From assembly GCA_002813895.1 (NCBI GenBank), contig CP024912.1:1-64000 (forward strand): 64,000 bases of DNA, in the 5' to 3' direction. This DNA comes from Cyanobacterium sp. HL-69. GTDB lineage: Bacteria; Cyanobacteriota; Cyanobacteriia; Cyanobacteriales; Cyanobacteriaceae. The notes under the pieces were generated by a model. It saw only the letters and a program-made list of their open reading frames with translations, did no database searches and was not told the DNA's origin. A program made the position numbers and the translations under genes. Below, in pieces: positions 1 through 64,000 of the stretch. How positions within the stretch are numbered: the first letter of the stretch is position 1; the number at the start of each line of letters is the position of its first letter.

Positions 1-285
1 ATGAACAAAGGTGAATTAGTTGATGCAGTAGCAGAAAAGGCTTCCGTTACCAAAAAACAAGCTGATTCCGTAATCAGTGCCACAGTAGAAGCAATCATGG
101 AAGCAGTTTCGAGCGGAGAAAAAGTAACCCTCGTTGGTTTTGGCTCCTTTGAAAGCCGTGACAGAAAAGCACGTGAAGGTCGTAATCCTAAAACTGGTGA
201 AAAAATGAATATTCCAGCTACTAAAGTTCCTGCTTTTTCTGCTGGTAAATTATTCAAGGAAAGAGTTGCCCCTCCTAAATCCTAG
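1..285 (+). CDS. hup: HU-family histone-like DNA-binding protein
   Basis: Small basic nucleoid protein that bends DNA as a dimer. The 94 residues match the usual HU length. Residues 1-45 form the helical dimerisation part. The beta-arm signature starts at GFGSF (residues 46-50) and continues through GRNPKTGE (60-67), with the intercalating proline at P72 in the NIPATKVPAF stretch. The reading frame begins at base 1 of the window, so promoter and ribosome binding site are outside it and an upstream in-frame start cannot be excluded, although MNKGELV is a typical HU start. It converges on priA. HU and IHF share this fold; the length and sequence favour HU. Confidence 0.95.
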   Translation: MNKGELVDAVAEKASVTKKQADSVISATVEAIMEAVSSGEKVTLVGFGSFESRDRKAREGRNPKTGEKMNIPATKVPAFSAGKLFKERVAPPKS

Positions 286-339
286 TTAATCCCTAGGTTG
301 ATTTTTCCATAGGGGTAAAAAGAATAAATCCTCTTTCTG

Positions 340-363
340 CCCCCTTTTGATTTTCAAAGGGGG
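340..363. terminator. hairpin between convergent hup and priA
   Basis: CCCCCTTT (340-347) can pair with AAAGGGGG (356-363) around a short T-rich loop. No clean T-run follows on either strand, so it may be a weak bidirectional terminator or one of the small palindromes common in cyanobacterial intergenic DNA. Confidence 0.4.
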
Positions 364-463
364 GAACAGTCTCATTCTATGGATAAAATAACGTTCAATC
401 ATTAAAACACTATTACATTTTCCCCTTAAACTGAAAATCCTATCTAAATTCAGTAATACCTAC

Positions 464-2971
464 CTATTCAATTCTAATGGGATCGACATCAATACTAAAG
501 GAAACCGTACTAGGACAATATTGTTTTAGGGTTAATAATTGTTGTTTTAACTCATGGGAAAAAGGCTCGAGGGATTTGAGTAAAATTTGCCAACGATAAC
601 GCCTTGCTACCCTCATCACATTGGCAGGGGCAGGCCCTAAAATTTCTACATCATCGGGGAGTATTTGTTCACAAACATCGACGATCGCCTCTACCGCTTC
701 CCTTACCTTGTTTCCATCCGCTCCTGTACACTTGAGCAAAATTAAACTACCATAGGGAGGATAATCTAGGGCTTCCCTTTGTTCCAATTCTGTGGCAATA
801 AATGCAGAATAGTTGTGAGTTTGTACCGCCCCGATAACGGGATGCTCAGGGGAATAAGTTTGTATTATAACCTGTCCGGGATCATCTCCCCTTCCTGCCC
901 TTCCTGCCACTTGGGTTAAGGTTTGAAAAGCCCTCTCACTGGCGCGATAATCAGAATGGAATAGTAAACCATCGGCAGATACTACCCCCACCAGAGTTAC
1001 TTGAGCCAAATCGATGCCCTTAGTTAACATTTGTGTACCAATTAATACATCCGCTTTTCCCGCTTCAAAATCTTCTAAAATACGGCGGTGAGCATTTTTG
1101 GTACTGGTGGTATCACTATCAAACCGTAATATTTTCAACTCAGGGAAGGCTTTTTGCAATTCTAATAATACCTTTTGGGTACCCGTGCCAAAAAACTTGA
1201 GATAGGGTGAGCCACATTCGGGGCAGTTTCTCGGATGAATTTGGGTATGGTTGCAATAGTGACAGCGTAACAGTTGGGTAGCCCCTTCCTTGGGGTAATG
1301 ATAGGACAAGGAAACATCACAATGGGGGCATTCCATCACATAACCACAACTGCGACAAGATACAAAGGTACTATGTCCTCGACGGGAAATAAATAGGATG
1401 GCTTGTTTTCCTTCCTCCTTAAGATTACCCAAGGCGTTACCGAGGGCGTGACTAAAGATGCTACGGTTGCCCTTGCGCAATTCTTGGCGCATATCGACAA
1501 TTTCCACGGGGGGTAAGGGGCGGTTATAAACTCGGTTAGGGAGGGATAGGTAATGATTTTTTTGCTCGGATTCTGGGGGATTTTGCCCCTCTGTGGCGAG
1601 TTGCCATGATTCAAGGGAGGGGGTAGCTGACCCTAAAATTAGGGGGCAATTTACCAATTCTGCACGCCATTGGGCGACGGTTTTGGCGTGGTAGGGAGGG
1701 ACGGGTTGACTTTGTTTAAAGCTGGTGTCATGTTCTTCATCGAGGATTATCATACCCAGATTAGGGAGGGGTGCAAATACGGCGCTTCGGGTGCCGATAA
1801 CCACTTGGGGTTCTCCTGTGAGCATTTGGCGCCATGTGTCATACCTTTCTCCGTCACTCAGGGCGCTGTGATAAACGCAAACTTGTTGTCCAAATCTGGC
1901 TCGAAATCTGTCAGTGAGTTGGGGAGTTAGGCCGATTTCGGGTACTAAAACAAGGGCTGATTTTTTTTGTGCGAGGATAGGGGCGATCGCCCTTAGATAT
2001 ACTTCTGTTTTCCCTGATCCTGTCACCCCATGGAGTAGGCTAATATTAAACCCTTGTAAACTGCTGATTTTTTCAAATGCACATTGTTGTTCTTCTGTCA
2101 ACACTTTTGGTAAATCTTTTTTAGGGGCAGAATTTTGTAAAAGTCGCAAACTCTCTCTTTCTTGGATTACCACACAACCTTTTTTTGCCAAACTATTAAT
2201 AACAGAATTACTATTTAACTCGCATTTTTGCATTAAATCTGGTTGGGACAATTCTCCCCCGTTTGCCTTGAGAATGGCTAAAACATCCCTTTGTTTTTGG
2301 GTGATGGTAGTGGCGGAATTTTCACTAATAAAAGTAACCACTTTCAGATATTTTGGTTTAGCTTTGGCGGGGGGTTGTAGGTAGGTTTGCGCCCAATCTC
2401 TTTTGACTAAATCGTTAATGCCCCTCCTCGCCCCTTTTACCTTTTGATTGATGTAACTAAAAGTGTAATCACCATTTTTACTATTCTGTAATAGTTGCAA
2501 AACTCGCCATGCCATGGGAGGACAAAAGTTTTCTGCACCTTGGGGAATGTTATCAAATAAAAGCCTAACTCTTTTTTGCGATTTGCCTAATAATTTGGGT
2601 GGTAAAGCACATTTAATTACATAAATTAAATCTGTTAAATAATATTCCGAAACCCTAGTTAATAATTCCCAATAACGAGGAGGAAAAAAGCCCGATGTGA
2701 TGACATCTTCTACTGTTTTAATCTGGTCAATTTCTAATGTTTCTGGGGGTTTTGATACCAGTTTAAGGGCGATCGCACCTACCACCGAATTACCAAAAGG
2801 CACACTTAAAATATCCCCTGCTTGTACCTCCATTTCATCACCGATGGCGTAGGTATATAAACCCTCAGCATAGGGGCAATCCACCAACACCTCTACCCAC
2901 TGACAGTTTTTTGAGCCATATTCTATTTTAGGCTCTGCTAAAGTGAGGGTGGATGAAGATTGAGAATACAT
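464..2971 (-). CDS. priA: primosomal protein N' (replication restart helicase PriA)
   Basis: Superfamily 2 helicase that recognises stalled forks and reloads the replicative helicase. It has 835 residues, somewhat longer than E. coli PriA (732). In order: N-terminal DNA-binding region (about 25-110), Walker A GVTGSGKT (315-322), Walker B DEEH (411-414), the SAT motif near 448-450, then the PriA-specific zinc-binding insertion with eight cysteines at about 539, 542, 548, 551, 570, 573, 583 and 586, and the C-terminal helicase lobe (GTQMLTKGID, QVAGRAGRG). All key residues are present, so the protein should be active. It is a lone minus-strand unit between convergent hup and the SulP gene. Confidence 0.96.
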   Translation of the reverse strand: MYSQSSSTLTLAEPKIEYGSKNCQWVEVLVDCPYAEGLYTYAIGDEMEVQAGDILSVPFGNSVVGAIALKLVSKPPETLEIDQIKTVEDVITSGFFPPRYWELLTRVSEYYLTDLIYVIKCALPPKLLGKSQKRVRLLFDNIPQGAENFCPPMAWRVLQLLQNSKNGDYTFSYINQKVKGARRGINDLVKRDWAQTYLQPPAKAKPKYLKVVTFISENSATTITQKQRDVLAILKANGGELSQPDLMQKCELNSNSVINSLAKKGCVVIQERESLRLLQNSAPKKDLPKVLTEEQQCAFEKISSLQGFNISLLHGVTGSGKTEVYLRAIAPILAQKKSALVLVPEIGLTPQLTDRFRARFGQQVCVYHSALSDGERYDTWRQMLTGEPQVVIGTRSAVFAPLPNLGMIILDEEHDTSFKQSQPVPPYHAKTVAQWRAELVNCPLILGSATPSLESWQLATEGQNPPESEQKNHYLSLPNRVYNRPLPPVEIVDMRQELRKGNRSIFSHALGNALGNLKEEGKQAILFISRRGHSTFVSCRSCGYVMECPHCDVSLSYHYPKEGATQLLRCHYCNHTQIHPRNCPECGSPYLKFFGTGTQKVLLELQKAFPELKILRFDSDTTSTKNAHRRILEDFEAGKADVLIGTQMLTKGIDLAQVTLVGVVSADGLLFHSDYRASERAFQTLTQVAGRAGRGDDPGQVIIQTYSPEHPVIGAVQTHNYSAFIATELEQREALDYPPYGSLILLKCTGADGNKVREAVEAIVDVCEQILPDDVEILGPAPANVMRVARRYRWQILLKSLEPFSHELKQQLLTLKQYCPSTVSFSIDVDPIRIE

Positions 2972-3072
2972 AAGGATTACAGGAACAATAACATTTACAT
3001 CAATTATAGGCTCATGGCTGAGAGTTATGATTTGATTAATTTACTATGGTTTCTTATCCACCACCCATTGCC

Positions 3073-4557
3073 TTAACTGTCCATTAGTTTAGCTTCTTTG
3101 AAAGTTCCAAGATTTTCTAATAGGGTGGCACTAGCTTCATTTAAGCCAATTAGTTCTACATCAGCGCCACTACGACGAAATTTGATCATCACTTTGTCCA
3201 AAGCTGCGATCGCCCCTTGATCCCAAAGGTGCGCATGGGTTAAATTAATAAATACCTTAGTCACCAAATCATCAAAATCAAATTTACTGTAAAATTCCTC
3301 AATGGAAACAAAGAAAATTTGACCAGACACATTATAGGTACACAAAGAATTTTCCTCATCCAATACCTTCTCCACAAATACCAATTCCGCAATTTGACGG
3401 GAAAAAAAGATAGTCCGTAAAATAATCCCTGTAATCACCCCAAGGGCAAAGTTACTGGTAACCACCGTAACAATCATGGTACTCAACATCACAATAGTTT
3501 CATTGGGAGGAGTGCGTTTAATATTCTTAAAAGATGACCAACGAATGGTACCAATGGACACCATAATCATCACCGCCACCAATGCACCCATGGGCATCCT
3601 TTGCACCCACTGTTGTAATACCAAAATGGCAAATAACAAAAACATTCCTGCCGAAAAAGTAGAAAGTCGCCCCCTACCCCCCGACTGCACATTAATCACC
3701 GATTGCCCAATCATGCCACATCCTGCCATACCCCCGAAAAAAGAGGTAATAATATTGGCTATACCTTGCCCTTTAGCTTCTTGGTTTTTGTTGCTAGGGG
3801 TATCGGTTAATTCATCTACTAAGGCGGCGGTGAGGAATGAAGCCAATAAACCCACCAATGCCATGGTTAAGGAGGTGGGTAATATAATTTGTAAGGTTTC
3901 TAAATTAAAAGGTACATCGGGTAAACGGAAAAAAGGTAATGTGGCGGGTAATTCCCCCATATCTCCCACCGTAGGCACTCCTAAGTTTACATCTAAGTTA
4001 AAAACCACCGTAACCACCGTTGCTACCAATAAAGCAACTAACGGGGAGGGTACAACCTGAGTAAATCGGGGTAAAATGTAAATGATTAATAATGAACCGA
4101 TGGTAATGGCATATACTGCCGAAGGTACGTTAGTTAATTGGGGTAGTTGTGCTAAAAAGATTAATACCCCCAAGGCATTAATATAACCCATCATCACCGC
4201 CCTAGGAACGTATTTCATTTGTTTTCCTAGTTTGAGGATACCAAAGATAAGTTGAAGAATACCTGTTAGAAGGGTGGCGGCAAAAAGATATTCTATGCCA
4301 TAATCTTTAACTAGATCAATCATTAGTAACGCCATTGCCCCTGTGGCTGCAGAAATAGAACCCGGTCTTCCCCCCAAAAAGGCGGTAGTTACTGCTATGA
4401 TAAATGAAGCGTATAAGCCTACTTTGGGATCAACCCCTGCAATGATAGAAAAGGCGATCGCCTCAGGAATCAACGCCAAACCCACCACTGCACCAGCTAA
4501 AAGATCTTCTTTAACATTGGAAAACCATTCCCTTTGTAGGGTGAAAGTGTTAATCAT
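3073..4557 (-). CDS. SulP-family anion transporter with STAS domain
   Basis: Inner-membrane anion permease of the SulP/SLC26 family. The N-terminal half carries the family signature ([16 protein letters not shown], about residues 22-37) and roughly 10-12 hydrophobic segments. A STAS domain occupies about 395-494. Cyanobacterial relatives include the bicarbonate transporter BicA and sulphate-type permeases, and sequence alone does not settle the substrate here. At 494 residues it is shorter than BicA (about 560), mainly in the STAS end. The start is preceded directly by a strong GGAGGAG ribosome binding site. It stands alone, with hemC divergent upstream, which gives no pathway clue. Confidence 0.85.
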
Positions 4558-4721
4558 CTCCTCCTCTCTCTATTTTTGGCACGGGGAAATTTTAATACTA
4601 TCACAAAACTTTACAAAAAAAATAACTAGGATCATTAACCTACCGTAACAGTGAGAGGTTTTCGCACCTTTTTTCTGATAACCTAGATTGAGTCGTTAAA
4701 ATTTCTATAAAAACTATTTAT

Positions 4722-5684
4722 ATGACCGCATCTAATGATAGTGAACGTACTATTGTAATTGGTACTCGTAAAAGTAATTTGGCTTTGGTTCAAACCTACT
4801 GGGTAAAAAAAGAGTTAGAAAGTCATTTCCCCCATGTGGATTTTGAAGTGGAAAAAATGAGTACCCAAGGGGATAAAATCCTTGATGTTGCCCTCGCTAA
4901 AATCGGTGATAAGGGTTTATTCACCAAGGAATTAGAGTTGGGCATGATTAATAATGAAGTTGATTTTGCTGTGCATTCTTTGAAAGATTTACCCACCAAT
5001 TTACCCGATGGATTAATGTTGGGTTGTGTCAGCAAAAGGGTAAACCCTGCCGATGCTTTGGTGGTGAATGAAAAGCACAAGGATAAACAGTTAGATACTC
5101 TACCCGAAGGCGCTGTCATTGGTACTTCTTCTCTACGTCGTCTTGCCCAGTTGCGCCACCATTATCCTCACCTTACTTTTAAGGATGTCCGTGGTAATGT
5201 TAACACCCGTTTGGCGAAGTTGGATGCAGGGGAATATGATGCCATTATCTTGGCTGTGGCAGGGTTAGAAAGGTTGGATATGAGTGATCGCATTCACCAA
5301 GTTATCCCTAGCGAAATCTCCCTCCATGCCGTAGGGCAAGGGGCTTTGGGCATTGAGTGTCGCACGGGGGATGAAGCTGTTTTAGAAATTATTAAAGCAA
5401 TCCAAGATCAAGATACCCTTGATTGTACCCTCGCCGAGCGCTCTTTTTTACGGGTGTTAGAGGGGGGTTGTCAAGTGCCTATCGGAGTTAATACTTCCAT
5501 TGAAGGGAATCAGTTAACTTTGATAGGTATGGTTGCAAGTTTGGATGGTCAACAGTTACTTAAAGATAGTGTAACGGGCGATCGCACCAATGCTGAAAAA
5601 ATAGGTCAAGAATTAGCCGAAAAACTCAAAAATCAAGGCGCAGGAGAAATCTTAGCCGCTATCCTCGCCGAAATTGATCGCTAA
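4722..5684 (+). CDS. hemC: porphobilinogen deaminase (hydroxymethylbilane synthase)
   Basis: Polymerises four porphobilinogens into hydroxymethylbilane in haem and chlorophyll synthesis in the cytosol. The 320 residues fit the family. The substrate loop HSLKDLP (about 85-91) holds the catalytic Asp (D89). The dipyrromethane cofactor attaches to the cysteine of EGGCQVPIG (C250). [11 protein letters not shown] and [10 protein letters not shown] are the conserved arginine-rich substrate-binding segments. It starts at ATG 4722, divergent from the SulP gene, and ends before a hairpin. The window also holds hemF, acsF and por from the same pathway, but not clustered with hemC. Confidence 0.97.
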
Positions 5685-5693
5685 TTTTTATTT

Positions 5694-5717
5694 TGTAGGG
5701 GCGATTTCGTCTCTACA
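5694..5717 (+). terminator. hairpin after hemC (AGGGGCG...CGTCTCT family)
   Basis: TGTAGGGGCGA (5694-5704) pairs with TCGTCTCTACA (5707-5717), with G-T wobbles, 10 nt after the hemC stop. A hairpin of very similar arms lies at 48462-48485, so this is probably a dispersed intergenic palindrome serving as a terminator. Confidence 0.55.
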
Positions 5718-5759
5718 TTTTATCAAGTAATTCATTGCACTTATCATGTTAATAACTAA

Positions 5760-6725
5760 ATGTCTTGGATTGATAAAGCACAAACATTTTTGGTCATATT
5801 ATCAGTTGGTGTTGGTTTAATATTAGGGCAAATAAATTGGATTGCTCAAATTAGTCCTATTTTGATTTTACCTTTACTAATATTGATGCTTTATCTTACT
5901 TTTTTGCCCATAGCATTAAGAAAGTTCAGTGGGATTTTAAATCAATTTAAAGTAGTATTTCTAAGCCTAACTATAAATTTCATTTGGACTCCTATTTTTG
6001 CATGGATTCTAGGAATAGTTTTTTTAGCAAATGCTCCAGATTTACGAATCGGATTAATTATGCTAATGGTAACACCATGCACTGACTGGTATATTATTTT
6101 TACTGGTATTGCAAAAGGTGACGTTACTTTAGCTACAGGACTTTTACCGCTAAATTTAATATTGCAAATTGTTTTGTTACCATTATATTTGTTAATTTTT
6201 ACAGATAACTTAGTAAAAATTAATGTTAATGAACTTTTTGAGAGTGTATTTTTAGTTTTAATTTTACCCTTAGCCATAGCAACGATAACAAGGTACTTTA
6301 TATTTCAACAAAAAAAAACTATAAAATGGTTTTATCTTAACATACCAAAAATAAATTTAACTCAGCTATTAACCTTAAATTTAGCGATAGTAGCAATATT
6401 TGCATCCCAAGGAAATACTCTTTTAAATAGTCCTCAAATATTCTTACAACTTTTGACTCCCATACCACTTTTCTTTGCGATAAATTTTCTTTTAGCTTAC
6501 GGTATTAAAAATTATTTTCATTTTTCTTACGAACAATTTGCCTGTTTTAGTTGCACTACTTTATCTCGAAATTCTCCCTTATCCTTAGCTATCGCTACAT
6601 CTATTTTTCCATCTCAACCGCTGATTTCTCTAACGTTAATTATTGGGCCTTTAATTGAATTACCCATTATGGTTTTAGTCTCTCAATTACTATTAAAAAT
6701 CAGAAATATCAAACCTAAAGTTTAA
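5760..6725 (+). CDS. ACR3 / bile acid:sodium symporter-family permease
   Basis: Integral membrane permease of 321 residues with about 9-10 hydrophobic segments. The fold family (BASS/ACR3) includes arsenite exporters and Na+-coupled organic anion importers. The segment LMVTPCTDWYIIFTGIAKGD resembles the ACR3 transmembrane motif with its central cysteine. No arsR or arsC regulator is adjacent, so arsenite export is only a possibility. It reads co-directionally 75 nt after hemC, past a hairpin, so it is probably a separate unit. It is AT-rich compared with hemC and may be a lateral acquisition. Substrate unknown. Confidence 0.7.
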   Translation: MSWIDKAQTFLVILSVGVGLILGQINWIAQISPILILPLLILMLYLTFLPIALRKFSGILNQFKVVFLSLTINFIWTPIFAWILGIVFLANAPDLRIGLIMLMVTPCTDWYIIFTGIAKGDVTLATGLLPLNLILQIVLLPLYLLIFTDNLVKINVNELFESVFLVLILPLAIATITRYFIFQQKKTIKWFYLNIPKINLTQLLTLNLAIVAIFASQGNTLLNSPQIFLQLLTPIPLFFAINFLLAYGIKNYFHFSYEQFACFSCTTLSRNSPLSLAIATSIFPSQPLISLTLIIGPLIELPIMVLVSQLLLKIRNIKPKV

Positions 6726-6767
6726 GAAAAAGTCTGAAATTGCTCTAAAATAATTCTCATAGACGGG

Positions 6768-6925
6768 GATTATTTTGATCGCCCTTAAATAAGCGAACAT
6801 TGGTTAATATACATAACCTATCCATAAAAAGCCTATTTTTAGAAAGACTACACAGTGGAACATCCCAAAATGGATCTAGGCGCGATCGCCCCGTGCTAGT
6901 ATTAGATGGTGCCATAGACACAAAT
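6768..6925 (+). repeat. direct repeat, outer copy of metH 5' end and leader
   Basis: The stretch shares a 26-base identical start with 7435-7460 (GATTATTTTGATCGCCCTTA onward), then a diverged leader, then about 102 bases matching the first 34 codons of metH at about 90% identity without indels. The inner copy has about 29 extra leader bases. The two copies bracket hicAB. Confidence 0.85.
6824..6925 (+). pseudogene. 5' fragment of metH, start codon lost
   Basis: Reads as metH codons 1-34 ([17 protein letters not shown], then [10 protein letters not shown]) but the initiator ATG is ATA (6824-6826). Similarity stops at about 6925, where the gene is cut off just before hicA. It is a non-functional remnant about 690 bp upstream of the intact start. 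It either reflects duplication caused by hicAB insertion or is the stump of a former resident metH. Confidence 0.85.
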
Positions 6926-6947
6926 TTGATTAAATCTAATATTTTCT

Positions 6948-7181
6948 ATGACCAAGAAAGATAAATTATGGAAAAAAGCAAAAACTAATCCTCAAAATCT
7001 CACTTTTGCTGAATTTGAAACCTTATTAAAACAATGTGATTGGCAACTTAGCCGTCAAAAAGGGAGTCATCGTTTATGGTATTCCCCAAAAAATCAACCA
7101 TTACCAATTCAACCTCAAAAAGACGGTAAAGCTAAGATTTATCAAATCAAACAGTTTTTAAAATATCAAGAGGAAATATAA
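6948..7181 (+). CDS. hicA: HicA-family mRNA interferase toxin
   Basis: Small double-stranded-RNA-binding-fold ribonuclease that cleaves mRNA in translation-linked fashion unless bound by HicB. The 77 residues match the family. The conserved GSH motif is in RQKGSHRLW, with catalytic His41, and a basic surface follows. hicB starts 2 nt after the stop, the canonical hicA-hicB order, so the two are co-translated. The pair sits between two copies of the metH 5' end. The reading frame is intact and the catalytic histidine present, so the toxin is probably active. Confidence 0.85.
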   Translation: MTKKDKLWKKAKTNPQNLTFAEFETLLKQCDWQLSRQKGSHRLWYSPKNQPLPIQPQKDGKAKIYQIKQFLKYQEEI

Positions 7182-7183
7182 CT

Positions 7184-7411
7184 ATGAGTATCAATAATTA
7201 TGATTTTGACAAATTTACTATTAATCTTTATGTAGATGAGAATAACGATTGGTTATGTTATTTTGTGGAAATGCCCAATATCTCTGCTTTCGGAGATACT
7301 CCAGAGGAAGCATTAATGGAATTACAAACAGCATGGGAAATGGTGAAAGAAGATTTTATGATCAAAGGATTAGATATTCCCATTGCACCTCGTCAATTGG
7401 CTTTTTCTTAA
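7184..7411 (+). CDS. hicB: HicB-family antitoxin
   Basis: 75-residue partner of HicA. The segment WLCYFVEMPNISAFGDTPEE is the partially degraded RNase H-like HicB fold (xVExPxxxxxGxTxEEA pattern), followed by a helix (ALMELQTAWEMV). The short C-terminal tail has no obvious ribbon-helix-helix or HTH DNA-binding domain, so autoregulation, if any, would use that tail. It sits 2 nt downstream of hicA. It is followed after 23 nt by the inner copy of the metH leader, so read-through into metH is possible. Confidence 0.85.
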   Translation: MSINNYDFDKFTINLYVDENNDWLCYFVEMPNISAFGDTPEEALMELQTAWEMVKEDFMIKGLDIPIAPRQLAFS

Positions 7412-7434
7412 CGAAAACATTCTATCCTCACGAA

Positions 7435-7618
7435 GATTATTTTGATCGCCCTTAAATAAGCTAAAGTAGTTAATATATATAACTTATAGAAGCAATTATA
7501 AATAAATAACTACTCCATGAAAAGCCTATTTTTAGAAAGACTCCATAGCGGAACATCCCAAAACGGATCTAAGGGCGATCGCCCCGTGCTAGTATTAGAT
7601 GGTGCCATGGGTACAAAT
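7435..7618 (+). repeat. direct repeat, inner copy (metH leader and first codons)
   Basis: Partner of 6768-6925. It contains the leader of intact metH and its first 34 codons. It has a real ATG at 7517 where the outer copy has ATA. Confidence 0.85.
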
Positions 7619-10600
7619 CTACAAGTACAAAACCTCACCGCCGAAGACTTTGGCGGGGCAGAATACGAAGGCTGTAACGAATATTTAGTCCATACCAAAC
7701 CAGAAGCTGTAGAAATCGTCCATAGACAATTCCTCGAAGCGGGTGCTGATGTCATCGAAACCGACACCTTTGGGGGTACCCCCTTAGTATTAGCAGAATA
7801 TGACCTCGCAGATCAATCCTATTACCTCAACAAAACCGCCACCGAATTAGCCAAAAAACTAGCCCAAGAATATTCTACCCCCGAAAAACCTCGTTTTGTG
7901 GCAGGAAGCATTGGCCCTGGGACAAAACTACCCACCCTCGGACATATCGACTACGATAGCCTAAGAGATGCCTATGTAACCCAAATCCATGGTTTATACG
8001 ATGGAGGTGCCGATTTACTATTAGTAGAAACCTGTCAAGACGTACTACAAATCAAAGCCGTCCTCAACGCCATCGAAGAAGTATTTAAAGAAAAAGGAGA
8101 AAGACTACCCCTGATGGTATCCGTCACCATGGAAACCATGGGTACAATGTTAGTAGGTACAGAAATAAGTGCAGCCCTTGCCATCCTTGAGCCTTATCCC
8201 ATCGACATTTTAGGGCTAAACTGTGCCACAGGCCCAGACTTGATGAAACCTCACATCAAATATTTAAGCGAAAATTCTCCCTTCATCGTCTCCTGTGTGC
8301 CAAACGCTGGTTTACCCGAAAATGTTGGCGGACAAGCGCACTACAAACTATCTCCCATCGAACTAAAAATGCACCTAATGCACTTTATCGAAGACTTGGG
8401 AGTACAAGTAATTGGGGGTTGTTGCGGTACTCGCCCTGATCATATCAAAGCATTGGCGGAAATTGCTAGTACCCTTAAAGCAAAAGAGCGTCATTACAAT
8501 TATGAGCCTTCCGCCGCCTCCATTTATGGTACTCAACCCTACCATCAAGATAACTCCTTCTTGATTGTAGGAGAAAGACTTAACGCCAGTGGCTCGAAAA
8601 AATGCCGTGATATGCTCAATGCCGAGGATTGGGACGGTTTAGTATCCCTTGCCAAAAATCAGGTAAAAGAAGGGGCGCACATCCTCGATGTGAATGTGGA
8701 TTATGTGGGGCGTGATGGGGAAAAAGATATGCACGAATTGGCTTCCCGTCTGGTGAATAATGTCACCCTTCCCCTCATGTTAGACTCCACGGAATGGCAA
8801 AAAATGGAGGCAGGTTTAAAGGTGGCAGGGGGTAAATGTATCCTCAACTCCACTAACTATGAGGATGGGGAGGAAAGATTTTTTAAGGTGTTGGAGTTAG
8901 CCAAGCAATACGGGGCTGGGGTAGTAATTGGTACTATCGATGAGGATGGGATGGCGCGCACGGCGGACAAAAAATATGAGATTGCGAAACGTGCTTATAA
9001 TGATGCCCTTAAATTTGGTATTCCTGCCCACGAAATCTTTTTTGATACCCTTGCTTTGCCTATTTCTACGGGGATTGAGGAGGATAGGGAAAATGGTAAG
9101 GCTACCATCGAATCTATCAAGCGCATCCATGCAGATTTTCCTGAATGTCATTTTATGTTGGGGGTTTCTAATATTTCCTTTGGGTTGAATGCGGCGGCGC
9201 GTCAGGTTTTAAACTCTGTATTTCTCCATGAGGCGATGCAGGTAGGGATGGACGGTGCGATCGTTTCTCCTAATAAAATACTACCATTAGCGAAAATAGA
9301 TAAAGAAGTCTTAGAAATATGCCTAGACCTAATCTATGATAATAGAAAATTTGATGGGGATATTTGTAGCTATGACCCCCTAGGAAAATTAACCACTTTA
9401 TTTCAGGGGAAAACCACGAAAAGTAATAAGAAAAATGTGGCTGATTTACCCATCGAAGAAAGACTTAAACAACATATCATTGAAGGGGAAAGAATTGGTT
9501 TAGAAGATGCTTTAAATATAGCCCTAGAAAAGTACCCTCCTTTAGATATTATCAATGTTTATTTATTAGATGGTATGAAGGTTGTGGGGGAATTATTTGG
9601 TAGTGGACAAATGCAGTTGCCCTTTGTTTTACAATCTGCTCAAACCATGAAATCGGCGGTAGCTTTCCTTGAACCTTTTATGGATAAAGCGGATACAAAT
9701 AGTAATGGAAAAGGTACATTTTTAATTGCCACAGTGAAGGGAGATGTTCATGATATTGGTAAAAATTTAGTAGATATTATTCTTTCTAATAATGGTTATA
9801 AAGTTGTTAATATTGGTATTAAACAACCCGTAGAAAATATTATTCAAGCCTATCGAGAATGTAATGCTGATTGTATTGCTATGAGTGGTTTGTTGGTAAA
9901 ATCTACCGCTTTTATGAAAGATAATTTAGAAACATTTAACCAAGAGGGAATTAATGTTCCTGTTATCTTGGGTGGGGCTGCTTTAACTCCAAAATTCGTC
10001 TATGAAGACTGTCAAAATGTTTATAACGGTAAAGTTGTTTATGGTAAGGATGCTTTTGCTGATTTACATTTTATGGACAAATTAATGCCTGCTAAAAATA
10101 GTAAGCAATGGGATAATTTAGAAGGCTTTTTTGGCACATTTGAGGAGGAAAATAATCTCTTTAAAGGTCGTAATTTTGATGATTCGGGAGAGGTACAAAA
10201 AGAAGAGAAAAAAGAGCAGGAGAAGGAAGAAGTTAAGGTAATTGATACTCGCAGAAGTGATGCTATTGATCCTAATATTGAACGTCCTACACCTCCTTTT
10301 TGGGGTACAAAAATTATGTATCCTGATGAGTTTGATTTTGATGATCTTTTTTGGTATTTAGACTTACAAGCATTGTTTGCTGGGCAGTGGCAATTCCGCA
10401 AACCTCAAGGGCAACCAAGGGAGGAATATAATGAGTTTTTAGCTGAACAAGTTTATCCTATTTTGCAGGAATGGAAAGCAAAAATAAAACTAGAAAATCT
10501 TTTACATCCTACCCTAATTTATGGTTATTTTCCCTGTCAATCGGAGGGGAATACTTTATATATTTATAACCCTGAAAATCCAGAAGCTAAGGAAGAAATT

Positions 10601-11092
10601 GCTAAGTTTGATTTCCCCCGTCAAAAGTCGGGTAAACGGTTATGTATTGCGGACTTTTTCGCCTCGAAGGATTCAGGGGTAATTGATGTTTTCCCCATGC
10701 AGGCGGTAACGGTGGGTGAGATTGCCACGAAGTACGCCCAAAAACTGTTTGCCAAGGATGAATATACCAACTATCTCTATTACCATGGTATGGCGGTACA
10801 AACGGCAGAAGCCATGGCGGAATGGTGCCATGCAAGGATTCGTCGGGAGTTAGGTTTTGGGGATTTAGAGCCTGATAATATTCGGGAGATGTTTAAGCAA
10901 CGTTATCAGGGTTCACGGTATAGTTTTGGTTATCCTGCTTGTCCTAATATGTTAGATCAATATGTGCAGTTAGATTTATTGGATACTAAGCGTATTGGTA
11001 TGTATATGGATGAGTCTGAACAAATATACCCCGAACAGTCCACAAGTGCTATTATTTGTTACCATCCTGTGGCTAAATATTTTAGTGCTTAA
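7517..11092 (+). CDS. metH: cobalamin-dependent methionine synthase
   Basis: Transfers the methyl group of 5-methyltetrahydrofolate to homocysteine through methylcobalamin. The 1191 residues are full length. Domains in order: homocysteine-binding barrel (about 20-325) with zinc cysteines C236, C302 and C303 ([10 protein letters not shown]); folate-binding barrel (about 345-620); cobalamin cap (about 645-730); B12-binding domain with axial His745 in GDVHDIG; a charged Glu/Lys-rich linker (about 875-910); and the AdoMet-dependent reactivation domain (about 925-1185) with [10 protein letters not shown]. Both the first 34 codons and the last 60 codons exist as second copies outside the gene, each beyond a toxin-antitoxin module. 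Only this copy is complete. Confidence 0.97.
10912..11092 (+). repeat. direct repeat, inner copy (3' end of metH)
   Basis: The last 181 bases of intact metH, matched without indels by 11849-12029 with about 19 mismatches counted by eye (about 90% identity). The two copies flank an antitoxin/PIN toxin pair. Confidence 0.9.
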
Positions 11093-11102
11093 ATGAGGTT
11101 TT

Positions 11103-11119
11103 GGTGGGGATTACCCACC
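11103..11119 (+). terminator. GGTGGG/CCCACC hairpin after metH
   Basis: GGTGGG (11103-11108) pairs with CCCACC (11114-11119). No T-run follows. Similar GGTGGGC...GCCCACC hairpins lie just after the metH 3' fragment (12043-12061) and after leuA (34743-34761). Confidence 0.45.
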
Positions 11120-11180
11120 CTACAATGAATCATTGTATGATTAGTAAAATAAAAATTAATCATTAAATCAATAAAATATT

Positions 11181-11393
11181 ATGACTTATACAATCGATGC
11201 TATTTTTCATGGTAAAGTTTTTGAACCATCATCACAAGTTAATTTAAAACCAAATACGAAGGTTAAAATCACCATAGAAGAAAATCAAGAAAATGGAGAG
11301 TTCAATCGAGCTTACACTTTTTTAAAAACAGCTAGAAATCTTAACATAGATGCTCCAGCTGACTTTTCGGAAAACATTGATAGTTATTTATAA
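11181..11393 (+). CDS. antitoxin of a PIN-toxin (VapBC-type) module, DUF104-like
   Basis: 70-residue protein starting MTYTIDAIFHGKVFEPSS, a beta-rich N terminus like the AF2212/DUF104-type antitoxins that accompany PIN-domain toxins in cyanobacteria. A helical, acidic C terminus (about 45-70) would wrap the toxin. The stop codon lies 10 nt before the toxin ATG, so the two were a transcriptional pair. The partner toxin is broken, so the antitoxin may now be an orphan. It sits between the two copies of the metH 3' end. Confidence 0.65.
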   Translation: MTYTIDAIFHGKVFEPSSQVNLKPNTKVKITIEENQENGEFNRAYTFLKTARNLNIDAPADFSENIDSYL

Positions 11394-11403
11394 GGCGAAA
11401 TAG

Positions 11404-11838
11404 ATGATAATAAATAGTAAAGTTTTCTTAGATACCTCCTATGTTATTGCCTTAATTTCTACTCAAGATAACTATTATTAAAACGCCTAAATAATTGCTG
11501 AAATTTTAGAAGAAAAATCTATTACTTTAATTACCACTCAAGCAATTTTATTAGAAATTGGTAACGCACTATCTAAGTTAAAATATCGTCAAGTGGCTAT
11601 TTCTTTATTAAAATCGTTAGAAATTGATCCGAAAGTAGAAATTATTAACTTATCCGATGAACTCTATCAACAAGCATTTAAACTTTATTGTCAGCGTCAA
11701 GATAAAAAATGGGGATTAGTTGATTGTATTTCATTTATTGTCATGAAAAGATATGAAATTACTGAGGCTTTAACAACGGATATTCATTTTCAACAAGCTG
11801 GTTTTCGGGCTTTATTAAAAGAATTAGCTAAAAATTAA
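11404..11838 (+). pseudogene. PIN-domain toxin (VapC-type), two in-frame stops
   Basis: From ATG 11404 the frame reads MIINSKVFLDTSYVIALIS, the PIN N terminus with its first catalytic Asp. TAA codons interrupt it at 11479-11481 and 11488-11490. The same frame continues without shift to 11838 with ITTQAILLEIGNALSK (conserved Glu) and WGLVDCISFIVMK and LTTDIHF (later acidic residues). Only the part from GTG 11593 appears as an open frame, and that alone lacks the first catalytic Asp. The intact remainder suggests recent inactivation. Functional toxin is unlikely unless the stops are read through or are sequencing errors. Confidence 0.8.
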
Positions 11839-11848
11839 AATATGATAA

Positions 11849-12029
11849 TTCACGGTATAGTTTTGGTTATCCTGCTTGTCCTAATATGTTAGATCAATAT
11901 GTGCACTTGGATTTATTGGATACTAAACGCAGTGATATGTATAGGTCTTCATCAGAGCAAATATACCCTGAACAGTCCACCAGTGCTATTATTTGTTATC
12001 ATCCTGTGGCGAAGTATTTTAGTGCTTAA
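11849..12029 (+). pseudogene. duplicated 3' fragment of metH
   Basis: Same length as and collinear with the final 181 bases of metH, and still in the metH frame to its own stop ([17 protein letters not shown] ... [10 protein letters not shown]). Substitutions are concentrated around the codons after LLDTKR. No start codon or upstream part of the gene is attached, so it is a stump and not a gene. It begins 10 nt after the stop of the broken PIN toxin. Confidence 0.9.
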
Positions 12030-12042
12030 TTTCTTAAAAAAT

Positions 12043-12061
12043 GGTGGGCTTTTTGCTCACC
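12043..12061 (+). terminator. GGTGGGC hairpin after metH 3' fragment
   Basis: GGTGGGC (12043-12049) pairs with GCTCACC (12055-12061, one wobble). It occupies the same place relative to the metH stop as the hairpin at 11103-11119, so the downstream flank may also have been part of the duplicated unit, although little other similarity remains. Confidence 0.4.
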
Positions 12062-12086
12062 CTAAAAATTACAATCCAAGATAGAG

Positions 12087-12728
12087 ATGGAAAGATCAAA
12101 AATGTTAAATAAACACTGGGATTCTATTTTTGCTGACAAAAAAGATCATCAATTAGGTTGGTACGAAAAGGATATAAATCAAACTCTAAAATTTATTGAC
12201 ACAACCATTAATTTTTCAGTCTCTAATCACACTGTTTTTTTACCAGGTGTTGGAACTTCTCTTTTAGTGGATGAACTAATTATGCGAGGAGCAAATTTAA
12301 TTTTAAATGATATTAGTGAAGAAGCCTTAAATAAATTAAAAATTAGAATTAATAAAATTAGTAATGACAAAAATAAAATTCATTGGTTACATCATAATAT
12401 TGCTCAACGACTACCAATAAATATTCCTTTATGTGACGTATGGATAGATAGAGCCGTACTTCATTTTTTGCTCACAGAAGATGATATTAACGGTTATTTT
12501 CAAAATTTACATTCTTTCGTTAAGTCAAAAGGCTATGTATTACTGGCGGAGTTTTCTGTTTATGGGGCGAGTAAATGTGCAGGTTTAGAATTACATCGTT
12601 ATTCTTTAGAGGAAATGACTGAAAGAATGGGAATTGATTTTAAATTGTTAAATTATGAAAATTACACATTTATTAACCCTTCGGGTAATTCACGCCCTTA
12701 TATATATACTTTATTTCAAAGACAGTAA
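12087..12728 (+). CDS. class I SAM-dependent methyltransferase (thiopurine methyltransferase-like)
   Basis: 213-residue Rossmann-fold methyltransferase. VFLPGVGTS (about 50-58) is the glycine-rich SAM loop (motif I), and LILNDISEEAL is the acidic second strand. DVWIDRAVLHFL resembles the motif of the TPMT/TehB-like group, which methylates small thiols, selenium or tellurium compounds. LLAEFSVYGASKCAGLELHRYS matches the same group's C-terminal region. Two possible ATGs exist (12087 and 12102). The second gives MLNKHWDSIF, the usual family start, but the first is kept because spacing does not decide. Substrate unknown. It lies in the AT-rich accessory run after metH. Confidence 0.75.
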   Translation: MERSKMLNKHWDSIFADKKDHQLGWYEKDINQTLKFIDTTINFSVSNHTVFLPGVGTSLLVDELIMRGANLILNDISEEALNKLKIRINKISNDKNKIHWLHHNIAQRLPINIPLCDVWIDRAVLHFLLTEDDINGYFQNLHSFVKSKGYVLLAEFSVYGASKCAGLELHRYSLEEMTERMGIDFKLLNYENYTFINPSGNSRPYIYTLFQRQ

Positions 12729-12799
12729 TTTTTAACATTCTAAATTTATATTTTTTCAGATAAAGATTAACCCTTGAAGCTGAGTTTTGGCTATTTGAT

Positions 12800-13264
12800 A
12801 TGAAGACAAATCAAGAAAAGCAATTAATTTGTGACTGGGAAGAGTTCTGGGGTTATTGTGAGACAGTAACTCAAGGTATTATTAATAATAATAAATCTTA
12901 TACTCAGGCGATCGCCATTATACGAGGAGGATATTATTTAGGAGATTATATTTCTCGCCGTCTCAATATACCTTTAGGAGTCATTGCCACCAAAAGTTAT
13001 TCTGACGTTAACCATAAACAACAAAAATTGACCATCGGAGAATTTTCTTGGGTAGAAAAGCCCTGTGGTAAAATCTTATTAGTTGATGACTTGGTAGATA
13101 GTGGTGTCACCCTAAAAGCCATCAAAGAAAAACTAATTCAAGAATATAAAGTGGAAGTAGATACAGCTGTGATTTGGAAAAAATCCCATGGTCAATTTGA
13201 ACCAAACTACTATCATAGTATTACTTCCTCAGACTCTTGGATTGTTCAACCCTTTGAAAAGTAA
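12800..13264 (+). CDS. phosphoribosyltransferase-domain protein
   Basis: 154-residue type I phosphoribosyltransferase. The PRPP-binding signature ILLVDDLVDSGVTLK lies at about 92-106 with paired acidic residues D96 and D97. The pyrophosphate loop is IRGGYYLGD (about 41-49). Short length and sequence resemble hypoxanthine/xanthine-guanine phosphoribosyltransferase-like proteins that salvage purine bases, but the base-recognising hood is not diagnostic. It is followed after 80 nt by a HAD-family gene on the same strand, so the two may be co-transcribed. Confidence 0.75.
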   Translation: MKTNQEKQLICDWEEFWGYCETVTQGIINNNKSYTQAIAIIRGGYYLGDYISRRLNIPLGVIATKSYSDVNHKQQKLTIGEFSWVEKPCGKILLVDDLVDSGVTLKAIKEKLIQEYKVEVDTAVIWKKSHGQFEPNYYHSITSSDSWIVQPFEK

Positions 13265-13344
13265 TAATAAATTTAAATCTCTATTAAAAATAACATTTTT
13301 TATTTTAATTACTACTCTTGAATTTCAATTACAAATTAATATAA

Positions 13345-14046
13345 ATGACTTTGAAGGCAATTTTGTTTGATTTTAGTGGCGTTATCATTAATGATGAAAA
13401 TATTCATCGTCAATTGATTAATGATTTATTAATAGGTGAAAATTTGAGACCTTCAGGGGAAGATTATTATAATTTATGTTTTGGTAGGTGCGATCGTTTT
13501 TGCCTAAAAGATATACTAGAAAAAAAAGGTCGTGTGGTTACTAATGATTACTTAGATCGATTATCTATCAAAAAATCTCAAGATTATCGCTTGATGATTA
13601 AGGGTATGGACAACCTCCCGATTTATGAAACTGTCATTGGCTTTATTCGTCAGATGCCCGAAAAATGCTTACACCTTGCCCTCGTCACAGGGGCTTCTAA
13701 GGATGAGGTAGAGTTTATATTGGATAGAGCAAAAATAGCAGAATATTTTGATGTTATTGTTACGGGGGAAGATGTCAAAGCCCGTCAACCTCAGCCCGAT
13801 GCTTATCTTTTAGCGATGGATAAGTTAAACGAAAAATATCCTGATTTACAATTAAAACCTAATAACTGCTTGGTAATAGAAGACACTCCCGCAGGAATTG
13901 AAGGAGCAAAAAAGGCTCAAATGCAGGTGGTTGGTATTACCCATACTTATCCTTTCCATATGCTTCACCGTAAGGCTGACTGGTGCGTTGATTATTTAGC
14001 AGAGTTAGACTTAGATTTAGTTAGTGAGGTATTAGCACGAGATTGA
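13345..14046 (+). CDS. HAD-superfamily hydrolase (CbbY/beta-PGM-like) with altered motif I
   Basis: 233-residue HAD protein with a helical cap after motif I. Motif I reads FDFSGVI: the nucleophile D9 is present, but the second Asp of the usual DxD is Ser (S11). Motif II is LVTGAS, motif III lies before RQPQPDAY, and motif IV is VIEDTPAGIEGA. Sugar-phosphate phosphatases and mutases of this group need the second Asp as acid/base. HAD members without it include dehalogenases (DxY) and phosphonatase (DxA), so ordinary phosphatase activity is uncertain. It ends 33 nt before tRNA-Ala. Confidence 0.8.
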   Translation: MTLKAILFDFSGVIINDENIHRQLINDLLIGENLRPSGEDYYNLCFGRCDRFCLKDILEKKGRVVTNDYLDRLSIKKSQDYRLMIKGMDNLPIYETVIGFIRQMPEKCLHLALVTGASKDEVEFILDRAKIAEYFDVIVTGEDVKARQPQPDAYLLAMDKLNEKYPDLQLKPNNCLVIEDTPAGIEGAKKAQMQVVGITHTYPFHMLHRKADWCVDYLAELDLDLVSEVLARD

Positions 14047-14079
14047 TTTTTGATCTATACTTGTATATGGTTTCGATCT

Positions 14080-14152
14080 GGGGCATTAGCTCATTTGGTA
14101 GAGTGCTGCGATCGCACCGCAGAGGTGAGGGGTTCGATTCCCCTATGCTCCA
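14080..14152 (+). tRNA. tRNA-Ala (anticodon CGC)
   Basis: Canonical 73-nt cloverleaf: acceptor GGGGCAT/ATGCTCC with discriminator A; D arm GCTC/GAGT; anticodon arm CTGCG-ATCGCAC-CGCAG giving anticodon CGC (reads GCG); T arm AGGGG-TTCGATT-CCCCT. CCA is not encoded. The HIP1 octamer GCGATCGC (14108-14115) spans the anticodon stem and loop. A second tRNA-Ala, anticodon TGC, lies in the rRNA operon. Confidence 0.95.
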
Positions 14153-14164
14153 TAAAACAGAAAA

Positions 14165-14194
14165 AAACCCGATGGATGGTCGGGTTCAGTTTTT
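14165..14194 (+). terminator. rho-independent terminator after tRNA-Ala
   Basis: AACCCGA (14165-14171) pairs with TCGGGTT (14179-14185), followed three bases later by six T (14189-14194). Confidence 0.85.
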
Positions 14195-14238
14195 TAATCA
14201 TCATGAATCAATAAGGATTTACTTAATTTAAGTGAGCA

Positions 14239-14619
14239 TTAAATATGCTTAATATCACAAGTAAGAGGGCAGGAAGCATATAAGGGTAGTATTTGCTGAT
14301 TGACTTCATGGTCATGGAGCCAACCAAGCCATTTTACATCACGGGGATCAATTCCTTTTATAGTCAATAGCAAGGAACTAAGAAGAATTGTTACTGCCAT
14401 AGATCCTAAAATGCTACCTGTCACTACCAAGATAGCACTGGCTGGTAAAATTGATTGTAATATGATCGCTCCTAAAATTCCCACGGTCATTAAAATGACT
14501 ACCACAGGAAATCCTACTACCAAAAAACATACTGTAAGGGTAAATGTCCAAAGTAGGAAATTTTTGGCGATCGCTACAAAATAATTATTCTGCCAACCGT
14601 CTCGTTGAGATATTTGCAT
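14239..14619 (-). CDS. small membrane protein, function unknown
   Basis: 126 residues, not recognised. Residues about 17-48 and 50-88 are strongly hydrophobic and should form three or so membrane helices. The N terminus (MQISQRDGWQNNYFVAIAKN) is polar, and the C terminus (GIDPRDVKWLGWLHDHEV onward) is soluble with two cysteines (CPLTCDIKHI). A run of inner-membrane helices flanked by short tails fits a stress or envelope protein, but no family is assignable. A candidate RpaB/HLR1-type site lies upstream (14862-14879). It converges with the tRNA-Ala terminator. Confidence 0.65.
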   Translation of the reverse strand: MQISQRDGWQNNYFVAIAKNFLLWTFTLTVCFLVVGFPVVVILMTVGILGAIILQSILPASAILVVTGSILGSMAVTILLSSLLLTIKGIDPRDVKWLGWLHDHEVNQQILPLYASCPLTCDIKHI

Positions 14620-14861
14620 TATATGATACTCCTTCTATTTATTAAAGACAACAAAGATTTTTTCTAACTTTACTTCTCCGATGGAAAAGTCGGAAACTTT
14701 TAAAGTTTTTCTCTATATTGTCAGTATAGGATAACTAAAATGGAAATGAAGGTTTTTGCAATATTTTGTTACATCTTTCTCTAAAAACTGTGGTATGAAA
14801 ATCGATAATTCCTTGATCCCCATTAATTTCTGGAACTTTTTTAAGTTTGAGAAGTTTAATT

Positions 14862-14879
14862 GTTACATTTCTTTACTTT
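14862..14879 (+). promoter_or_regulatory. HLR1-like (RpaB) candidate site
   Basis: GTTACATT, two bases, then TTTACTTT: two imperfect direct repeats in the (G/T)TTACA(T/A)(T/A) pattern with the 2-nt spacer of HLR1 boxes bound by the high-light regulator RpaB. It is about 240 bp upstream of the membrane protein start, which is rather far. One mismatch is in the second repeat. Confidence 0.3.
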
Positions 14880-14958
14880 GTAACTAATTTCTCTCAGGAT
14901 TGGTCTGAAAAGTCATCCCTTTCGCCTTTATATGAACTTTACATATAAAAGTAAACAC

Positions 14959-14983
14959 AAAAAAACTCCGTGGAATTACGGAG
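14959..14983 (-). terminator. terminator of the PEP-CTERM gene
   Basis: CTCCGT (14966-14971) and ACGGAG (14978-14983) form the stem. Read on the minus strand it is followed by seven T (A7 at 14959-14965). Confidence 0.8.
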
Positions 14984-15035
14984 AGAATAATTTAAAAACC
15001 ATTGATGAATAACAAAAAAGCCGTTGAGCCAATAT

Positions 15036-15767
15036 TTAGCTTTTAGAGAGCTTATTTTTCTTTATCAATAAACCAACAGACATAAATCCTAAGCCTAACA
15101 TCATACTTGGTTCAGGAATTTCTTTTTGCTGAACAAAAACAGAAACATTGGATAAACCTTGAGCGTCTCCTTTCTTGTTGGTACTTACTCCTGATGTTAC
15201 CCATTTTATTGTGCCAGGGTTAACCACATCACCCCAAATGGGAGCATCCCATTTATATAAGCTGATGGCTGTTGAGGATTTAAAACTAACTACAACATTA
15301 AAGTTTCGGGTAAAAGTTAAATCATCGAATGGAAGACCCTCTTTTTCGTAATCTTTTTGAATAAAAGTATTAATTTTATCAATGTCAAATGATATACTTC
15401 CCGTTGTTCTATTATTATCATCAGTTGAAACACTGAAACGAGAATCAACCTGATCGTCTTCTCCTAAGTTTTGTTTTCCGAGAGAAATCCAACCTCCTGA
15501 ACCAAAAATTTTGTCCCCATTTAATAAATTAGTTGCCAGAAGTTCTGGAGAATTACCACTATCTTTTTTTTCTGAAGGTTTAGGTTTAGTATCATAGGCT
15601 CCTCTACAATCACTATAAGCAGGTTGAAAAACTTCCGCTGCGGCACTACAATCGAGACCTGTTGGTGATAAGCTGGCGGCTTGAACATTAGACCGATTCG
15701 CAAGGGACAGGCTCAGCCCCAAAGTTAGTAAACTCGCTCCAAGTATTTGTTTATATCCTGTTTTCAT
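15036..15767 (-). CDS. PEP-CTERM sorting-domain secreted protein
   Basis: 243 residues. A signal peptide with basic start and hydrophobic core occupies about 1-31 (cleavage near VQA/AS). The C terminus reads PEPSMMLGLGFMSVGLLIKK: a PEP motif, a membrane helix and a basic tail, the signal processed by exosortase in bacteria that make extracellular matrix. The middle has no recognised enzyme domain and looks like a beta-rich surface or matrix protein. No exosortase gene is in the window. It is a single-gene unit with its own terminator and a perfect palindrome 67 bp upstream of the start. Confidence 0.85.
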   Translation of the reverse strand: MKTGYKQILGASLLTLGLSLSLANRSNVQAASLSPTGLDCSAAAEVFQPAYSDCRGAYDTKPKPSEKKDSGNSPELLATNLLNGDKIFGSGGWISLGKQNLGEDDQVDSRFSVSTDDNNRTTGSISFDIDKINTFIQKDYEKEGLPFDDLTFTRNFNVVVSFKSSTAISLYKWDAPIWGDVVNPGTIKWVTSGVSTNKKGDAQGLSNVSVFVQQKEIPEPSMMLGLGFMSVGLLIKKNKLSKS

Positions 15768-15833
15768 TATCTTTAGTTTTGTTATTTATCAATGTCTTTG
15801 TTTACTAATTATTTTTTTATTTATTCCCTATGA

Positions 15834-15853
15834 CTTACTTAAGTATAAGTAAG
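15834..15853. promoter_or_regulatory. perfect palindrome upstream of PEP-CTERM gene
   Basis: CTTACTTA (15834-15841), four bases, TAAGTAAG (15846-15853), centred about 76 bp upstream of the start codon. Operator-like. Related TACTTAAGTA-type palindromes lie upstream of the PPC-domain gene and the other PEP-CTERM gene. Confidence 0.4.
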
Positions 15854-16132
15854 TATAAGGTTAACATTATTTTCTAAAAAAGATCAATATTTTTAAAATA
15901 AGATTTTGTAAAGTTGATTAGAAGCTTTTAGCTTTATTTTTATGGACAAAATTATTTTGAGTAAATAATAGCTATATGTAACGAATAAAGATATTTGTGT
16001 GCTGCTTGAACCTATAGTCAATGACACTAAACATTTTTCAAAATACTACTTTTTTTGACGAATAGACTATCAAATAGTTAAATAGTCTGTATTTTTTGTT
16101 AAAAGTATTTAACAATAATTCTTGATAGATTC

Positions 16133-16153
16133 AACATACGTACGTAATATGTT
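16133..16153. promoter_or_regulatory. dyad upstream of gyrA/parC
   Basis: AACATA (16133-16138) and TATGTT (16148-16153) flank a self-complementary ACGTACGT core. It lies about 130 bp upstream of the start. It may be an operator; no known regulator consensus is recognised. Confidence 0.35.
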
Positions 16154-16280
16154 AAGACAAAAATCTGCGCTAGGTTCATAGTAAATTTTCAGAAAAAAAT
16201 GTGTAACTTGCCATTTGTTTGCTAATGTCTAAAAAATAGTCATATTACACTCATAGCGTACTAACTGAGCAAAAATACTC

Positions 16281-18779
16281 ATGGTTGAACAATTAAATTT
16301 ACTGAATCAAGGTCAAGTTATTCCTACGGCACTACATACTGAAATGGAACGCTCATATTTAGAATATGCCATGAGTGTGATTGTGGGACGGGCTTTACCT
16401 GATGTGCGGGATGGATTAAAGCCTGTGCATAGGCGCATTTTGTATGCCATGTATGAATTGGGATTAAGCCCCGATCGCCCTTTTCGCAAGTGTGCAAGAG
16501 TAGTGGGGGATGTTTTGGGGAAATACCACCCCCATGGAGATCAGGCAGTGTATGATGCCATGGTAAGGCTGATACAGGACTTTTCTAGCCGTTATCCCCT
16601 GTTGGCTGGTCATGGAAATTTTGGGAGTGTGGATAACGATCCAGCAGCTGCCATGCGTTACACTGAAACGAGGTTAGGGGCGATCGCCTTTGAAACCATG
16701 CTAGAGGAAGTAAATGAGTCCACGGTGGACTTTAGCTCTAACTTTGATAACTCTCAGCAAGAACCCGTGGTTTTACCAGCAAAACTACCGATTTTGCTCC
16801 TTAACGGTTGCTCTGGTATTGCCGTAGGCATGGCGACTAATATTCCCCCCCATAACCTTAATGAAATTGTAGATGGTTTAATTGCCCTTATCGATCAACC
16901 TGATATTAGTGATGAGAAACTAATTAAATTAATCCCGGGCCCTGATTTTCCCACAGGGGGAGAAATTATTGACACCAAAGGCATAAGAGATGCCTACTCT
17001 ACAGGGAAAGGTATTATTCCTGTGCGTGGACTAGCCACCATCGAAGAATTAAAAACTCAGAAAAAACGTAGTCGTACCAAAACTGCCATTATCATTACCG
17101 AGTTACCTTTTCAGGTAAATAAAGCAGGATGGATTGAAAAGGTTGCTCATTTAGTTAATCAAGGCAAAATAAACGATATTTCCGATATACGGGATGAGAG
17201 CGATCGCACTGGGATTAGGGTAGTGATAGAATTAAAAAGAGATGCTAACCCCCAAGCCATCCTTAACCAACTTTATCGACAAACTGCCCTCCAAAGTAAC
17301 TTTGGCGTAATTTTGCTTGGTTTAGTGAACAAAAAACCTTGTCAGCTTTCCCTCAAAGAAATATTACAAGAATTTATACAATTTCGAGAACAAACCCTCA
17401 CCAGACAATATAACTACGAATTAGAAGATAAAGAAGATAAAACTAACCTTTTAGCAGGGTTAATCAAAGCCCTAGATAACCTAGATATAGTTATCGACAT
17501 TTTACGCCATGCCCCCGATGGCACTACTGCTAAAACTACCCTCCAATCAGCCCTCGATATTAACGATGCTCAAGCAAATTCCATCCTTGCCATGCCCCTT
17601 CGTCGTCTTACGGGGTTAGAAAGAAAGAAAATAGAGCAGGAATATCAAGATTTAGAAAGTCGTATCAATCAATTGAAAGAGTTACTAGCAGATAGAAAGG
17701 AATTTCTAAAAGCCCTCAAAAAAGAATTGCGTAGTTATAAACGCAAATTTGGTGATAACCGTCGTACCAAAATTATTACCGTCACTACCCCTGAAAAGGA
17801 TACTAAAACTTCTGATAGTAAAACTAAATCTCAAACTCCCGCCCTTCCCCTCATTACCAGTCAGGAATTAACCGATGATGCCGTGGTACAAATTAGTGCC
17901 AAAGGGAAAATTTATTGGCAGCCCCAAAGTGCGATCGCTTCTACCCCCATGATCAAGAAAAACACTGATTTAATTACCCATCAGGAGTTAATCAAAGACA
18001 AAAAAGAAATAATCGTTATCCTCGATAGCGGAAAAGCCTATCCCCTCAGCGTTAGTGATATTCCTCGCCATCCCACCAAACAAACCATCAGCCGACTTAT
18101 TTCCGAAAGTGCCACCAAAGACAACCATCAACCCATCAACTACATTACCATTACCCCCGAAAATCAACACCTCAGCCTAGTGTTACTCACCGCAGGGGGA
18201 TTTATAAAACGTATTGCCATCAGTGAATTAGACAACATCGGCAATCGGGGCTTCACCCTCATCAAATTAAAACCAAAAGATAGTCTTCACTCCCTCTTTA
18301 TCGCCCAAGAAGGTCAAGAATTAGTTACCGCTACCACTGGGGGGCGTTTACTCCGTCATACGGTGAATGATGACAACATGGCAATTATGGGTAAATCTGC
18401 TCAAGGTAATATTGCCGTTAAAGTGAGGTTTGGGGAGAGTATTATTGGTTCGGTATTGGTAGATAAAAAGGAAAATGTGCTGTTAATTTCTGAGATGGGT
18501 TACGGAAAAATAGTTCCTATTAATAATTTACGTCCCCTTGGTACAGGTAAGGGAGGGGGTTTAGGAAATCAAAGTTTCCGCTTTAAACAAAAAGAGGATA
18601 ATTTGGTAACAATGTTAGTACCCAATGATCATAAAACCGTCATTGCATCTACGGATTTAGATAAACGACTCATCATTGATGTTAATAAATTATTTAATAA
18701 TGATGGTGAAAAGGCGATCGCCAAGTTAATGGATCAAGAAAAAGTAACTTTTGCCGTTAATTGGTGGGGAAGGAGTTAG
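16281..18779 (+). CDS. gyrA: type IIA topoisomerase subunit A (GyrA/ParC family)
   Basis: Cleaves and rejoins DNA in partnership with a B subunit. 832 residues: winged-helix breakage domain with catalytic Tyr127 in AMRYTETRL, the quinolone-pocket region [12 protein letters not shown] (about 83-94), a coiled coil rich in Lys/Glu (about 430-490), and a C-terminal beta-pinwheel (about 525-830). The pinwheel lacks a recognisable GyrA box (QRRGGKG): the corresponding blade reads NIGNRGF and a later blade [11 protein letters not shown]. Cyanobacteria usually have two A-type paralogues, so this could be the topoisomerase IV-like one. The gene name therefore marks family more than proven supercoiling activity. 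Confidence 0.85.
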
Positions 18780-18804
18780 TTAAATTGGGGTAACAAAACC
18801 TAAC

Positions 18805-18835
18805 AAAAAACCCTGCAATCAAGAGATTGTCAGGG
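18805..18835 (-). terminator. terminator of ppsA (between convergent genes)
   Basis: CCCTGCAATC (18811-18820) pairs with GATTG-T-CAGGG (18825-18835). On the minus strand the hairpin is followed by six T (A6 at 18805-18810). It may also slow transcription from gyrA. Confidence 0.8.
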
Positions 18836-18886
18836 CAAATCAATTTTTAATGCTTCCTTCTCCCTAGGGCATAAGGAAAAAATTAT

Positions 18887-21397
18887 TTATTTATCAACAT
18901 CTAACCTTTCTTCCAACTTAGCAATATCTAAGAGAGTTTTAAGCACAGAATCAGGGTTAAGACTAATGGAGTCAATGCCTAATTCCACAAGGAAACGGGC
19001 AAATTCGGGATAGTCGCTGGGTGCTTGTCCACAAATACCGATTTTACGGTTATTTTTATGGGCTTTTTCAATTACCATTTTCACCATATCCTTCACGGCT
19101 TGGTTGCGCTCGTCAAATATATGAGCCACGAGGGAAGAATCTCGATCCAATCCGAGGGTAAGTTGGGTTAAATCGTTAGAACCAATGGAGAAACCATCAA
19201 AGATTTCACTAAATTGATCCGCTAAAATAACGTTACTGGGTATCTCACACATCACATATACCTGTAAGCCATTTTCCCCCCGTTTTAAGCCGTGTTTTTC
19301 CATTTCTGCTAATACTCGACGACCTTCATAGGGTGTACGACAGAAAGGAATCATCGGTATTACGTTAGTTAAGCCCATGTCGTCCCGTACCCGTTTAAGG
19401 GCTTTACATTCTAAGCCATAGGCATCCCGATAGTTTTCGTCATAGTAACGGGAAGCACCACGCCAGCCAATCATGGGGTTTTCTTCGTGGGGTTCAAAAT
19501 CTTTACCCCCTAAAAGGTTGGCATATTCATTGGATTTGAAGTCAGACATTCTTACTACCACAGGATTAGGATAGAACGCCGCTGCGATCGCCCCTACCCC
19601 TTGAGCCACCTTATCCACAAAGAAATCAGCTTTGTTTTCATAACCCCTCGTCAGGTGCGTAATTTCCGCTTTTACCCCTTCATCGGTCAACTCATCAAAC
19701 TTCATCAAAGCTAAGGGATGAGCCTTGATATGATTGGCAATGATAAACTCTAAACGAGCCAAACCAACCCCATCACAGGGAATAGAAGACAACTTAAACG
19801 CTTCCTCTGGGTTGCCCACATTCATCAAAATTTTAGTCTTAGTTTTCGGCAAATTATCAAGGGGAGTTTCAATGACATCAAAAGGAATTAAATCCTCATA
19901 AACTCGACCTTCTTCCCCCTCCGAACAAGACACCGTAATATCTTGACCTGTTTTGATAGTTGCCGTGGCATCACCACAACCCACAATGGCAGGGATACCC
20001 ATTTCTCGGGCAATGATCGCCGCATGGCAGGTGCGCCCCCCTTGATTAGTAACGATCGCACTGGCTTTTTTCATAATCGGCTCCCAGTCTGGATCAGTTT
20101 TATTGGTTACCAAAACTTCCCCTTCCTTAAACTGGGCTATTTCATGGACATCGAGAATGACACGGGCTAAACCTTGCCCAATCATTTCTCCTACCGCACG
20201 ACCTCTTACCAAAATATTACCACTGCCAAGGAGTTTATAATCTTTCAGGACATTACCAGCCTTACGAGATTGTACCGTTTCGGGACGAGCTTGGACAATG
20301 AATAATTCTCCCGTTTGTCCATCTTTCGCCCACTCAATATCCATGGGGGTAAGTTGTCCCCGTTTTTCGCTGTAATGCTCCTCAATAATACAAGCCCATT
20401 TTGCAAGGATGAGGGCTTCATCATCGGTAATGGCGTATTGTTCCCGTTTTGGCTCAGACACAGGCACGTTTTTCACCTGTTTACCACCGCCCAAGTCATA
20501 AACCATCTTAATTTCCTTAGAACCAAGACGCTTGTTAAGGATGGGTTTAAAACCTTGTTGAAGGGTAGGTTTAAAGACGAAAAATTCATCAGGGTTAACC
20601 GCTCCCTGCACCACGTTTTCTCCTAAGCCATAGGCCGCTGTGACAAAGGCGGCATCTTTAAAGCCTGTTTCGGTGTCGATACTGAACATTACCCCAGAGG
20701 ATGCTAAATCCGAGCGCACCATTTTTTGAACCCCCACCGAGAGGGCTACTTCAAAGTGATCAAACTTATTCATGGTACGGTAAGAAATCGCCCGATCCGT
20801 AAAAATAGAGGCAAAACATTTATGGCAAGATTCCAATACATCTTTTACCCCATGGACGTTAAGATAGGTTTCCTGTTGCCCCGCAAAACTCGCATCAGGT
20901 AAATCTTCCGCGGTAGCAGACGATCGCACCGCCACATCAGTATCATAAGCACAATCCCGCTTTCTCATTTGCAATTCTTCAGTTTTTTCACATAAAGCAG
21001 GATCTGCCCCATATCTTTGGCACAATTTAAAGTAAGCATTGGCGATCGCAAACTCCAACTCTTTAGGAAAAGGAGTATTCAAAACCAACGCCCTTGCCTG
21101 TTTTCCCACCGATTGCAAACTAGCGAGGTTATCCACATCCAAATTAGCAAAGATTTGACGCAACTGAGCCTCAATTCCTGCATTTTTCACAAAGTAACGA
21201 TAAGCATGGGCTGTGGTAGCAAATCCAGTGGGTACATTTACTCCTTTTTTCGTCAACTGTTGAATCATTTCCCCAAGAGAAGCATTTTTGCCCCCCACCA
21301 TGGGAACATCTTCAATGCCCACTTCCTCAAACCACAACACAAATTTATTTTCTTTGTCGGTTATGGAATTAATTTTTTCTGGAGCGGTGTTAACCAT
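18887..21397 (-). CDS. ppsA: phosphoenolpyruvate synthase (pyruvate, water dikinase)
   Basis: Converts pyruvate and ATP to PEP, AMP and phosphate for gluconeogenesis. 836 residues: N-terminal ATP-grasp domain (about 20-370; VRSSATAEDLPDASFAGQQET), phosphohistidine domain with His458 in GGRTCHAA, and the C-terminal PEP/pyruvate barrel (about 490-830) with GSNDLTQLTLGLDRDS and the catalytic-cysteine segment ICGQAPSDYPEFA. About 20 residues between LCQRYGA and TDVAVRSS (roughly 131-152, with two cysteines) look like an insertion relative to typical PpsA. Pyruvate kinase, which catalyses the opposing conversion, is also in this window. Confidence 0.95.
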   Translation of the reverse strand: MVNTAPEKINSITDKENKFVLWFEEVGIEDVPMVGGKNASLGEMIQQLTKKGVNVPTGFATTAHAYRYFVKNAGIEAQLRQIFANLDVDNLASLQSVGKQARALVLNTPFPKELEFAIANAYFKLCQRYGADPALCEKTEELQMRKRDCAYDTDVAVRSSATAEDLPDASFAGQQETYLNVHGVKDVLESCHKCFASIFTDRAISYRTMNKFDHFEVALSVGVQKMVRSDLASSGVMFSIDTETGFKDAAFVTAAYGLGENVVQGAVNPDEFFVFKPTLQQGFKPILNKRLGSKEIKMVYDLGGGKQVKNVPVSEPKREQYAITDDEALILAKWACIIEEHYSEKRGQLTPMDIEWAKDGQTGELFIVQARPETVQSRKAGNVLKDYKLLGSGNILVRGRAVGEMIGQGLARVILDVHEIAQFKEGEVLVTNKTDPDWEPIMKKASAIVTNQGGRTCHAAIIAREMGIPAIVGCGDATATIKTGQDITVSCSEGEEGRVYEDLIPFDVIETPLDNLPKTKTKILMNVGNPEEAFKLSSIPCDGVGLARLEFIIANHIKAHPLALMKFDELTDEGVKAEITHLTRGYENKADFFVDKVAQGVGAIAAAFYPNPVVVRMSDFKSNEYANLLGGKDFEPHEENPMIGWRGASRYYDENYRDAYGLECKALKRVRDDMGLTNVIPMIPFCRTPYEGRRVLAEMEKHGLKRGENGLQVYVMCEIPSNVILADQFSEIFDGFSIGSNDLTQLTLGLDRDSSLVAHIFDERNQAVKDMVKMVIEKAHKNNRKIGICGQAPSDYPEFARFLVELGIDSISLNPDSVLKTLLDIAKLEERLDVDK

Positions 21398-21763
21398 AAT
21401 AACTGATCTCCTCTATGATTATTGTCATCTTCCAATACTTAGAAACAGATCTATTTATCAAAAGTAATAGAATTTTTATTAACTAAATAACCTTGTCAAT
21501 AGTTGTTATTAAGGCAATATTTCAACAATTATTTTAAAGGGATTGTTATTACTTTGATACCTTTTATTTTTTCTTAATAAAACTTTCTAATTTTATCGTA
21601 AATCTTTTATCAAAAAAAAGCTAACATATCTTAATGTTTCTAATATGATCAGAAGATTTTGTGAATAGTTGATAATTTATTTAAAAGCCTATTTTCATTA
21701 AAGCAAATAAATGATCCCTATTATTCACTTTGACAAAAAACTTAACGAATCTTTGATTTTGTA
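21398..21763. other. upstream region of ppsA, 366 bp
   Basis: Very AT-rich, no gene. It should contain the ppsA promoter. The IS element is inserted at its far end. Confidence 0.6.
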
Positions 21764-21783
21764 TATAGAACCCATTTGGTATC

Positions 21784-22221
21784 TCAGGAAGCAGTGAGTC
21801 TTTTTAAAAGTAATCGAATAAAACATAAGTTAACTTTTTGGGTGGAGTTGAATAAGGTTCTTTCAAAGTTTTTGACCAAATTTTTACATCTTTCCATCCA
21901 AGCATTAGATCTTTCAATGATCCATCTTGCTTTGACTACCACAAATCCTTTTTTTCCTTCTGATTTTTTTTGTTCAGAAGAGATTTTGCCTGATTTTTCC
22001 ATACGAATTTTCTTTCCAATTTGTGGATAAACTTTTTCTAATTCCCTCATGATAAAATCAGGATGATAACCCGAATCCACGAGGATCGTAATTTTATGAA
22101 CATTCATGGGTTTGGCACGAAAATAATCTATGTTCTCACTCAACATCATGATTAATCCTCGATCATCGGAAACACTTGCCTTTGTGCAACAAGTGAAAAA
22201 AGGAAATCCCAGACTATCCAC
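21784..22221 (-). CDS. IS5-type transposase, C-terminal part (OrfB, DDE catalytic)
   Basis: DDE catalytic half of the transposase. The frame is open back to about 22345, beyond the GTG at 22221 used here: the extension reads TRLIIIDSQAVQNT and contains the first catalytic Asp. The second Asp is in ILVDSGYHPD and the Glu in ARWIIERSNAW. It is probably made only as a fusion with OrfA by -1 slippage on the A9 run at 22345-22353 (minus strand), giving a protein of about 280 residues, the normal size. The gene end overlaps the left terminal inverted repeat. Confidence 0.85.
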   Translation of the reverse strand: MDSLGFPFFTCCTKASVSDDRGLIMMLSENIDYFRAKPMNVHKITILVDSGYHPDFIMRELEKVYPQIGKKIRMEKSGKISSEQKKSEGKKGFVVVKARWIIERSNAWMERCKNLVKNFERTLFNSTQKVNLCFIRLLLKRLTAS

Positions 22222-22325
22222 TGCTAAATGTCTTTTAATACCATTGGTGAGTTTATACCTACAAAATCCTTTACTCTCTACTCCTGCACTACAAGTATTT
22301 TGTACTGCTTGAGAATCAATGATTA

Positions 22326-22622
22326 TTAATCGAGTCCAAGTGGATTTTTTTTTACTTTTTCCCTTAGTTGCTTATGAAGCTCACACATCACCATTTCAAA
22401 GATACCCTCTTTTTTCCAGTTTTTATAATGCCAGTAAACTGTAGAATAAGGCGGTAAATCCTTGGGTAAATCAGACCAATTACAGCCATTTTTGAGTTGA
22501 TAAAAAATACCATCCCAAATTTGTCTTTTAGACCACTTTGGTGGACAAGTTCGTTTCTTTTTTGGTAACAGAGGTTTGATTACTTCCCATTCTTCATCAC
22601 TTAGACTGCTAGAATATGCCAT
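22326..22622 (-). CDS. IS5-type transposase, N-terminal part (OrfA)
   Basis: 98-residue N-terminal domain (DUF4096 type): SLSDEEWEVIKPLLP, then RQIWDGIFYQLKNGCNW and STVYWHYKNW, typical of IS5-family DNA-binding domains. It ends at a TAA shortly after AAAAAAAAAT, where a -1 shift leads into the OrfB frame. The start ATG is 39 bp inside the right inverted repeat. Confidence 0.88.
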   Translation of the reverse strand: MAYSSSLSDEEWEVIKPLLPKKKRTCPPKWSKRQIWDGIFYQLKNGCNWSDLPKDLPPYSTVYWHYKNWKKEGIFEMVMCELHKQLREKVKKNPLGLD

Positions 22623-22868
22623 CCTTCTATTTCTCTATGTTTTCATCTCAATATTCTACTAGATACCAAATGGGTTCTATAAAAAATCTTTTGAATAGTT
22701 CTGTAAAACAATACTAAATTTTTTTTGAATAATATATCTATCCGTTAACTTGAAATGGAGATGATTAAGCAACGCCTACAATCATAAACCGTTCCCCGCC
22801 ATAATTAGTAAGTTATTAAAACAGGATTGAATATTAATTGAGGTAAAGTTGTAAATTTCACAAGCTAG

Positions 22869-22900
22869 AAAAAACCCCAACCACCATAAGATGATTGAGG
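22869..22900 (-). terminator. terminator of hemF
   Basis: CCCCAACCA (22875-22883) pairs with TGATTGAGG (22892-22900) using wobbles. On the minus strand six T follow (A6 at 22869-22874). Confidence 0.75.
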
Positions 22901-22942
22901 AAAAGAAAAGTAGTATGTAACAAAGAGATAGATTGCGAAAAA

Positions 22943-23983
22943 TTAGGCTTTAAAATTTACCCAATCTTTAGGTTGTAGGAAAAAGTCCGTTAATTGTGCT
23001 TCAGGACTTCCTTTTTCGGGTTGATAACCATATTCCCAACGGGTAAGAGGGGGTAAAGACATCAAAATAGATTCTGTGCGTCCATTAGTTTGTAAACCAA
23101 AAATAGTACCACGGTCATAAACCAAGTTAAACTCGACATAACGCCCACGGCGATACAGTTGGAAATTACGCTCCCTTTCACCATATTCCATGGAATTACG
23201 ACGCTCTACAATGGGTAAATAAGAAGGTAAGAAGGCATTGCCACAGCTTTGTACAAAGGCAAATATATCTTCCCAACTGTGATTTACTTTACCCACTTTC
23301 TCGCTATATTGATGGGCTAATCCTTGATTGTTAGAACCTCCATAAAGGCTTCCTTCGCTGTTTTGGTAATCGAAGAAAATACCCCCAATACCCCTTGCTT
23401 CCTTACGGTGTTTAAGATAAAAATATTCGTCACACCATTCCTTGAAAGCGGGATAATATTCGGAATTATGGCGATCGCACCCAGTTTTCAAAGTTTTATG
23501 AAAATGTACCGCATCCTCCGCAAAAGGATAATAAGGAGTTAAGTCAGCACCGCCCCCAAACCACCAAACAGGGCCTGCCTCAAAATAACGATAATTTAAA
23601 TGCACCGTAGGCACATAGGGATTACGAGGGTGAAGCACCATGGATGTACCCGTAGCATAAAAACCATGACCAGCACCCTCAGGACGTTGGATAAGAATAG
23701 AAGGAGGCAAAGTATCACCCCAAACCTCAGAAAAATTCACTCCCCCTTGCTCAAAAACACCCCCATCACGAATCACTCTAGTGCGTCCACCGCCCCCTTC
23801 TGCCCTTTCCCATTTATCTTCCTGAAAACGAGCTTTGCCATCGATTTCCTCCAAACCTTGACAGATTTTGTCTTGCAACTCCATCACAAATTTTTTAGCT
23901 CGCTCTCTGGAGTTGGTGGGAATATCTATTTTCTTTTGATTAGATGCTTGATTTAATACCGTGGTCATATTAGCTTTTGTCAA
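22943..23983 (-). CDS. hemF: oxygen-dependent coproporphyrinogen III oxidase
   Basis: Oxidatively decarboxylates coproporphyrinogen III to protoporphyrinogen IX using O2, a shared step of haem and chlorophyll synthesis. The 346 residues match cyanobacterial HemF. Conserved segments: [35 protein letters not shown] (as overlapping motifs around 130-155), [36 protein letters not shown] and LMSLPP near the C terminus. It is divergent from acsF, the next O2-using enzyme of chlorophyll synthesis, across 356 bp, so the two may share control. It has its own terminator. Confidence 0.97.
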
Positions 23984-24339
23984 AAAATAGTAGTAAAGTC
24001 ATTCATCACTATAAAGCGATAAATAAAGCATTAGCCAGTATTTGAAATAAAACTTTACAGTTTGAATAAATGAATGAGAGTGACAGAAAACAGTGGAGTG
24101 CTGATAATAACAACAGTTTTAGGGACACATAGCGACAAGGGGAAGAGTAATAGTATTTTTGGTTTCTTTTTATTTAGCAAAGCTCAAGTGCTTAAAGGAA
24201 AATCGTTTATATACAACAAATAGAGCAGGTTAAGTGACTTGTTAATAAAGATAGTCTTTAAGTAATGTAACAAATTGATGCAAAGAAAAGATAATCACTC
24301 TAAAATCAAATAAATATAATCGCTATTAAGTAATTAAAT
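23984..24339. other. divergent hemF/acsF control region, 356 bp
   Basis: No reading frame. A TATAAT at 24315-24320 sits close to the acsF start, but no good -35 is seen at 16-18 bp. It probably holds both promoters. Confidence 0.5.
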
Positions 24340-25401
24340 ATGACATCTGCCGCAATTCAACCTCAAAGCAATAAAAAGAAAGCCATAAAAGAAACCTTAC
24401 TTACTCCTAGATTCTATACCACCGACTTCGAGGCGATCGCCTCCATGGACATCTCCAGCCAAGAAAAAGAATTGAGAGCCATGTTAACCGAAATGAAAAA
24501 CGACTACAATCGCAATCATTTCATCAGAGACGAAGACTTTGAAAAAACATGGGATCATGTAGATGGAGAAACCCGTGCCGCCTTCATCGAATTTTTAGAG
24601 CGCTCCTGCACCTCCGAATTTTCAGGCTTTATTCTTTTCAAAGAAATATCTCGCCGTATCAAAGAAAAAAACCCCCTTCTTTCCGAAGTTTTTAGCCTAA
24701 TGGCAAGAGACGAAGCCCGTCACGCAGGATTTTTAAACAAAGCCATGGGCGACTTCAACATTTCCCTAGACCTGGGCTATCTAACCAAACATAGAGTTTA
24801 TACCTTCTTCAAACCAGAATGGATAATTTACGCCGTTTACCTCTCTGAAAAAATTGGCTACTGGCGCTATATCTTAATGTATCGTCACCTCGAAAAAAAT
24901 CCCGACTACCAATTTTATCCCCTCTTCAAAAAATTTGAACATTGGTGTCAAGACGAAAGCCGTCATGGAGACATCTTTAACGCCCTCCTTCGCTCTCAAA
25001 AATCTATGTGGCAAGGATGGAAAGCCAAATTATGGGCAAAATTTTTCCTTCTTTCAGTTTTCGCTACCCATACCCTCACCGTCCACGAAAGGGAAGACTT
25101 TTATCAATCCGTAGGCTTAGATGCCGAAGAATATGACCGTCAAGTAATCATCAAAACCAATCAAACCGCCGCCAAAGCATTCCCCGTCATCCTCGATACC
25201 GACAACCCCACCTTCTTCCCCAGACTCGAAAAATGTAATGAATACAATATCCAATTACAAAAAATTGGGGATTCACAACAACCCCAATTTATCAAAATGC
25301 TTCGCAAAATGCCTATTGTGGTAGCAATCTTCTGGAATCTACTCTGTCTATATTTACTAAAATCTAAAGATGCCGAAGAATTAAGAACCGTTGTTCTTTA
25401 A
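24340..25401 (+). CDS. acsF: Mg-protoporphyrin IX monomethyl ester oxidative cyclase (AcsF/ChlA)
   Basis: Di-iron enzyme that forms the isocyclic ring of chlorophyll using O2. The 353 residues match cyanobacterial ChlA(I). Two carboxylate/histidine iron motifs are intact: RDEARHAG (about 123-130, E125 and H128) and QDESRHGD (about 204-211, E206 and H209), with a further Glu in FLERSCTSEFSG. The anaerobic/low-oxygen cluster (chlAII-ho2-hemN) is not adjacent and this gene faces hemF, so it is most likely the aerobic isoform. Confidence 0.97.
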   Translation: MTSAAIQPQSNKKKAIKETLLTPRFYTTDFEAIASMDISSQEKELRAMLTEMKNDYNRNHFIRDEDFEKTWDHVDGETRAAFIEFLERSCTSEFSGFILFKEISRRIKEKNPLLSEVFSLMARDEARHAGFLNKAMGDFNISLDLGYLTKHRVYTFFKPEWIIYAVYLSEKIGYWRYILMYRHLEKNPDYQFYPLFKKFEHWCQDESRHGDIFNALLRSQKSMWQGWKAKLWAKFFLLSVFATHTLTVHEREDFYQSVGLDAEEYDRQVIIKTNQTAAKAFPVILDTDNPTFFPRLEKCNEYNIQLQKIGDSQQPQFIKMLRKMPIVVAIFWNLLCLYLLKSKDAEELRTVVL

Positions 25402-25508
25402 AAATTACTCAAATCTAAATTATTTCCCACTAAAAATCCATACCACTTACCATGGTGGGAAATATCACCAATTACCTGAAATGAAAAAATAACTAAATAA
25501 AACCAAAA

Positions 25509-26219
25509 TCACAGACGAACTAAAATATTATTACCATGGGTATCTGTGCCACAGGTAGATAAGAGATCATATTTCTCCGCCAACGATTTAACAACATTCA
25601 TCTGTTTACGACTGGATTCCCAAGGTTGAGGATTACCATAAGCATAATAACTTTCTACCCCATCAATGCCCAACAAACTTGCTTCAGGAATTAACTCCTC
25701 GGCACGACGACGATAACGGCTAGGATGTGCCAACACTACCAAAGCACCAGCTTTATGAAGACTATTAATCACCTCTTTTGCCTGAGCATCATTTCCTTCT
25801 GGCTTATATCCTCCTAAATACTTTCTCATCACAGGAGCATGGGGATCAAAACCATATCCAAGTATGTGAACGATGGTACCATTCAACTCAGAAGTAATTT
25901 CCACTCCAGTCCAAAGATGAGGCAACAAAATGGAGTCGTTAACCTGCTTCTTTCGTTTCATCCAAGATAAAGCACGATAAAAACCATCAATACTATGATG
26001 ATCCGTAATAGCTAAACCTTGCAAACCAATTTGAATGGCTTGTTCTATAAGTGATTCGGGGGTTAATTGTCCATCCGAACAACTGGTATGTAAATGGAAA
26101 TTATATTGAAATGGACAACTACTAGGTTGAAGATTTGCCCATACCTGTTCTAGTTTCTTGGTATCTTGAGATATTTGGTTGTTAACCCATAGGGGTTTCT
26201 TTTCTTTGCTCAATAGCAT
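25509..26219 (-). CDS. PHP-domain metallophosphoesterase (TrpH-like)
   Basis: 236-residue PHP domain. Metal-binding motifs: FHLHTSCSDG (H42, H44), ITDHHSIDG, VEITSEL (Glu), LAHPSRYRR and the closing GTDTHG. This pattern belongs to the TrpH/YciV group, which includes RNA/nucleoside-3',5'-bisphosphate 5'-phosphatases, but the substrate here is not shown. A 35-residue N-terminal extension precedes the first motif. It is a single gene converging on acsF and divergent from the PPC-domain gene. Confidence 0.82.
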   Translation of the reverse strand: MLLSKEKKPLWVNNQISQDTKKLEQVWANLQPSSCPFQYNFHLHTSCSDGQLTPESLIEQAIQIGLQGLAITDHHSIDGFYRALSWMKRKKQVNDSILLPHLWTGVEITSELNGTIVHILGYGFDPHAPVMRKYLGGYKPEGNDAQAKEVINSLHKAGALVVLAHPSRYRRRAEELIPEASLLGIDGVESYYAYGNPQPWESSRKQMNVVKSLAEKYDLLSTCGTDTHGNNILVRL

Positions 26220-26593
26220 AAATCGGTTAATTGTTACAGATTGTTAAACTTAATTTAACAAATAAAACGATGTTTTGACCGTAAAAAATGAACAAATAAT
26301 TGATTTTTTTTATCAGAAATACTAATTTAAGTATTATTACTTATGCTTGTTTTTTATTACACAGATTAGTTAGTTAAATCATTAACAAGTCATTAATCTT
26401 AAGTTCACCACAAATTAAAAAAAATACTTAAGAATAAACTATTGAAGCTCTGTATGATTTAGCTTATCAGCGATTAAAGTAACCCGTAAAGATTTGATAT
26501 TAAATAGAGCTTTTTTGCTTAACTATTAATTATTTTTAGTTTTTTCTCATAAAAAATGGGTTAAAATTACTATTCATTTACCGTCGCATTTTT
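26220..26593. other. divergent intergenic region, 374 bp
   Basis: AT-rich, no gene. Contains a palindrome TAAGTA-TTAT-TACTTA (26328-26343) and a half-match TACTTAAGAA (26425-26434). Confidence 0.5.
26328..26343. promoter_or_regulatory. palindrome upstream of PPC-domain gene
   Basis: TAAGTA and TACTTA arms around TTAT, perfect symmetry. It resembles the palindrome upstream of the first PEP-CTERM gene. Confidence 0.35.
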
Positions 26594-27040
26594 ATGGTTA
26601 ATCTAAGCAAATACGTTTACTTACTTGTGTTAGGGGCGCTGTTACCCAATATTTATCTAAAAGCCAATGCACAATCATCCCAACAGGTTTATAATCCCAT
26701 TGCCATTGAACATAATCGTATGATTCAAGATACCCTCTCCCCTAACGATATTCCCACAGGAGAAGGAGGATTTGCTCGAGATTACTATCTTAATTTAACC
26801 AGAGGAGAACAGATTGTCGTAGATCTCACCTCCGATGAATTTGATACTATTGTTGTTTTGATGAAAGAAGATGGTACAACTATCGCCGAAAATGATGATA
26901 GTCCCGATGGTACTACCAATTCATTATTGTTTACTCGTATCACCGAGGACGGTAAATATATAATAAGAGTTCGTTCCTTTGCTCTTTCTGGAAGTGGAAA
27001 CTTTAATCTCCGTGTCACAAAATTACAAGAGAAAAATTAG
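26594..27040 (+). CDS. secreted PPC-domain (bacterial pre-peptidase C-terminal) protein
   Basis: 148 residues: signal peptide of about 26 residues (hydrophobic YVYLLVLGALLPN, cleavage near ANA/QS), then one PPC beta-sandwich (DYYLNLTRGEQIVVDLTSDE, TIVVLMKEDGTTIAEND, YIIRVRSFALSGSGNFNLRV). PPC domains usually accompany secreted proteases. Here the domain stands alone, so it may be a periplasmic or surface binding protein. Not in an obvious operon: the following toxin-antitoxin pair starts 69 nt later. Confidence 0.8.
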   Translation: MVNLSKYVYLLVLGALLPNIYLKANAQSSQQVYNPIAIEHNRMIQDTLSPNDIPTGEGGFARDYYLNLTRGEQIVVDLTSDEFDTIVVLMKEDGTTIAENDDSPDGTTNSLLFTRITEDGKYIIRVRSFALSGSGNFNLRVTKLQEKN

Positions 27041-27109
27041 TTATTTATTAGACAGTGACGTCATCTGTTAATGGTTTTATTATTAATTGTCTTTATAGTA
27101 TTTATTGTT

Positions 27110-27298
27110 ATGAGTTCAGCCAAAGAAAAAGTAGAATCCATGTTGAGAAAATTACCCGATGATTGTACTGTAGAGGATATACAGTACCATTTGTACGTAT
27201 TAGGTAAAGTTCGCCAGGGTTTACAGGTAGCTGATACCGAAGGGGTTTTGCAACAAGCAGAAGTAGAGGGATTGTTAAATAAATGGCTTATCGAGTAG
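27110..27298 (+). CDS. antitoxin of a ParE/RelE-type toxin-antitoxin pair
   Basis: 62 residues from ATG 27110 (MSSAKEKVESMLRKLPDDCT). An in-frame ATG at 27071 would add a hydrophobic stretch (MVLLLIVFIVFIV) unlike any antitoxin, so the later start is preferred, although neither has a clear ribosome binding site. DDCTVEDIQYHLYVLGKV is the cyanobacterial antitoxin pattern found beside ParE-like toxins. The gene overlaps the toxin by 16 nt, typical of coupled translation. Confidence 0.75.
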   Translation: MSSAKEKVESMLRKLPDDCTVEDIQYHLYVLGKVRQGLQVADTEGVLQQAEVEGLLNKWLIE

Positions 27299-27576
27299 TT
27301 TGGTCTTTAAAAGCTGTAGAGGATGTAGAGGCGATCGCGGCTTACATTGCAAGAGATTCACCGTCCTATGCCGCTGCCGTTGTACAAAGAATTATCTCCA
27401 TCACCCAAAAACTCCCAGAAAACGGCACAGAAGGCAGATTAATCCCCGAATTTGAAGAATCCACCATCATCGAACAATTCGCCTACAGCTATCGCCTAAT
27501 CTATCGTCTAGAAAAAGAAACATATACAGTAGTAGCCGTTATCCACGGGAAAAAACTTTTATACCTAACCGACTAA
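27283..27576 (+). CDS. ParE/RelE-family toxin
   Basis: 97 residues with the ParE/RelE fold: YRVVWSLKAVEDVEAIAAYI, central ENGTEGRLIPEF and C-terminal YRLIYRLEKETYTVVAVIHGKK. ParE poisons gyrase and RelE cuts ribosome-bound mRNA; this sequence does not tell which. It overlaps the antitoxin stop. The module lies directly upstream of the rRNA operon promoter region and ends before a strong palindrome at 27711-27728. Confidence 0.8.
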   Translation: MAYRVVWSLKAVEDVEAIAAYIARDSPSYAAAVVQRIISITQKLPENGTEGRLIPEFEESTIIEQFAYSYRLIYRLEKETYTVVAVIHGKKLLYLTD

Positions 27577-27710
27577 ATACATAGACAAAGTGAGCAAAGT
27601 TCACTACTACATCACATTAACTATATGGGTTGAATCTTCGCTACTGAGTAGGTTGGCGAAATTGATTCTAGCTCTTGTTCTAGTAAGACTTTTATACCCA
27701 AAGTAGGGGC

Positions 27711-27728
27711 AAGGGGCTTAAGCCCCTT
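27711..27728 (+). terminator. 18-bp perfect palindrome after the toxin gene
   Basis: AAGGGGCTTAAGCCCCTT is fully self-complementary. No T-run follows. It is probably an intergenic repeat-type palindrome that may end toxin-antitoxin transcription. Confidence 0.45.
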
Positions 27729-27932
27729 ATTATCCATTACCCAAATCTATTTAATTACGCCTACTCACTTACTTCACTAATAAGATACTTGTCATTAGTA
27801 TTGAGAAGGTTAAAACACAAAAGCCAACACAAAAAAGGAGCAATCAAAAGAAAAAAGAAAAAAAGATTGAAGGTCAAAAGCCTTATTGTGTAGTGATTGA
27901 GACAGAAGATTGAAAAAAGATGGTAGAAAAAG

Positions 27933-27961
27933 TTGCCATTTTAGAAAAGGTTAGTTATATT
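27933..27961 (+). promoter_or_regulatory. candidate rRNA operon promoter
   Basis: TTGCCA (27933-27938), 17 bp, TATATT (27956-27961): near-consensus sigma-70 elements at ideal spacing, about 220 bp before the 16S start. Confidence 0.6.
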
Positions 27962-28185
27962 AGTATATGTGCGATTGAGGGCAACACGCCTTCCTGACAC
28001 ACCACGAACCTCGACAATTCAATAGTTTGAAAGCCATTTTTCAAGTATTACATATATCCTTGTCAAAATAACTTTATTTAAAAAACAAAAGTCTTAAACC
28101 TCGGTTTAAGCATTGCCAAGAAAGAGCAAGTAAAACTACTTCAAATCAAAAAGGAGTAAATCGCTTTAAAGTGATGGAAACTTTA

Positions 28186-29674
<1,489 letters not shown>

Positions 29675-29748
29675 TAAGGGAGACCATGTATAGTGGTCAG
29701 CAAGGAATGTGATGAAAAATGGTACTTCAAACTAGAGATTGGGTTCAT

Positions 29749-29822
<74 letters not shown>

Positions 29823-29827
29823 TAGGT

Positions 29828-29900
29828 GGGGGTATAGCTCAGTTGGTAGAGCGCCTGCTTTGCAAGCAGGATGTCAGCGGTTCGAGTCCGCTTATCTCCA
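29828..29900 (+). tRNA. tRNA-Ala (anticodon TGC) in 16S-23S spacer
   Basis: 73-nt cloverleaf: acceptor GGGGGTA/TATCTCC (two wobbles), anticodon stem CCTGC/GCAGG with loop TTTGCAA, discriminator A. It lies 5 nt after tRNA-Ile. Confidence 0.96.
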
Positions 29901-30017
29901 GTGAGAAAACTTAGCACTGTTCGATGGAACAAATGCTGAGGAAAAAGTCTCAGTAAGAACCTTGAAAACTGCATAGAAAAAAAAGTAAGTAGGAAGTCTG
30001 TATTAAACAGATAATTA

Positions 30018-32798
<2,781 letters not shown>

Positions 32799-32854
32799 CC
32801 AAACTTACTTATAATTATCTATGCAGTCTTGAGGGTTTTTTAACCTCATAATCT

Positions 32855-32975
32855 TGGCAGGTGTATCTAGCGTTGTGGAACCACTACGACTCCATCCCGA
32901 ACTCGTGGGTGAAACACAGCAGCAGCGACGATACTACGGGGGTAGCCCCTTGGGACAATAGTTCTATGCCTGCCT
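32855..32975 (+). rRNA. rrf: 5S ribosomal RNA
   Basis: Terminal helix GGCAGG (32856-32861) with CCTGCC (32969-32974). Internal TGGAACCACTACGACTCCAT and CCCGAACTC are the 5S signature. About 120 nt, the last gene of the rRNA operon. Confidence 0.93.
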
Positions 32976-32984
32976 TAATAATTA

Positions 32985-33016
32985 CAAAAAAACCGCTCCA
33001 TGGCGGCTTTTTTTTT
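32985..33016 (+). terminator. rRNA operon terminator
   Basis: CCGC (32993-32996) and GCGG (33003-33006) extended by A-run/T-run pairing. A run of nine T follows. Confidence 0.85.
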
Positions 33017-33137
33017 ACTTTTTTTTATATTCGACTTTGATATGACCTTGTAGCTCGAAATAGGCTAAAACTCTTTTTTTCGTATATCATAGAATAAGAC
33101 ATATTGGCAAAATAATCGAGTTGAACAGTTTTAAAAT

Positions 33138-34727
33138 ATGACAAACCAGCCTGATAGAATTATTATATTTGACACTACTTTGCGTGATGGGGAACAGTCT
33201 CCTGGGGCGAGTTTAAACGTAGAAGAAAAATTAAAAATTGCTCGTGCGTTAGCTAAATTAGGTGTTGATGTCATTGAGGCTGGTTTTCCCCACGCTAGTC
33301 TGGGGGACTTTGAAGCTGTCAATAAAATTGCTCAGGCTGTAGGGACAGAAAATGGACCCACTATTTGTGGTTTGGCAAGGGCAACGGAAAGAGATATTAA
33401 ACGTGCAGGAGAAGCTCTTCAACCTGCCTATAAAAAAAGAATCCACACGTTTTTAGCTACATCAGATATTCATTTGGAATATAAACTAAAAAAGACTAGG
33501 GAAAATGTCTTGGCAATGGTTCCTGATATGGTTGCCTATGCAAAAACCTTTACGGATGATGTGGAATTTTCTCCTGAAGATGCAGGGCGTAGCGATCCAG
33601 AATTTTTGTATCAAGTGTTGGAATTGGCGATTAAGGCTGGGGCTACCACCGTGAACATTCCTGATACGGTAGGTTACACCACTCCTAGTGAATATGGTGC
33701 TTTGATTAAGGGTATTAAAAATAATGTACCCAATATTGATCAAGCAATTATTTCTGTCCATGGTCATAATGACTTGGGCTTGGCAGTGGCAAATTTTCTT
33801 GAAGCTGTTAAAAATGGTGCAAGACAATTAGAATGTACCATTAACGGCATTGGGGAAAGGGCTGGAAATGCGGCTTTAGAGGAGTTGGTAATGGCTCTCC
33901 ACGTTCGCCGTCAATACTATAATCCATTTCTGGGCAGACCTCCTGAGTCTAATGAGCCTTTAACTAATATTGATACGAAACAAATTTATAAAACCTCTCG
34001 TTTGGTGTCTAATCTCACAGGAATGTTGGTACAACCTAATAAGGCGATTGTGGGGGCTAATGCTTTTTCCCATGAGTCGGGAATTCATCAAGATGGTGTT
34101 TTGAAAAATCGTCTTACCTATGAAATTATGGATGCAGAGTCCATAGGCTTAACTACTAACCAGATTGTGTTGGGTAAACTATCTGGACGTAATGCTTTTC
34201 GTTCTCGTTTACATGAATTGGGTTTTGAATTGTCAGAGAATGACCTCAATAAAGCATTTTTACGTTTTAAAGAAGTAGCTGATAAAAAACGAGAAATTAC
34301 GGACTGGGACTTGGAGGCGATTGTTAATGATGAAATTCAACAGCCCCCTGAGTTATTCCGTTTAGAGTTGGTGCAGGTGTCTTGTGGGGATCATTCTTCT
34401 CCGACAGCGACTATTACCCTCAGAAATCCTGAGGGTGAAGAGTTGAGCGATGCGGCTATTGGAACTGGTCCTGTGGATGCGGTTTATAAAGCCATTAATA
34501 GAGTTGTGAATATTCCCAATGAGTTGACGGAATATTCTGTTAAGTCTGTGACTGCTGGAATTGATGCCATGGGAGAGGTGACTATTCGCCTTAAACATGC
34601 AGGACGTACCTATTCTGGTTATGCGGCGAATACGGATGTGATTGTGGCTTCTGCACGGGCTTATATTAGTGCTTTGAATCGTCTTTATGCGACGATTAAG
34701 GCAAAACAGCTAATTAAAGTGAAGTAG
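33138..34727 (+). CDS. leuA: 2-isopropylmalate synthase
   Basis: Condenses acetyl-CoA with 2-oxoisovalerate, the first committed step of leucine synthesis. The 529 residues match. The catalytic barrel starts with [12 protein letters not shown] (R16, D17), has the metal-binding HGHND (H208, H210) and [12 protein letters not shown], and the C-terminal regulatory domain (about 395-525) that binds leucine is present ([21 protein letters not shown]). It starts at ATG 33138, 122 bp beyond the rRNA terminator, and is a single gene. Confidence 0.96.
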
Positions 34728-34742
34728 TTTATTAAAGAAAAT

Positions 34743-34761
34743 GGTGGGCACATTGCCCACC
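34743..34761 (+). terminator. GGTGGGCA hairpin after leuA
   Basis: GGTGGGC (34743-34749) pairs with GCCCACC (34755-34761) 16 nt after the leuA stop. Same family as the hairpins after metH. Confidence 0.5.
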
Positions 34762-34814
34762 TTACTACATGAATTCTTCAATTTTGGGAGATTTTCATAT
34801 ATGAGTAAGATAGT

Positions 34815-36824
34815 TTATGAGGGGTTGACTACTTCTTTAAAGCGGATTTCATCTCGGTGGGGGTCACAGTATGCTACTTCTAGCATAAAAGTTTCCCCTA
34901 CTTTTGTTGGTCGATCGCACTTATAGGGGAATTCTAAACCTATGTCTTCAAAAAGAATGAGGGCAAGGCGATCATCTTCCCGTAACCAACGTAACATCAA
35001 AACTTCCCAAACCTCATCAGAATGTTGTTTGAGATATTGTAAAGTCCAATAACGGTTGGTTTGTCTTTCCACTAACACCGCTTCTGAAGAAGTAGAAGTG
35101 ACATTAAAGAGAATCGACTGCATCTCATCCCTTGCAAAAGGTAACTCATCACCCCGTAAATGGGCTTTGATTTGAAAATGAGCTAGTAAATCTGTATAAC
35201 GGCGAATGGGAGATGTCACCTGAGTATAAGTATTTAAACCCAAACTAGAGTGACGGATGGGAGACAAACCCGTTTCACTTTTGGGCATACAACGGCGAAT
35301 GGCAGACGATCGCACAGGTCCTGCAGGAAGGAGAATTAACTCTTCATGGGGGGGCAATTCAGGCTGAGGTTGTCCACGGAAAGGCACGGGAATATCATGC
35401 TCCTGACAAAAGCGCCCTGCCACTTCCCCCGTGAGAATCATCATTTCCGCTACCAAGGTACGGGAAAAGGAATCATGTAATAACTCAATGGTTACATCGT
35501 CTTCTCCTTGTACTTTAATAATCGCCTCTGGCATAGAAATCATTACCGAACCATTATCTCGGCGCCATTGCGATCGCAACTTAGAAGCCTCCGCCAACTG
35601 CTTAACTTCTGGTTCTGCTTGTATATCAAGGTGTAACATCTCATCCACATCATGATAAGTGAGACGGTAAGTAGGCTTGATATGGGTAGAGTGTATTTCA
35701 TAGTCCTTGATGCCTCCTGCTTCATCAAGAGTTACTCCAAAACTAAGGGCAGGGCAAATTTGACCTTGAACCAAACTCATAGGACCTGTGGCCAATACAG
35801 GGGGAAACATGGGAATCATCCCCGTGGGTAAATATAAGCTGGTACTGCGTTTACGCGCCTCCAAATCTAAATCATCATGGGGAGTAATTAACCTAGTAGG
35901 ATCTGCAATGTGAATCCAGTAACGCAAAGTACCATCCTCTAGGGTTTCTACACTCAAACCATCGTCAATTTCCTTAGTGCTTTCATCATCGATGGTATAT
36001 ACCTTGTGAGCGGTCAAATCTAAGCGAGGCTGAAGGTCTGGGATTTCTATTCCTTTAGAAATATCATAGATAATTGACTGAGCCATTTCTGCTACCTCTA
36101 AAGGAAAGTTGTTTGGATAAGAGCTACGGCGCAAAAATAAATTTTCATGCTCGCTCCATAATTTCAGGTCAATCAATAACTGCCATGCTTCTTGAACAGT
36201 TTTTGACCTGTCGATGTTTTCTAAAATCTCTTGGGCTTGTTTGGGGGGATTATCGGGTTGTAATACCCATCTCTCCACAAAGTCTAATTTAATTAAATCG
36301 TTATCTGTCCATGTAACCTCTTCCCCGGCTAGGGCTTGATTTAACCGTTCAAAAAATTCTTCTTTTTCTTTCCTTTTCTGAGTTTCTATTTCGATTTGAT
36401 GTTTAATTTCCTCTACCTGGGTGGTTGGGCGAGGTTCATAAATATCACCCTTCTTTTTGAAGTATATTTTATCGTCAGACAATAATAAGTAAGATGCGTA
36501 ACAAAGGAGGGGAGTCTCTTCGGAAAAAATTAACCCAGCTAATTCGGGGGGAGTAATGGGAGTTGATTCTTCCATCAACAATTCCCATGCTACTTCTAGA
36601 CTAGAAGGATCTAAATATTTCTCTACTTCTTGGCTAAATTTCTCAATATCTGAAGGTTTGAAGGATTCTCCCTTTACAAGGTAATCAATTTTTTGGGGTC
36701 TAACTTTATGGTTAGTACCATTTTTATCAATGGCAATCCAATCTTTTTTTCCTTCTGGTTTCTCAATAACTGCTAAACGGCGATCGCCATTAACCTTAAA
36801 TTCTACTAGCGTTCCTTTTTCCAC
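34815..36824 (-). CDS. RNase II/R-family 3'-5' exoribonuclease
   Basis: 669 residues. The RNB catalytic domain (about 270-600) opens with TIDDESTKEIDDGLS (277-291), supplying the acidic residues that hold Mg2+ (D280, D287, D288 region). TSPIRRYTDLLAHFQ is the conserved arginine-containing segment. An unusual N-terminal part (about 55-260) replaces the usual cold-shock domains. The first 50 residues (MEKGTLVEFKVNGDRRLAVIE) form a small beta-barrel-like segment. The C-terminal S1 part is short. It resembles cyanobacterial RNase II-type proteins, and its assignment as RNase II and not RNase R rests on length. Converges on leuA. Confidence 0.88.
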   Translation of the reverse strand: MEKGTLVEFKVNGDRRLAVIEKPEGKKDWIAIDKNGTNHKVRPQKIDYLVKGESFKPSDIEKFSQEVEKYLDPSSLEVAWELLMEESTPITPPELAGLIFSEETPLLCYASYLLLSDDKIYFKKKGDIYEPRPTTQVEEIKHQIEIETQKRKEKEEFFERLNQALAGEEVTWTDNDLIKLDFVERWVLQPDNPPKQAQEILENIDRSKTVQEAWQLLIDLKLWSEHENLFLRRSSYPNNFPLEVAEMAQSIIYDISKGIEIPDLQPRLDLTAHKVYTIDDESTKEIDDGLSVETLEDGTLRYWIHIADPTRLITPHDDLDLEARKRSTSLYLPTGMIPMFPPVLATGPMSLVQGQICPALSFGVTLDEAGGIKDYEIHSTHIKPTYRLTYHDVDEMLHLDIQAEPEVKQLAEASKLRSQWRRDNGSVMISMPEAIIKVQGEDDVTIELLHDSFSRTLVAEMMILTGEVAGRFCQEHDIPVPFRGQPQPELPPHEELILLPAGPVRSSAIRRCMPKSETGLSPIRHSSLGLNTYTQVTSPIRRYTDLLAHFQIKAHLRGDELPFARDEMQSILFNVTSTSSEAVLVERQTNRYWTLQYLKQHSDEVWEVLMLRWLREDDRLALILFEDIGLEFPYKCDRPTKVGETFMLEVAYCDPHRDEIRFKEVVNPS

Positions 36825-37326
36825 CCTGAACCCTTCTTACTATGATTTGATCAGCAACATACTTAAGTTTAAGATTATTAGGCAAATGTGTAAAGTAAAA
36901 CCCATTGTGAGAGAAAATGGGTGATACAAATAAGTAAAATTATTAAGAATAGTTAATAAAATTTTAAAATATTCTTTAAAGAAATATTAAATATAAATGA
37001 ATACTCTAGCATTAGGGTAAGATCAATATACTTGTCACAGAAAAAAAGACTAGCAAATTTATTAACAAAATGAAATTAATAAGATAAGGGAAAAACAATT
37101 CAAAATTTAAATAATGTTTGCTTTTCTTGACATAACGGTAGTTGTTATCAAATGAATACAGAAGAAAAATAAGAGATAAAAATATATTTATCACTAAACT
37201 AATTTTATTTCCTTCTTCATTAAAAGTAACTAAATTTTTCTATTTCTTATTAATAACTAATCTAATAATATTTTCTTTGACATCTATTTCAATCATTAAG
37301 AAAAAATATCATTTAAGACAAAAAAT
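36825..37326. other. intergenic region, 502 bp
   Basis: Very AT-rich control region between the divergent RNase gene and gltD. Short open frames in both directions encode only hydrophobic low-complexity peptides and have no ribosome binding site. No perfect GTA-N8-TAC NtcA site was found. Confidence 0.5.
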
Positions 37327-38811
37327 ATGGGTAAACCAACAGGATTTTTAGAATTTGCAAGGGAATTACCAGTGGATAAAGATCCCCTTGAGAGAATTAA
37401 AAATTGGGATGAATTTCATTTGCACCTACCCGAAGAAAACCTAAAAAATCAGGGTGCCAGATGTATGGATTGCGGTACGCCGTTTTGCCATACAGGAGAG
37501 TTAATCAGTGGCATGGCTAGTGGTTGTCCTGTGAATAATTTAATTCCTGAGTGGAATGATTTGATTTACCGTGGTTTATGGCAAGAAGCCCTAGAGCGTC
37601 TCCACAAAACTAATAATTTTCCTGAATTTACAGGGCGGGTATGTCCTGCACCCTGTGAGGGTTCTTGCGTTTTAGGTATCAATAATCCCCCTGTTACCAT
37701 CAAAAACATCGAGTGTAGCATTATTGACCATGGTTGGGAGCAAGGTTGGGTAACGGCTCACCCCCCTGAAAAAAGGACGGGCAAAAAGGTTGCTGTGGTG
37801 GGTTCTGGCCCTGCGGGATTGAGTGCCGCTGCTCAGTTAAATAGAGCTGGTCATTGGGTGACGGTGTATGAAAAGGGCGATCGCCCCGGGGGACTGCTCA
37901 TGTATGGTATTCCTAACATGAAATTGGATAAGGAAAAGGTGGTAATACGCCGTATTGGGGTATTAGAAGAAGAAGGAATCAAATTTGTTTGTAATACCGA
38001 AATCGGTAAAGATATAACCGCAGAACAGTTGGTGCAGGATAATGATGCGGTAATCCTTTGTATTGGTGCTGGAAAACCAAGGGATTTACCCATAGAAGGC
38101 AGAGACTTAAAAGGTATCCATTTCGCCATGGACTTCCTCACCGCCAACACCAAGGCACTTTTAGACGCAAACCCAGAAGGGTTGATTTCTGCCCAAGGAA
38201 AGGACGTGGTTATCATCGGCGGTGGTGATACAGGTACAGACTGTGTTGGTACATCTGTTCGTCATGGGTGTACCGCAGTAACTCAACTAGAAATTATGCC
38301 CAAACCCCCAGAGATGAGGGCAAAAAATAATCCTTGGCCTGAATATCCTAAAATTTATCGTCTCGATTATGGACAGGAGGAAGCCGCCGCCAAGTTTGGA
38401 GAAGATCCCCGTTTTTATACCACCACAGCCACTAAATTTGAAGGGGATGATGATGGTAACGTAAAAGCTGTTCACACCGTGGAGGTGGAGTGGCAACGCA
38501 ACGAAGATGGACGTTTTATCCCTAACCCCATCGAGGGAAGCGAAAAAGTAACCCCTGCCCAACTGGTGTTACTCGCCATGGGTTTCTTGGGCCCAGAGCA
38601 GTTTTTGTTAGAGCAAATGGGTTTAGAAAAAGATCACCGTAGCAATATCAAAGCTGACTATGATGATTATAGTACCAGCATTCCCAATGTGTTTGCAGCG
38701 GGGGATTGTCGTCGGGGTCAAAGTCTTGTGGTGTGGGCTTTTAACGAAGGTCGTGGAGTGGCTCAAAAGTGCGATCGCTTCTTAATGGGTTATAGCGATT
38801 TACCGAATTAA
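37327..38811 (+). CDS. gltD: glutamate synthase small (beta) subunit, NADPH type
   Basis: Carries electrons from NADPH via FAD to the large GOGAT subunit. 494 residues. Iron-sulphur cysteines are in [13 protein letters not shown] (C46, C49, C54), SGCP (C67) and CPAPCEGSC (C106, C110, C114). The FAD loop is [11 protein letters not shown] (about 158-168) and the NADPH loop [11 protein letters not shown] (about 294-304). The C-terminal FAD contact is [17 protein letters not shown]. gltB is not adjacent, as is common in cyanobacteria. Confidence 0.95.
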
Positions 38812-38822
38812 ATATAGGGAAA

Positions 38823-38842
38823 GGAAGTAGCACGCTACTTCC
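38823..38842. terminator. palindromic hairpin between gltD and por
   Basis: GGAAGTAG (38823-38830), four bases, CTACTTCC (38835-38842). It lies between convergent genes; no T-run, so bidirectional termination is only likely by position. Confidence 0.5.
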
Positions 38843-38851
38843 CAACCAAAC

Positions 38852-39868
<1,017 letters not shown>

Positions 39869-39954
39869 TCATTAATTATTTTAATAATCCCACAGAACCA
39901 TATTTTCTTTTTCTAAGTTTCTTTAAGCTAGAGGTCATCTTTTTTAATATTTCT

Positions 39955-40377
39955 TTATTTCTCTAGTCGAGGCTCAAACTCAAAATTACCATTTTTATAA
40001 TCTAAGGTTTGAACAAAAAAGTCCACTACCTCATTCTTTTCTCCAGCGATTAATACCTTTGCCTGATGTCCTTTTTCTAAGATATAGTTTCTCTCACATT
40101 GTTCGTAAGCATAGATAATTAAAATATCCCCCTTTTCACACAACAAAGCAGCACCACCATTAGGGCATATTTCCCCACTACCCTTAGTACCCGGAATAGC
40201 GTAGGTTGACCATCTTTGGGCATTATTCAAATTAGCAATTTCCACTTCTTCTAGGGGTAAAATACCTACCATTTCCATTAATTCAGGGTCAATGGTAATA
40301 CTACCCACATAATTAACATTCGCTTCTGTCACCCTCACTCGATGTAACTTGGCGTGCATTAATTTAATAGTTTTCAT
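39955..40377 (-). CDS. panD: aspartate 1-decarboxylase (pyruvoyl enzyme)
   Basis: Makes beta-alanine for pantothenate and CoA. The proenzyme self-cleaves between G25 and S26 in NYVGSITID to form the pyruvoyl group. 140 residues, slightly longer than E. coli PanD (126), by a C-terminal tail. Conserved [17 protein letters not shown] and the N-terminal KLHRVRVT (Lys for substrate) are present. Single minus-strand gene downstream of an 889-bp gap. Confidence 0.93.
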
Positions 40378-40712
40378 AAAAAATAGTATAAGTTTGGCTT
40401 CAAAACATAAAAAAGTTGTCCATAACTATGCTACAGTCTCTCGACAATCTTCCCAAGAAGATGGATAATTAAGTTTGAAATTCTCAAAATTAGTCTAATA
40501 CCGTCGCAAACTTATACGTAAGTGATTTAGTTAGAAAAGAAAAGATTGTACTATCTGTTGCCAAATTTTAGACATTCGGTAGCTTTAAATTGTCAAACTT
40601 AGTGTTTTTTCGCCGATAACTTTTCAAAATTATTTTATCCGTTAAGATTTTATTTTCCTTAAGATACTCAATAAAAGGTAATTTTGTAGTAGAAACTTCA
40701 TGTGAATTTTAC

Positions 40713-40724
40713 ATACTTAAGTAT
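40713..40724. promoter_or_regulatory. ATACTTAAGTAT palindrome
   Basis: Perfect 12-bp palindrome, about 540 bp upstream of the second PEP-CTERM gene and about 340 bp upstream of panD. Its core is shared with sites upstream of other secreted-protein genes in this window. Confidence 0.3.
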
Positions 40725-40838
40725 ATTTATAACTACTGATCTTAATCACAAAATATTCTTTTACGTGACAACAATTATTAAAGTATTTTACTTAAATCAT
40801 TGTACGTTAATTGTTCTATTTTTACAACTATAAAAAAT

Positions 40839-40852
40839 GTAACGTTAGTTAC
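40839..40852. promoter_or_regulatory. NtcA-type site GTA-N8-TAC
   Basis: GTAACGTTAGTTAC fits the NtcA consensus exactly and is embedded in the larger palindrome TGTAAC-GTTA-GTTACA (40838-40853). The usual TAN3T -10 box at about 22 bp downstream is not obvious, so function is unproven. It is 414 bp from the next plus-strand gene and about 460 bp from panD. Confidence 0.4.
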
Positions 40853-41195
40853 AAGACCTCTTAATTTGGCACTGTGTGGAGGTTAAAGAAGAAATCACTA
40901 ATTGTGAAAAAAATTTAGTTGCTGATGTCTTGTTATATAAGGGGTTTAGATAGTTTTACTTTTTAACTCAGAACTGATTTTTAGTGAGGATATATTTTGT
41001 TTAACGCTAGGCTATAACCTCTGTGCCACATACTACTAAGCTGATTTTACTAATTTAAAGTCAAATATCAATAATTGCTCACACGAAGCAGTAAGAAAAA
41101 CTAATTTTAACTCTCCTTCAGAGCAATTAAACTTAATTAAAAAATAATATAAATTATGGTGTTTTTAAGTTTATCAAAGTTTCATAGAAAATCTA

Positions 41196-41224
41196 TTGAC
41201 AAAACCTCGAGACTTAGCTAGGAT
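41196..41224 (+). promoter_or_regulatory. sigma-70 promoter of the PEP-CTERM gene
   Basis: TTGACA (41196-41201), 17 bp, TAGGAT (41219-41224): strong match to housekeeping promoter elements, 42 bp before the start codon. Confidence 0.75.
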
Positions 41225-41266
41225 AAGTTAGTAAATAATAAGATTTATAATTCTCAGAAGAATACT

Positions 41267-42031
41267 ATGAAAAAATCTACTCTATCAACCCTTTTAGTTG
41301 GCGGTTTGATTGCCCCCGCTACTATGATTGGGTTAACAGCTAGGGGCGCTGATGCTGCTGCCTTTTTCCAGATTGATACTTTTGATACTGGTCGTACGTT
41401 AAATCTTGATACATTCAATGAACCGGTCAGAACATTTGGTACTACTAACAATAGTTCTTTAACTCAGACAACGGCTAATTATTCTGACTTGAATGATGTA
41501 ATCGGGGGTTCTAGGAGATTAGAACTTACCAAACTAAGCGGTATTGCTTCATCTACACTAGGAGTTGCCGGTGATACACTACCCCCTGACCCTCCAGCAT
41601 ATCTTTCTTGGGATAATGGAAATGCACAAACCTCCGCAAAAGTTATTTGGAACGCTAACGGTAGTGGTTTAAATTTTGATGCGACACCATATTCCAGTAT
41701 AGCTTTAGATGTTTTGGAGGTTGATTTGAATGTTAATGTTGAATTTGTATTAAGCGACGGTGTGAACACCACATCTTTAGCTTTAACAAATTTAGCTGCA
41801 AACACAAGAGCTTCGTTTGAATTTTCTCAATTCAGTAATCAAAGTTTCAATTTCTCAAACATTAACACTATTACGATGAATTTGACAGGTCCTGTCGCAG
41901 TAGATGCAACCTTCGATGCCTTGGGCTTCCAAGCAGTACCTGAACCTGGCACAGTTGGTGGCTTATTAGTTCTTGGTTTACTAGGGGTTGCTGGCGCTAA
42001 AAAGAGATCTCATAAAGCAGAACAAAACTAG
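41267..42031 (+). CDS. PEP-CTERM sorting-domain secreted protein
   Basis: 254 residues. Signal peptide about 1-31 (MKKSTLSTLLVGGLIAP, cleavage near ADA/AA). The C terminus is VPEPGTVGGLLVLGLLGVAG followed by KKRSHK: PEP motif, membrane helix, basic tail. The central part is Ser/Thr/Asn-rich beta-type sequence (ALDVLEVDLNVNVEFVLSDG, INTITMNLTGPVAVDATF) without an enzyme signature, probably a matrix protein exported and trimmed by exosortase. Own promoter and strong terminator make it a single-gene unit. Confidence 0.88.
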   Translation: MKKSTLSTLLVGGLIAPATMIGLTARGADAAAFFQIDTFDTGRTLNLDTFNEPVRTFGTTNNSSLTQTTANYSDLNDVIGGSRRLELTKLSGIASSTLGVAGDTLPPDPPAYLSWDNGNAQTSAKVIWNANGSGLNFDATPYSSIALDVLEVDLNVNVEFVLSDGVNTTSLALTNLAANTRASFEFSQFSNQSFNFSNINTITMNLTGPVAVDATFDALGFQAVPEPGTVGGLLVLGLLGVAGAKKRSHKAEQN

Positions 42032-42066
42032 ACACAACAAATTATTCCGTAGTGATTATAGAATTT

Positions 42067-42106
42067 AAAAACGTTGTCTGATTAATCGGATGACGTTTTT
42101 ATTTTA
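42067..42106 (+). terminator. terminator of the PEP-CTERM gene
   Basis: AAAAACGTTGTCTGA (42067-42081) pairs, with wobbles, with TCGGATGACGTTTTT (42086-42100) around TTAA. The T-rich 3' arm completes an intrinsic terminator. Confidence 0.85.
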
Positions 42107-42235
42107 ATGGAGAAAGGGAAATTTTGAGGAAAAGAATCCCTTTACAGAAAACTCGAATTGTGGATAAATAAAAGATACAATCAATTATCACCATGCTAAG
42201 TAAAAAACAATTTGGCATCACCATTTGTAAGTTTA

Positions 42236-42505
42236 ATGACTACTGAAACATATATTAACCATCCCACGTTTGGACTACTTTATCGATTATGCCTCATTGA
42301 GAAACAGGAGGAATTGTTTACGACTCTCTATGCTCAAAGGCTTTTTTTTCGTGTGAAGGTTGAACAACGGGAGACTTTTTTTGAACCCCTGACGCGCTCG
42401 GAGGCGAGGTTGTTGATGGAAAGTAAGTTGAGGGGTTTGAGGAGTAATGGGGACTGGAATGCTTATAAACAGTTAAATGAGATTTACCAGCGCACTTTCC
42501 AGTAG
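42236..42505 (+). CDS. pipX: PipX, PII-interacting co-activator of NtcA
   Basis: Small cyanobacterial protein that swaps between PII and NtcA according to nitrogen status. 89 residues from ATG 42236 (MTTETYINHPTFGLLYR). An in-frame TTG at 42212 would add eight residues but the family starts here. The Tudor-like N domain (about 1-55; ELFTTLYAQRLFF) contacts NtcA and PII, followed by two helices (EARLLMESKLRGLR, WNAYKQLNEIYQRTFQ). A candidate NtcA site lies 1.4 kb upstream but is not placed to control pipX. Confidence 0.94.
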   Translation: MTTETYINHPTFGLLYRLCLIEKQEELFTTLYAQRLFFRVKVEQRETFFEPLTRSEARLLMESKLRGLRSNGDWNAYKQLNEIYQRTFQ

Positions 42506-42550
42506 AAATAATATAAATTTATTAAAATTTTAGCAAAACAAAAATAAATA

Positions 42551-42580
42551 CCCCTCCTAGCCCCTCTTAAAAAGGAGGGG
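42551..42580 (-). terminator. hairpin between convergent pipX and ABC ATPase gene
   Basis: CCCCTCC (42551-42557) pairs with GGAGGGG (42574-42580). T-rich sequence follows on the minus strand. A typical small cyanobacterial CCCCTCCTAGCCCCTC repeat. Confidence 0.6.
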
Positions 42581-42586
42581 AGTAAA

Positions 42587-43306
42587 TTATTCATGGCGAG
42601 TACCAAGATATAATTCACCCACCAAAGGATTATCTAACAAATCAGAACCTTTACCCTCGATCGCATCTTTACCGCTTTCTAAAACATAACCCCTATCCGC
42701 CATCATCAAGGCTTTTTTGGCATTTTGTTCCACCAAAACGATCGCCTTTCCCGTGGCATTTATCGCCTTAATTTGCTCAAAAACATCATTAACCAAAATG
42801 GGAGATAAGGCCGCCGAAGGTTCATCCAACAACAGCAAATCAGGATCCAACATCAATGCCTTACCCATGGCCAACATCTGCCTTTCTCCTCCCGACAAAG
42901 TACCAGCTTTTTGCCGAAAACGCTCCTTTAACTTAGGAAACATAGAATAAATGATCTCTTTTTGTTTTTTGCAAGAGCCAGAAAGAGTATAAGCCCCCAT
43001 TTCTAAATTTTCCTCCACCGTCAAAGTAGCAAAAACATTAGAAATTTGAGGAACGTAACACATCCCTAACTTAACAATCTCATTGGACTTTAACCCCGCA
43101 ATATTACGGTCTTTAAAAATTATTTCCCCTTGATTGGGAGTCAAAAGCCCAAAAATAGTTTTGGCAAGGGTCGATTTTCCCGCCCCATTAGGACCTATTA
43201 CGGTGATTAATTCCCCTGGTTCAACTCGAAAATTAATGCCCTGTAAAATGTTTAAGTCTTTGATATATCCGGCATAAACATCTTTTACTTCTAATAGGTT
43301 AGTCAT
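42587..43306 (-). CDS. livF: ABC transporter ATP-binding protein, LivF/NatE type
   Basis: Cytosolic ATPase of a branched-chain/neutral amino acid importer. 239 residues. Walker A GPNGAGKS (38-45), Q-loop in YVPQISNVF, signature LSGGERQM (about 137-144), Walker B LLLLDEPSAALSP, switch His replaced by Gln in VLVEQNAKKAL, which is normal for LivF. The rest of the transporter (permeases, NatA-type ATPase, binding protein) is not in the window, a scattered arrangement common in cyanobacterial N-I systems. Starts at ATG 43306. Confidence 0.88.
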   Translation of the reverse strand: MTNLLEVKDVYAGYIKDLNILQGINFRVEPGELITVIGPNGAGKSTLAKTIFGLLTPNQGEIIFKDRNIAGLKSNEIVKLGMCYVPQISNVFATLTVEENLEMGAYTLSGSCKKQKEIIYSMFPKLKERFRQKAGTLSGGERQMLAMGKALMLDPDLLLLDEPSAALSPILVNDVFEQIKAINATGKAIVLVEQNAKKALMMADRGYVLESGKDAIEGKGSDLLDNPLVGELYLGTRHE

Positions 43307-43352
43307 GAATTATAAATAGAAATAGGGGTTAACGAAAAAAGATTTGGTTAGG

Positions 43353-43380
43353 ATAGGGAACGGGGAATAGGCAACAGGGA
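43353..43380. repeat. heptad tandem repeat (STRR-like)
   Basis: Four 7-bp units: ATAGGGA, ACGGGGA, ATAGGCA, ACAGGGA. Resembles the short tandemly repeated repetitive sequences of cyanobacteria. Confidence 0.6.
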
Positions 43381-43485
43381 ATGGTTTTTGTGTCCATACC
43401 TTACAGTATTGTTAAGGTTTCTATGTTTCTACCTATAATCTATTCAGTTTCCCCCAAATTAGTAAGACAAAATCAATGTAGTTTC

Positions 43486-43506
43486 ATGGTCCATTGTCAA
43501 TTGTTT
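43486..43506. repeat. heptad repeat ATGGTCC/ATTGTCA/ATTGTTT
   Basis: Three 7-bp units just at the bamA stop codon. The ATTGTCA unit also occurs at 46728-46734. Confidence 0.5.
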
Positions 43507-45892
43507 AGAACCTTTCGCCGATACCAAAGTGAATGCGGTTGTCACCCTCATCATTGATACCATAGTCGATGCGGATAGGGCCCACAGGGGATTGAATCCT
43601 GACCCCTAAACCATAACCAAACCCACTACCGCTCAACCCTCGTACTTCGGCAGGTTGCCCGGGTACTGATGAACCAGAACCCAAATCGGTTCCAAAGTCG
43701 AGGAATAAGGCACCACCCACCACAGAGAATATGGGGAAGCGATATTCGGCACTAGCTTGGAGGAAGGTGCGACCATTACCAAGATCTCCTTCTCCGTAAC
43801 CTCTGACGGAGTTACTACCCCCTAAAACGAAGGCTTCGTAGGGGGGTAAGTCTCCTAAAATTGTCCCTGCTTGGACGTTAAATGCAAGGGCTTGGGGGCC
43901 TTCGGCAAAGTCGAAATCGAGGAAGTTGACGGGAATATAGTGGCTGTAGTTTGCCCGAATGCGGTTAAAGAGAATATTTCCCGAACCAAGGGGAACAGTT
44001 TGCTCCATGCCCACCAAGAGGAAGTTGCCCTCTGTGGGTTGTAAACGGTTATTACGGCGATCGCGCGAAGCATTGAACCTTAAAAGGAAAAGATCATCCT
44101 GTCCTGATTCACTGAGGGATAGTAATTCATTGCCAAATTCAGCGGAGGAGCGAGGGCTGAGATCCCCATCGGTGTTTTTAATTTCTACCCTTTGGTATTG
44201 GAATCCTGCACTCAATACCCAATCAGGGCGAGTGAAAGGATCTTCGGCAATGGGACGAGAGAATGTGACTCCTGTACCTGAGCGCACTACCCGAGGGCGA
44301 GTATCCCCTATCTCGGTTCTGATGCTGTCGGTATCTGTACCATCAAAAACAAGAGAGATAGAGCGACGACGGAAAATATTGGCGGTGTATGAGGTGCGAT
44401 CGGGGGTGGTGGCAATCCAAGGATCTCTTAAGCTCAGGTCAAATAATAGTTCCCTTTCTCCTAACTGAAATTCCGCCCCTAGGTTTTGATTATTACCCCC
44501 TAGGTTTTGTTGTTGATAACTCAAGGTTCCAAAAAATCCACTATTGGAACTAATACCAGCACCAGCGGCGATGGAACCCGTATTGGCTTGTACTACTTCT
44601 ATGTTCATGATCACCTTAGAGGGATCTTCGGCTTCACTAAAAGAAAGACGTACATCTTGGAAAATACCTAAACCAAATACCCTTTGTAAGTCTCTTTGGG
44701 CTGTATTACGATTAAAAATATCCCCTGGTTTGAGTTGTACTTCTCTGGTGATAATAAATTCTCTGGTTTTGCCGTCAACTTCTTCGTTATCTTCGCTAAA
44801 GTATTTTACTTGTATATCTTCGATTTCTCCTTCCGCAATGGCAAGGGTAACAACCCCATCGGAGGAAACTTGAGGAGAGCTTACCACCTGAGCTAAATCG
44901 AAACCATTGTCGCTATACCAAGTATTGATGGCGGTAATGCCCTCTTGTAAATCTCGGAGGTTAATAATCTCTCCATATTGATCCCCAAAGGCTTCGTCAA
45001 TGACTTCTGGGGGAATTTGAGCATCGGGGCGATCGCCCGATACCGTTTGTATTTCTACCCTTTGCAACACAGGGTTAGGTACTACGGTATAGGTAATTCT
45101 GACCCCCAAAGGAGTATCACTAGGCACTACATTGGCATTACTAAAAAAACCTGTGGCGAAAATAGCGTTAATATCTTCCTGTAGTTGAGTTCTGGTGGTA
45201 GTACGCCCTGGAGCTGTTCTAATGACGTTATAAACTAGGTCTTCTAATTCTCCCTCTACCCCTTCCACTAGCACTTCTGCCACTAATACCCTCGCTTCTT
45301 CTTCGCTCTGGGGTTGATTATTTTGAGCTAAGAGGGTTTGGGATGATGATGAAGATTGGGGGCTTGTTTCTAGGTTAGGAGATAATTCTTCTCGGTTAGA
45401 TGAGCTTATTTCTAGGTTGGGGGACGATTCTTCTAGGTTAGATGAGGCTATTTCTAAATTAGGAGATAATTCTTCGTTATCTTTAACTATAATTTCTTGA
45501 GAGGTATCTTCTCCCACAAAATTTTCTGGACGGGGGGCTTTGTTTATCTCAATGTTTTGATTAGTAAACTCTTGGGGCTGATGAGGGATGGTGCTAAGGC
45601 TAAAATCTACATGGTTGGTGAGGGATGGAGTATCTTCGATTTCTACCTCTGGATTAGCTTTTAAGGGTTGACTAACCATGAAGGTGGTTAGAAACAGAAG
45701 AGCAGAAAGAATGGGAAACTTGGCTACTAGCTTTGCCATGGATGTTTTGGGGTGAAATACACCATGATGATTATGGTTAGTAGCTTTTAAGTTTAAGGTC
45801 ATTTTTTCTGCTTTTTGGGCGGTTTTCTTTTTTTGCACTACAGAGGTAGAATTTTGCTTTTTTTTTCTCATTTTGTTGTTGCTCACAGCCAC
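43505..45892 (-). CDS. bamA: BamA/Omp85-family outer membrane assembly protein (Toc75 relative)
   Basis: Inserts beta-barrel proteins into the outer membrane. 795 residues: basic N terminus then a membrane/signal segment (about 54-75, KFPILSALLFLTTFMVSQ), a low-complexity linker with imperfect repeats of SPNLEISSSN type (about 140-182), POTRA domains (about 198-440; VEGELEDLVYNVI, ITAINTWYSDNGFDL), and a 16-strand barrel with GGSNSVRGYGEGDLGNG and the closing strand IHFGIGERF. The unusually long N terminus may hold a later true start. It lies 42 nt downstream of purC, the same order as slr1226-slr1227 in Synechocystis. Confidence 0.93.
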   Translation of the reverse strand: MAVSNNKMRKKKQNSTSVVQKKKTAQKAEKMTLNLKATNHNHHGVFHPKTSMAKLVAKFPILSALLFLTTFMVSQPLKANPEVEIEDTPSLTNHVDFSLSTIPHQPQEFTNQNIEINKAPRPENFVGEDTSQEIIVKDNEELSPNLEIASSNLEESSPNLEISSSNREELSPNLETSPQSSSSSQTLLAQNNQPQSEEEARVLVAEVLVEGVEGELEDLVYNVIRTAPGRTTTRTQLQEDINAIFATGFFSNANVVPSDTPLGVRITYTVVPNPVLQRVEIQTVSGDRPDAQIPPEVIDEAFGDQYGEIINLRDLQEGITAINTWYSDNGFDLAQVVSSPQVSSDGVVTLAIAEGEIEDIQVKYFSEDNEEVDGKTREFIITREVQLKPGDIFNRNTAQRDLQRVFGLGIFQDVRLSFSEAEDPSKVIMNIEVVQANTGSIAAGAGISSNSGFFGTLSYQQQNLGGNNQNLGAEFQLGERELLFDLSLRDPWIATTPDRTSYTANIFRRRSISLVFDGTDTDSIRTEIGDTRPRVVRSGTGVTFSRPIAEDPFTRPDWVLSAGFQYQRVEIKNTDGDLSPRSSAEFGNELLSLSESGQDDLFLLRFNASRDRRNNRLQPTEGNFLLVGMEQTVPLGSGNILFNRIRANYSHYIPVNFLDFDFAEGPQALAFNVQAGTILGDLPPYEAFVLGGSNSVRGYGEGDLGNGRTFLQASAEYRFPIFSVVGGALFLDFGTDLGSGSSVPGQPAEVRGLSGSGFGYGLGVRIQSPVGPIRIDYGINDEGDNRIHFGIGERF

Positions 45893-45934
45893 ACACCAAG
45901 TTTTTTAGTAATAAAAATAATTGTCTTTAATATA

Positions 45935-46678
45935 CTAGCTATTTTCTAGTTTTTCAATTTGAGTTAGGACTCTAGTTTGTACTTTTTGATAGGCAGATTC
46001 TACCTCTCCCAAGTCTTTCCTAAATCTATCTTTGTCCATGACTCTTTTTTCTTGATCTTGTTCCTGATTATCCCATAGACGACAGGTATCTGGACTTATT
46101 TCATCGGCGAGTAGTATTGCGCCTTGAATATCTGTGCCAAATTCGAGTTTAAAGTCAACTAGGGTAATTTGACAACTATTAAAAAATTCGATGAGGTGTT
46201 GATTAATGGTTTTAGCGAGGGTTTGTAGTTGTTTAATTTGCTCGTCAGTGGCAAGGTTTAATAATGCTAATCTGTCGGGGGTGAGCAAAGGATCTTGGAG
46301 GGCATCATCTTTGAGGTAAAATTCTACGAGGGGATTGGGTAGTATTTCTCCTTCGGGTAAGCCCGTTTCTCGGCAAAGGCTACCAGCGGCGATATTTCTC
46401 ACTACAACCTCTAGGGGAATTATCTTTACTGCTTTGACAAGCATTTCTCGCTCGGAGGTTTTTTCGATAAAGTGGGTAGAAATGCCTTTTTTTTCGAGGT
46501 ATGCTAGAAGGGCAGATGCGATCGCACAGTTCACTTTCCCTTTATCGGTGATAGTACCTTTTTTCTGAGCATTAAACGCGGTAGCCGAATCTTTATAATA
46601 GGTTAAATAAACCTGCTCATCATCGGTAGGGTAAATAATTTTCGCTTTACCTTCATATAATTTTTCTTTTGCATTCAT
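45935..46678 (-). CDS. purC: phosphoribosylaminoimidazole-succinocarboxamide synthase
   Basis: ATP-dependent SAICAR synthase of purine synthesis. The 247 residues match. Conserved LYEGKAKIIYPTDD at the N terminus (ATP loop), FNAQKKGTI, VVVRNIAAGSL, the metal/substrate segment LVDFKLEFG and DEISPDTCRLWD. Follows the pyrC-like gene by 53 nt and precedes bamA by 42 nt, suggesting one minus-strand operon. Confidence 0.96.
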   Translation of the reverse strand: MNAKEKLYEGKAKIIYPTDDEQVYLTYYKDSATAFNAQKKGTITDKGKVNCAIASALLAYLEKKGISTHFIEKTSEREMLVKAVKIIPLEVVVRNIAAGSLCRETGLPEGEILPNPLVEFYLKDDALQDPLLTPDRLALLNLATDEQIKQLQTLAKTINQHLIEFFNSCQITLVDFKLEFGTDIQGAILLADEISPDTCRLWDNQEQDQEKRVMDKDRFRKDLGEVESAYQKVQTRVLTQIEKLENS

Positions 46679-46706
46679 AGGAATAAAGTCAATAAATTAA
46701 AGTTTA

Positions 46707-46738
46707 ATTGTCCATTGTCCATGGTTCATTGTCAATTG
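46707..46738. repeat. heptad tandem repeat (ATTGTCC units)
   Basis: ATTGTCC, ATTGTCC, ATGGTTC, ATTGTCA, ATTG: period 7 in the gap between the pyrC-like gene and purC, running into the pyrC-like stop codon. Confidence 0.65.
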
Positions 46739-47991
46739 CTTAAAACCTTACCCCTAAGTTCTTGATTTAACCAATAAGTGTTACTAGATAAAGATTTTAA
46801 ATTTTGGGGGGTAACTTGCCAACACTGCCTAGGAGAGAATAAAATTAATTCTGCCTTTTCCCCTTGTTGCAAACTAATGGGCTTTTGATTGAGACAACGG
46901 AGAGGATTAACGCTGAGGGCTTCCCAGAGTTTAAGGGCGCTGATTTGCCTAGTATCCACAAGGTTTTCCCATAATAAAGGTAATACTAACTCATAACCGA
47001 TCGCCCCAGAGGGTGATTGAGCAAAAGCGACAGTATTTTCTTCATAGGTATAAGGGGTGTGGTCAACGGCGATCGCATCTATGACTCCATTTTTTATGCC
47101 TTCTACTAGGGCTAGACGGTCATTTTCTGCCCCTAAAGGGGGTTCTAACTTCAAATTTGGGTCGTAACTCTCTACCGCCTCACTATTGAGCAAAAGATGA
47201 TGCCAATTAACACTGGCCGTAATGGGTAAACCCTCCTCCTTTGCCCGTTCAATCAACTTTACTCCTCGCTCGGTGGAAACCCTCATCAGATGCACCTTTG
47301 TTTTCGTCAGGCCGACCAATTCAACGATAGAGGCGATCGCAATGGTTTCACTCACTGCAGGACAACCCATCAAACCCAAGCGCACAGAGGTACTATTTTC
47401 CCGTACCACCCCAGCCCCCCGCAACTGCATATTACACGGGGAAAGAGCCACAGGTAAATCAAACGGGTGAGCATATTCCAACATCCTTCGTAACAACAAA
47501 AGATTGTCACAGGGCATATTATCCGTAAAACCCACTACCCCAGCCTCCGCCAAAGAAGCCAACTCCGCAATCACCTCCCCTTTCAAGCCATTGGTTAACG
47601 CTCCCCACAGGTAAAACCGAGAAGATAAATCCCTCACCCTTGCCTCCAAAAAAGCACAAGTAGCAGGATTATCCATCACAGGACTCGTATTAGGCAAAAT
47701 AGCAGTGCGACTAAATCCCCCCGCCTCCATAGCACCCGCAAGACTTTCTAAAGTTTCCCTTTCCTCATAACCAGGCTCACCACTAATACTATATATATCC
47801 ACCAACCCCGGCCCTAGAATCAAACTATCCCCCTCCATCACCTCTACCGACTCGGCATCATAACCAAGATTATTGCCCACTTGCTCAATCTTGCCATCTA
47901 TCACCAAAACATCAGTAACATTATCCACTGCACAAACAGGATCTAATATTCTCACCTGTCGATAAATTCGAGAGTTAGGTTTCACCGTCAT
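46732..47991 (-). CDS. dihydroorotase homologue lacking zinc ligands (PyrC-like)
   Basis: Class I dihydroorotase fold, 419 residues from ATG 47991 (a GTG at 47997 would add two). The active enzyme has HxH after PGLVD; here it reads PGLVDIYSISGEPG. HVST is RVST (LMRVSTERG), and DHAPH is DHTPY. HHLLL and the last Asp remain. With most zinc ligands gone, catalysis is unlikely. Inactive dihydroorotase homologues (PyrC') are known as structural partners of aspartate transcarbamoylase, so a similar role is inferred. A catalytic pyrC should exist elsewhere. First gene of the purC-bamA run. Confidence 0.85.
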   Translation of the reverse strand: MTVKPNSRIYRQVRILDPVCAVDNVTDVLVIDGKIEQVGNNLGYDAESVEVMEGDSLILGPGLVDIYSISGEPGYEERETLESLAGAMEAGGFSRTAILPNTSPVMDNPATCAFLEARVRDLSSRFYLWGALTNGLKGEVIAELASLAEAGVVGFTDNMPCDNLLLLRRMLEYAHPFDLPVALSPCNMQLRGAGVVRENSTSVRLGLMGCPAVSETIAIASIVELVGLTKTKVHLMRVSTERGVKLIERAKEEGLPITASVNWHHLLLNSEAVESYDPNLKLEPPLGAENDRLALVEGIKNGVIDAIAVDHTPYTYEENTVAFAQSPSGAIGYELVLPLLWENLVDTRQISALKLWEALSVNPLRCLNQKPISLQQGEKAELILFSPRQCWQVTPQNLKSLSSNTYWLNQELRGKVLSN

Positions 47992-48192
47992 TAACACTTT
48001 TACTTATGAGGGAGCAGAAAATCTTTTTTTCTCTTCCTTGTCCGACTTACCATTTTACGTTCAAATCTCCTCCTCTTCAAAATTAATTTTTGTAAACAAA
48101 ACAGCAAAATGTAGCATTTTATACAGAAATAATGTTTAAATAGGATCAATTAAGAAAAAACTTTAACGAAATTGATAGATAGGAGAAAAAAT

Positions 48193-48393
48193 ATGAATAC
48201 CGAAAACCAAGCCCGTCGTCTCATGATGCGTCATCACCACGCTATAAAAAATCGTCAACAATCCATGTTAGGAAGAGTTGCCTCAGAAATCGGTATGGAT
48301 ATTGATGCTTCTCAACATTGTCAAGGTACTCAGGGTAAACCTAATTCTAGCTTTCGTGTTACCTACGATCGCAGCGGTGCTTCTTTTAGCTAG
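48193..48393 (+). CDS. small conserved cyanobacterial protein, function unknown
   Basis: 66 residues from ATG 48193 (MNTENQARRLMMRHHHAIKN). An AGGAGA ribosome binding site lies 7 nt upstream, which rules out the in-frame TTG at 48172 because that site would lie inside the coding sequence. Basic, with a histidine cluster (HHH at about 14-16) and a C terminus (SSFRVTYDRSGASFS) that I believe is conserved among cyanobacteria. No domain is recognised. Single gene with a strong terminator. Confidence 0.75.
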   Translation: MNTENQARRLMMRHHHAIKNRQQSMLGRVASEIGMDIDASQHCQGTQGKPNSSFRVTYDRSGASFS

Positions 48394-48461
48394 AAAAAAA
48401 TATATTGATTGATTATTTTTCATTGTTGTTAATTTCCAATTCATGATGGTTAATTTACTCT

Positions 48462-48494
48462 AGGGGCGTAGTATTCTGCGTCTCTGTTTTTTTT
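48462..48494 (+). terminator. terminator of the small conserved protein gene
   Basis: AGGGGCGTAG (48462-48471) pairs with CTGCGTCTCT (48476-48485), then G and eight T. Arms resemble the hairpin after hemC. Confidence 0.85.
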
Positions 48495-48570
48495 GTAAAA
48501 ATGTGTAATGAGTAGCTCTTGGTAAACTACTGTAAAATACTAAGTATTGCCTTTACGAAATAACGGGAAA

Positions 48571-50016
48571 ATGATCAACAGTAAAATTACCTTATACAAC
48601 AGTCTTTCCAATCGAGAAGAAGAATTTAACACCGTCTGCGAAAATGAAGTAAAAATGTATTGTTGTGGTATTACTGTTTATGATTACTGTCATTTAGGTC
48701 ATGCCCGTACTTGTATTGTATGGGATGTGGTGAGAAAATATTTACAATGGCGCGGCTACAAAGTTACTTATATCCAAAACTTTACTGACATAGACGATAA
48801 AATTTTAAACCGTGCTAAAAAAGAAAATAGCTCCATGGAAGAAGTATCGGAGCGTTTTATCAAAGCCTACTTTGAAGACATGGAAAGGCTAAATGTAACC
48901 CCTGCCAACGCTTATCCCCGTGCTACCCATGCCCTTGATGGCATCAAAAAATTAGTGTGGGAATTAGAGCAAAAAGGCTATGCCTACGAAAAAGGAGGAG
49001 ATGTTTATTATTCTGTCCATAAGTTTGCTGACTATGGCAAATTATCAGGGCGTAAACTAGAAGACTTACAAGCAGGGGCAGGGGGTAGAATAAATCAGTC
49101 GGGGGTAGAAAAAGAACATTCCTCTGATTTTGCCCTCTGGAAATCTGCCAAAGCAGGGGAGCCTAGTTTTGATTCCCCTTGGGGTAAAGGGCGCCCTGGC
49201 TGGCACATCGAATGTTCTGCCATGGTAAGGGATATGTTGGGGGAAACCATTGATATTCATGCGGGGGGCAATGACCTTATTTTTCCTCACCATGAAAACG
49301 AAATTGCCCAATCAGAAGCTGTTACAGGTAAATCTTTGGCTAACTATTGGATGCACAATGGCATGGTAAAGGTTGAAGGGGAAAAGATGTCTAAGTCTTT
49401 GGGTAATTTTATTACCATCCGAGAGCTTTTAGAACAATATGAGCCTATGGCGGTGCGGTTGTTTGTCTTACAGGCTAATTATCGTAAGCCCATCGATTTT
49501 ACTAAGGATGCCATGGAGTCGGCTACCAATGGTTGGCATACCCTAGGAGAAGGTTTACAATTTGGTTTTAAGCATGGAGAAGCCTTAAATTGGACAGAAA
49601 AAACCCAACATACCATGATTAAATCGGTTCAGGAGCGTTTTTGTCAAGAGGTGGATCGAGATTTTAATTTTGCGGCAGGGGTAGCCATTTTATTTGATTT
49701 AGCAAAAGATTTGCGTCGGGAGTCAAATATTATGATTCATGAGGGCAAAACCACCACATCATCTCAAGAGTTGGGAGATAAATGGCATACTTTAATGACT
49801 TTGGCTGATGTGTTAGGGTTAAAGCTAGATGCAGTACAATCTGATACGACTTCAGCCCAGATGAGCGATGAGGAGGTAGAAAATCTTGTGCAGGAAAGAA
49901 TTACTGCCCGTAAAAATAAAGATTTTGCTCAGGGCGATCGCATTCGGGATATATTAAAAGAACAAGGAATCACCCTCATTGACGGGGCTGGAGGTGTGAC
50001 AAAATGGCATCGCTGA
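48571..50016 (+). CDS. cysS: cysteinyl-tRNA synthetase
   Basis: Class I aminoacyl-tRNA synthetase. 481 residues from ATG 48571 (MINSKITLYNSLS). An in-frame TTG 24 bp upstream is not needed. The zinc-site cysteine and nucleotide loop are in YCCGITVYDYCHLGHART (HIGH-type motif HLGH, about 41-44), with further zinc ligands in WHIECS and HHENEIAQSEA, and the KMSKS loop GEKMSKSLGNF. The C-terminal anticodon-binding domain is present (ITARKNKDFAQGDRIRD). Single gene, followed after 97 nt by the histidine kinase. Confidence 0.96.
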   Translation: MINSKITLYNSLSNREEEFNTVCENEVKMYCCGITVYDYCHLGHARTCIVWDVVRKYLQWRGYKVTYIQNFTDIDDKILNRAKKENSSMEEVSERFIKAYFEDMERLNVTPANAYPRATHALDGIKKLVWELEQKGYAYEKGGDVYYSVHKFADYGKLSGRKLEDLQAGAGGRINQSGVEKEHSSDFALWKSAKAGEPSFDSPWGKGRPGWHIECSAMVRDMLGETIDIHAGGNDLIFPHHENEIAQSEAVTGKSLANYWMHNGMVKVEGEKMSKSLGNFITIRELLEQYEPMAVRLFVLQANYRKPIDFTKDAMESATNGWHTLGEGLQFGFKHGEALNWTEKTQHTMIKSVQERFCQEVDRDFNFAAGVAILFDLAKDLRRESNIMIHEGKTTTSSQELGDKWHTLMTLADVLGLKLDAVQSDTTSAQMSDEEVENLVQERITARKNKDFAQGDRIRDILKEQGITLIDGAGGVTKWHR

Positions 50017-50113
50017 AACAATAATTAAAAGTGTTGGAATGTAGGACAGGTATAATAGATTATGATACCTCCCTCTTACCTTATACCTGTTCTTTTCTTC
50101 TCCATTTTCTACT

Positions 50114-53100
50114 ATGAAAAATAAGGTTAAACAAATTAACGTTGGTTTAGTTGCCCTGATAATTTTTGCTTATTTGGGTAACTACTTTAACCTAAGATTA
50201 TTTTTTGGTGTAGATTTTATTTTTGGAACTATTTTTGTGTGGTTAATTTCTTACTATTATGGTAAGTTTTGGGGTACTGTCGCAGGTTTTATTGCAGGGG
50301 TACATACCTACTTTTTATGGGGACATATTTACTCTGTTATTCTTTACACCCTTGAAGCCTTTACAGTTAACTTTTTTTGGCAAAGAAAATCTAAAAGTTT
50401 AGTTCTATTAACTACTTTATTTTGGTTAATTATTGCAACTCCTCTAATTATCATATCTTATTTGTACATTTTAAAAGTATCGTTACTAGGGGTGCTTTTA
50501 ATTATTCTTAAACAGACTATAAATGGCATTTTAAATGCGATTATAGCCAGTATATTTATTTACTATTTCCCTTTAAATAAGATATTAAAAGTTCGTACTA
50601 AAAAGTTAGTTTTACCTTTTGAGCAAACCCTATTTAATTTATTAATTATTTGCACTTTTATTCCTCTGCTATTATTTAGCATTATAGCGAGTAATCATCA
50701 GTTACAAGAAATAGAAGGTCAGATAATTTCTAGGTTAAATCAAGTATCGGAGAGTTTTACTAATAAAATTAATTTATGGCAACAAGAAAATCAAAGGGCG
50801 ATCGCCCTGTTAGCCGAAAAAGAGTCCAGTAATGGAGATGATAATAGAGAAAATAACCTTTCTTTAATAGTAAATATATTACCCTATTTTGACACAATTT
50901 ACGTTACTGATGAACAAGGAATTATTATCGATGCTGTTTCTAAATATCAAGTTAGAAGAACAGAATTAATCGGAGTAGATATAAGTAATACAGATCATTT
51001 TATTATTTCAAAATTTAATGGACAAAATTTAATTACCGAACTTCACAGCGATATAGGAAATGAAAATCAACACATCGGTTTTGTTAGTTCTATTACCAAA
51101 AATAGTCAATGGTCTGGTCTTGTTTATGGAGCTATTAATATTAACTCTCTTCAAACATTTCTTAATGAAAATGCTACAGTTTTTCAAACTGATATGTACC
51201 TTTTAGGGCAACAAAATAAAATTCTTTTTAGTGCTAGTTCTCACCACACAGAAAATCAGTTTTTTAGCTTAGAAACTGATGATAATTATGAAGTGCGATC
51301 GCCCCGTTACAACAACCAATATCCAGACGAAGGCATCTATCAATCTTTACCCATAGTGCGAGGAATGCCCATCATGTCTCGATGGAGAGAATCAAGCTAT
51401 TTTAAACAAATACCCATCCCCGAAAACCTCCCCCTAGACATTATCAGTAGCGTTCCCACCCGTCCTTATGTAGATAGTCTGCAAAGATATTATGTAAGAC
51501 TCCTTACCATCATGATGGTAATAGTTTTAATTACCTTTTTCCTAGCGTACAAAATCAGTCAAAACATAGTTAAACCAATCAAAAGTTTAACAAAAATCAC
51601 CACAGACTTACCAGAAAAAATTACCAGCGACCAATCCCTAGAATGGGAAAAAACCACCATCAAAGAAATAGAAATTCTCAGCAGCAATTATCAATCAATG
51701 ATAATAGTGTTAAGGGAAAAATTTACCCAACTCAGAGAATCAAAAGAAAACCTTGCCATCAGGATAGCAGAGCGCACCAGAGAACTACAACTAAATACCG
51801 AAAAACTAGAATTACAGATAGAAAAAAAACAAGAAATAGAACAAAGACTAAGGGAAAAAGATGAACGTTATGAACTAGCCGTTTCAGGTACCAACGACGG
51901 TATCTGGGATTGGAACTTAAACACCAACGAAGTTTATTACTCCCCCGCATGGATGCGCATTATCGGCTACGAAGAAAACCCCCTTCCTAGTATCCTCGAT
52001 ACTTGGTTTGAACGCATTTATCAAGAAGATAAAGAAAATAATCTCCAAGAAATATACCTCTACTTAAACAGCAAAAAAGAACTATATCAAAACATTCACC
52101 GCCTCAAACATCGTAACGGTGAGTATGTATGGGTACAAGCCAAAGGAAAAAGAGACTTCGACAGTAACGGGAAACCCTATCGCCTAGTAGGTACCATTAC
52201 CGACATCACCGACAAAGTAAAAGTAGAACAAGAATTAAGAATTGCCAAAGACCAAGCAGAGGCAGCTAACCTCGCCAAAAGTCAATTCTTAGCCACCATG
52301 AGCCACGAAATCCGCACTCCCATGAATGCCGTCATCGGTATGACAGGCTTACTCCTTGATACAGAATTAACCCCAGAACAACAAGAATTTACCGAGATTA
52401 TCCGCACCAGTAGCGATAGTTTGCTCAGTATCATCAACGACATACTAGACTTCTCCAAAATTGAATCAGGAAAACTAGAACTAGAAAAACAACCCTTCTC
52501 CCTCTATCAAGTAGTAGAAGAATCCCTGGACTTATTAGCCCCCAAAGCATCCCAAAAAAATATCGAATTAGTTTACTTCCTTGATCCGGACATTTCCCCA
52601 TCCATCATTGGTGATGTCACTCGTTTGCGACAAGTATTAGTAAACCTGCTCAGTAATGCCGTCAAATTTACCCCCAAAGGAGAAGTTATTTTATCCGCCA
52701 ACATCGACTCTCCCCATCTTTCTGATAGTCAACAAGGTTACTTATTGTTTGTGGTAGAAGACACGGGTATTGGTGTTCCCAGTAACCGCATGGACAAATT
52801 ATTTAAAGCCTTTTCCCAAGTAGATGCCTCCACCACTCGTAACTATGGCGGCACAGGATTGGGTTTAGCCATCTGCCAAAAATTAGTTAACCTAATGGGG
52901 GGTAGAATGTGGGTAGAAAGTCAAGGTCATGTGGCAGGAGATTGCCCTCCTCAATGGCAAATTACCTCCCATAGCGATACAAAGGGTTCAAAATTCTGTT
53001 TCACTATCAAAACCAGATTTTCCAGTGACATCCCTAGCTCTATGGAAACGAACAATTCACTGCTCAGAGGTAAAAAAGTTTTAGTGGTGGATGACAATGA

Positions 53101-54325
53101 AATTAACCGTCGTATGTTGCTCAGTCAGTGCCATAAATTTGGACTAGAAGTATTCGTTACCGCTTCAGGGGAAGAAACCCTCACCCTCATTGATCAAGAG
53201 CAACCAGACATCGACTTAGCCATTCTTGATATGCAAATGCCAAAAATGGATGGGGTAACCCTTGCTAAAGCTATTAGTGCCACGGAAAAATATCACTCAA
53301 CTCCTTTGATATTATTGAGTTCCATCGGACACGCTGAAATCGAAAAAGCCCTCGAGCAAGTCAATTGGGCGGCAACCCTCATTAAACCCATAAAACAATC
53401 AAGACTTTATTATATCTTGTCCAAAATTATTCAAAATCCTGCCCTCAAAGCAAAGCCAGATCAACTTTCTCCTATTTCCTTAACCGATTCCATGGGAGGA
53501 CAAGAATTGGCCATTACAACTCCTTTAAAGATACTCATTGCCGAAGATAATATTATCAATCAAAAGGTAATTACTAATATTCTTAAACGTTTGGGGTATC
53601 GTGCTGATGTGGTAGCCAATGGTTTGGAGGTATTAGATACCCTCCGCCGCCAATCCTATGACCTCATTTTAATGGATGTACAAATGCCAGAAATGGATGG
53701 TTTAACCGCTACTCGTCAAATACGGACTCTCTGGAATAGTGCGAGTAATGATTTTTACGGACAACCCCCTCAAATTATTGCCATGACAGCTAATGCCATG
53801 GAAGGGGATAGAGAGAGGTGTATTGAGGCAGGAATGAATGATTATTTATCGAAACCTGTAAGGGTGGAAGCTCTTATTGAAAAGTTAAAAACCGTGAAAC
53901 GATCTGATTCTGCCGTTATATTTAATAATAGTTATCAGAAAGAAAAACCTGTTATCAAGCGCTCAATGACTGAACTAGATCCAAATATAATTGCTGAATT
54001 AAAGGACATGATAGGGGAGGAAGATTTTGAAGAGGTTTTCCAAGATTTAATTAATTCCTATTTAGAAGATAGTCCTAAGTTAATGGAAGGTCTTAAATTA
54101 GGGGTAGAAAAACAAGACCTAGCACAAATTAAAATTAGTTCTCACACTCTTAAGTCTAGTAGTGTTACTTTGGGAGCTACCTATTTATCCGACTTGTGTC
54201 GTCAAGTGGAAGCCCACACCTCCGATGGCAACATGAAGGCAATGGGGGAGTTATTGCCCTTGATTTTGACGGAATATGACCATGTGGAGGATTTGATGAA
54301 GGAGCAGTTACAGAAGTTAAACTGA
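50114..54325 (+). CDS. hybrid sensor histidine kinase (PAS, two receivers, HPt)
   Basis: 1403 residues. N-terminal membrane region of about five helices (5-165) plus one near 172-192, an extracytoplasmic Cache-like sensor (about 195-455), a further helix (about 457-478), HAMP, a coiled coil, PAS (about 590-705; GIWDWNLNTNEVYYSPAW), HisKA with phospho-acceptor H731 in MSHEIRTPMNAVIG, ATPase (GGTGLGLAIC), receiver 1 (D1039 in LDMQMPKMDG), receiver 2 (D1188 in MDVQMPEMDG) and HPt with H1344 in SHTLKSSS. All phosphorelay residues are intact, giving a full four-step relay in one protein. The signal is unknown. The stop overlaps the convergent ABC gene by 9 bp. Confidence 0.92.
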   Translation: MKNKVKQINVGLVALIIFAYLGNYFNLRLFFGVDFIFGTIFVWLISYYYGKFWGTVAGFIAGVHTYFLWGHIYSVILYTLEAFTVNFFWQRKSKSLVLLTTLFWLIIATPLIIISYLYILKVSLLGVLLIILKQTINGILNAIIASIFIYYFPLNKILKVRTKKLVLPFEQTLFNLLIICTFIPLLLFSIIASNHQLQEIEGQIISRLNQVSESFTNKINLWQQENQRAIALLAEKESSNGDDNRENNLSLIVNILPYFDTIYVTDEQGIIIDAVSKYQVRRTELIGVDISNTDHFIISKFNGQNLITELHSDIGNENQHIGFVSSITKNSQWSGLVYGAININSLQTFLNENATVFQTDMYLLGQQNKILFSASSHHTENQFFSLETDDNYEVRSPRYNNQYPDEGIYQSLPIVRGMPIMSRWRESSYFKQIPIPENLPLDIISSVPTRPYVDSLQRYYVRLLTIMMVIVLITFFLAYKISQNIVKPIKSLTKITTDLPEKITSDQSLEWEKTTIKEIEILSSNYQSMIIVLREKFTQLRESKENLAIRIAERTRELQLNTEKLELQIEKKQEIEQRLREKDERYELAVSGTNDGIWDWNLNTNEVYYSPAWMRIIGYEENPLPSILDTWFERIYQEDKENNLQEIYLYLNSKKELYQNIHRLKHRNGEYVWVQAKGKRDFDSNGKPYRLVGTITDITDKVKVEQELRIAKDQAEAANLAKSQFLATMSHEIRTPMNAVIGMTGLLLDTELTPEQQEFTEIIRTSSDSLLSIINDILDFSKIESGKLELEKQPFSLYQVVEESLDLLAPKASQKNIELVYFLDPDISPSIIGDVTRLRQVLVNLLSNAVKFTPKGEVILSANIDSPHLSDSQQGYLLFVVEDTGIGVPSNRMDKLFKAFSQVDASTTRNYGGTGLGLAICQKLVNLMGGRMWVESQGHVAGDCPPQWQITSHSDTKGSKFCFTIKTRFSSDIPSSMETNNSLLRGKKVLVVDDNEINRRMLLSQCHKFGLEVFVTASGEETLTLIDQEQPDIDLAILDMQMPKMDGVTLAKAISATEKYHSTPLILLSSIGHAEIEKALEQVNWAATLIKPIKQSRLYYILSKIIQNPALKAKPDQLSPISLTDSMGGQELAITTPLKILIAEDNIINQKVITNILKRLGYRADVVANGLEVLDTLRRQSYDLILMDVQMPEMDGLTATRQIRTLWNSASNDFYGQPPQIIAMTANAMEGDRERCIEAGMNDYLSKPVRVEALIEKLKTVKRSDSAVIFNNSYQKEKPVIKRSMTELDPNIIAELKDMIGEEDFEEVFQDLINSYLEDSPKLMEGLKLGVEKQDLAQIKISSHTLKSSSVTLGATYLSDLCRQVEAHTSDGNMKAMGELLPLILTEYDHVEDLMKEQLQKLN

Positions 54326-55051
54326 TTGATGGGTTAGGGAAGGGATTTTATAGTTATTATGAATGATTTTGCCGTCTGAAAATTGGATGGCTCGGTTGGT
54401 GAGTTGGGCAACTTCGTGTTCGTGGGTAACTAAGATTATGGTCATTCCTTCTTGGTTTAAGTCCTCAAAAATTTTCATTACTTCTTTGGTTGTTTCTGAA
54501 TCTAAGGCTCCTGTGGGTTCGTCGGCGAGGAGGATTAGGGGTTTATTGACGATCGCCCGGGCGATGGCAACCCGCTGTTGTTGTCCTCCCGAAAGCTGAT
54601 TAGGACGGTTATGGAGACGATTTTCTAAACCAACTTTTGTCAGGGCTTCCACTGCTCTGGCTTTTTGTTCTTCGGGAGATACCCCCGCATATTTCATGGG
54701 TAAAATTACATTTTCCAAAGCACTTAATTGGGCTAAAAGATGGAATTGCTGAAACACAAAACCGATTCTTTGATTGCGAATTATGGCTAGTTGCCGAGAT
54801 GATAAGGAAGCCACATTATCCCCATTAAGATAATATTCCCCCTTGGTAGGTCTATCTAAACAACCTAAAATATTCATCATCGTAGATTTACCAGAGCCAG
54901 AAGTTCCCATAATAGAACAGTATTCTCCCGGCTCAATGGTTAAATTTACATCGGACAGGGCAACCACTTCTGTGTTACCACTGCCATAAATTTTATAGAT
55001 ATTTTCTAACTTGATTAAACAATTATCTAAACTAGAATCTTTGTTTTCCAT
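54317..55051 (-). CDS. ABC transporter ATP-binding protein, LolD/MacB type
   Basis: 244 residues. Walker A GTSGSGKS (about 49-56), Q-loop FVFQQFHLLAQLSALENV, signature LSGGQQQRVAIARAI, Walker B LLADEPTGALDS, switch His in LVTHEHE. The pattern belongs to ATPases driving MacB/FtsX-type permeases (export or mechanotransmission). No permease is adjacent. Upstream by 3 nt is a small conserved protein, then a lipoprotein and sigF, likely one operon. The 3' end overlaps the histidine kinase stop by 9 bp, so the two converge tail to tail. Confidence 0.88.
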   Translation of the reverse strand: MENKDSSLDNCLIKLENIYKIYGSGNTEVVALSDVNLTIEPGEYCSIMGTSGSGKSTMMNILGCLDRPTKGEYYLNGDNVASLSSRQLAIIRNQRIGFVFQQFHLLAQLSALENVILPMKYAGVSPEEQKARAVEALTKVGLENRLHNRPNQLSGGQQQRVAIARAIVNKPLILLADEPTGALDSETTKEVMKIFEDLNQEGMTIILVTHEHEVAQLTNRAIQFSDGKIIHNNYKIPSLTHQSV

Positions 55052-55054
55052 TCT

Positions 55055-55318
55055 CTAAGTAAGGTTCGACCATGAATTATACTTACTTGCATAGTAAGCT
55101 AAAATCGACTCTAGTTGTTCGTTTTCCTTGGTAGGGAGATCCCCATCATACTCTATCAGTAAGCCCCCCACCTGACTTTGTAAATATTCAAATTCTTGGG
55201 AGGTTTGTTCTAATAAACTTACTTCAATGCCTTTTATCTGTCTTAGATGAGCCGCCACTTCCCTATATATAGCCAACGGAAGGCGATCGCACCTTATCTT
55301 TCTTTGTACTCTTTCCAT
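55055..55318 (-). CDS. small conserved hypothetical protein
   Basis: 87 residues, not recognised. Basic N terminus (MERVQRKIRCDRLPLAIYRE), then a helix-rich segment (AAHLRQIKGIEVSLLEQTSQ) and acidic middle (LLIEYDGDLPTKENEQLESI). No signal peptide or membrane helix. Sits 3 nt upstream of the ABC ATPase and 43 nt downstream of the lipoprotein gene on the same strand, so it is probably co-expressed with them. Confidence 0.65.
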   Translation of the reverse strand: MERVQRKIRCDRLPLAIYREVAAHLRQIKGIEVSLLEQTSQEFEYLQSQVGGLLIEYDGDLPTKENEQLESILAYYASKYNSWSNLT

Positions 55319-55361
55319 GTATTACTCCTGCACACAATAAAATGATCATCAAAACTAAGTA

Positions 55362-56225
55362 TTAAGACTGCGCCTCAGTCACGGGAGCAGGTTGCCCCAC
55401 TTGACGAGTAACCCTCTTACCCATTTCCTCAAAAATCACAGTACCTTCTAAAGCACCTAAATTTCTTTCTACGAAATATAATCCCTCCTTCAACCGCACC
55501 GACTGACCTTCAGCAGGGTTAATATTAATAGCCCTAACCATTACCATACCATCAGTACCCATAAGAGACTCTCCCACCCTTACCGTGCGAGTAGAACCTC
55601 CCTCAGGAGTAGAAATGATCGCAACATTCTGTCCATTCACATCCATCACCCCAGAAATCAAAATTCTTTCTGCAAAAGTCGGTGGTGGTGGGGGAGGAGG
55701 AGCAACTTCCCCAGGTGCAATAGGAACTCCATCTGGTCCAATAATGGTGCCATCAGGGCCTACGGTGCTTCCTGGAGGTAAAGGAATTCCACCAGGTCCT
55801 ACGATAGTTCCATCGGGTAATGTTGTCCCTGGAGGAAGAGGGGCTCCATCAGGTGCCATAGCGCCGGGAGGAGTTCCACCGGGGGGGACTGTTCCAGGGG
55901 CAGTTCCATCAGGTTGTGTAGTGGCACCATTTTCTATTTCTTGAGGAACTGTTTGAATAGTTACCCGGGGTCCCGTTGGCAATGCAAAAGGATCACTTCT
56001 GCCATCTTCGATTTGTCTTAACCTAGTCTCAGGATCCGTAGAAGGAATTATACCCCCAACCGTACCCACCGCCACAGGAACATCAAAATCTTCCCCATCG
56101 TCTTGGGGTTCTTGGGCTGGGGGAATAGGAGGAATATCTTGGGAAAAATCATCCTCATTATTACCAATGGTACATCCCCCCAAAAATAACAAACTAGAGA
56201 GCAATAAAATAGATATTTTATTCAT
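55362..56225 (-). CDS. proline/glycine-rich lipoprotein, weakly PilP-like
   Basis: 287 residues. Lipobox LFLGGC puts the lipidated cysteine at about residue 18. An acidic/proline segment follows, then GRSDPFALP (about 75-83), a long Pro/Gly/Asp low-complexity section with DGTIVGPGGIPLPPG-type repeats (about 100-180), and a folded C-terminal part (ISGVMDVNGQNVAII, RTVRVGESLMGTDGMVMVRAI). The RxDPF motif and this C-terminal pattern recall PilP, the periplasmic lipoprotein of type IV pili, but only weakly. The gene directly follows sigF, whose Synechocystis homologue is needed for pili. Confidence 0.6.
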   Translation of the reverse strand: MNKISILLLSSLLFLGGCTIGNNEDDFSQDIPPIPPAQEPQDDGEDFDVPVAVGTVGGIIPSTDPETRLRQIEDGRSDPFALPTGPRVTIQTVPQEIENGATTQPDGTAPGTVPPGGTPPGAMAPDGAPLPPGTTLPDGTIVGPGGIPLPPGSTVGPDGTIIGPDGVPIAPGEVAPPPPPPPTFAERILISGVMDVNGQNVAIISTPEGGSTRTVRVGESLMGTDGMVMVRAININPAEGQSVRLKEGLYFVERNLGALEGTVIFEEMGKRVTRQVGQPAPVTEAQS

Positions 56226-56278
56226 AGAAAAAAAGTGAATTTTGATAGACTATTTTAACAATAATCCTTAAATATATT

Positions 56279-57088
56279 TTACTCAAATTCATCTTGTTGG
56301 ATCATTCCTCTCATGCTACTAATACCTTTTTTGATGCGACGGGACACAGTAATAACACTAACCCCCAAACGCTCTGCGGTTTCTTTTTGGGTTAAATCTT
56401 GTAAAAAAACAAATTCTAATACTTTGCGAGTAGTATCTTCTAATTGAGATAAAGCACCTTGAATTCTGATCTTATCTTCTTCTACTAACTGAAAACTATG
56501 GTACTGAGAATCTGGGAGCATTTCCCCAAGAGTAGATCTATCCTCATCCTGACTAGTTTTCGCATCAAGGCTCAGAGGCTCTCTATTTCTATAAGCTAGT
56601 TTTACCTCTTGCCATTCCCCTAAGGATACTCCTAATTTTCTGGCAATTTCGTGATCATTAGGCTGACGTTTTAACTCTTCTCTCAACTCTCTGACCACAC
56701 GATTCGCTTTATTTTTTAATTCTAAACAACGACGGGGAATCCTGACAGAATAACCTTTATCTCTGAGATAATGTTGAATTTCTCCCCGAATGTAGGGAAG
56801 GGCAAAAGAACTAAAAGCAAAACCTTTTTCTATGTCAAATCTTTCGATCGCCCTTAGTAAACCGAGACTACCAACCTGTAACAAATCATCAAAATTTTCT
56901 TGACATTGATTTGTCCAATGGGATGCCTCTTTTTTTACCAAACCTAAATTTAACTCTACAATACGATTGCGAACTCTTTGATCCTTGTTTTCGGCGTAGA
57001 GCGCAAATAATTCCTCGTTGGCTGTTTTGTACTGAGTGGTAGATTTTATGGGCATTTTCTTATCTCTGCTTATGAAATTCTTATCCAA
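56279..57088 (-). CDS. sigF: RNA polymerase sigma factor, group 3 (SigF)
   Basis: 269 residues with sigma regions 2 (FDDLLQVGSLGLLRAIERFD, AFSSFALPYIRGEI), 3 (PNDHEIARKLGVSLGEW) and 4 with its HTH (DLTQKETAERLGVSVITVSR). No region 1.1, typical of the SigF/SigB stress and motility group. In Synechocystis SigF is required for pilus formation and phototaxis; a like role here is inferred. A second ATG (57056-ish, MPIKSTTQ) could be the start. First gene of the run with the lipoprotein, small protein and ABC ATPase. Confidence 0.9.
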   Translation of the reverse strand: MDKNFISRDKKMPIKSTTQYKTANEELFALYAENKDQRVRNRIVELNLGLVKKEASHWTNQCQENFDDLLQVGSLGLLRAIERFDIEKGFAFSSFALPYIRGEIQHYLRDKGYSVRIPRRCLELKNKANRVVRELREELKRQPNDHEIARKLGVSLGEWQEVKLAYRNREPLSLDAKTSQDEDRSTLGEMLPDSQYHSFQLVEEDKIRIQGALSQLEDTTRKVLEFVFLQDLTQKETAERLGVSVITVSRRIKKGISSMRGMIQQDEFE

Positions 57089-57696
57089 ATTATCCGATGG
57101 CTGTCTCGGTAATAACTTAGTTAGGCTAACGAATCTTTCAAGACACGTTTACATCATATGTTACTTTCATCTATTTACACAACCGTATTTTTACTGTTTT
57201 TGTTTACTCTAAAAAATGCAATACTTAGCTATTTTTACGGACACTTTACAAATATTTATTAAGTTTTATAACTTATGACTAAAGATTCTTTTATTTTGTT
57301 ATATTTAATACCACTATATCATATTTATATCGCTATGGTAGTCTAACTGCACTTATAAGATATGCCAAATAACAGGAAAAGGTAAATCTATTTATGAAAC
57401 AAGCCTCACACTCTATTACTTATCAATTATGAAGAATTGATTTTAGGCATTTTTGTACGATGGTTGCATAGTCATAATCATTAATAATTAATGATATTTT
57501 TTCAAGACATAAAGCTTTTTTCTTTCAAATTATTGGTAATACTTTATTCTCAATTTATTTATAATTGCTATCTTTATTTTTGATAGTTAACAAGTTTTAA
57601 AATAATTTTTATTTAGTCACTCAATTCATTGTGGGTAATACCAATGAACCGCTCACAATGTAAAATATATAATTGCCCTAAAATCCTTTTGATTTG
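57089..57696. other. divergent intergenic region, 608 bp
   Basis: Very AT-rich region between sigF and uvrB with no convincing gene. It should hold the promoters of both genes. No LexA-type box upstream of uvrB was recognised by eye. Confidence 0.55.
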
Positions 57697-59688
57697 ATGT
57701 TTCAACTACGAGCGCCCTTTAAACCCACAGGAGACCAACCCACCGCCATCAAATCCATCATCGAAGCCTTGGAAAATGGCGATCGCTTCCATACCCTTTT
57801 AGGGGCAACGGGTACAGGCAAAACTTATACGGTGGCAAATGCGATCGCCCATCACCAAAAACCCACCTTAGTTTTAGCCCATAATAAAACCCTCGCTGCC
57901 CAATTATGTGAAGAATTAAGGCAGTTTTTCCCCCACAATGCCGTGGAATATTTCGTTAGTTATTACGACTATTATCAACCAGAAGCCTACATCCCCGTTA
58001 CCGATACCTACATCGAAAAAACCTCATCCATCAATGATGAAATCGATATGTTGCGCCACTCCGCTACCCGTTCATTATTTGAGCGTCAAGATGTAATTGT
58101 GGTGGCTTCTATCAGTTGCATTTATGGTTTGGGTATCCCCTCAGAATATTTAAAAGCCTCGGTGAAACTGACCGTTGGGCAAGAATATGACACCCGCCAA
58201 CTATTACGAGATTTAGTAACCATTCAATATACCCGTAATGACATCGAACTAGCACGGGGTAGTTTTCGACTCAAAGGGGATGTTTTAGAAATCGTTCCCG
58301 CCTACGAAGATCGAGTAATTCGCCTTGATTTTTTTGGAGATGAAATCGACTCAATTTCCCTTTTAGACCCCGTAGATGGCTCATTTATCCAGCAATTAGA
58401 AAGGATTAATATCTACCCCGCAAGACACTTTGTTACCCCCCAAGATCAGTTAGAAAGTGCGATCGCCTCTATCAAAACAGAATTAGAAATTAGACTAATA
58501 GAACTAGAAAAACAAGGAAAATTAGTAGAAGCCCAACGACTAAAACAAAAAACTCGCTACGACTTAGAAATGTTGCAAGAAGTCGGCTACTGCAACGGCG
58601 TAGAAAACTATTCTCGTCACCTAGCAGGAAGACAACCGGGAGAATCTCCCGAATGCTTAGTAGATTATTTCCCCAAAGACTGGTTATTAGTGGTAGATGA
58701 ATCCCATGTTACCGTACCACAAATTAGGGGAATGTATAACGGAGATCAAGCTAGAAAAAGAGTCTTAATTGATCACGGTTTTCGACTCCCTAGCGCGGCA
58801 GATAATCGCCCCCTCAAAGCAGAGGAATTTTGGCATAAAGTTCATCAATGTATTTTTGTTTCGGCTACCCCTAGCCAGTGGGAAATTGAACAATCAGAAA
58901 GTAATATTTCCCAACAAATAATTCGTCCTACAGGTATTTTAGACCCAGAAATATTTATTAGACCTACCGAAAATCAAATTGATGATTTATTAGGAGAAGT
59001 CAAGAAAAGAATAGCTAAAAAAGAGCGGGTATTGATTACTACCCTTACTAAAAGAATGGCAGAAGATTTAACCAATTATCTTCAAGAAAGAGATATAAAA
59101 GTTCGATATTTACACTCCGAAATCCAGTCTATTGAAAGAATAGAAATCATACAAGGTTTGAGGGCAGGAGAATTTGATATTCTCATCGGGGTGAACCTAC
59201 TCAGAGAAGGTTTAGACTTGCCTGAAGTATCTTTAGTAGTCATTATGGATGCTGATAAGGAAGGTTTTTTACGATCAGAAAAATCTTTAATTCAAACCAT
59301 CGGACGTGCCGCCCGTCATGTTAATGGGGAAGCCATTTTGTATGCAGATAACTTAACCGATAGCATGGAAAGAGCTTTAAATGAGACAGAAAGAAGAAGA
59401 AAATTACAGTTAGCTTATAATAAAAACAATAATATTATTCCTCGGTCAATTAGTAAAAAATCTAGTAGTTCTATTTTAGAATTTTTAGATATAACCCGTC
59501 GTTTGAATAGTGAACAATTAGAAACGGTTTATAATCATATTGAAGAAGTAACCCTAGATAAAATTCCCGATTTAATTAAACAATTTGAAGAGCAAATGAA
59601 AACTTATGCTAAGGAATTAGAATTTGAAAAAGCGGCAGAAATGAGAGATAAAATTAAAAATTTAAGGGCAAAATTAAGAACTAATTAA
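57697..59688 (+). CDS. uvrB: excinuclease ABC subunit B
   Basis: Damage-verifying helicase-like subunit of nucleotide excision repair. 663 residues from ATG 57697; a TTG directly before it is not needed. Walker A GATGTGKT (about 37-44), beta-hairpin [12 protein letters not shown] that inserts into DNA (about 90-101), helicase motifs VDESHVT and [24 protein letters not shown], and the C-terminal UVR motif that binds UvrC ([18 protein letters not shown]). Complete and probably active. Single gene with a strong terminator. Confidence 0.96.
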
Positions 59689-59735
59689 CTGGAGTGAGGG
59701 ATAACATTTATATTGTTTTTAAAGTCCGAAATTTA

Positions 59736-59765
59736 AAAGGGCTAGAAAACTAGCCCTTTATTTTT
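59736..59765 (+). terminator. terminator of uvrB
   Basis: AAAGGGCTAG (59736-59745), AAAA, CTAGCCCTTT (59750-59759), then A and five T. Confidence 0.9.
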
Positions 59766-59795
59766 GATAAAAAATCGAGTGACGTTCCAATCATC

Positions 59796-59940
59796 AAAGA
59801 TGAAGGATTTTTGGGCTGAACTGGCTCCTTTCACTAACGCTACTCACGAGTCTTACGGGTTCATGGCTAGGCTTTGCAACCTACTCCTCAAGCGTTAAAT
59901 TCCCGTCCGCCCGACGGTATGTATCTAAGATAACATATTG
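59796..59940. other. GC-richer structured non-coding segment
   Basis: After the uvrB terminator a stretch of about 145 bp is much richer in GC than its surroundings and has no open frame. It includes a hairpin CCGTC-CGCCC-GACGG (59903-59917) and motifs such as TGGCTCCTTTCACTAACGCT. The pattern suggests a remnant of a mobile element end or a structured RNA. I do not recognise a known RNA family in it. Confidence 0.4.
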
Positions 59941-60018
59941 GATCTTGCATAAACAAGGAGAGTTTTTTGTTGAGTTTTTTAAGTTCAACTTGCCTCGTAA
60001 ATCAGTCTCTCTATTCTT

Positions 60019-60723
60019 CTAAATATAATTAGAAATATCTTCGTTGCAATCATCGGCAAGATAGGAAAGGGAGCGAAATCTTAAGCCCACCAATTGTTCG
60101 TAGAGGGGATTTAGCTTACACATGGGGGGAATATGGACTATTTTCTTGCCAAATAGTTTAATATCTCTTTCAAAGGGGCATTGGGGAGGGATCATTTTAC
60201 AAAGGAAACGAGCTACTCTAGGATCATCTATATCCATGCCATCCAGCCATTTTTTGACGGGATTGAGAACATCGATCGCACCTTCGCCTTTTCCTTGGGC
60301 AATGGTGTTATCATCTTTGTTTGTGGGATTCCAAAGGGTGGCTTCTAAGGACTTAAGGGCTTCTATGTCCAAGTCTAGGGCTTTGTGAAAACTATGGACA
60401 GCATCGGCTTCGGCTTGGGAATATACCCCATTGGCGATCGCCATCATTACCGCTGTACGCAAAAAGTTTTCTCTGATATCTGTATCTTCTCCCAATTCTG
60501 TAGCTAAATCTTGGGGAGAAATAGGTTCTAAATCACCTAGATTGGTGTTGGGCATCAATTCATATTGGGTTAAACTAGCTATTAAATCCTGCTCTTCGGG
60601 GTCAAAATGACCATCTGCATAGGCAACCGTTAACAACCCCCTTAGCCAAGCGGTTATGGTGCGATCGTCTAATTTTTGTATCTCACTAGTGACAACCGCC
60701 GAACTATTGTTATTTGTATTCAT
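60019..60723 (-). CDS. TerB-like protein with Mo-dependent nitrogenase-like C-terminal domain
   Basis: 234 residues from ATG 60723 (MNTNNNSSAVVTSEIQ); an upstream in-frame start would add 14 residues. The N-terminal helical part (AWLRGLLTVAYADGHFDPEEQDLI, FLRTAVMMAIANGVYSQAEAD) is TerB-like with acidic residues that may bind metal. The C-terminal part (about 150-234; CKMIPPQCPFERD, IVHIPPMCKLNPLYEQLVGLRFR, DDCNEDISNY) resembles the domain named after Mo-dependent nitrogenase-associated proteins in cyanobacteria, with conserved cysteines. The name does not imply nitrogen fixation and no nif gene is near. Function unknown. Confidence 0.75.
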   Translation of the reverse strand: MNTNNNSSAVVTSEIQKLDDRTITAWLRGLLTVAYADGHFDPEEQDLIASLTQYELMPNTNLGDLEPISPQDLATELGEDTDIRENFLRTAVMMAIANGVYSQAEADAVHSFHKALDLDIEALKSLEATLWNPTNKDDNTIAQGKGEGAIDVLNPVKKWLDGMDIDDPRVARFLCKMIPPQCPFERDIKLFGKKIVHIPPMCKLNPLYEQLVGLRFRSLSYLADDCNEDISNYI

Positions 60724-61029
60724 GATGACAGATAGAAAATCTAAACTACCTCTAATTCTATACAATGAATCCTAATTTCAAAATACGGAAATCAGTAACA
60801 ATTGGGGTGGACTTTATAACGTGTTGTAATTAGGGAAGGATAGTTTTTTTTATTTTTTTTATATCGATTCGTTAGAGTCTCATCCGTCATGAGATGAATT
60901 TTAGTCAAGAACAAGTTAGAAATAAAAAATTAAAGATAAAATCCAAAGAGAATAAAACCTCATAGTTATCAATTTTGAACGTCCCTAGGGTATAATATTC
61001 AATCACATTCGATCTGTAAATATTAGGTG

Positions 61030-62808
61030 ATGTCTGAGAAATTTTCCCGCCGTACTAAAATTGTAGCAACCGTCGGTCCTGGTTGTGCGAATCCCGAAAC
61101 ATTGCGCAAAATGATCCTTGCTGGCGCCAATACTTTTCGTCTCAACTTTTCCCATGGTACCCACGAAGTCCATCAAAGTAGTATTCGGATGATTCGCCAA
61201 GTGGAAAATGAGCTTAATCGTCCCATTGGTATTTTACAAGATTTACAAGGCCCTAAAATTCGGTTAGGTAAATATGAATGTGGTTCTATTGAATTACATG
61301 AGGGCGATCGCTATGTACTCACCAGTAGGGATGTAAAATGTGATGATAAAATTGCCTGTATTAGTTACGAACATCTAGCAGAAGAAGTTCCCCTCAATGC
61401 CAGAATCCTTCTTGATGATGGTAGGGTGGAAATGGTAGTAAAAGAAATTGATAAAGAAAATAGAGATCTTCATTGTCAGGTAGTGGTAGGGGGTGTACTC
61501 TCCAGCAACAAAGGAGTTAACTTCCCCAACGTTTATTTATCCGTCAAAGCCCTAACGGAAAAAGATAAAAAAGATTTAATGTTTGGGTTAGATCAAAGGG
61601 TGGACTGGGTAGCCCTTAGTTTCGTGAGAAATCCCCAAGATGTCTTAGAAATCAAAGATTTAATTGCCAGTGCCGGAAAATCTACCCCCGTCATTGCCAA
61701 AATAGAAAAACACGAAGCCATTGAACAAATGGAGGAAATTCTTTCTCTGTGTGATGGGGTTATGGTCGCAAGGGGAGATTTAGGGGTTGAATTACCCGCT
61801 GAGGACGTTCCCATTTTACAAAAACGCTTGATTCGTACCGCTAATCGTTTGGGTATTCCCATCATTACCGCCACTCAAATGTTAGACAGTATGGCAAATA
61901 GTCCTAGCCCCACTAGGGCAGAGGTTTCTGATGTTGCTAATGCCATTTTGGATGGTACCGATGCAGTAATGCTTTCCAATGAAACGGCGGTGGGTAAATA
62001 TCCTGTTCAAGCGGTGGCTACCATGGCAAAAATTGCTAGACGCACCGAGGAAGAAAGGGATTCCATTGCCCCCCATATGCTCACCCAAATGGATAGTCAA
62101 AATATTCCCAATGCCATTTCTGGGGCAGTCGGGCAAATTGCTAAACAGCTTAAGGCTAGTGCCATCATGACTCTTACAAAAACGGGTGCAACGGCTCGTA
62201 ACGTGTCCAAATTTCGCCCGAAAACACCAATTTTGGCGATCACCCCCCACGTGAGCATTTCCCGTCAACTACAGCTTGTCTGGGGAGTAAAACCTTTATT
62301 ATTGTTGGATATGCCAGGTTTAAAACAGGTTTTCAGTTCGGCTATTGAGTTGGCAAGGGAAGAGGAGTTGTTAGAAGATGGTAATTTGGTGGTAATGACC
62401 GCAGGGACTTTACAGGGGGTAGCAGGTTCCACGGATTTGATTAAGGTGGAGATTGTAAAGGGTTTACTTAGCGAGGGCCTTGGTATCGGGCAAGGGGTCA
62501 TTACTGGGCGCACCAAGGTAATCCATGATGTTAATAACCTTACTAATTTTAATCAGGGGGATATTTTGGTGGCGAAAGGCACGGATAATAATTATGTAGA
62601 TGCCATGCGTTTGGCTAGTGGTATTATTACCGAGGAGGGTGGAGTGCGATCGCACGCTGCCCAGATAGGAATGCGCCTTGGTATTCCCGTTATTGTAGGA
62701 GTTAAAGATGCAACTACTGTTATCCGTGATGCTAGTTTTGTAACCATGAAAATTGAACAGGGCTTAGTTTATCTTGGTACTGATGGCAGTCAAGATGGGG
62801 TAGATTAA
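61030..62808 (+). CDS. pyk: pyruvate kinase with C-terminal PEP-utiliser domain
   Basis: Converts PEP and ADP to pyruvate and ATP. 592 residues from ATG 61030; a GTG just before is not needed. Catalytic barrel with RRTKIVATVGP (start), RLNFSHGTHEVH, substrate loop VIAKIEKHEAIEQMEEI, MVARGDLGVELP, and ATQMLDSM; then the regulatory C domain (about 360-480) and an extra swivelling PEP-utiliser domain (about 500-590; GIITEEGGVRSHAAQIG) containing a His like the phosphohistidine domain of PpsA. The extra domain and size match the second cyanobacterial pyruvate kinase type. Confidence 0.95.
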   Translation: MSEKFSRRTKIVATVGPGCANPETLRKMILAGANTFRLNFSHGTHEVHQSSIRMIRQVENELNRPIGILQDLQGPKIRLGKYECGSIELHEGDRYVLTSRDVKCDDKIACISYEHLAEEVPLNARILLDDGRVEMVVKEIDKENRDLHCQVVVGGVLSSNKGVNFPNVYLSVKALTEKDKKDLMFGLDQRVDWVALSFVRNPQDVLEIKDLIASAGKSTPVIAKIEKHEAIEQMEEILSLCDGVMVARGDLGVELPAEDVPILQKRLIRTANRLGIPIITATQMLDSMANSPSPTRAEVSDVANAILDGTDAVMLSNETAVGKYPVQAVATMAKIARRTEEERDSIAPHMLTQMDSQNIPNAISGAVGQIAKQLKASAIMTLTKTGATARNVSKFRPKTPILAITPHVSISRQLQLVWGVKPLLLLDMPGLKQVFSSAIELAREEELLEDGNLVVMTAGTLQGVAGSTDLIKVEIVKGLLSEGLGIGQGVITGRTKVIHDVNNLTNFNQGDILVAKGTDNNYVDAMRLASGIITEEGGVRSHAAQIGMRLGIPVIVGVKDATTVIRDASFVTMKIEQGLVYLGTDGSQDGVD

Positions 62809-62833
62809 TGGATAATTGAGAATGGATAATAAA
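62806..62833. repeat. heptad tandem repeat after pyk
   Basis: TAATGGA, TAATTGA, GAATGGA, TAATAAA: four 7-bp units starting in the pyk stop codon. Confidence 0.5.
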
Positions 62834-62865
62834 TAAAAACTCAAGTAAGTTGATTATCTATTCTC
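62818..62865 (+). terminator. long inverted repeat after pyk
   Basis: GAGAATGGATAAT (62818-62830) and ATTATCTATTCTC (62853-62865) are complementary with one mismatch and a 22-nt loop. No T-run follows. It may end pyk transcription or be repeat-derived. Confidence 0.4.
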
Positions 62866-63038
62866 ACTTGATAATCTTCTGAGCTTAAAAATGTCTCAAT
62901 AACCTCAAAGTTATCTGACTCATGATCAACCATGAGAATAGAACAGTTTTTCATGGATGTCAGAAGACTAAATCAATTTTACTTTAATCCATAAATTACT
63001 TTTGATAATATAATAATATAATCAGCATTTCAAATTAA

Positions 63039-63791
63039 TTACCAAGGTAAAATAGAACCATCCCAAGAGAAAAACTTTCCGTGATCATCCTTGTTTAAAG
63101 CATTAATTATTGATAGTAATTGGGAAGTGCAACGCTCCACAGAAAATAACTTTTCAGGGACAACATTTCCTTGAAACGGTTTTGATAATTTTGTATCAGT
63201 CGTTCCGGGATGCAAAGCCACCACAATAGTTTTTTTACTCACTCTATTGTATTCGATCGCAATATTTTTGAGAAACATATTAAGAGCAGATTTGGAAGCA
63301 CGATAACCATACCAGCCCCCCAAATAATTGTCCTCTATGCTTCCCACTTTCGCCGATATGGTGGTAAAAATGCTAATTTCTGAATGTTTTAACAAAATCA
63401 ATAAATGTTTAGCTAACAAGACAGTGGGAATAGAGTTGACCTGAAAATAACGTAATAAGTTGTCGTTATTGATATGTTTTAAACTTTTTTCTGGTTCAAT
63501 TTCTTCTTCATGGAGGATGCCGACACAGTTTATAACTAGGTGTAGTTTATTAGCTGTCGATTTTATTTTTTCTACTATGTTAACAATGTCTTTTTCTTGG
63601 GTAATATCTCCTTGTAAACAGACAATATTATGAGGATACTCTTTTTGTAAATTAAATAATTCTTGTGCAGTATTTTGATTTCGATATACCGTATATATTG
63701 TTGTGTAATTTTGTTCTTTAATTAATTGTTTTACAAAGCCTAAACCGATACCCTGACTCGCTCCTAGTATTAAACAATATTTATCAGACAT
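63039..63791 (-). CDS. short-chain dehydrogenase/reductase family protein
   Basis: 250 residues, classical SDR fold. NAD(P) loop GASQGIGLG (about 10-18), acid/ribose contacts after VYRN, NCVG for the NNAG motif, catalytic Ser in TTISAKVGS and the YxxxK in YGYRASK. It resembles the CsgA/C-factor-like SDR group, but the substrate cannot be assigned. Single gene, AT-rich, convergent with pyk across 230 bp of repeat-bearing DNA. Confidence 0.82.
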   Translation of the reverse strand: MSDKYCLILGASQGIGLGFVKQLIKEQNYTTIYTVYRNQNTAQELFNLQKEYPHNIVCLQGDITQEKDIVNIVEKIKSTANKLHLVINCVGILHEEEIEPEKSLKHINNDNLLRYFQVNSIPTVLLAKHLLILLKHSEISIFTTISAKVGSIEDNYLGGWYGYRASKSALNMFLKNIAIEYNRVSKKTIVVALHPGTTDTKLSKPFQGNVVPEKLFSVERCTSQLLSIINALNKDDHGKFFSWDGSILPW

Positions 63792-63870
63792 ACTATTGTC
63801 AAATTATTTTTATGGCTATGATAGCATTTACTTTTGTAAAGTGATCAGCAACTTTAGTTGATAAAACAAT

Positions 63871-63895
63871 AAAAAAAGGTGAACAGTTGTCCACC
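63871..63895 (-). terminator. terminator of the small heat-shock protein gene
   Basis: GGTGAAC (63878-63884) and GTCCACC (63889-63895) pair with one mismatch. On the minus strand seven T follow (A7 at 63871-63877). It lies 25 nt past the stop of the partial gene. Confidence 0.65.
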
Positions 63896-63920
63896 CATAA
63901 TAAATGTCATTGTCGGCGGT

Positions 63921-64000
63921 TTACAATACAGTATTATTGGAATTTAAACTAACCTTGACAACTTTATTTTTTACTTCTTCTACTTTAGGTAAATTTAAGG
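63921..64000 (-). CDS. C-terminal end of a small heat-shock protein (Hsp20), partial
   Basis: The minus-strand frame that enters at the window edge reads LNLPKVEEVKNKVVKVSLN and then SNNTVL before a TAA at 63921-63923. This is the usual C-terminal tail of cyanobacterial Hsp20/HspA chaperones (LPKxEExxxKVVKVxL) after the alpha-crystallin domain. Only 25 residues are in the window, so identity rests on this tail alone. A terminator sits right after it. Confidence 0.6.
   Translation of the reverse strand, partial: LNLPKVEEVKNKVVKVSLNSNNTVL

Follow-up and report, generated by a model that had tools for sequence, protein, structure and literature searches.

Recurrent Docking of Toxin–Antitoxin and Defence Modules at the Ends of metH as a Probable Origin of a Nested Locus in Cyanobacterium sp. 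HL-69

Introduction

How does a housekeeping gene come to lie between displaced copies of its own two ends, with a different toxin–antitoxin module on each side? The question is raised by metH of Cyanobacterium sp. HL-69, within the 64 kb of CP024912.1 (forward strand) that we refer to as the window; coordinates are window positions unless a locus number precedes them. To our knowledge, the movement of toxin–antitoxin and defence genes without a transposase or integrase is not well understood. An earlier note on this DNA had offered two readings: two independent insertions, each with a long target duplication, or a single cassette that brought in metH together with both modules. Comparison with related genomes leads us to the view, to which we give a probability of about 0.68, that the leader and start of metH and its end and terminator are recurrent docking sites for modules, which enter by way of homology.

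Results and Discussion

The features of the locus, all on the + strand, are as follows.

6763..6925, +: 5' stump, the displaced metH leader and first ~34 codons, in which the start codon is gone (ATA for ATG) and the leader is partly deleted (self-comparison, alignment)
6948..7181, +: hicA toxin gene, 77 aa (PF07927, E 1.6e-9)
7184..7411, +: hicB antitoxin gene, 75 aa (position; similarity to ORFs in G007 and G011)
7430..7618, +: inner copy of the 5' repeat, the leader and start of intact metH (self-comparison)
7517..11092, +: intact metH, cobalamin-dependent methionine synthase, 1191 aa (genome search, similarity)
10912..11092, +: inner copy of the 3' repeat, the end of intact metH (self-comparison)
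11103..11119, +: post-stop palindrome "type B", after intact metH, as in G007, G013, and G014
11181..11393, +: AF2212-like antitoxin gene, 70 aa (PF01954)
11404..11838, +: PIN-domain toxin gene, broken by two in-frame TAA codons (PF01850, E 8.9e-12)
11849..12029, +: 3' stump, the displaced last 181 bp of metH (self-comparison)
12043..12061, +: post-stop palindrome "type A", after the 3' stump, closely resembling what follows the first 3' stump in G007

The gene at 7517..11092 is taken to be metH, in line with its similarity across records. A search of the genome returns one full copy and the two stumps only, which confirms that an intact metH is nested between its own duplicated ends. The stumps are collinear with the intact gene and differ from it by about 10%, as had been claimed. 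At the 3' side, 11849-12029 matches 10912-11092 over 181 nt at 90% without an indel. At the 5' side, the ungapped match between 6809-6925 and 7502-7618 (117 nt, 88%) is joined by an extra upstream block (6763-6797 against 7430-7464, 35 nt, 91%), and the gapped alignment of 6768-6925 with 7435-7618 gives 77%. These repeats are the sole self-matches of at least 50 bp in the 64 kb at E 1e-4, which rules out chance as the origin of the copies.

The presence of a different module at each end, hicAB on the 5' side and AF2212/PIN on the 3' side, is likewise borne out. The HicA protein is 58% identical in amino acids to an ORF that lies behind a metH stump in G007. HicB gives no Pfam match at 0.1; it has 85% amino acid identity (86% in nucleotides over 240 bp) to an ORF upstream of metH in G011. 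Relatives of the AF2212-like gene are located downstream of metH in G014 and G007. The 3' module was correctly recognized as being of the PIN type, but with two in-frame stops in the PIN frame it can offer no more than an antitoxin beside a broken toxin. The suggestion that metH is armed on both sides therefore does not hold today. Elsewhere in this genome there are 16 further HicA/PIN matches, and self-comparison of the surrounding stretches shows repeats of at most 40 bp in the eight chromosomal ones and longer repeats in three plasmid-sized ones (contigs C2 and C3).

Two observations concern the surroundings of the gene. A SAM methyltransferase gene (12087-12728) lies directly after the 3' stump and is perhaps further cargo; its presence in 1 of 15 family genomes rules it out as an anchor gene. 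A MetE-type match (PF01717) occurs in this genome and in G004, G005, and G006 (4 of 15 family genomes; the other 11 have none), and metH is thus probably not the sole methionine synthase of this genome.

The arrangement recurs in relatives. Twelve family loci contain a complete metH: the window, G002-G009, G011, G013, and G014. Outside these twelve are G010, where the gene is cut by a contig end, G012, which has no complete metH, and G001, which gives no match. Extra metH ends at E<=1e-8 are seen at 11 of 91 loci with a complete metH and at 8 of the 12 in the family (the window, G002, G007, G008, G009, G011, G013, and G014). The 91 loci are what remains of an earlier set of 95, which included incomplete loci and probable doubles (L033 = L028, from G010; L034 = L031, from G006), once L028, L029, L032, and L033 are dropped; L034, which probably duplicates L031, is still counted. 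No end copy at E<=1e-8 is seen in the nearest congeners, G003 and G004, of which G003 has just a 36-bp piece, or in G005 and G006, the pair from genus g2. Outside the family, end copies are found in a Xenococcaceae MAG (L069), a Prochloraceae MAG (L076), and a Hormoscilla MAG (L112), the last without the final ~54 bp of metH; the duplications in L076 and L069 have no evident cargo. In L076 (8481-8792) the last 100 bp of metH is repeated at 99% identity about 112 bp apart, which is either a fresh duplication or an assembly effect.

Position and orientation are largely uniform. At E<=1e-8, all 7 matches to the 5' end lie upstream and all 11 to the 3' end lie downstream, every one direct. At E<=1e-3, the 10 matches to the 5' end are all upstream and the 14 to the 3' end all downstream on the same strand, and a single opposite-strand match is present, in the window, at E 5.7e-5. 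Segments from the middle of the gene give matches in 3 of 95 loci, of 20-44 bp. As controls, 271 other genes were taken from the window and 34 stretches of 20 kb. Copies of an end are seen for 3 of these at E<1e-8 and for 13 at E<1e-3, and mid-gene matches for 5 of 271. The difference between 8 of 12 metH loci and 3 of 271 control genes is significant (Fisher, p 8.5e-11). A repeat-rich genome as the general cause is ruled out for this genome, where an end copy at E<1e-8 is seen for 0 of 138 control genes (27 from the window and 111 from 14 stretches), against 3 of 133 in relatives. All three exceptions are in G014 and encode CopB, an Eco57I-type restriction-modification protein, and a DUF5648 protein (L194:15313-16236, L195:6506-10084, L196:5831-7549); each has a 3'-end copy downstream, and they are possibly further docking genes.

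Different cassettes occupy the same place beside metH in different genomes. Across the loci the cargo types include BrnTA, HicAB, ParE, PemK, an Eco57I-type methylase (G002), a NACHT-TIR protein (G009), and DndB with an N6/N4 methylase (G011). The G007 locus carries a DUF6035/CoiA-nuclease and ParE, and the G008 locus KilA-N and HD proteins. Among 87 flanking ORFs of at least 60 aa scanned in seven relatives there are at least five BrnT, at least four HicA, and at least two PemK toxins; the 79 control ORFs include at least four PemK. Since PADLOC models also ring in the control set, the enrichment of cargo holds mainly for toxin–antitoxin genes and is modest in size, and many of the flanking ORFs are either unassigned or ordinary genes. 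IS1 and DDE_3 transposases are found near metH in some relatives.

Cargo genes themselves recur in part. The start of one N6/N4 DNA methylase is repeated downstream of metH in G002, G008, G013, and G014 (L021, L022, L023, L024), and G011 has the full gene (L027:10920-11786). The DUF6035 cargo gene of G007 has in turn a second copy of its own 3' end, 93% identical (L026:3509-3645, 5102-5237), and the two copies enclose a stump, hicAB, and a BrnA-like ORF, that is, nested end duplications.

The most informative junction is that of BrnTA. In five genomes the end of brnA is followed, after a few bases, by the last ~36 bp of metH in a join that is alike in all, and these genomes span three genus codes (G002; G007 and G010; G013 and G014). 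What follows the stop codon of the joined stump differs: type B in G002 and G010, type C in G013, type A in G014, and another sequence in G007. A check of 680 kb of other sequence from these genomes gave no type A or type C. Type B occurs there 12 times with up to 2 mismatches; with 8 copies in 280 kb of the genome of the window it is a dispersed repeat and carries less weight than the other two. In G003 and G004, type C comes after intact metH and is accompanied by a transposase-like ORF, which we take to be of the REP type. G013 has metH, BrnTA, and the stump, and then an ORF that matches this transposase-like ORF (747 bp, 88%). On these alignments, G003/G004 show the empty site and G013 the filled site for BrnTA as far as the transposase-like ORF, beyond which there is no match of 60 bp or more between them among the matches listed. 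The names hemC, gyrA-like, HAD, and REP-type or transposase-like are used here from a reading of the sequences and not from a family search.

The unit consisting of a metH end and BrnTA is located after the intact gene in G013 and after a stump in G002. Between these two genomes BrnTA is 93.4% identical over 515 bp, and metH 86.0%. By bit score, 15 of 18 end copies score higher against another species' metH end than against their own (9 of 9 at the 3' end, 6 of 9 at the 5' end; copies in G010 and G012 were left out), the exceptions being the 5' stump of the window and two 26-29 bp pieces in G002. The shared join, the different flanks, and the empty/filled pair suggest that modules dock at the ends of metH by recombination within metH homology. 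In such a process, a module of toxin–antitoxin, restriction-modification, or other defence genes that bears a piece of a metH end would recombine with the resident end inside the shared homology. The product would be the resident gene, the module, and the displaced resident end, so that metH is kept whole and the former junction is marked by a stump. Through the direct repeats on either side, the module could then leave as a circle and enter another metH, and modules could stack. We infer that the agent would be homologous recombination by RecA, acting on circles or linear DNA, with selection by addiction or defence.

The alternative that fares best is illegitimate insertion, in which each module entered independently, made a long target duplication of variable length, and was followed by no homologous exchange between metH ends. 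That the repeat lengths range from 36 to 185 bp and that the cargo includes addiction and defence genes would be expected of it. The identical brnA-stump join followed by different flanks in five genomes, however, points to later exchange at the repeats, and modules common to several genera in a new order also call for exchange after the founding event. We therefore consider it unlikely as a complete account, though illegitimate insertion may explain the founding events and the two insertions in the window.

Slightly less probable still is that a single cassette, consisting of a foreign metH and both flanking modules, replaced the middle of a resident metH whose ends survive as the stumps. This is the second reading of the earlier note, and it depends on the ancestry of the inner gene. 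The body of inner metH is 89.5/89.1% identical to that of G003/G004 and 82.7-84.5% to that of G002 and genera g3 and g5 (G002, G003, and G004 are congeners of the window genome). It groups with the congeners along its length, and the tree places it with G003/G004 at a support of 100/100. At fourfold sites, the identity of the window to G003/G004 is 64/64% for metH, which lies between the values for the gyrA-like gene (56/59%) and hemC (67/79%). In identity, tree, and fourfold sites, then, inner metH resembles its congeners and gives no sign of having come recently from any foreign lineage that was sampled.

The 5' stump also speaks against the cassette, since it has in common with the inner gene a private 24-bp insertion that is absent from 12 of 12 relatives viewed (8 aligned). 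The match between the two extends about 15 bp further upstream than the match to any relative (from 6763 rather than 6778), and each is the best match of the other. A plain local duplication would, as judged from this mutual best match, fit the 5' side of the window equally well. If hicAB did dock here, the donor lineage would be identical or very near to this one. At 7550-7583 the insertion, which is N-terminal, abuts a GCGATCGC palindrome, known as the cyanobacterial HIP1 motif. G009 and G010 have a different insertion at this spot, near which the 5' stumps in G007 and G011 also break off.

The 3' stump is more favorable to the cassette. It shares 162 of 181 positions with the inner end, 164 with G004, and 163 with G003, and in the bit-score count above it is a near tie (254, 250, and 242 bits). 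The best tree places it with G003/G004 at 77/89, and its last 75 bp is nearest to G004 (72/75, against 69/75 for the inner end). Topology tests exclude neither the grouping of stump with inner end (p-AU 0.133) nor that of the inner end with G003 and G004 (p-AU 0.325). The pattern of sites within the 3' repeat hints at a crossover, which is suggestive only as the pattern is not clean. That both stumps are about equally diverged from the inner gene, and that metH alleles seem to move between genera, would also suit a cassette.

The inner gene thus goes with the congeners and the 5' stump with the inner gene, both against the cassette, and the 3' stump leans toward G003/G004. Stump and inner end are each other's best match at the 5' side, and at the 3' side the inner end and those of G003/G004 are nearly tied as matches to the stump. 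Relatives with a single duplicated end and different cargo also speak against the cassette and, by the criterion of the note, for separate events: in G008 and G011 the duplicated end is the 5' one, in G014 and G009 the 3' one. These are other species and not strains of this one. The sequence after the stop codon differs between the 3' copies, with type B after intact metH and type A after the stump. This difference and the private insertion at the 5' end indicate that the two sides differ in history. Two separate insertions, hicAB at the 5' end and AF2212/PIN at the 3' end, fit the window best, in support of the first reading of the note; under the docking reading they would be two independent dockings. 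G003 and G004 have metH without the window's modules and in other surroundings, and no empty site for hicAB or AF2212/PIN was found among the relatives compared, a set that contains no near strain.

Finally, a site-specific recombinase acting in trans on the start and end of metH as attachment sites is very improbable: several joins do fall at the last ~36 bp and leave the gene restored, as with tRNA attachment sites, but the repeat lengths vary, both gene ends are used with unrelated sequences, and no tyrosine recombinase was found near metH. On contigs shared with metH, the nearest match to PF00589 is no closer than ~260 kb; several of these contigs are short, so a recombinase might conceivably lie further off in the fragmented genomes. 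As vehicles, plasmid and phage were tried and set aside. The metH 3' end matched two plasmid records, both Acaryochloris metH, and the 5' end one, Priestia metH; the 3' end matched no phage.

If modules dock at metH by homology, the gene itself may have been carried along. At fourfold sites, genera g3 and g5 are 67-78% identical in metH, 36-50% in hemC, and 34-45% in the gyrA-like gene; between G003 and G004 the values are 83%, 63%, and 56%. The metH tree holds g3 together at only 52/62, and the gyrA-like gene separates g3 and g5 at 99-100. On these comparisons, movement between genera seems to have affected metH more than it did the gyrA-like gene or hemC. Codon bias may raise the metH values in general and would hardly explain the change of rank. 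The yardstick genes are not free of exchange themselves, as hemC is 94% identical between the window and G004 and most other matched stretches are at ~84-87%. The idea that an allele could spread by means of its modules thus has some support at the level of the family, where alleles seem to cross genera, and not in the form of a cassette in the window.

The neighbors of metH differ among the window, G003, and G004 (window 4722-5684, 7517-11092, 13345-14046; L019, L020, L143-L146), and hemC and the HAD gene are far from metH in G003; in G004 they are on contigs other than that of metH. At the metH locus itself, G003 and G004 are 95-98% identical from about -69 bp to +730 bp, with no further 60-bp match within 5 kb of the gene among the matches listed. 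Given the apparent exchange of its alleles between genera, metH may not be a good guide to descent in this family. We tentatively propose, at slightly short of even odds, the broader picture of metH as a general docking gene of the family, with modules bounded by metH ends that excise, cross genera, stack, and dock again, and with a traffic that drags metH alleles between genera.

Comparison with Known Systems

A literature search for metH as a whole word gave nothing relevant among the matches listed. The closest parallel is insertion with long target duplication, reportedly described by Nobusato et al. in 2000 and said to have been proposed for restriction-modification genes in Helicobacter. 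There, addiction or defence genes lie within a long, variable target repeat and the target stays functional (PMC4978471, PMC3031569). The metH locus is likewise a selfish gene complex flanked by a long direct target repeat. An uninterrupted target in a related genome is seen for BrnTA, with G013 filled and G003/G004 not; for the modules of the window it is seen only in other surroundings. The metH loci differ in that one housekeeping gene is used at both ends, repeatedly and in many species, in that modules stack, and in that the same join occurs with different flanks, which implies exchange through the repeats.

Minimal mobile elements of Neisseria, reportedly treated by Snyder et al. in 2007, are a second parallel. 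Such an element has conserved genes on both sides of a variable cassette and no recombinase of its own. The cassettes integrate into the chromosome by homologous recombination (PMC3388099). At the ends of metH, too, cassettes differ between genomes at the same place. However, only metH is conserved, the outer neighbors differ, and the insertions leave a gene-end stump; with one conserved anchor gene, docking at metH is not a full minimal mobile element.

In E. coli, defence genes cluster in islands at particular chromosomal hotspots (PMC10121019). Compared with these hotspots, the anchor here is a duplicated end of a protein gene, and no tyrosine integrase was found nearby. From a composite element flanked by IS copies the window differs in that its flanking repeats are metH ends. 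Integrative islands at gene-end attachment sites restore the gene upon insertion and leave a displaced end. The same is seen at metH, except that no tyrosine recombinase was found (PF00589), the repeat length varies, and both gene ends are used.

Docking at metH would, if true, mean that the end of a housekeeping gene acts as an attachment site for an enzyme-free mobile repertoire, and it looks like a route by which modules spread without an enzyme of their own. The stumps can be read as a record of how modules moved among three genera, and one site is seen both empty and filled, which makes the mechanism testable in a transformable laboratory cyanobacterium. In kind, the system works like insertion with long target duplication or a minimal mobile element, with a twist.
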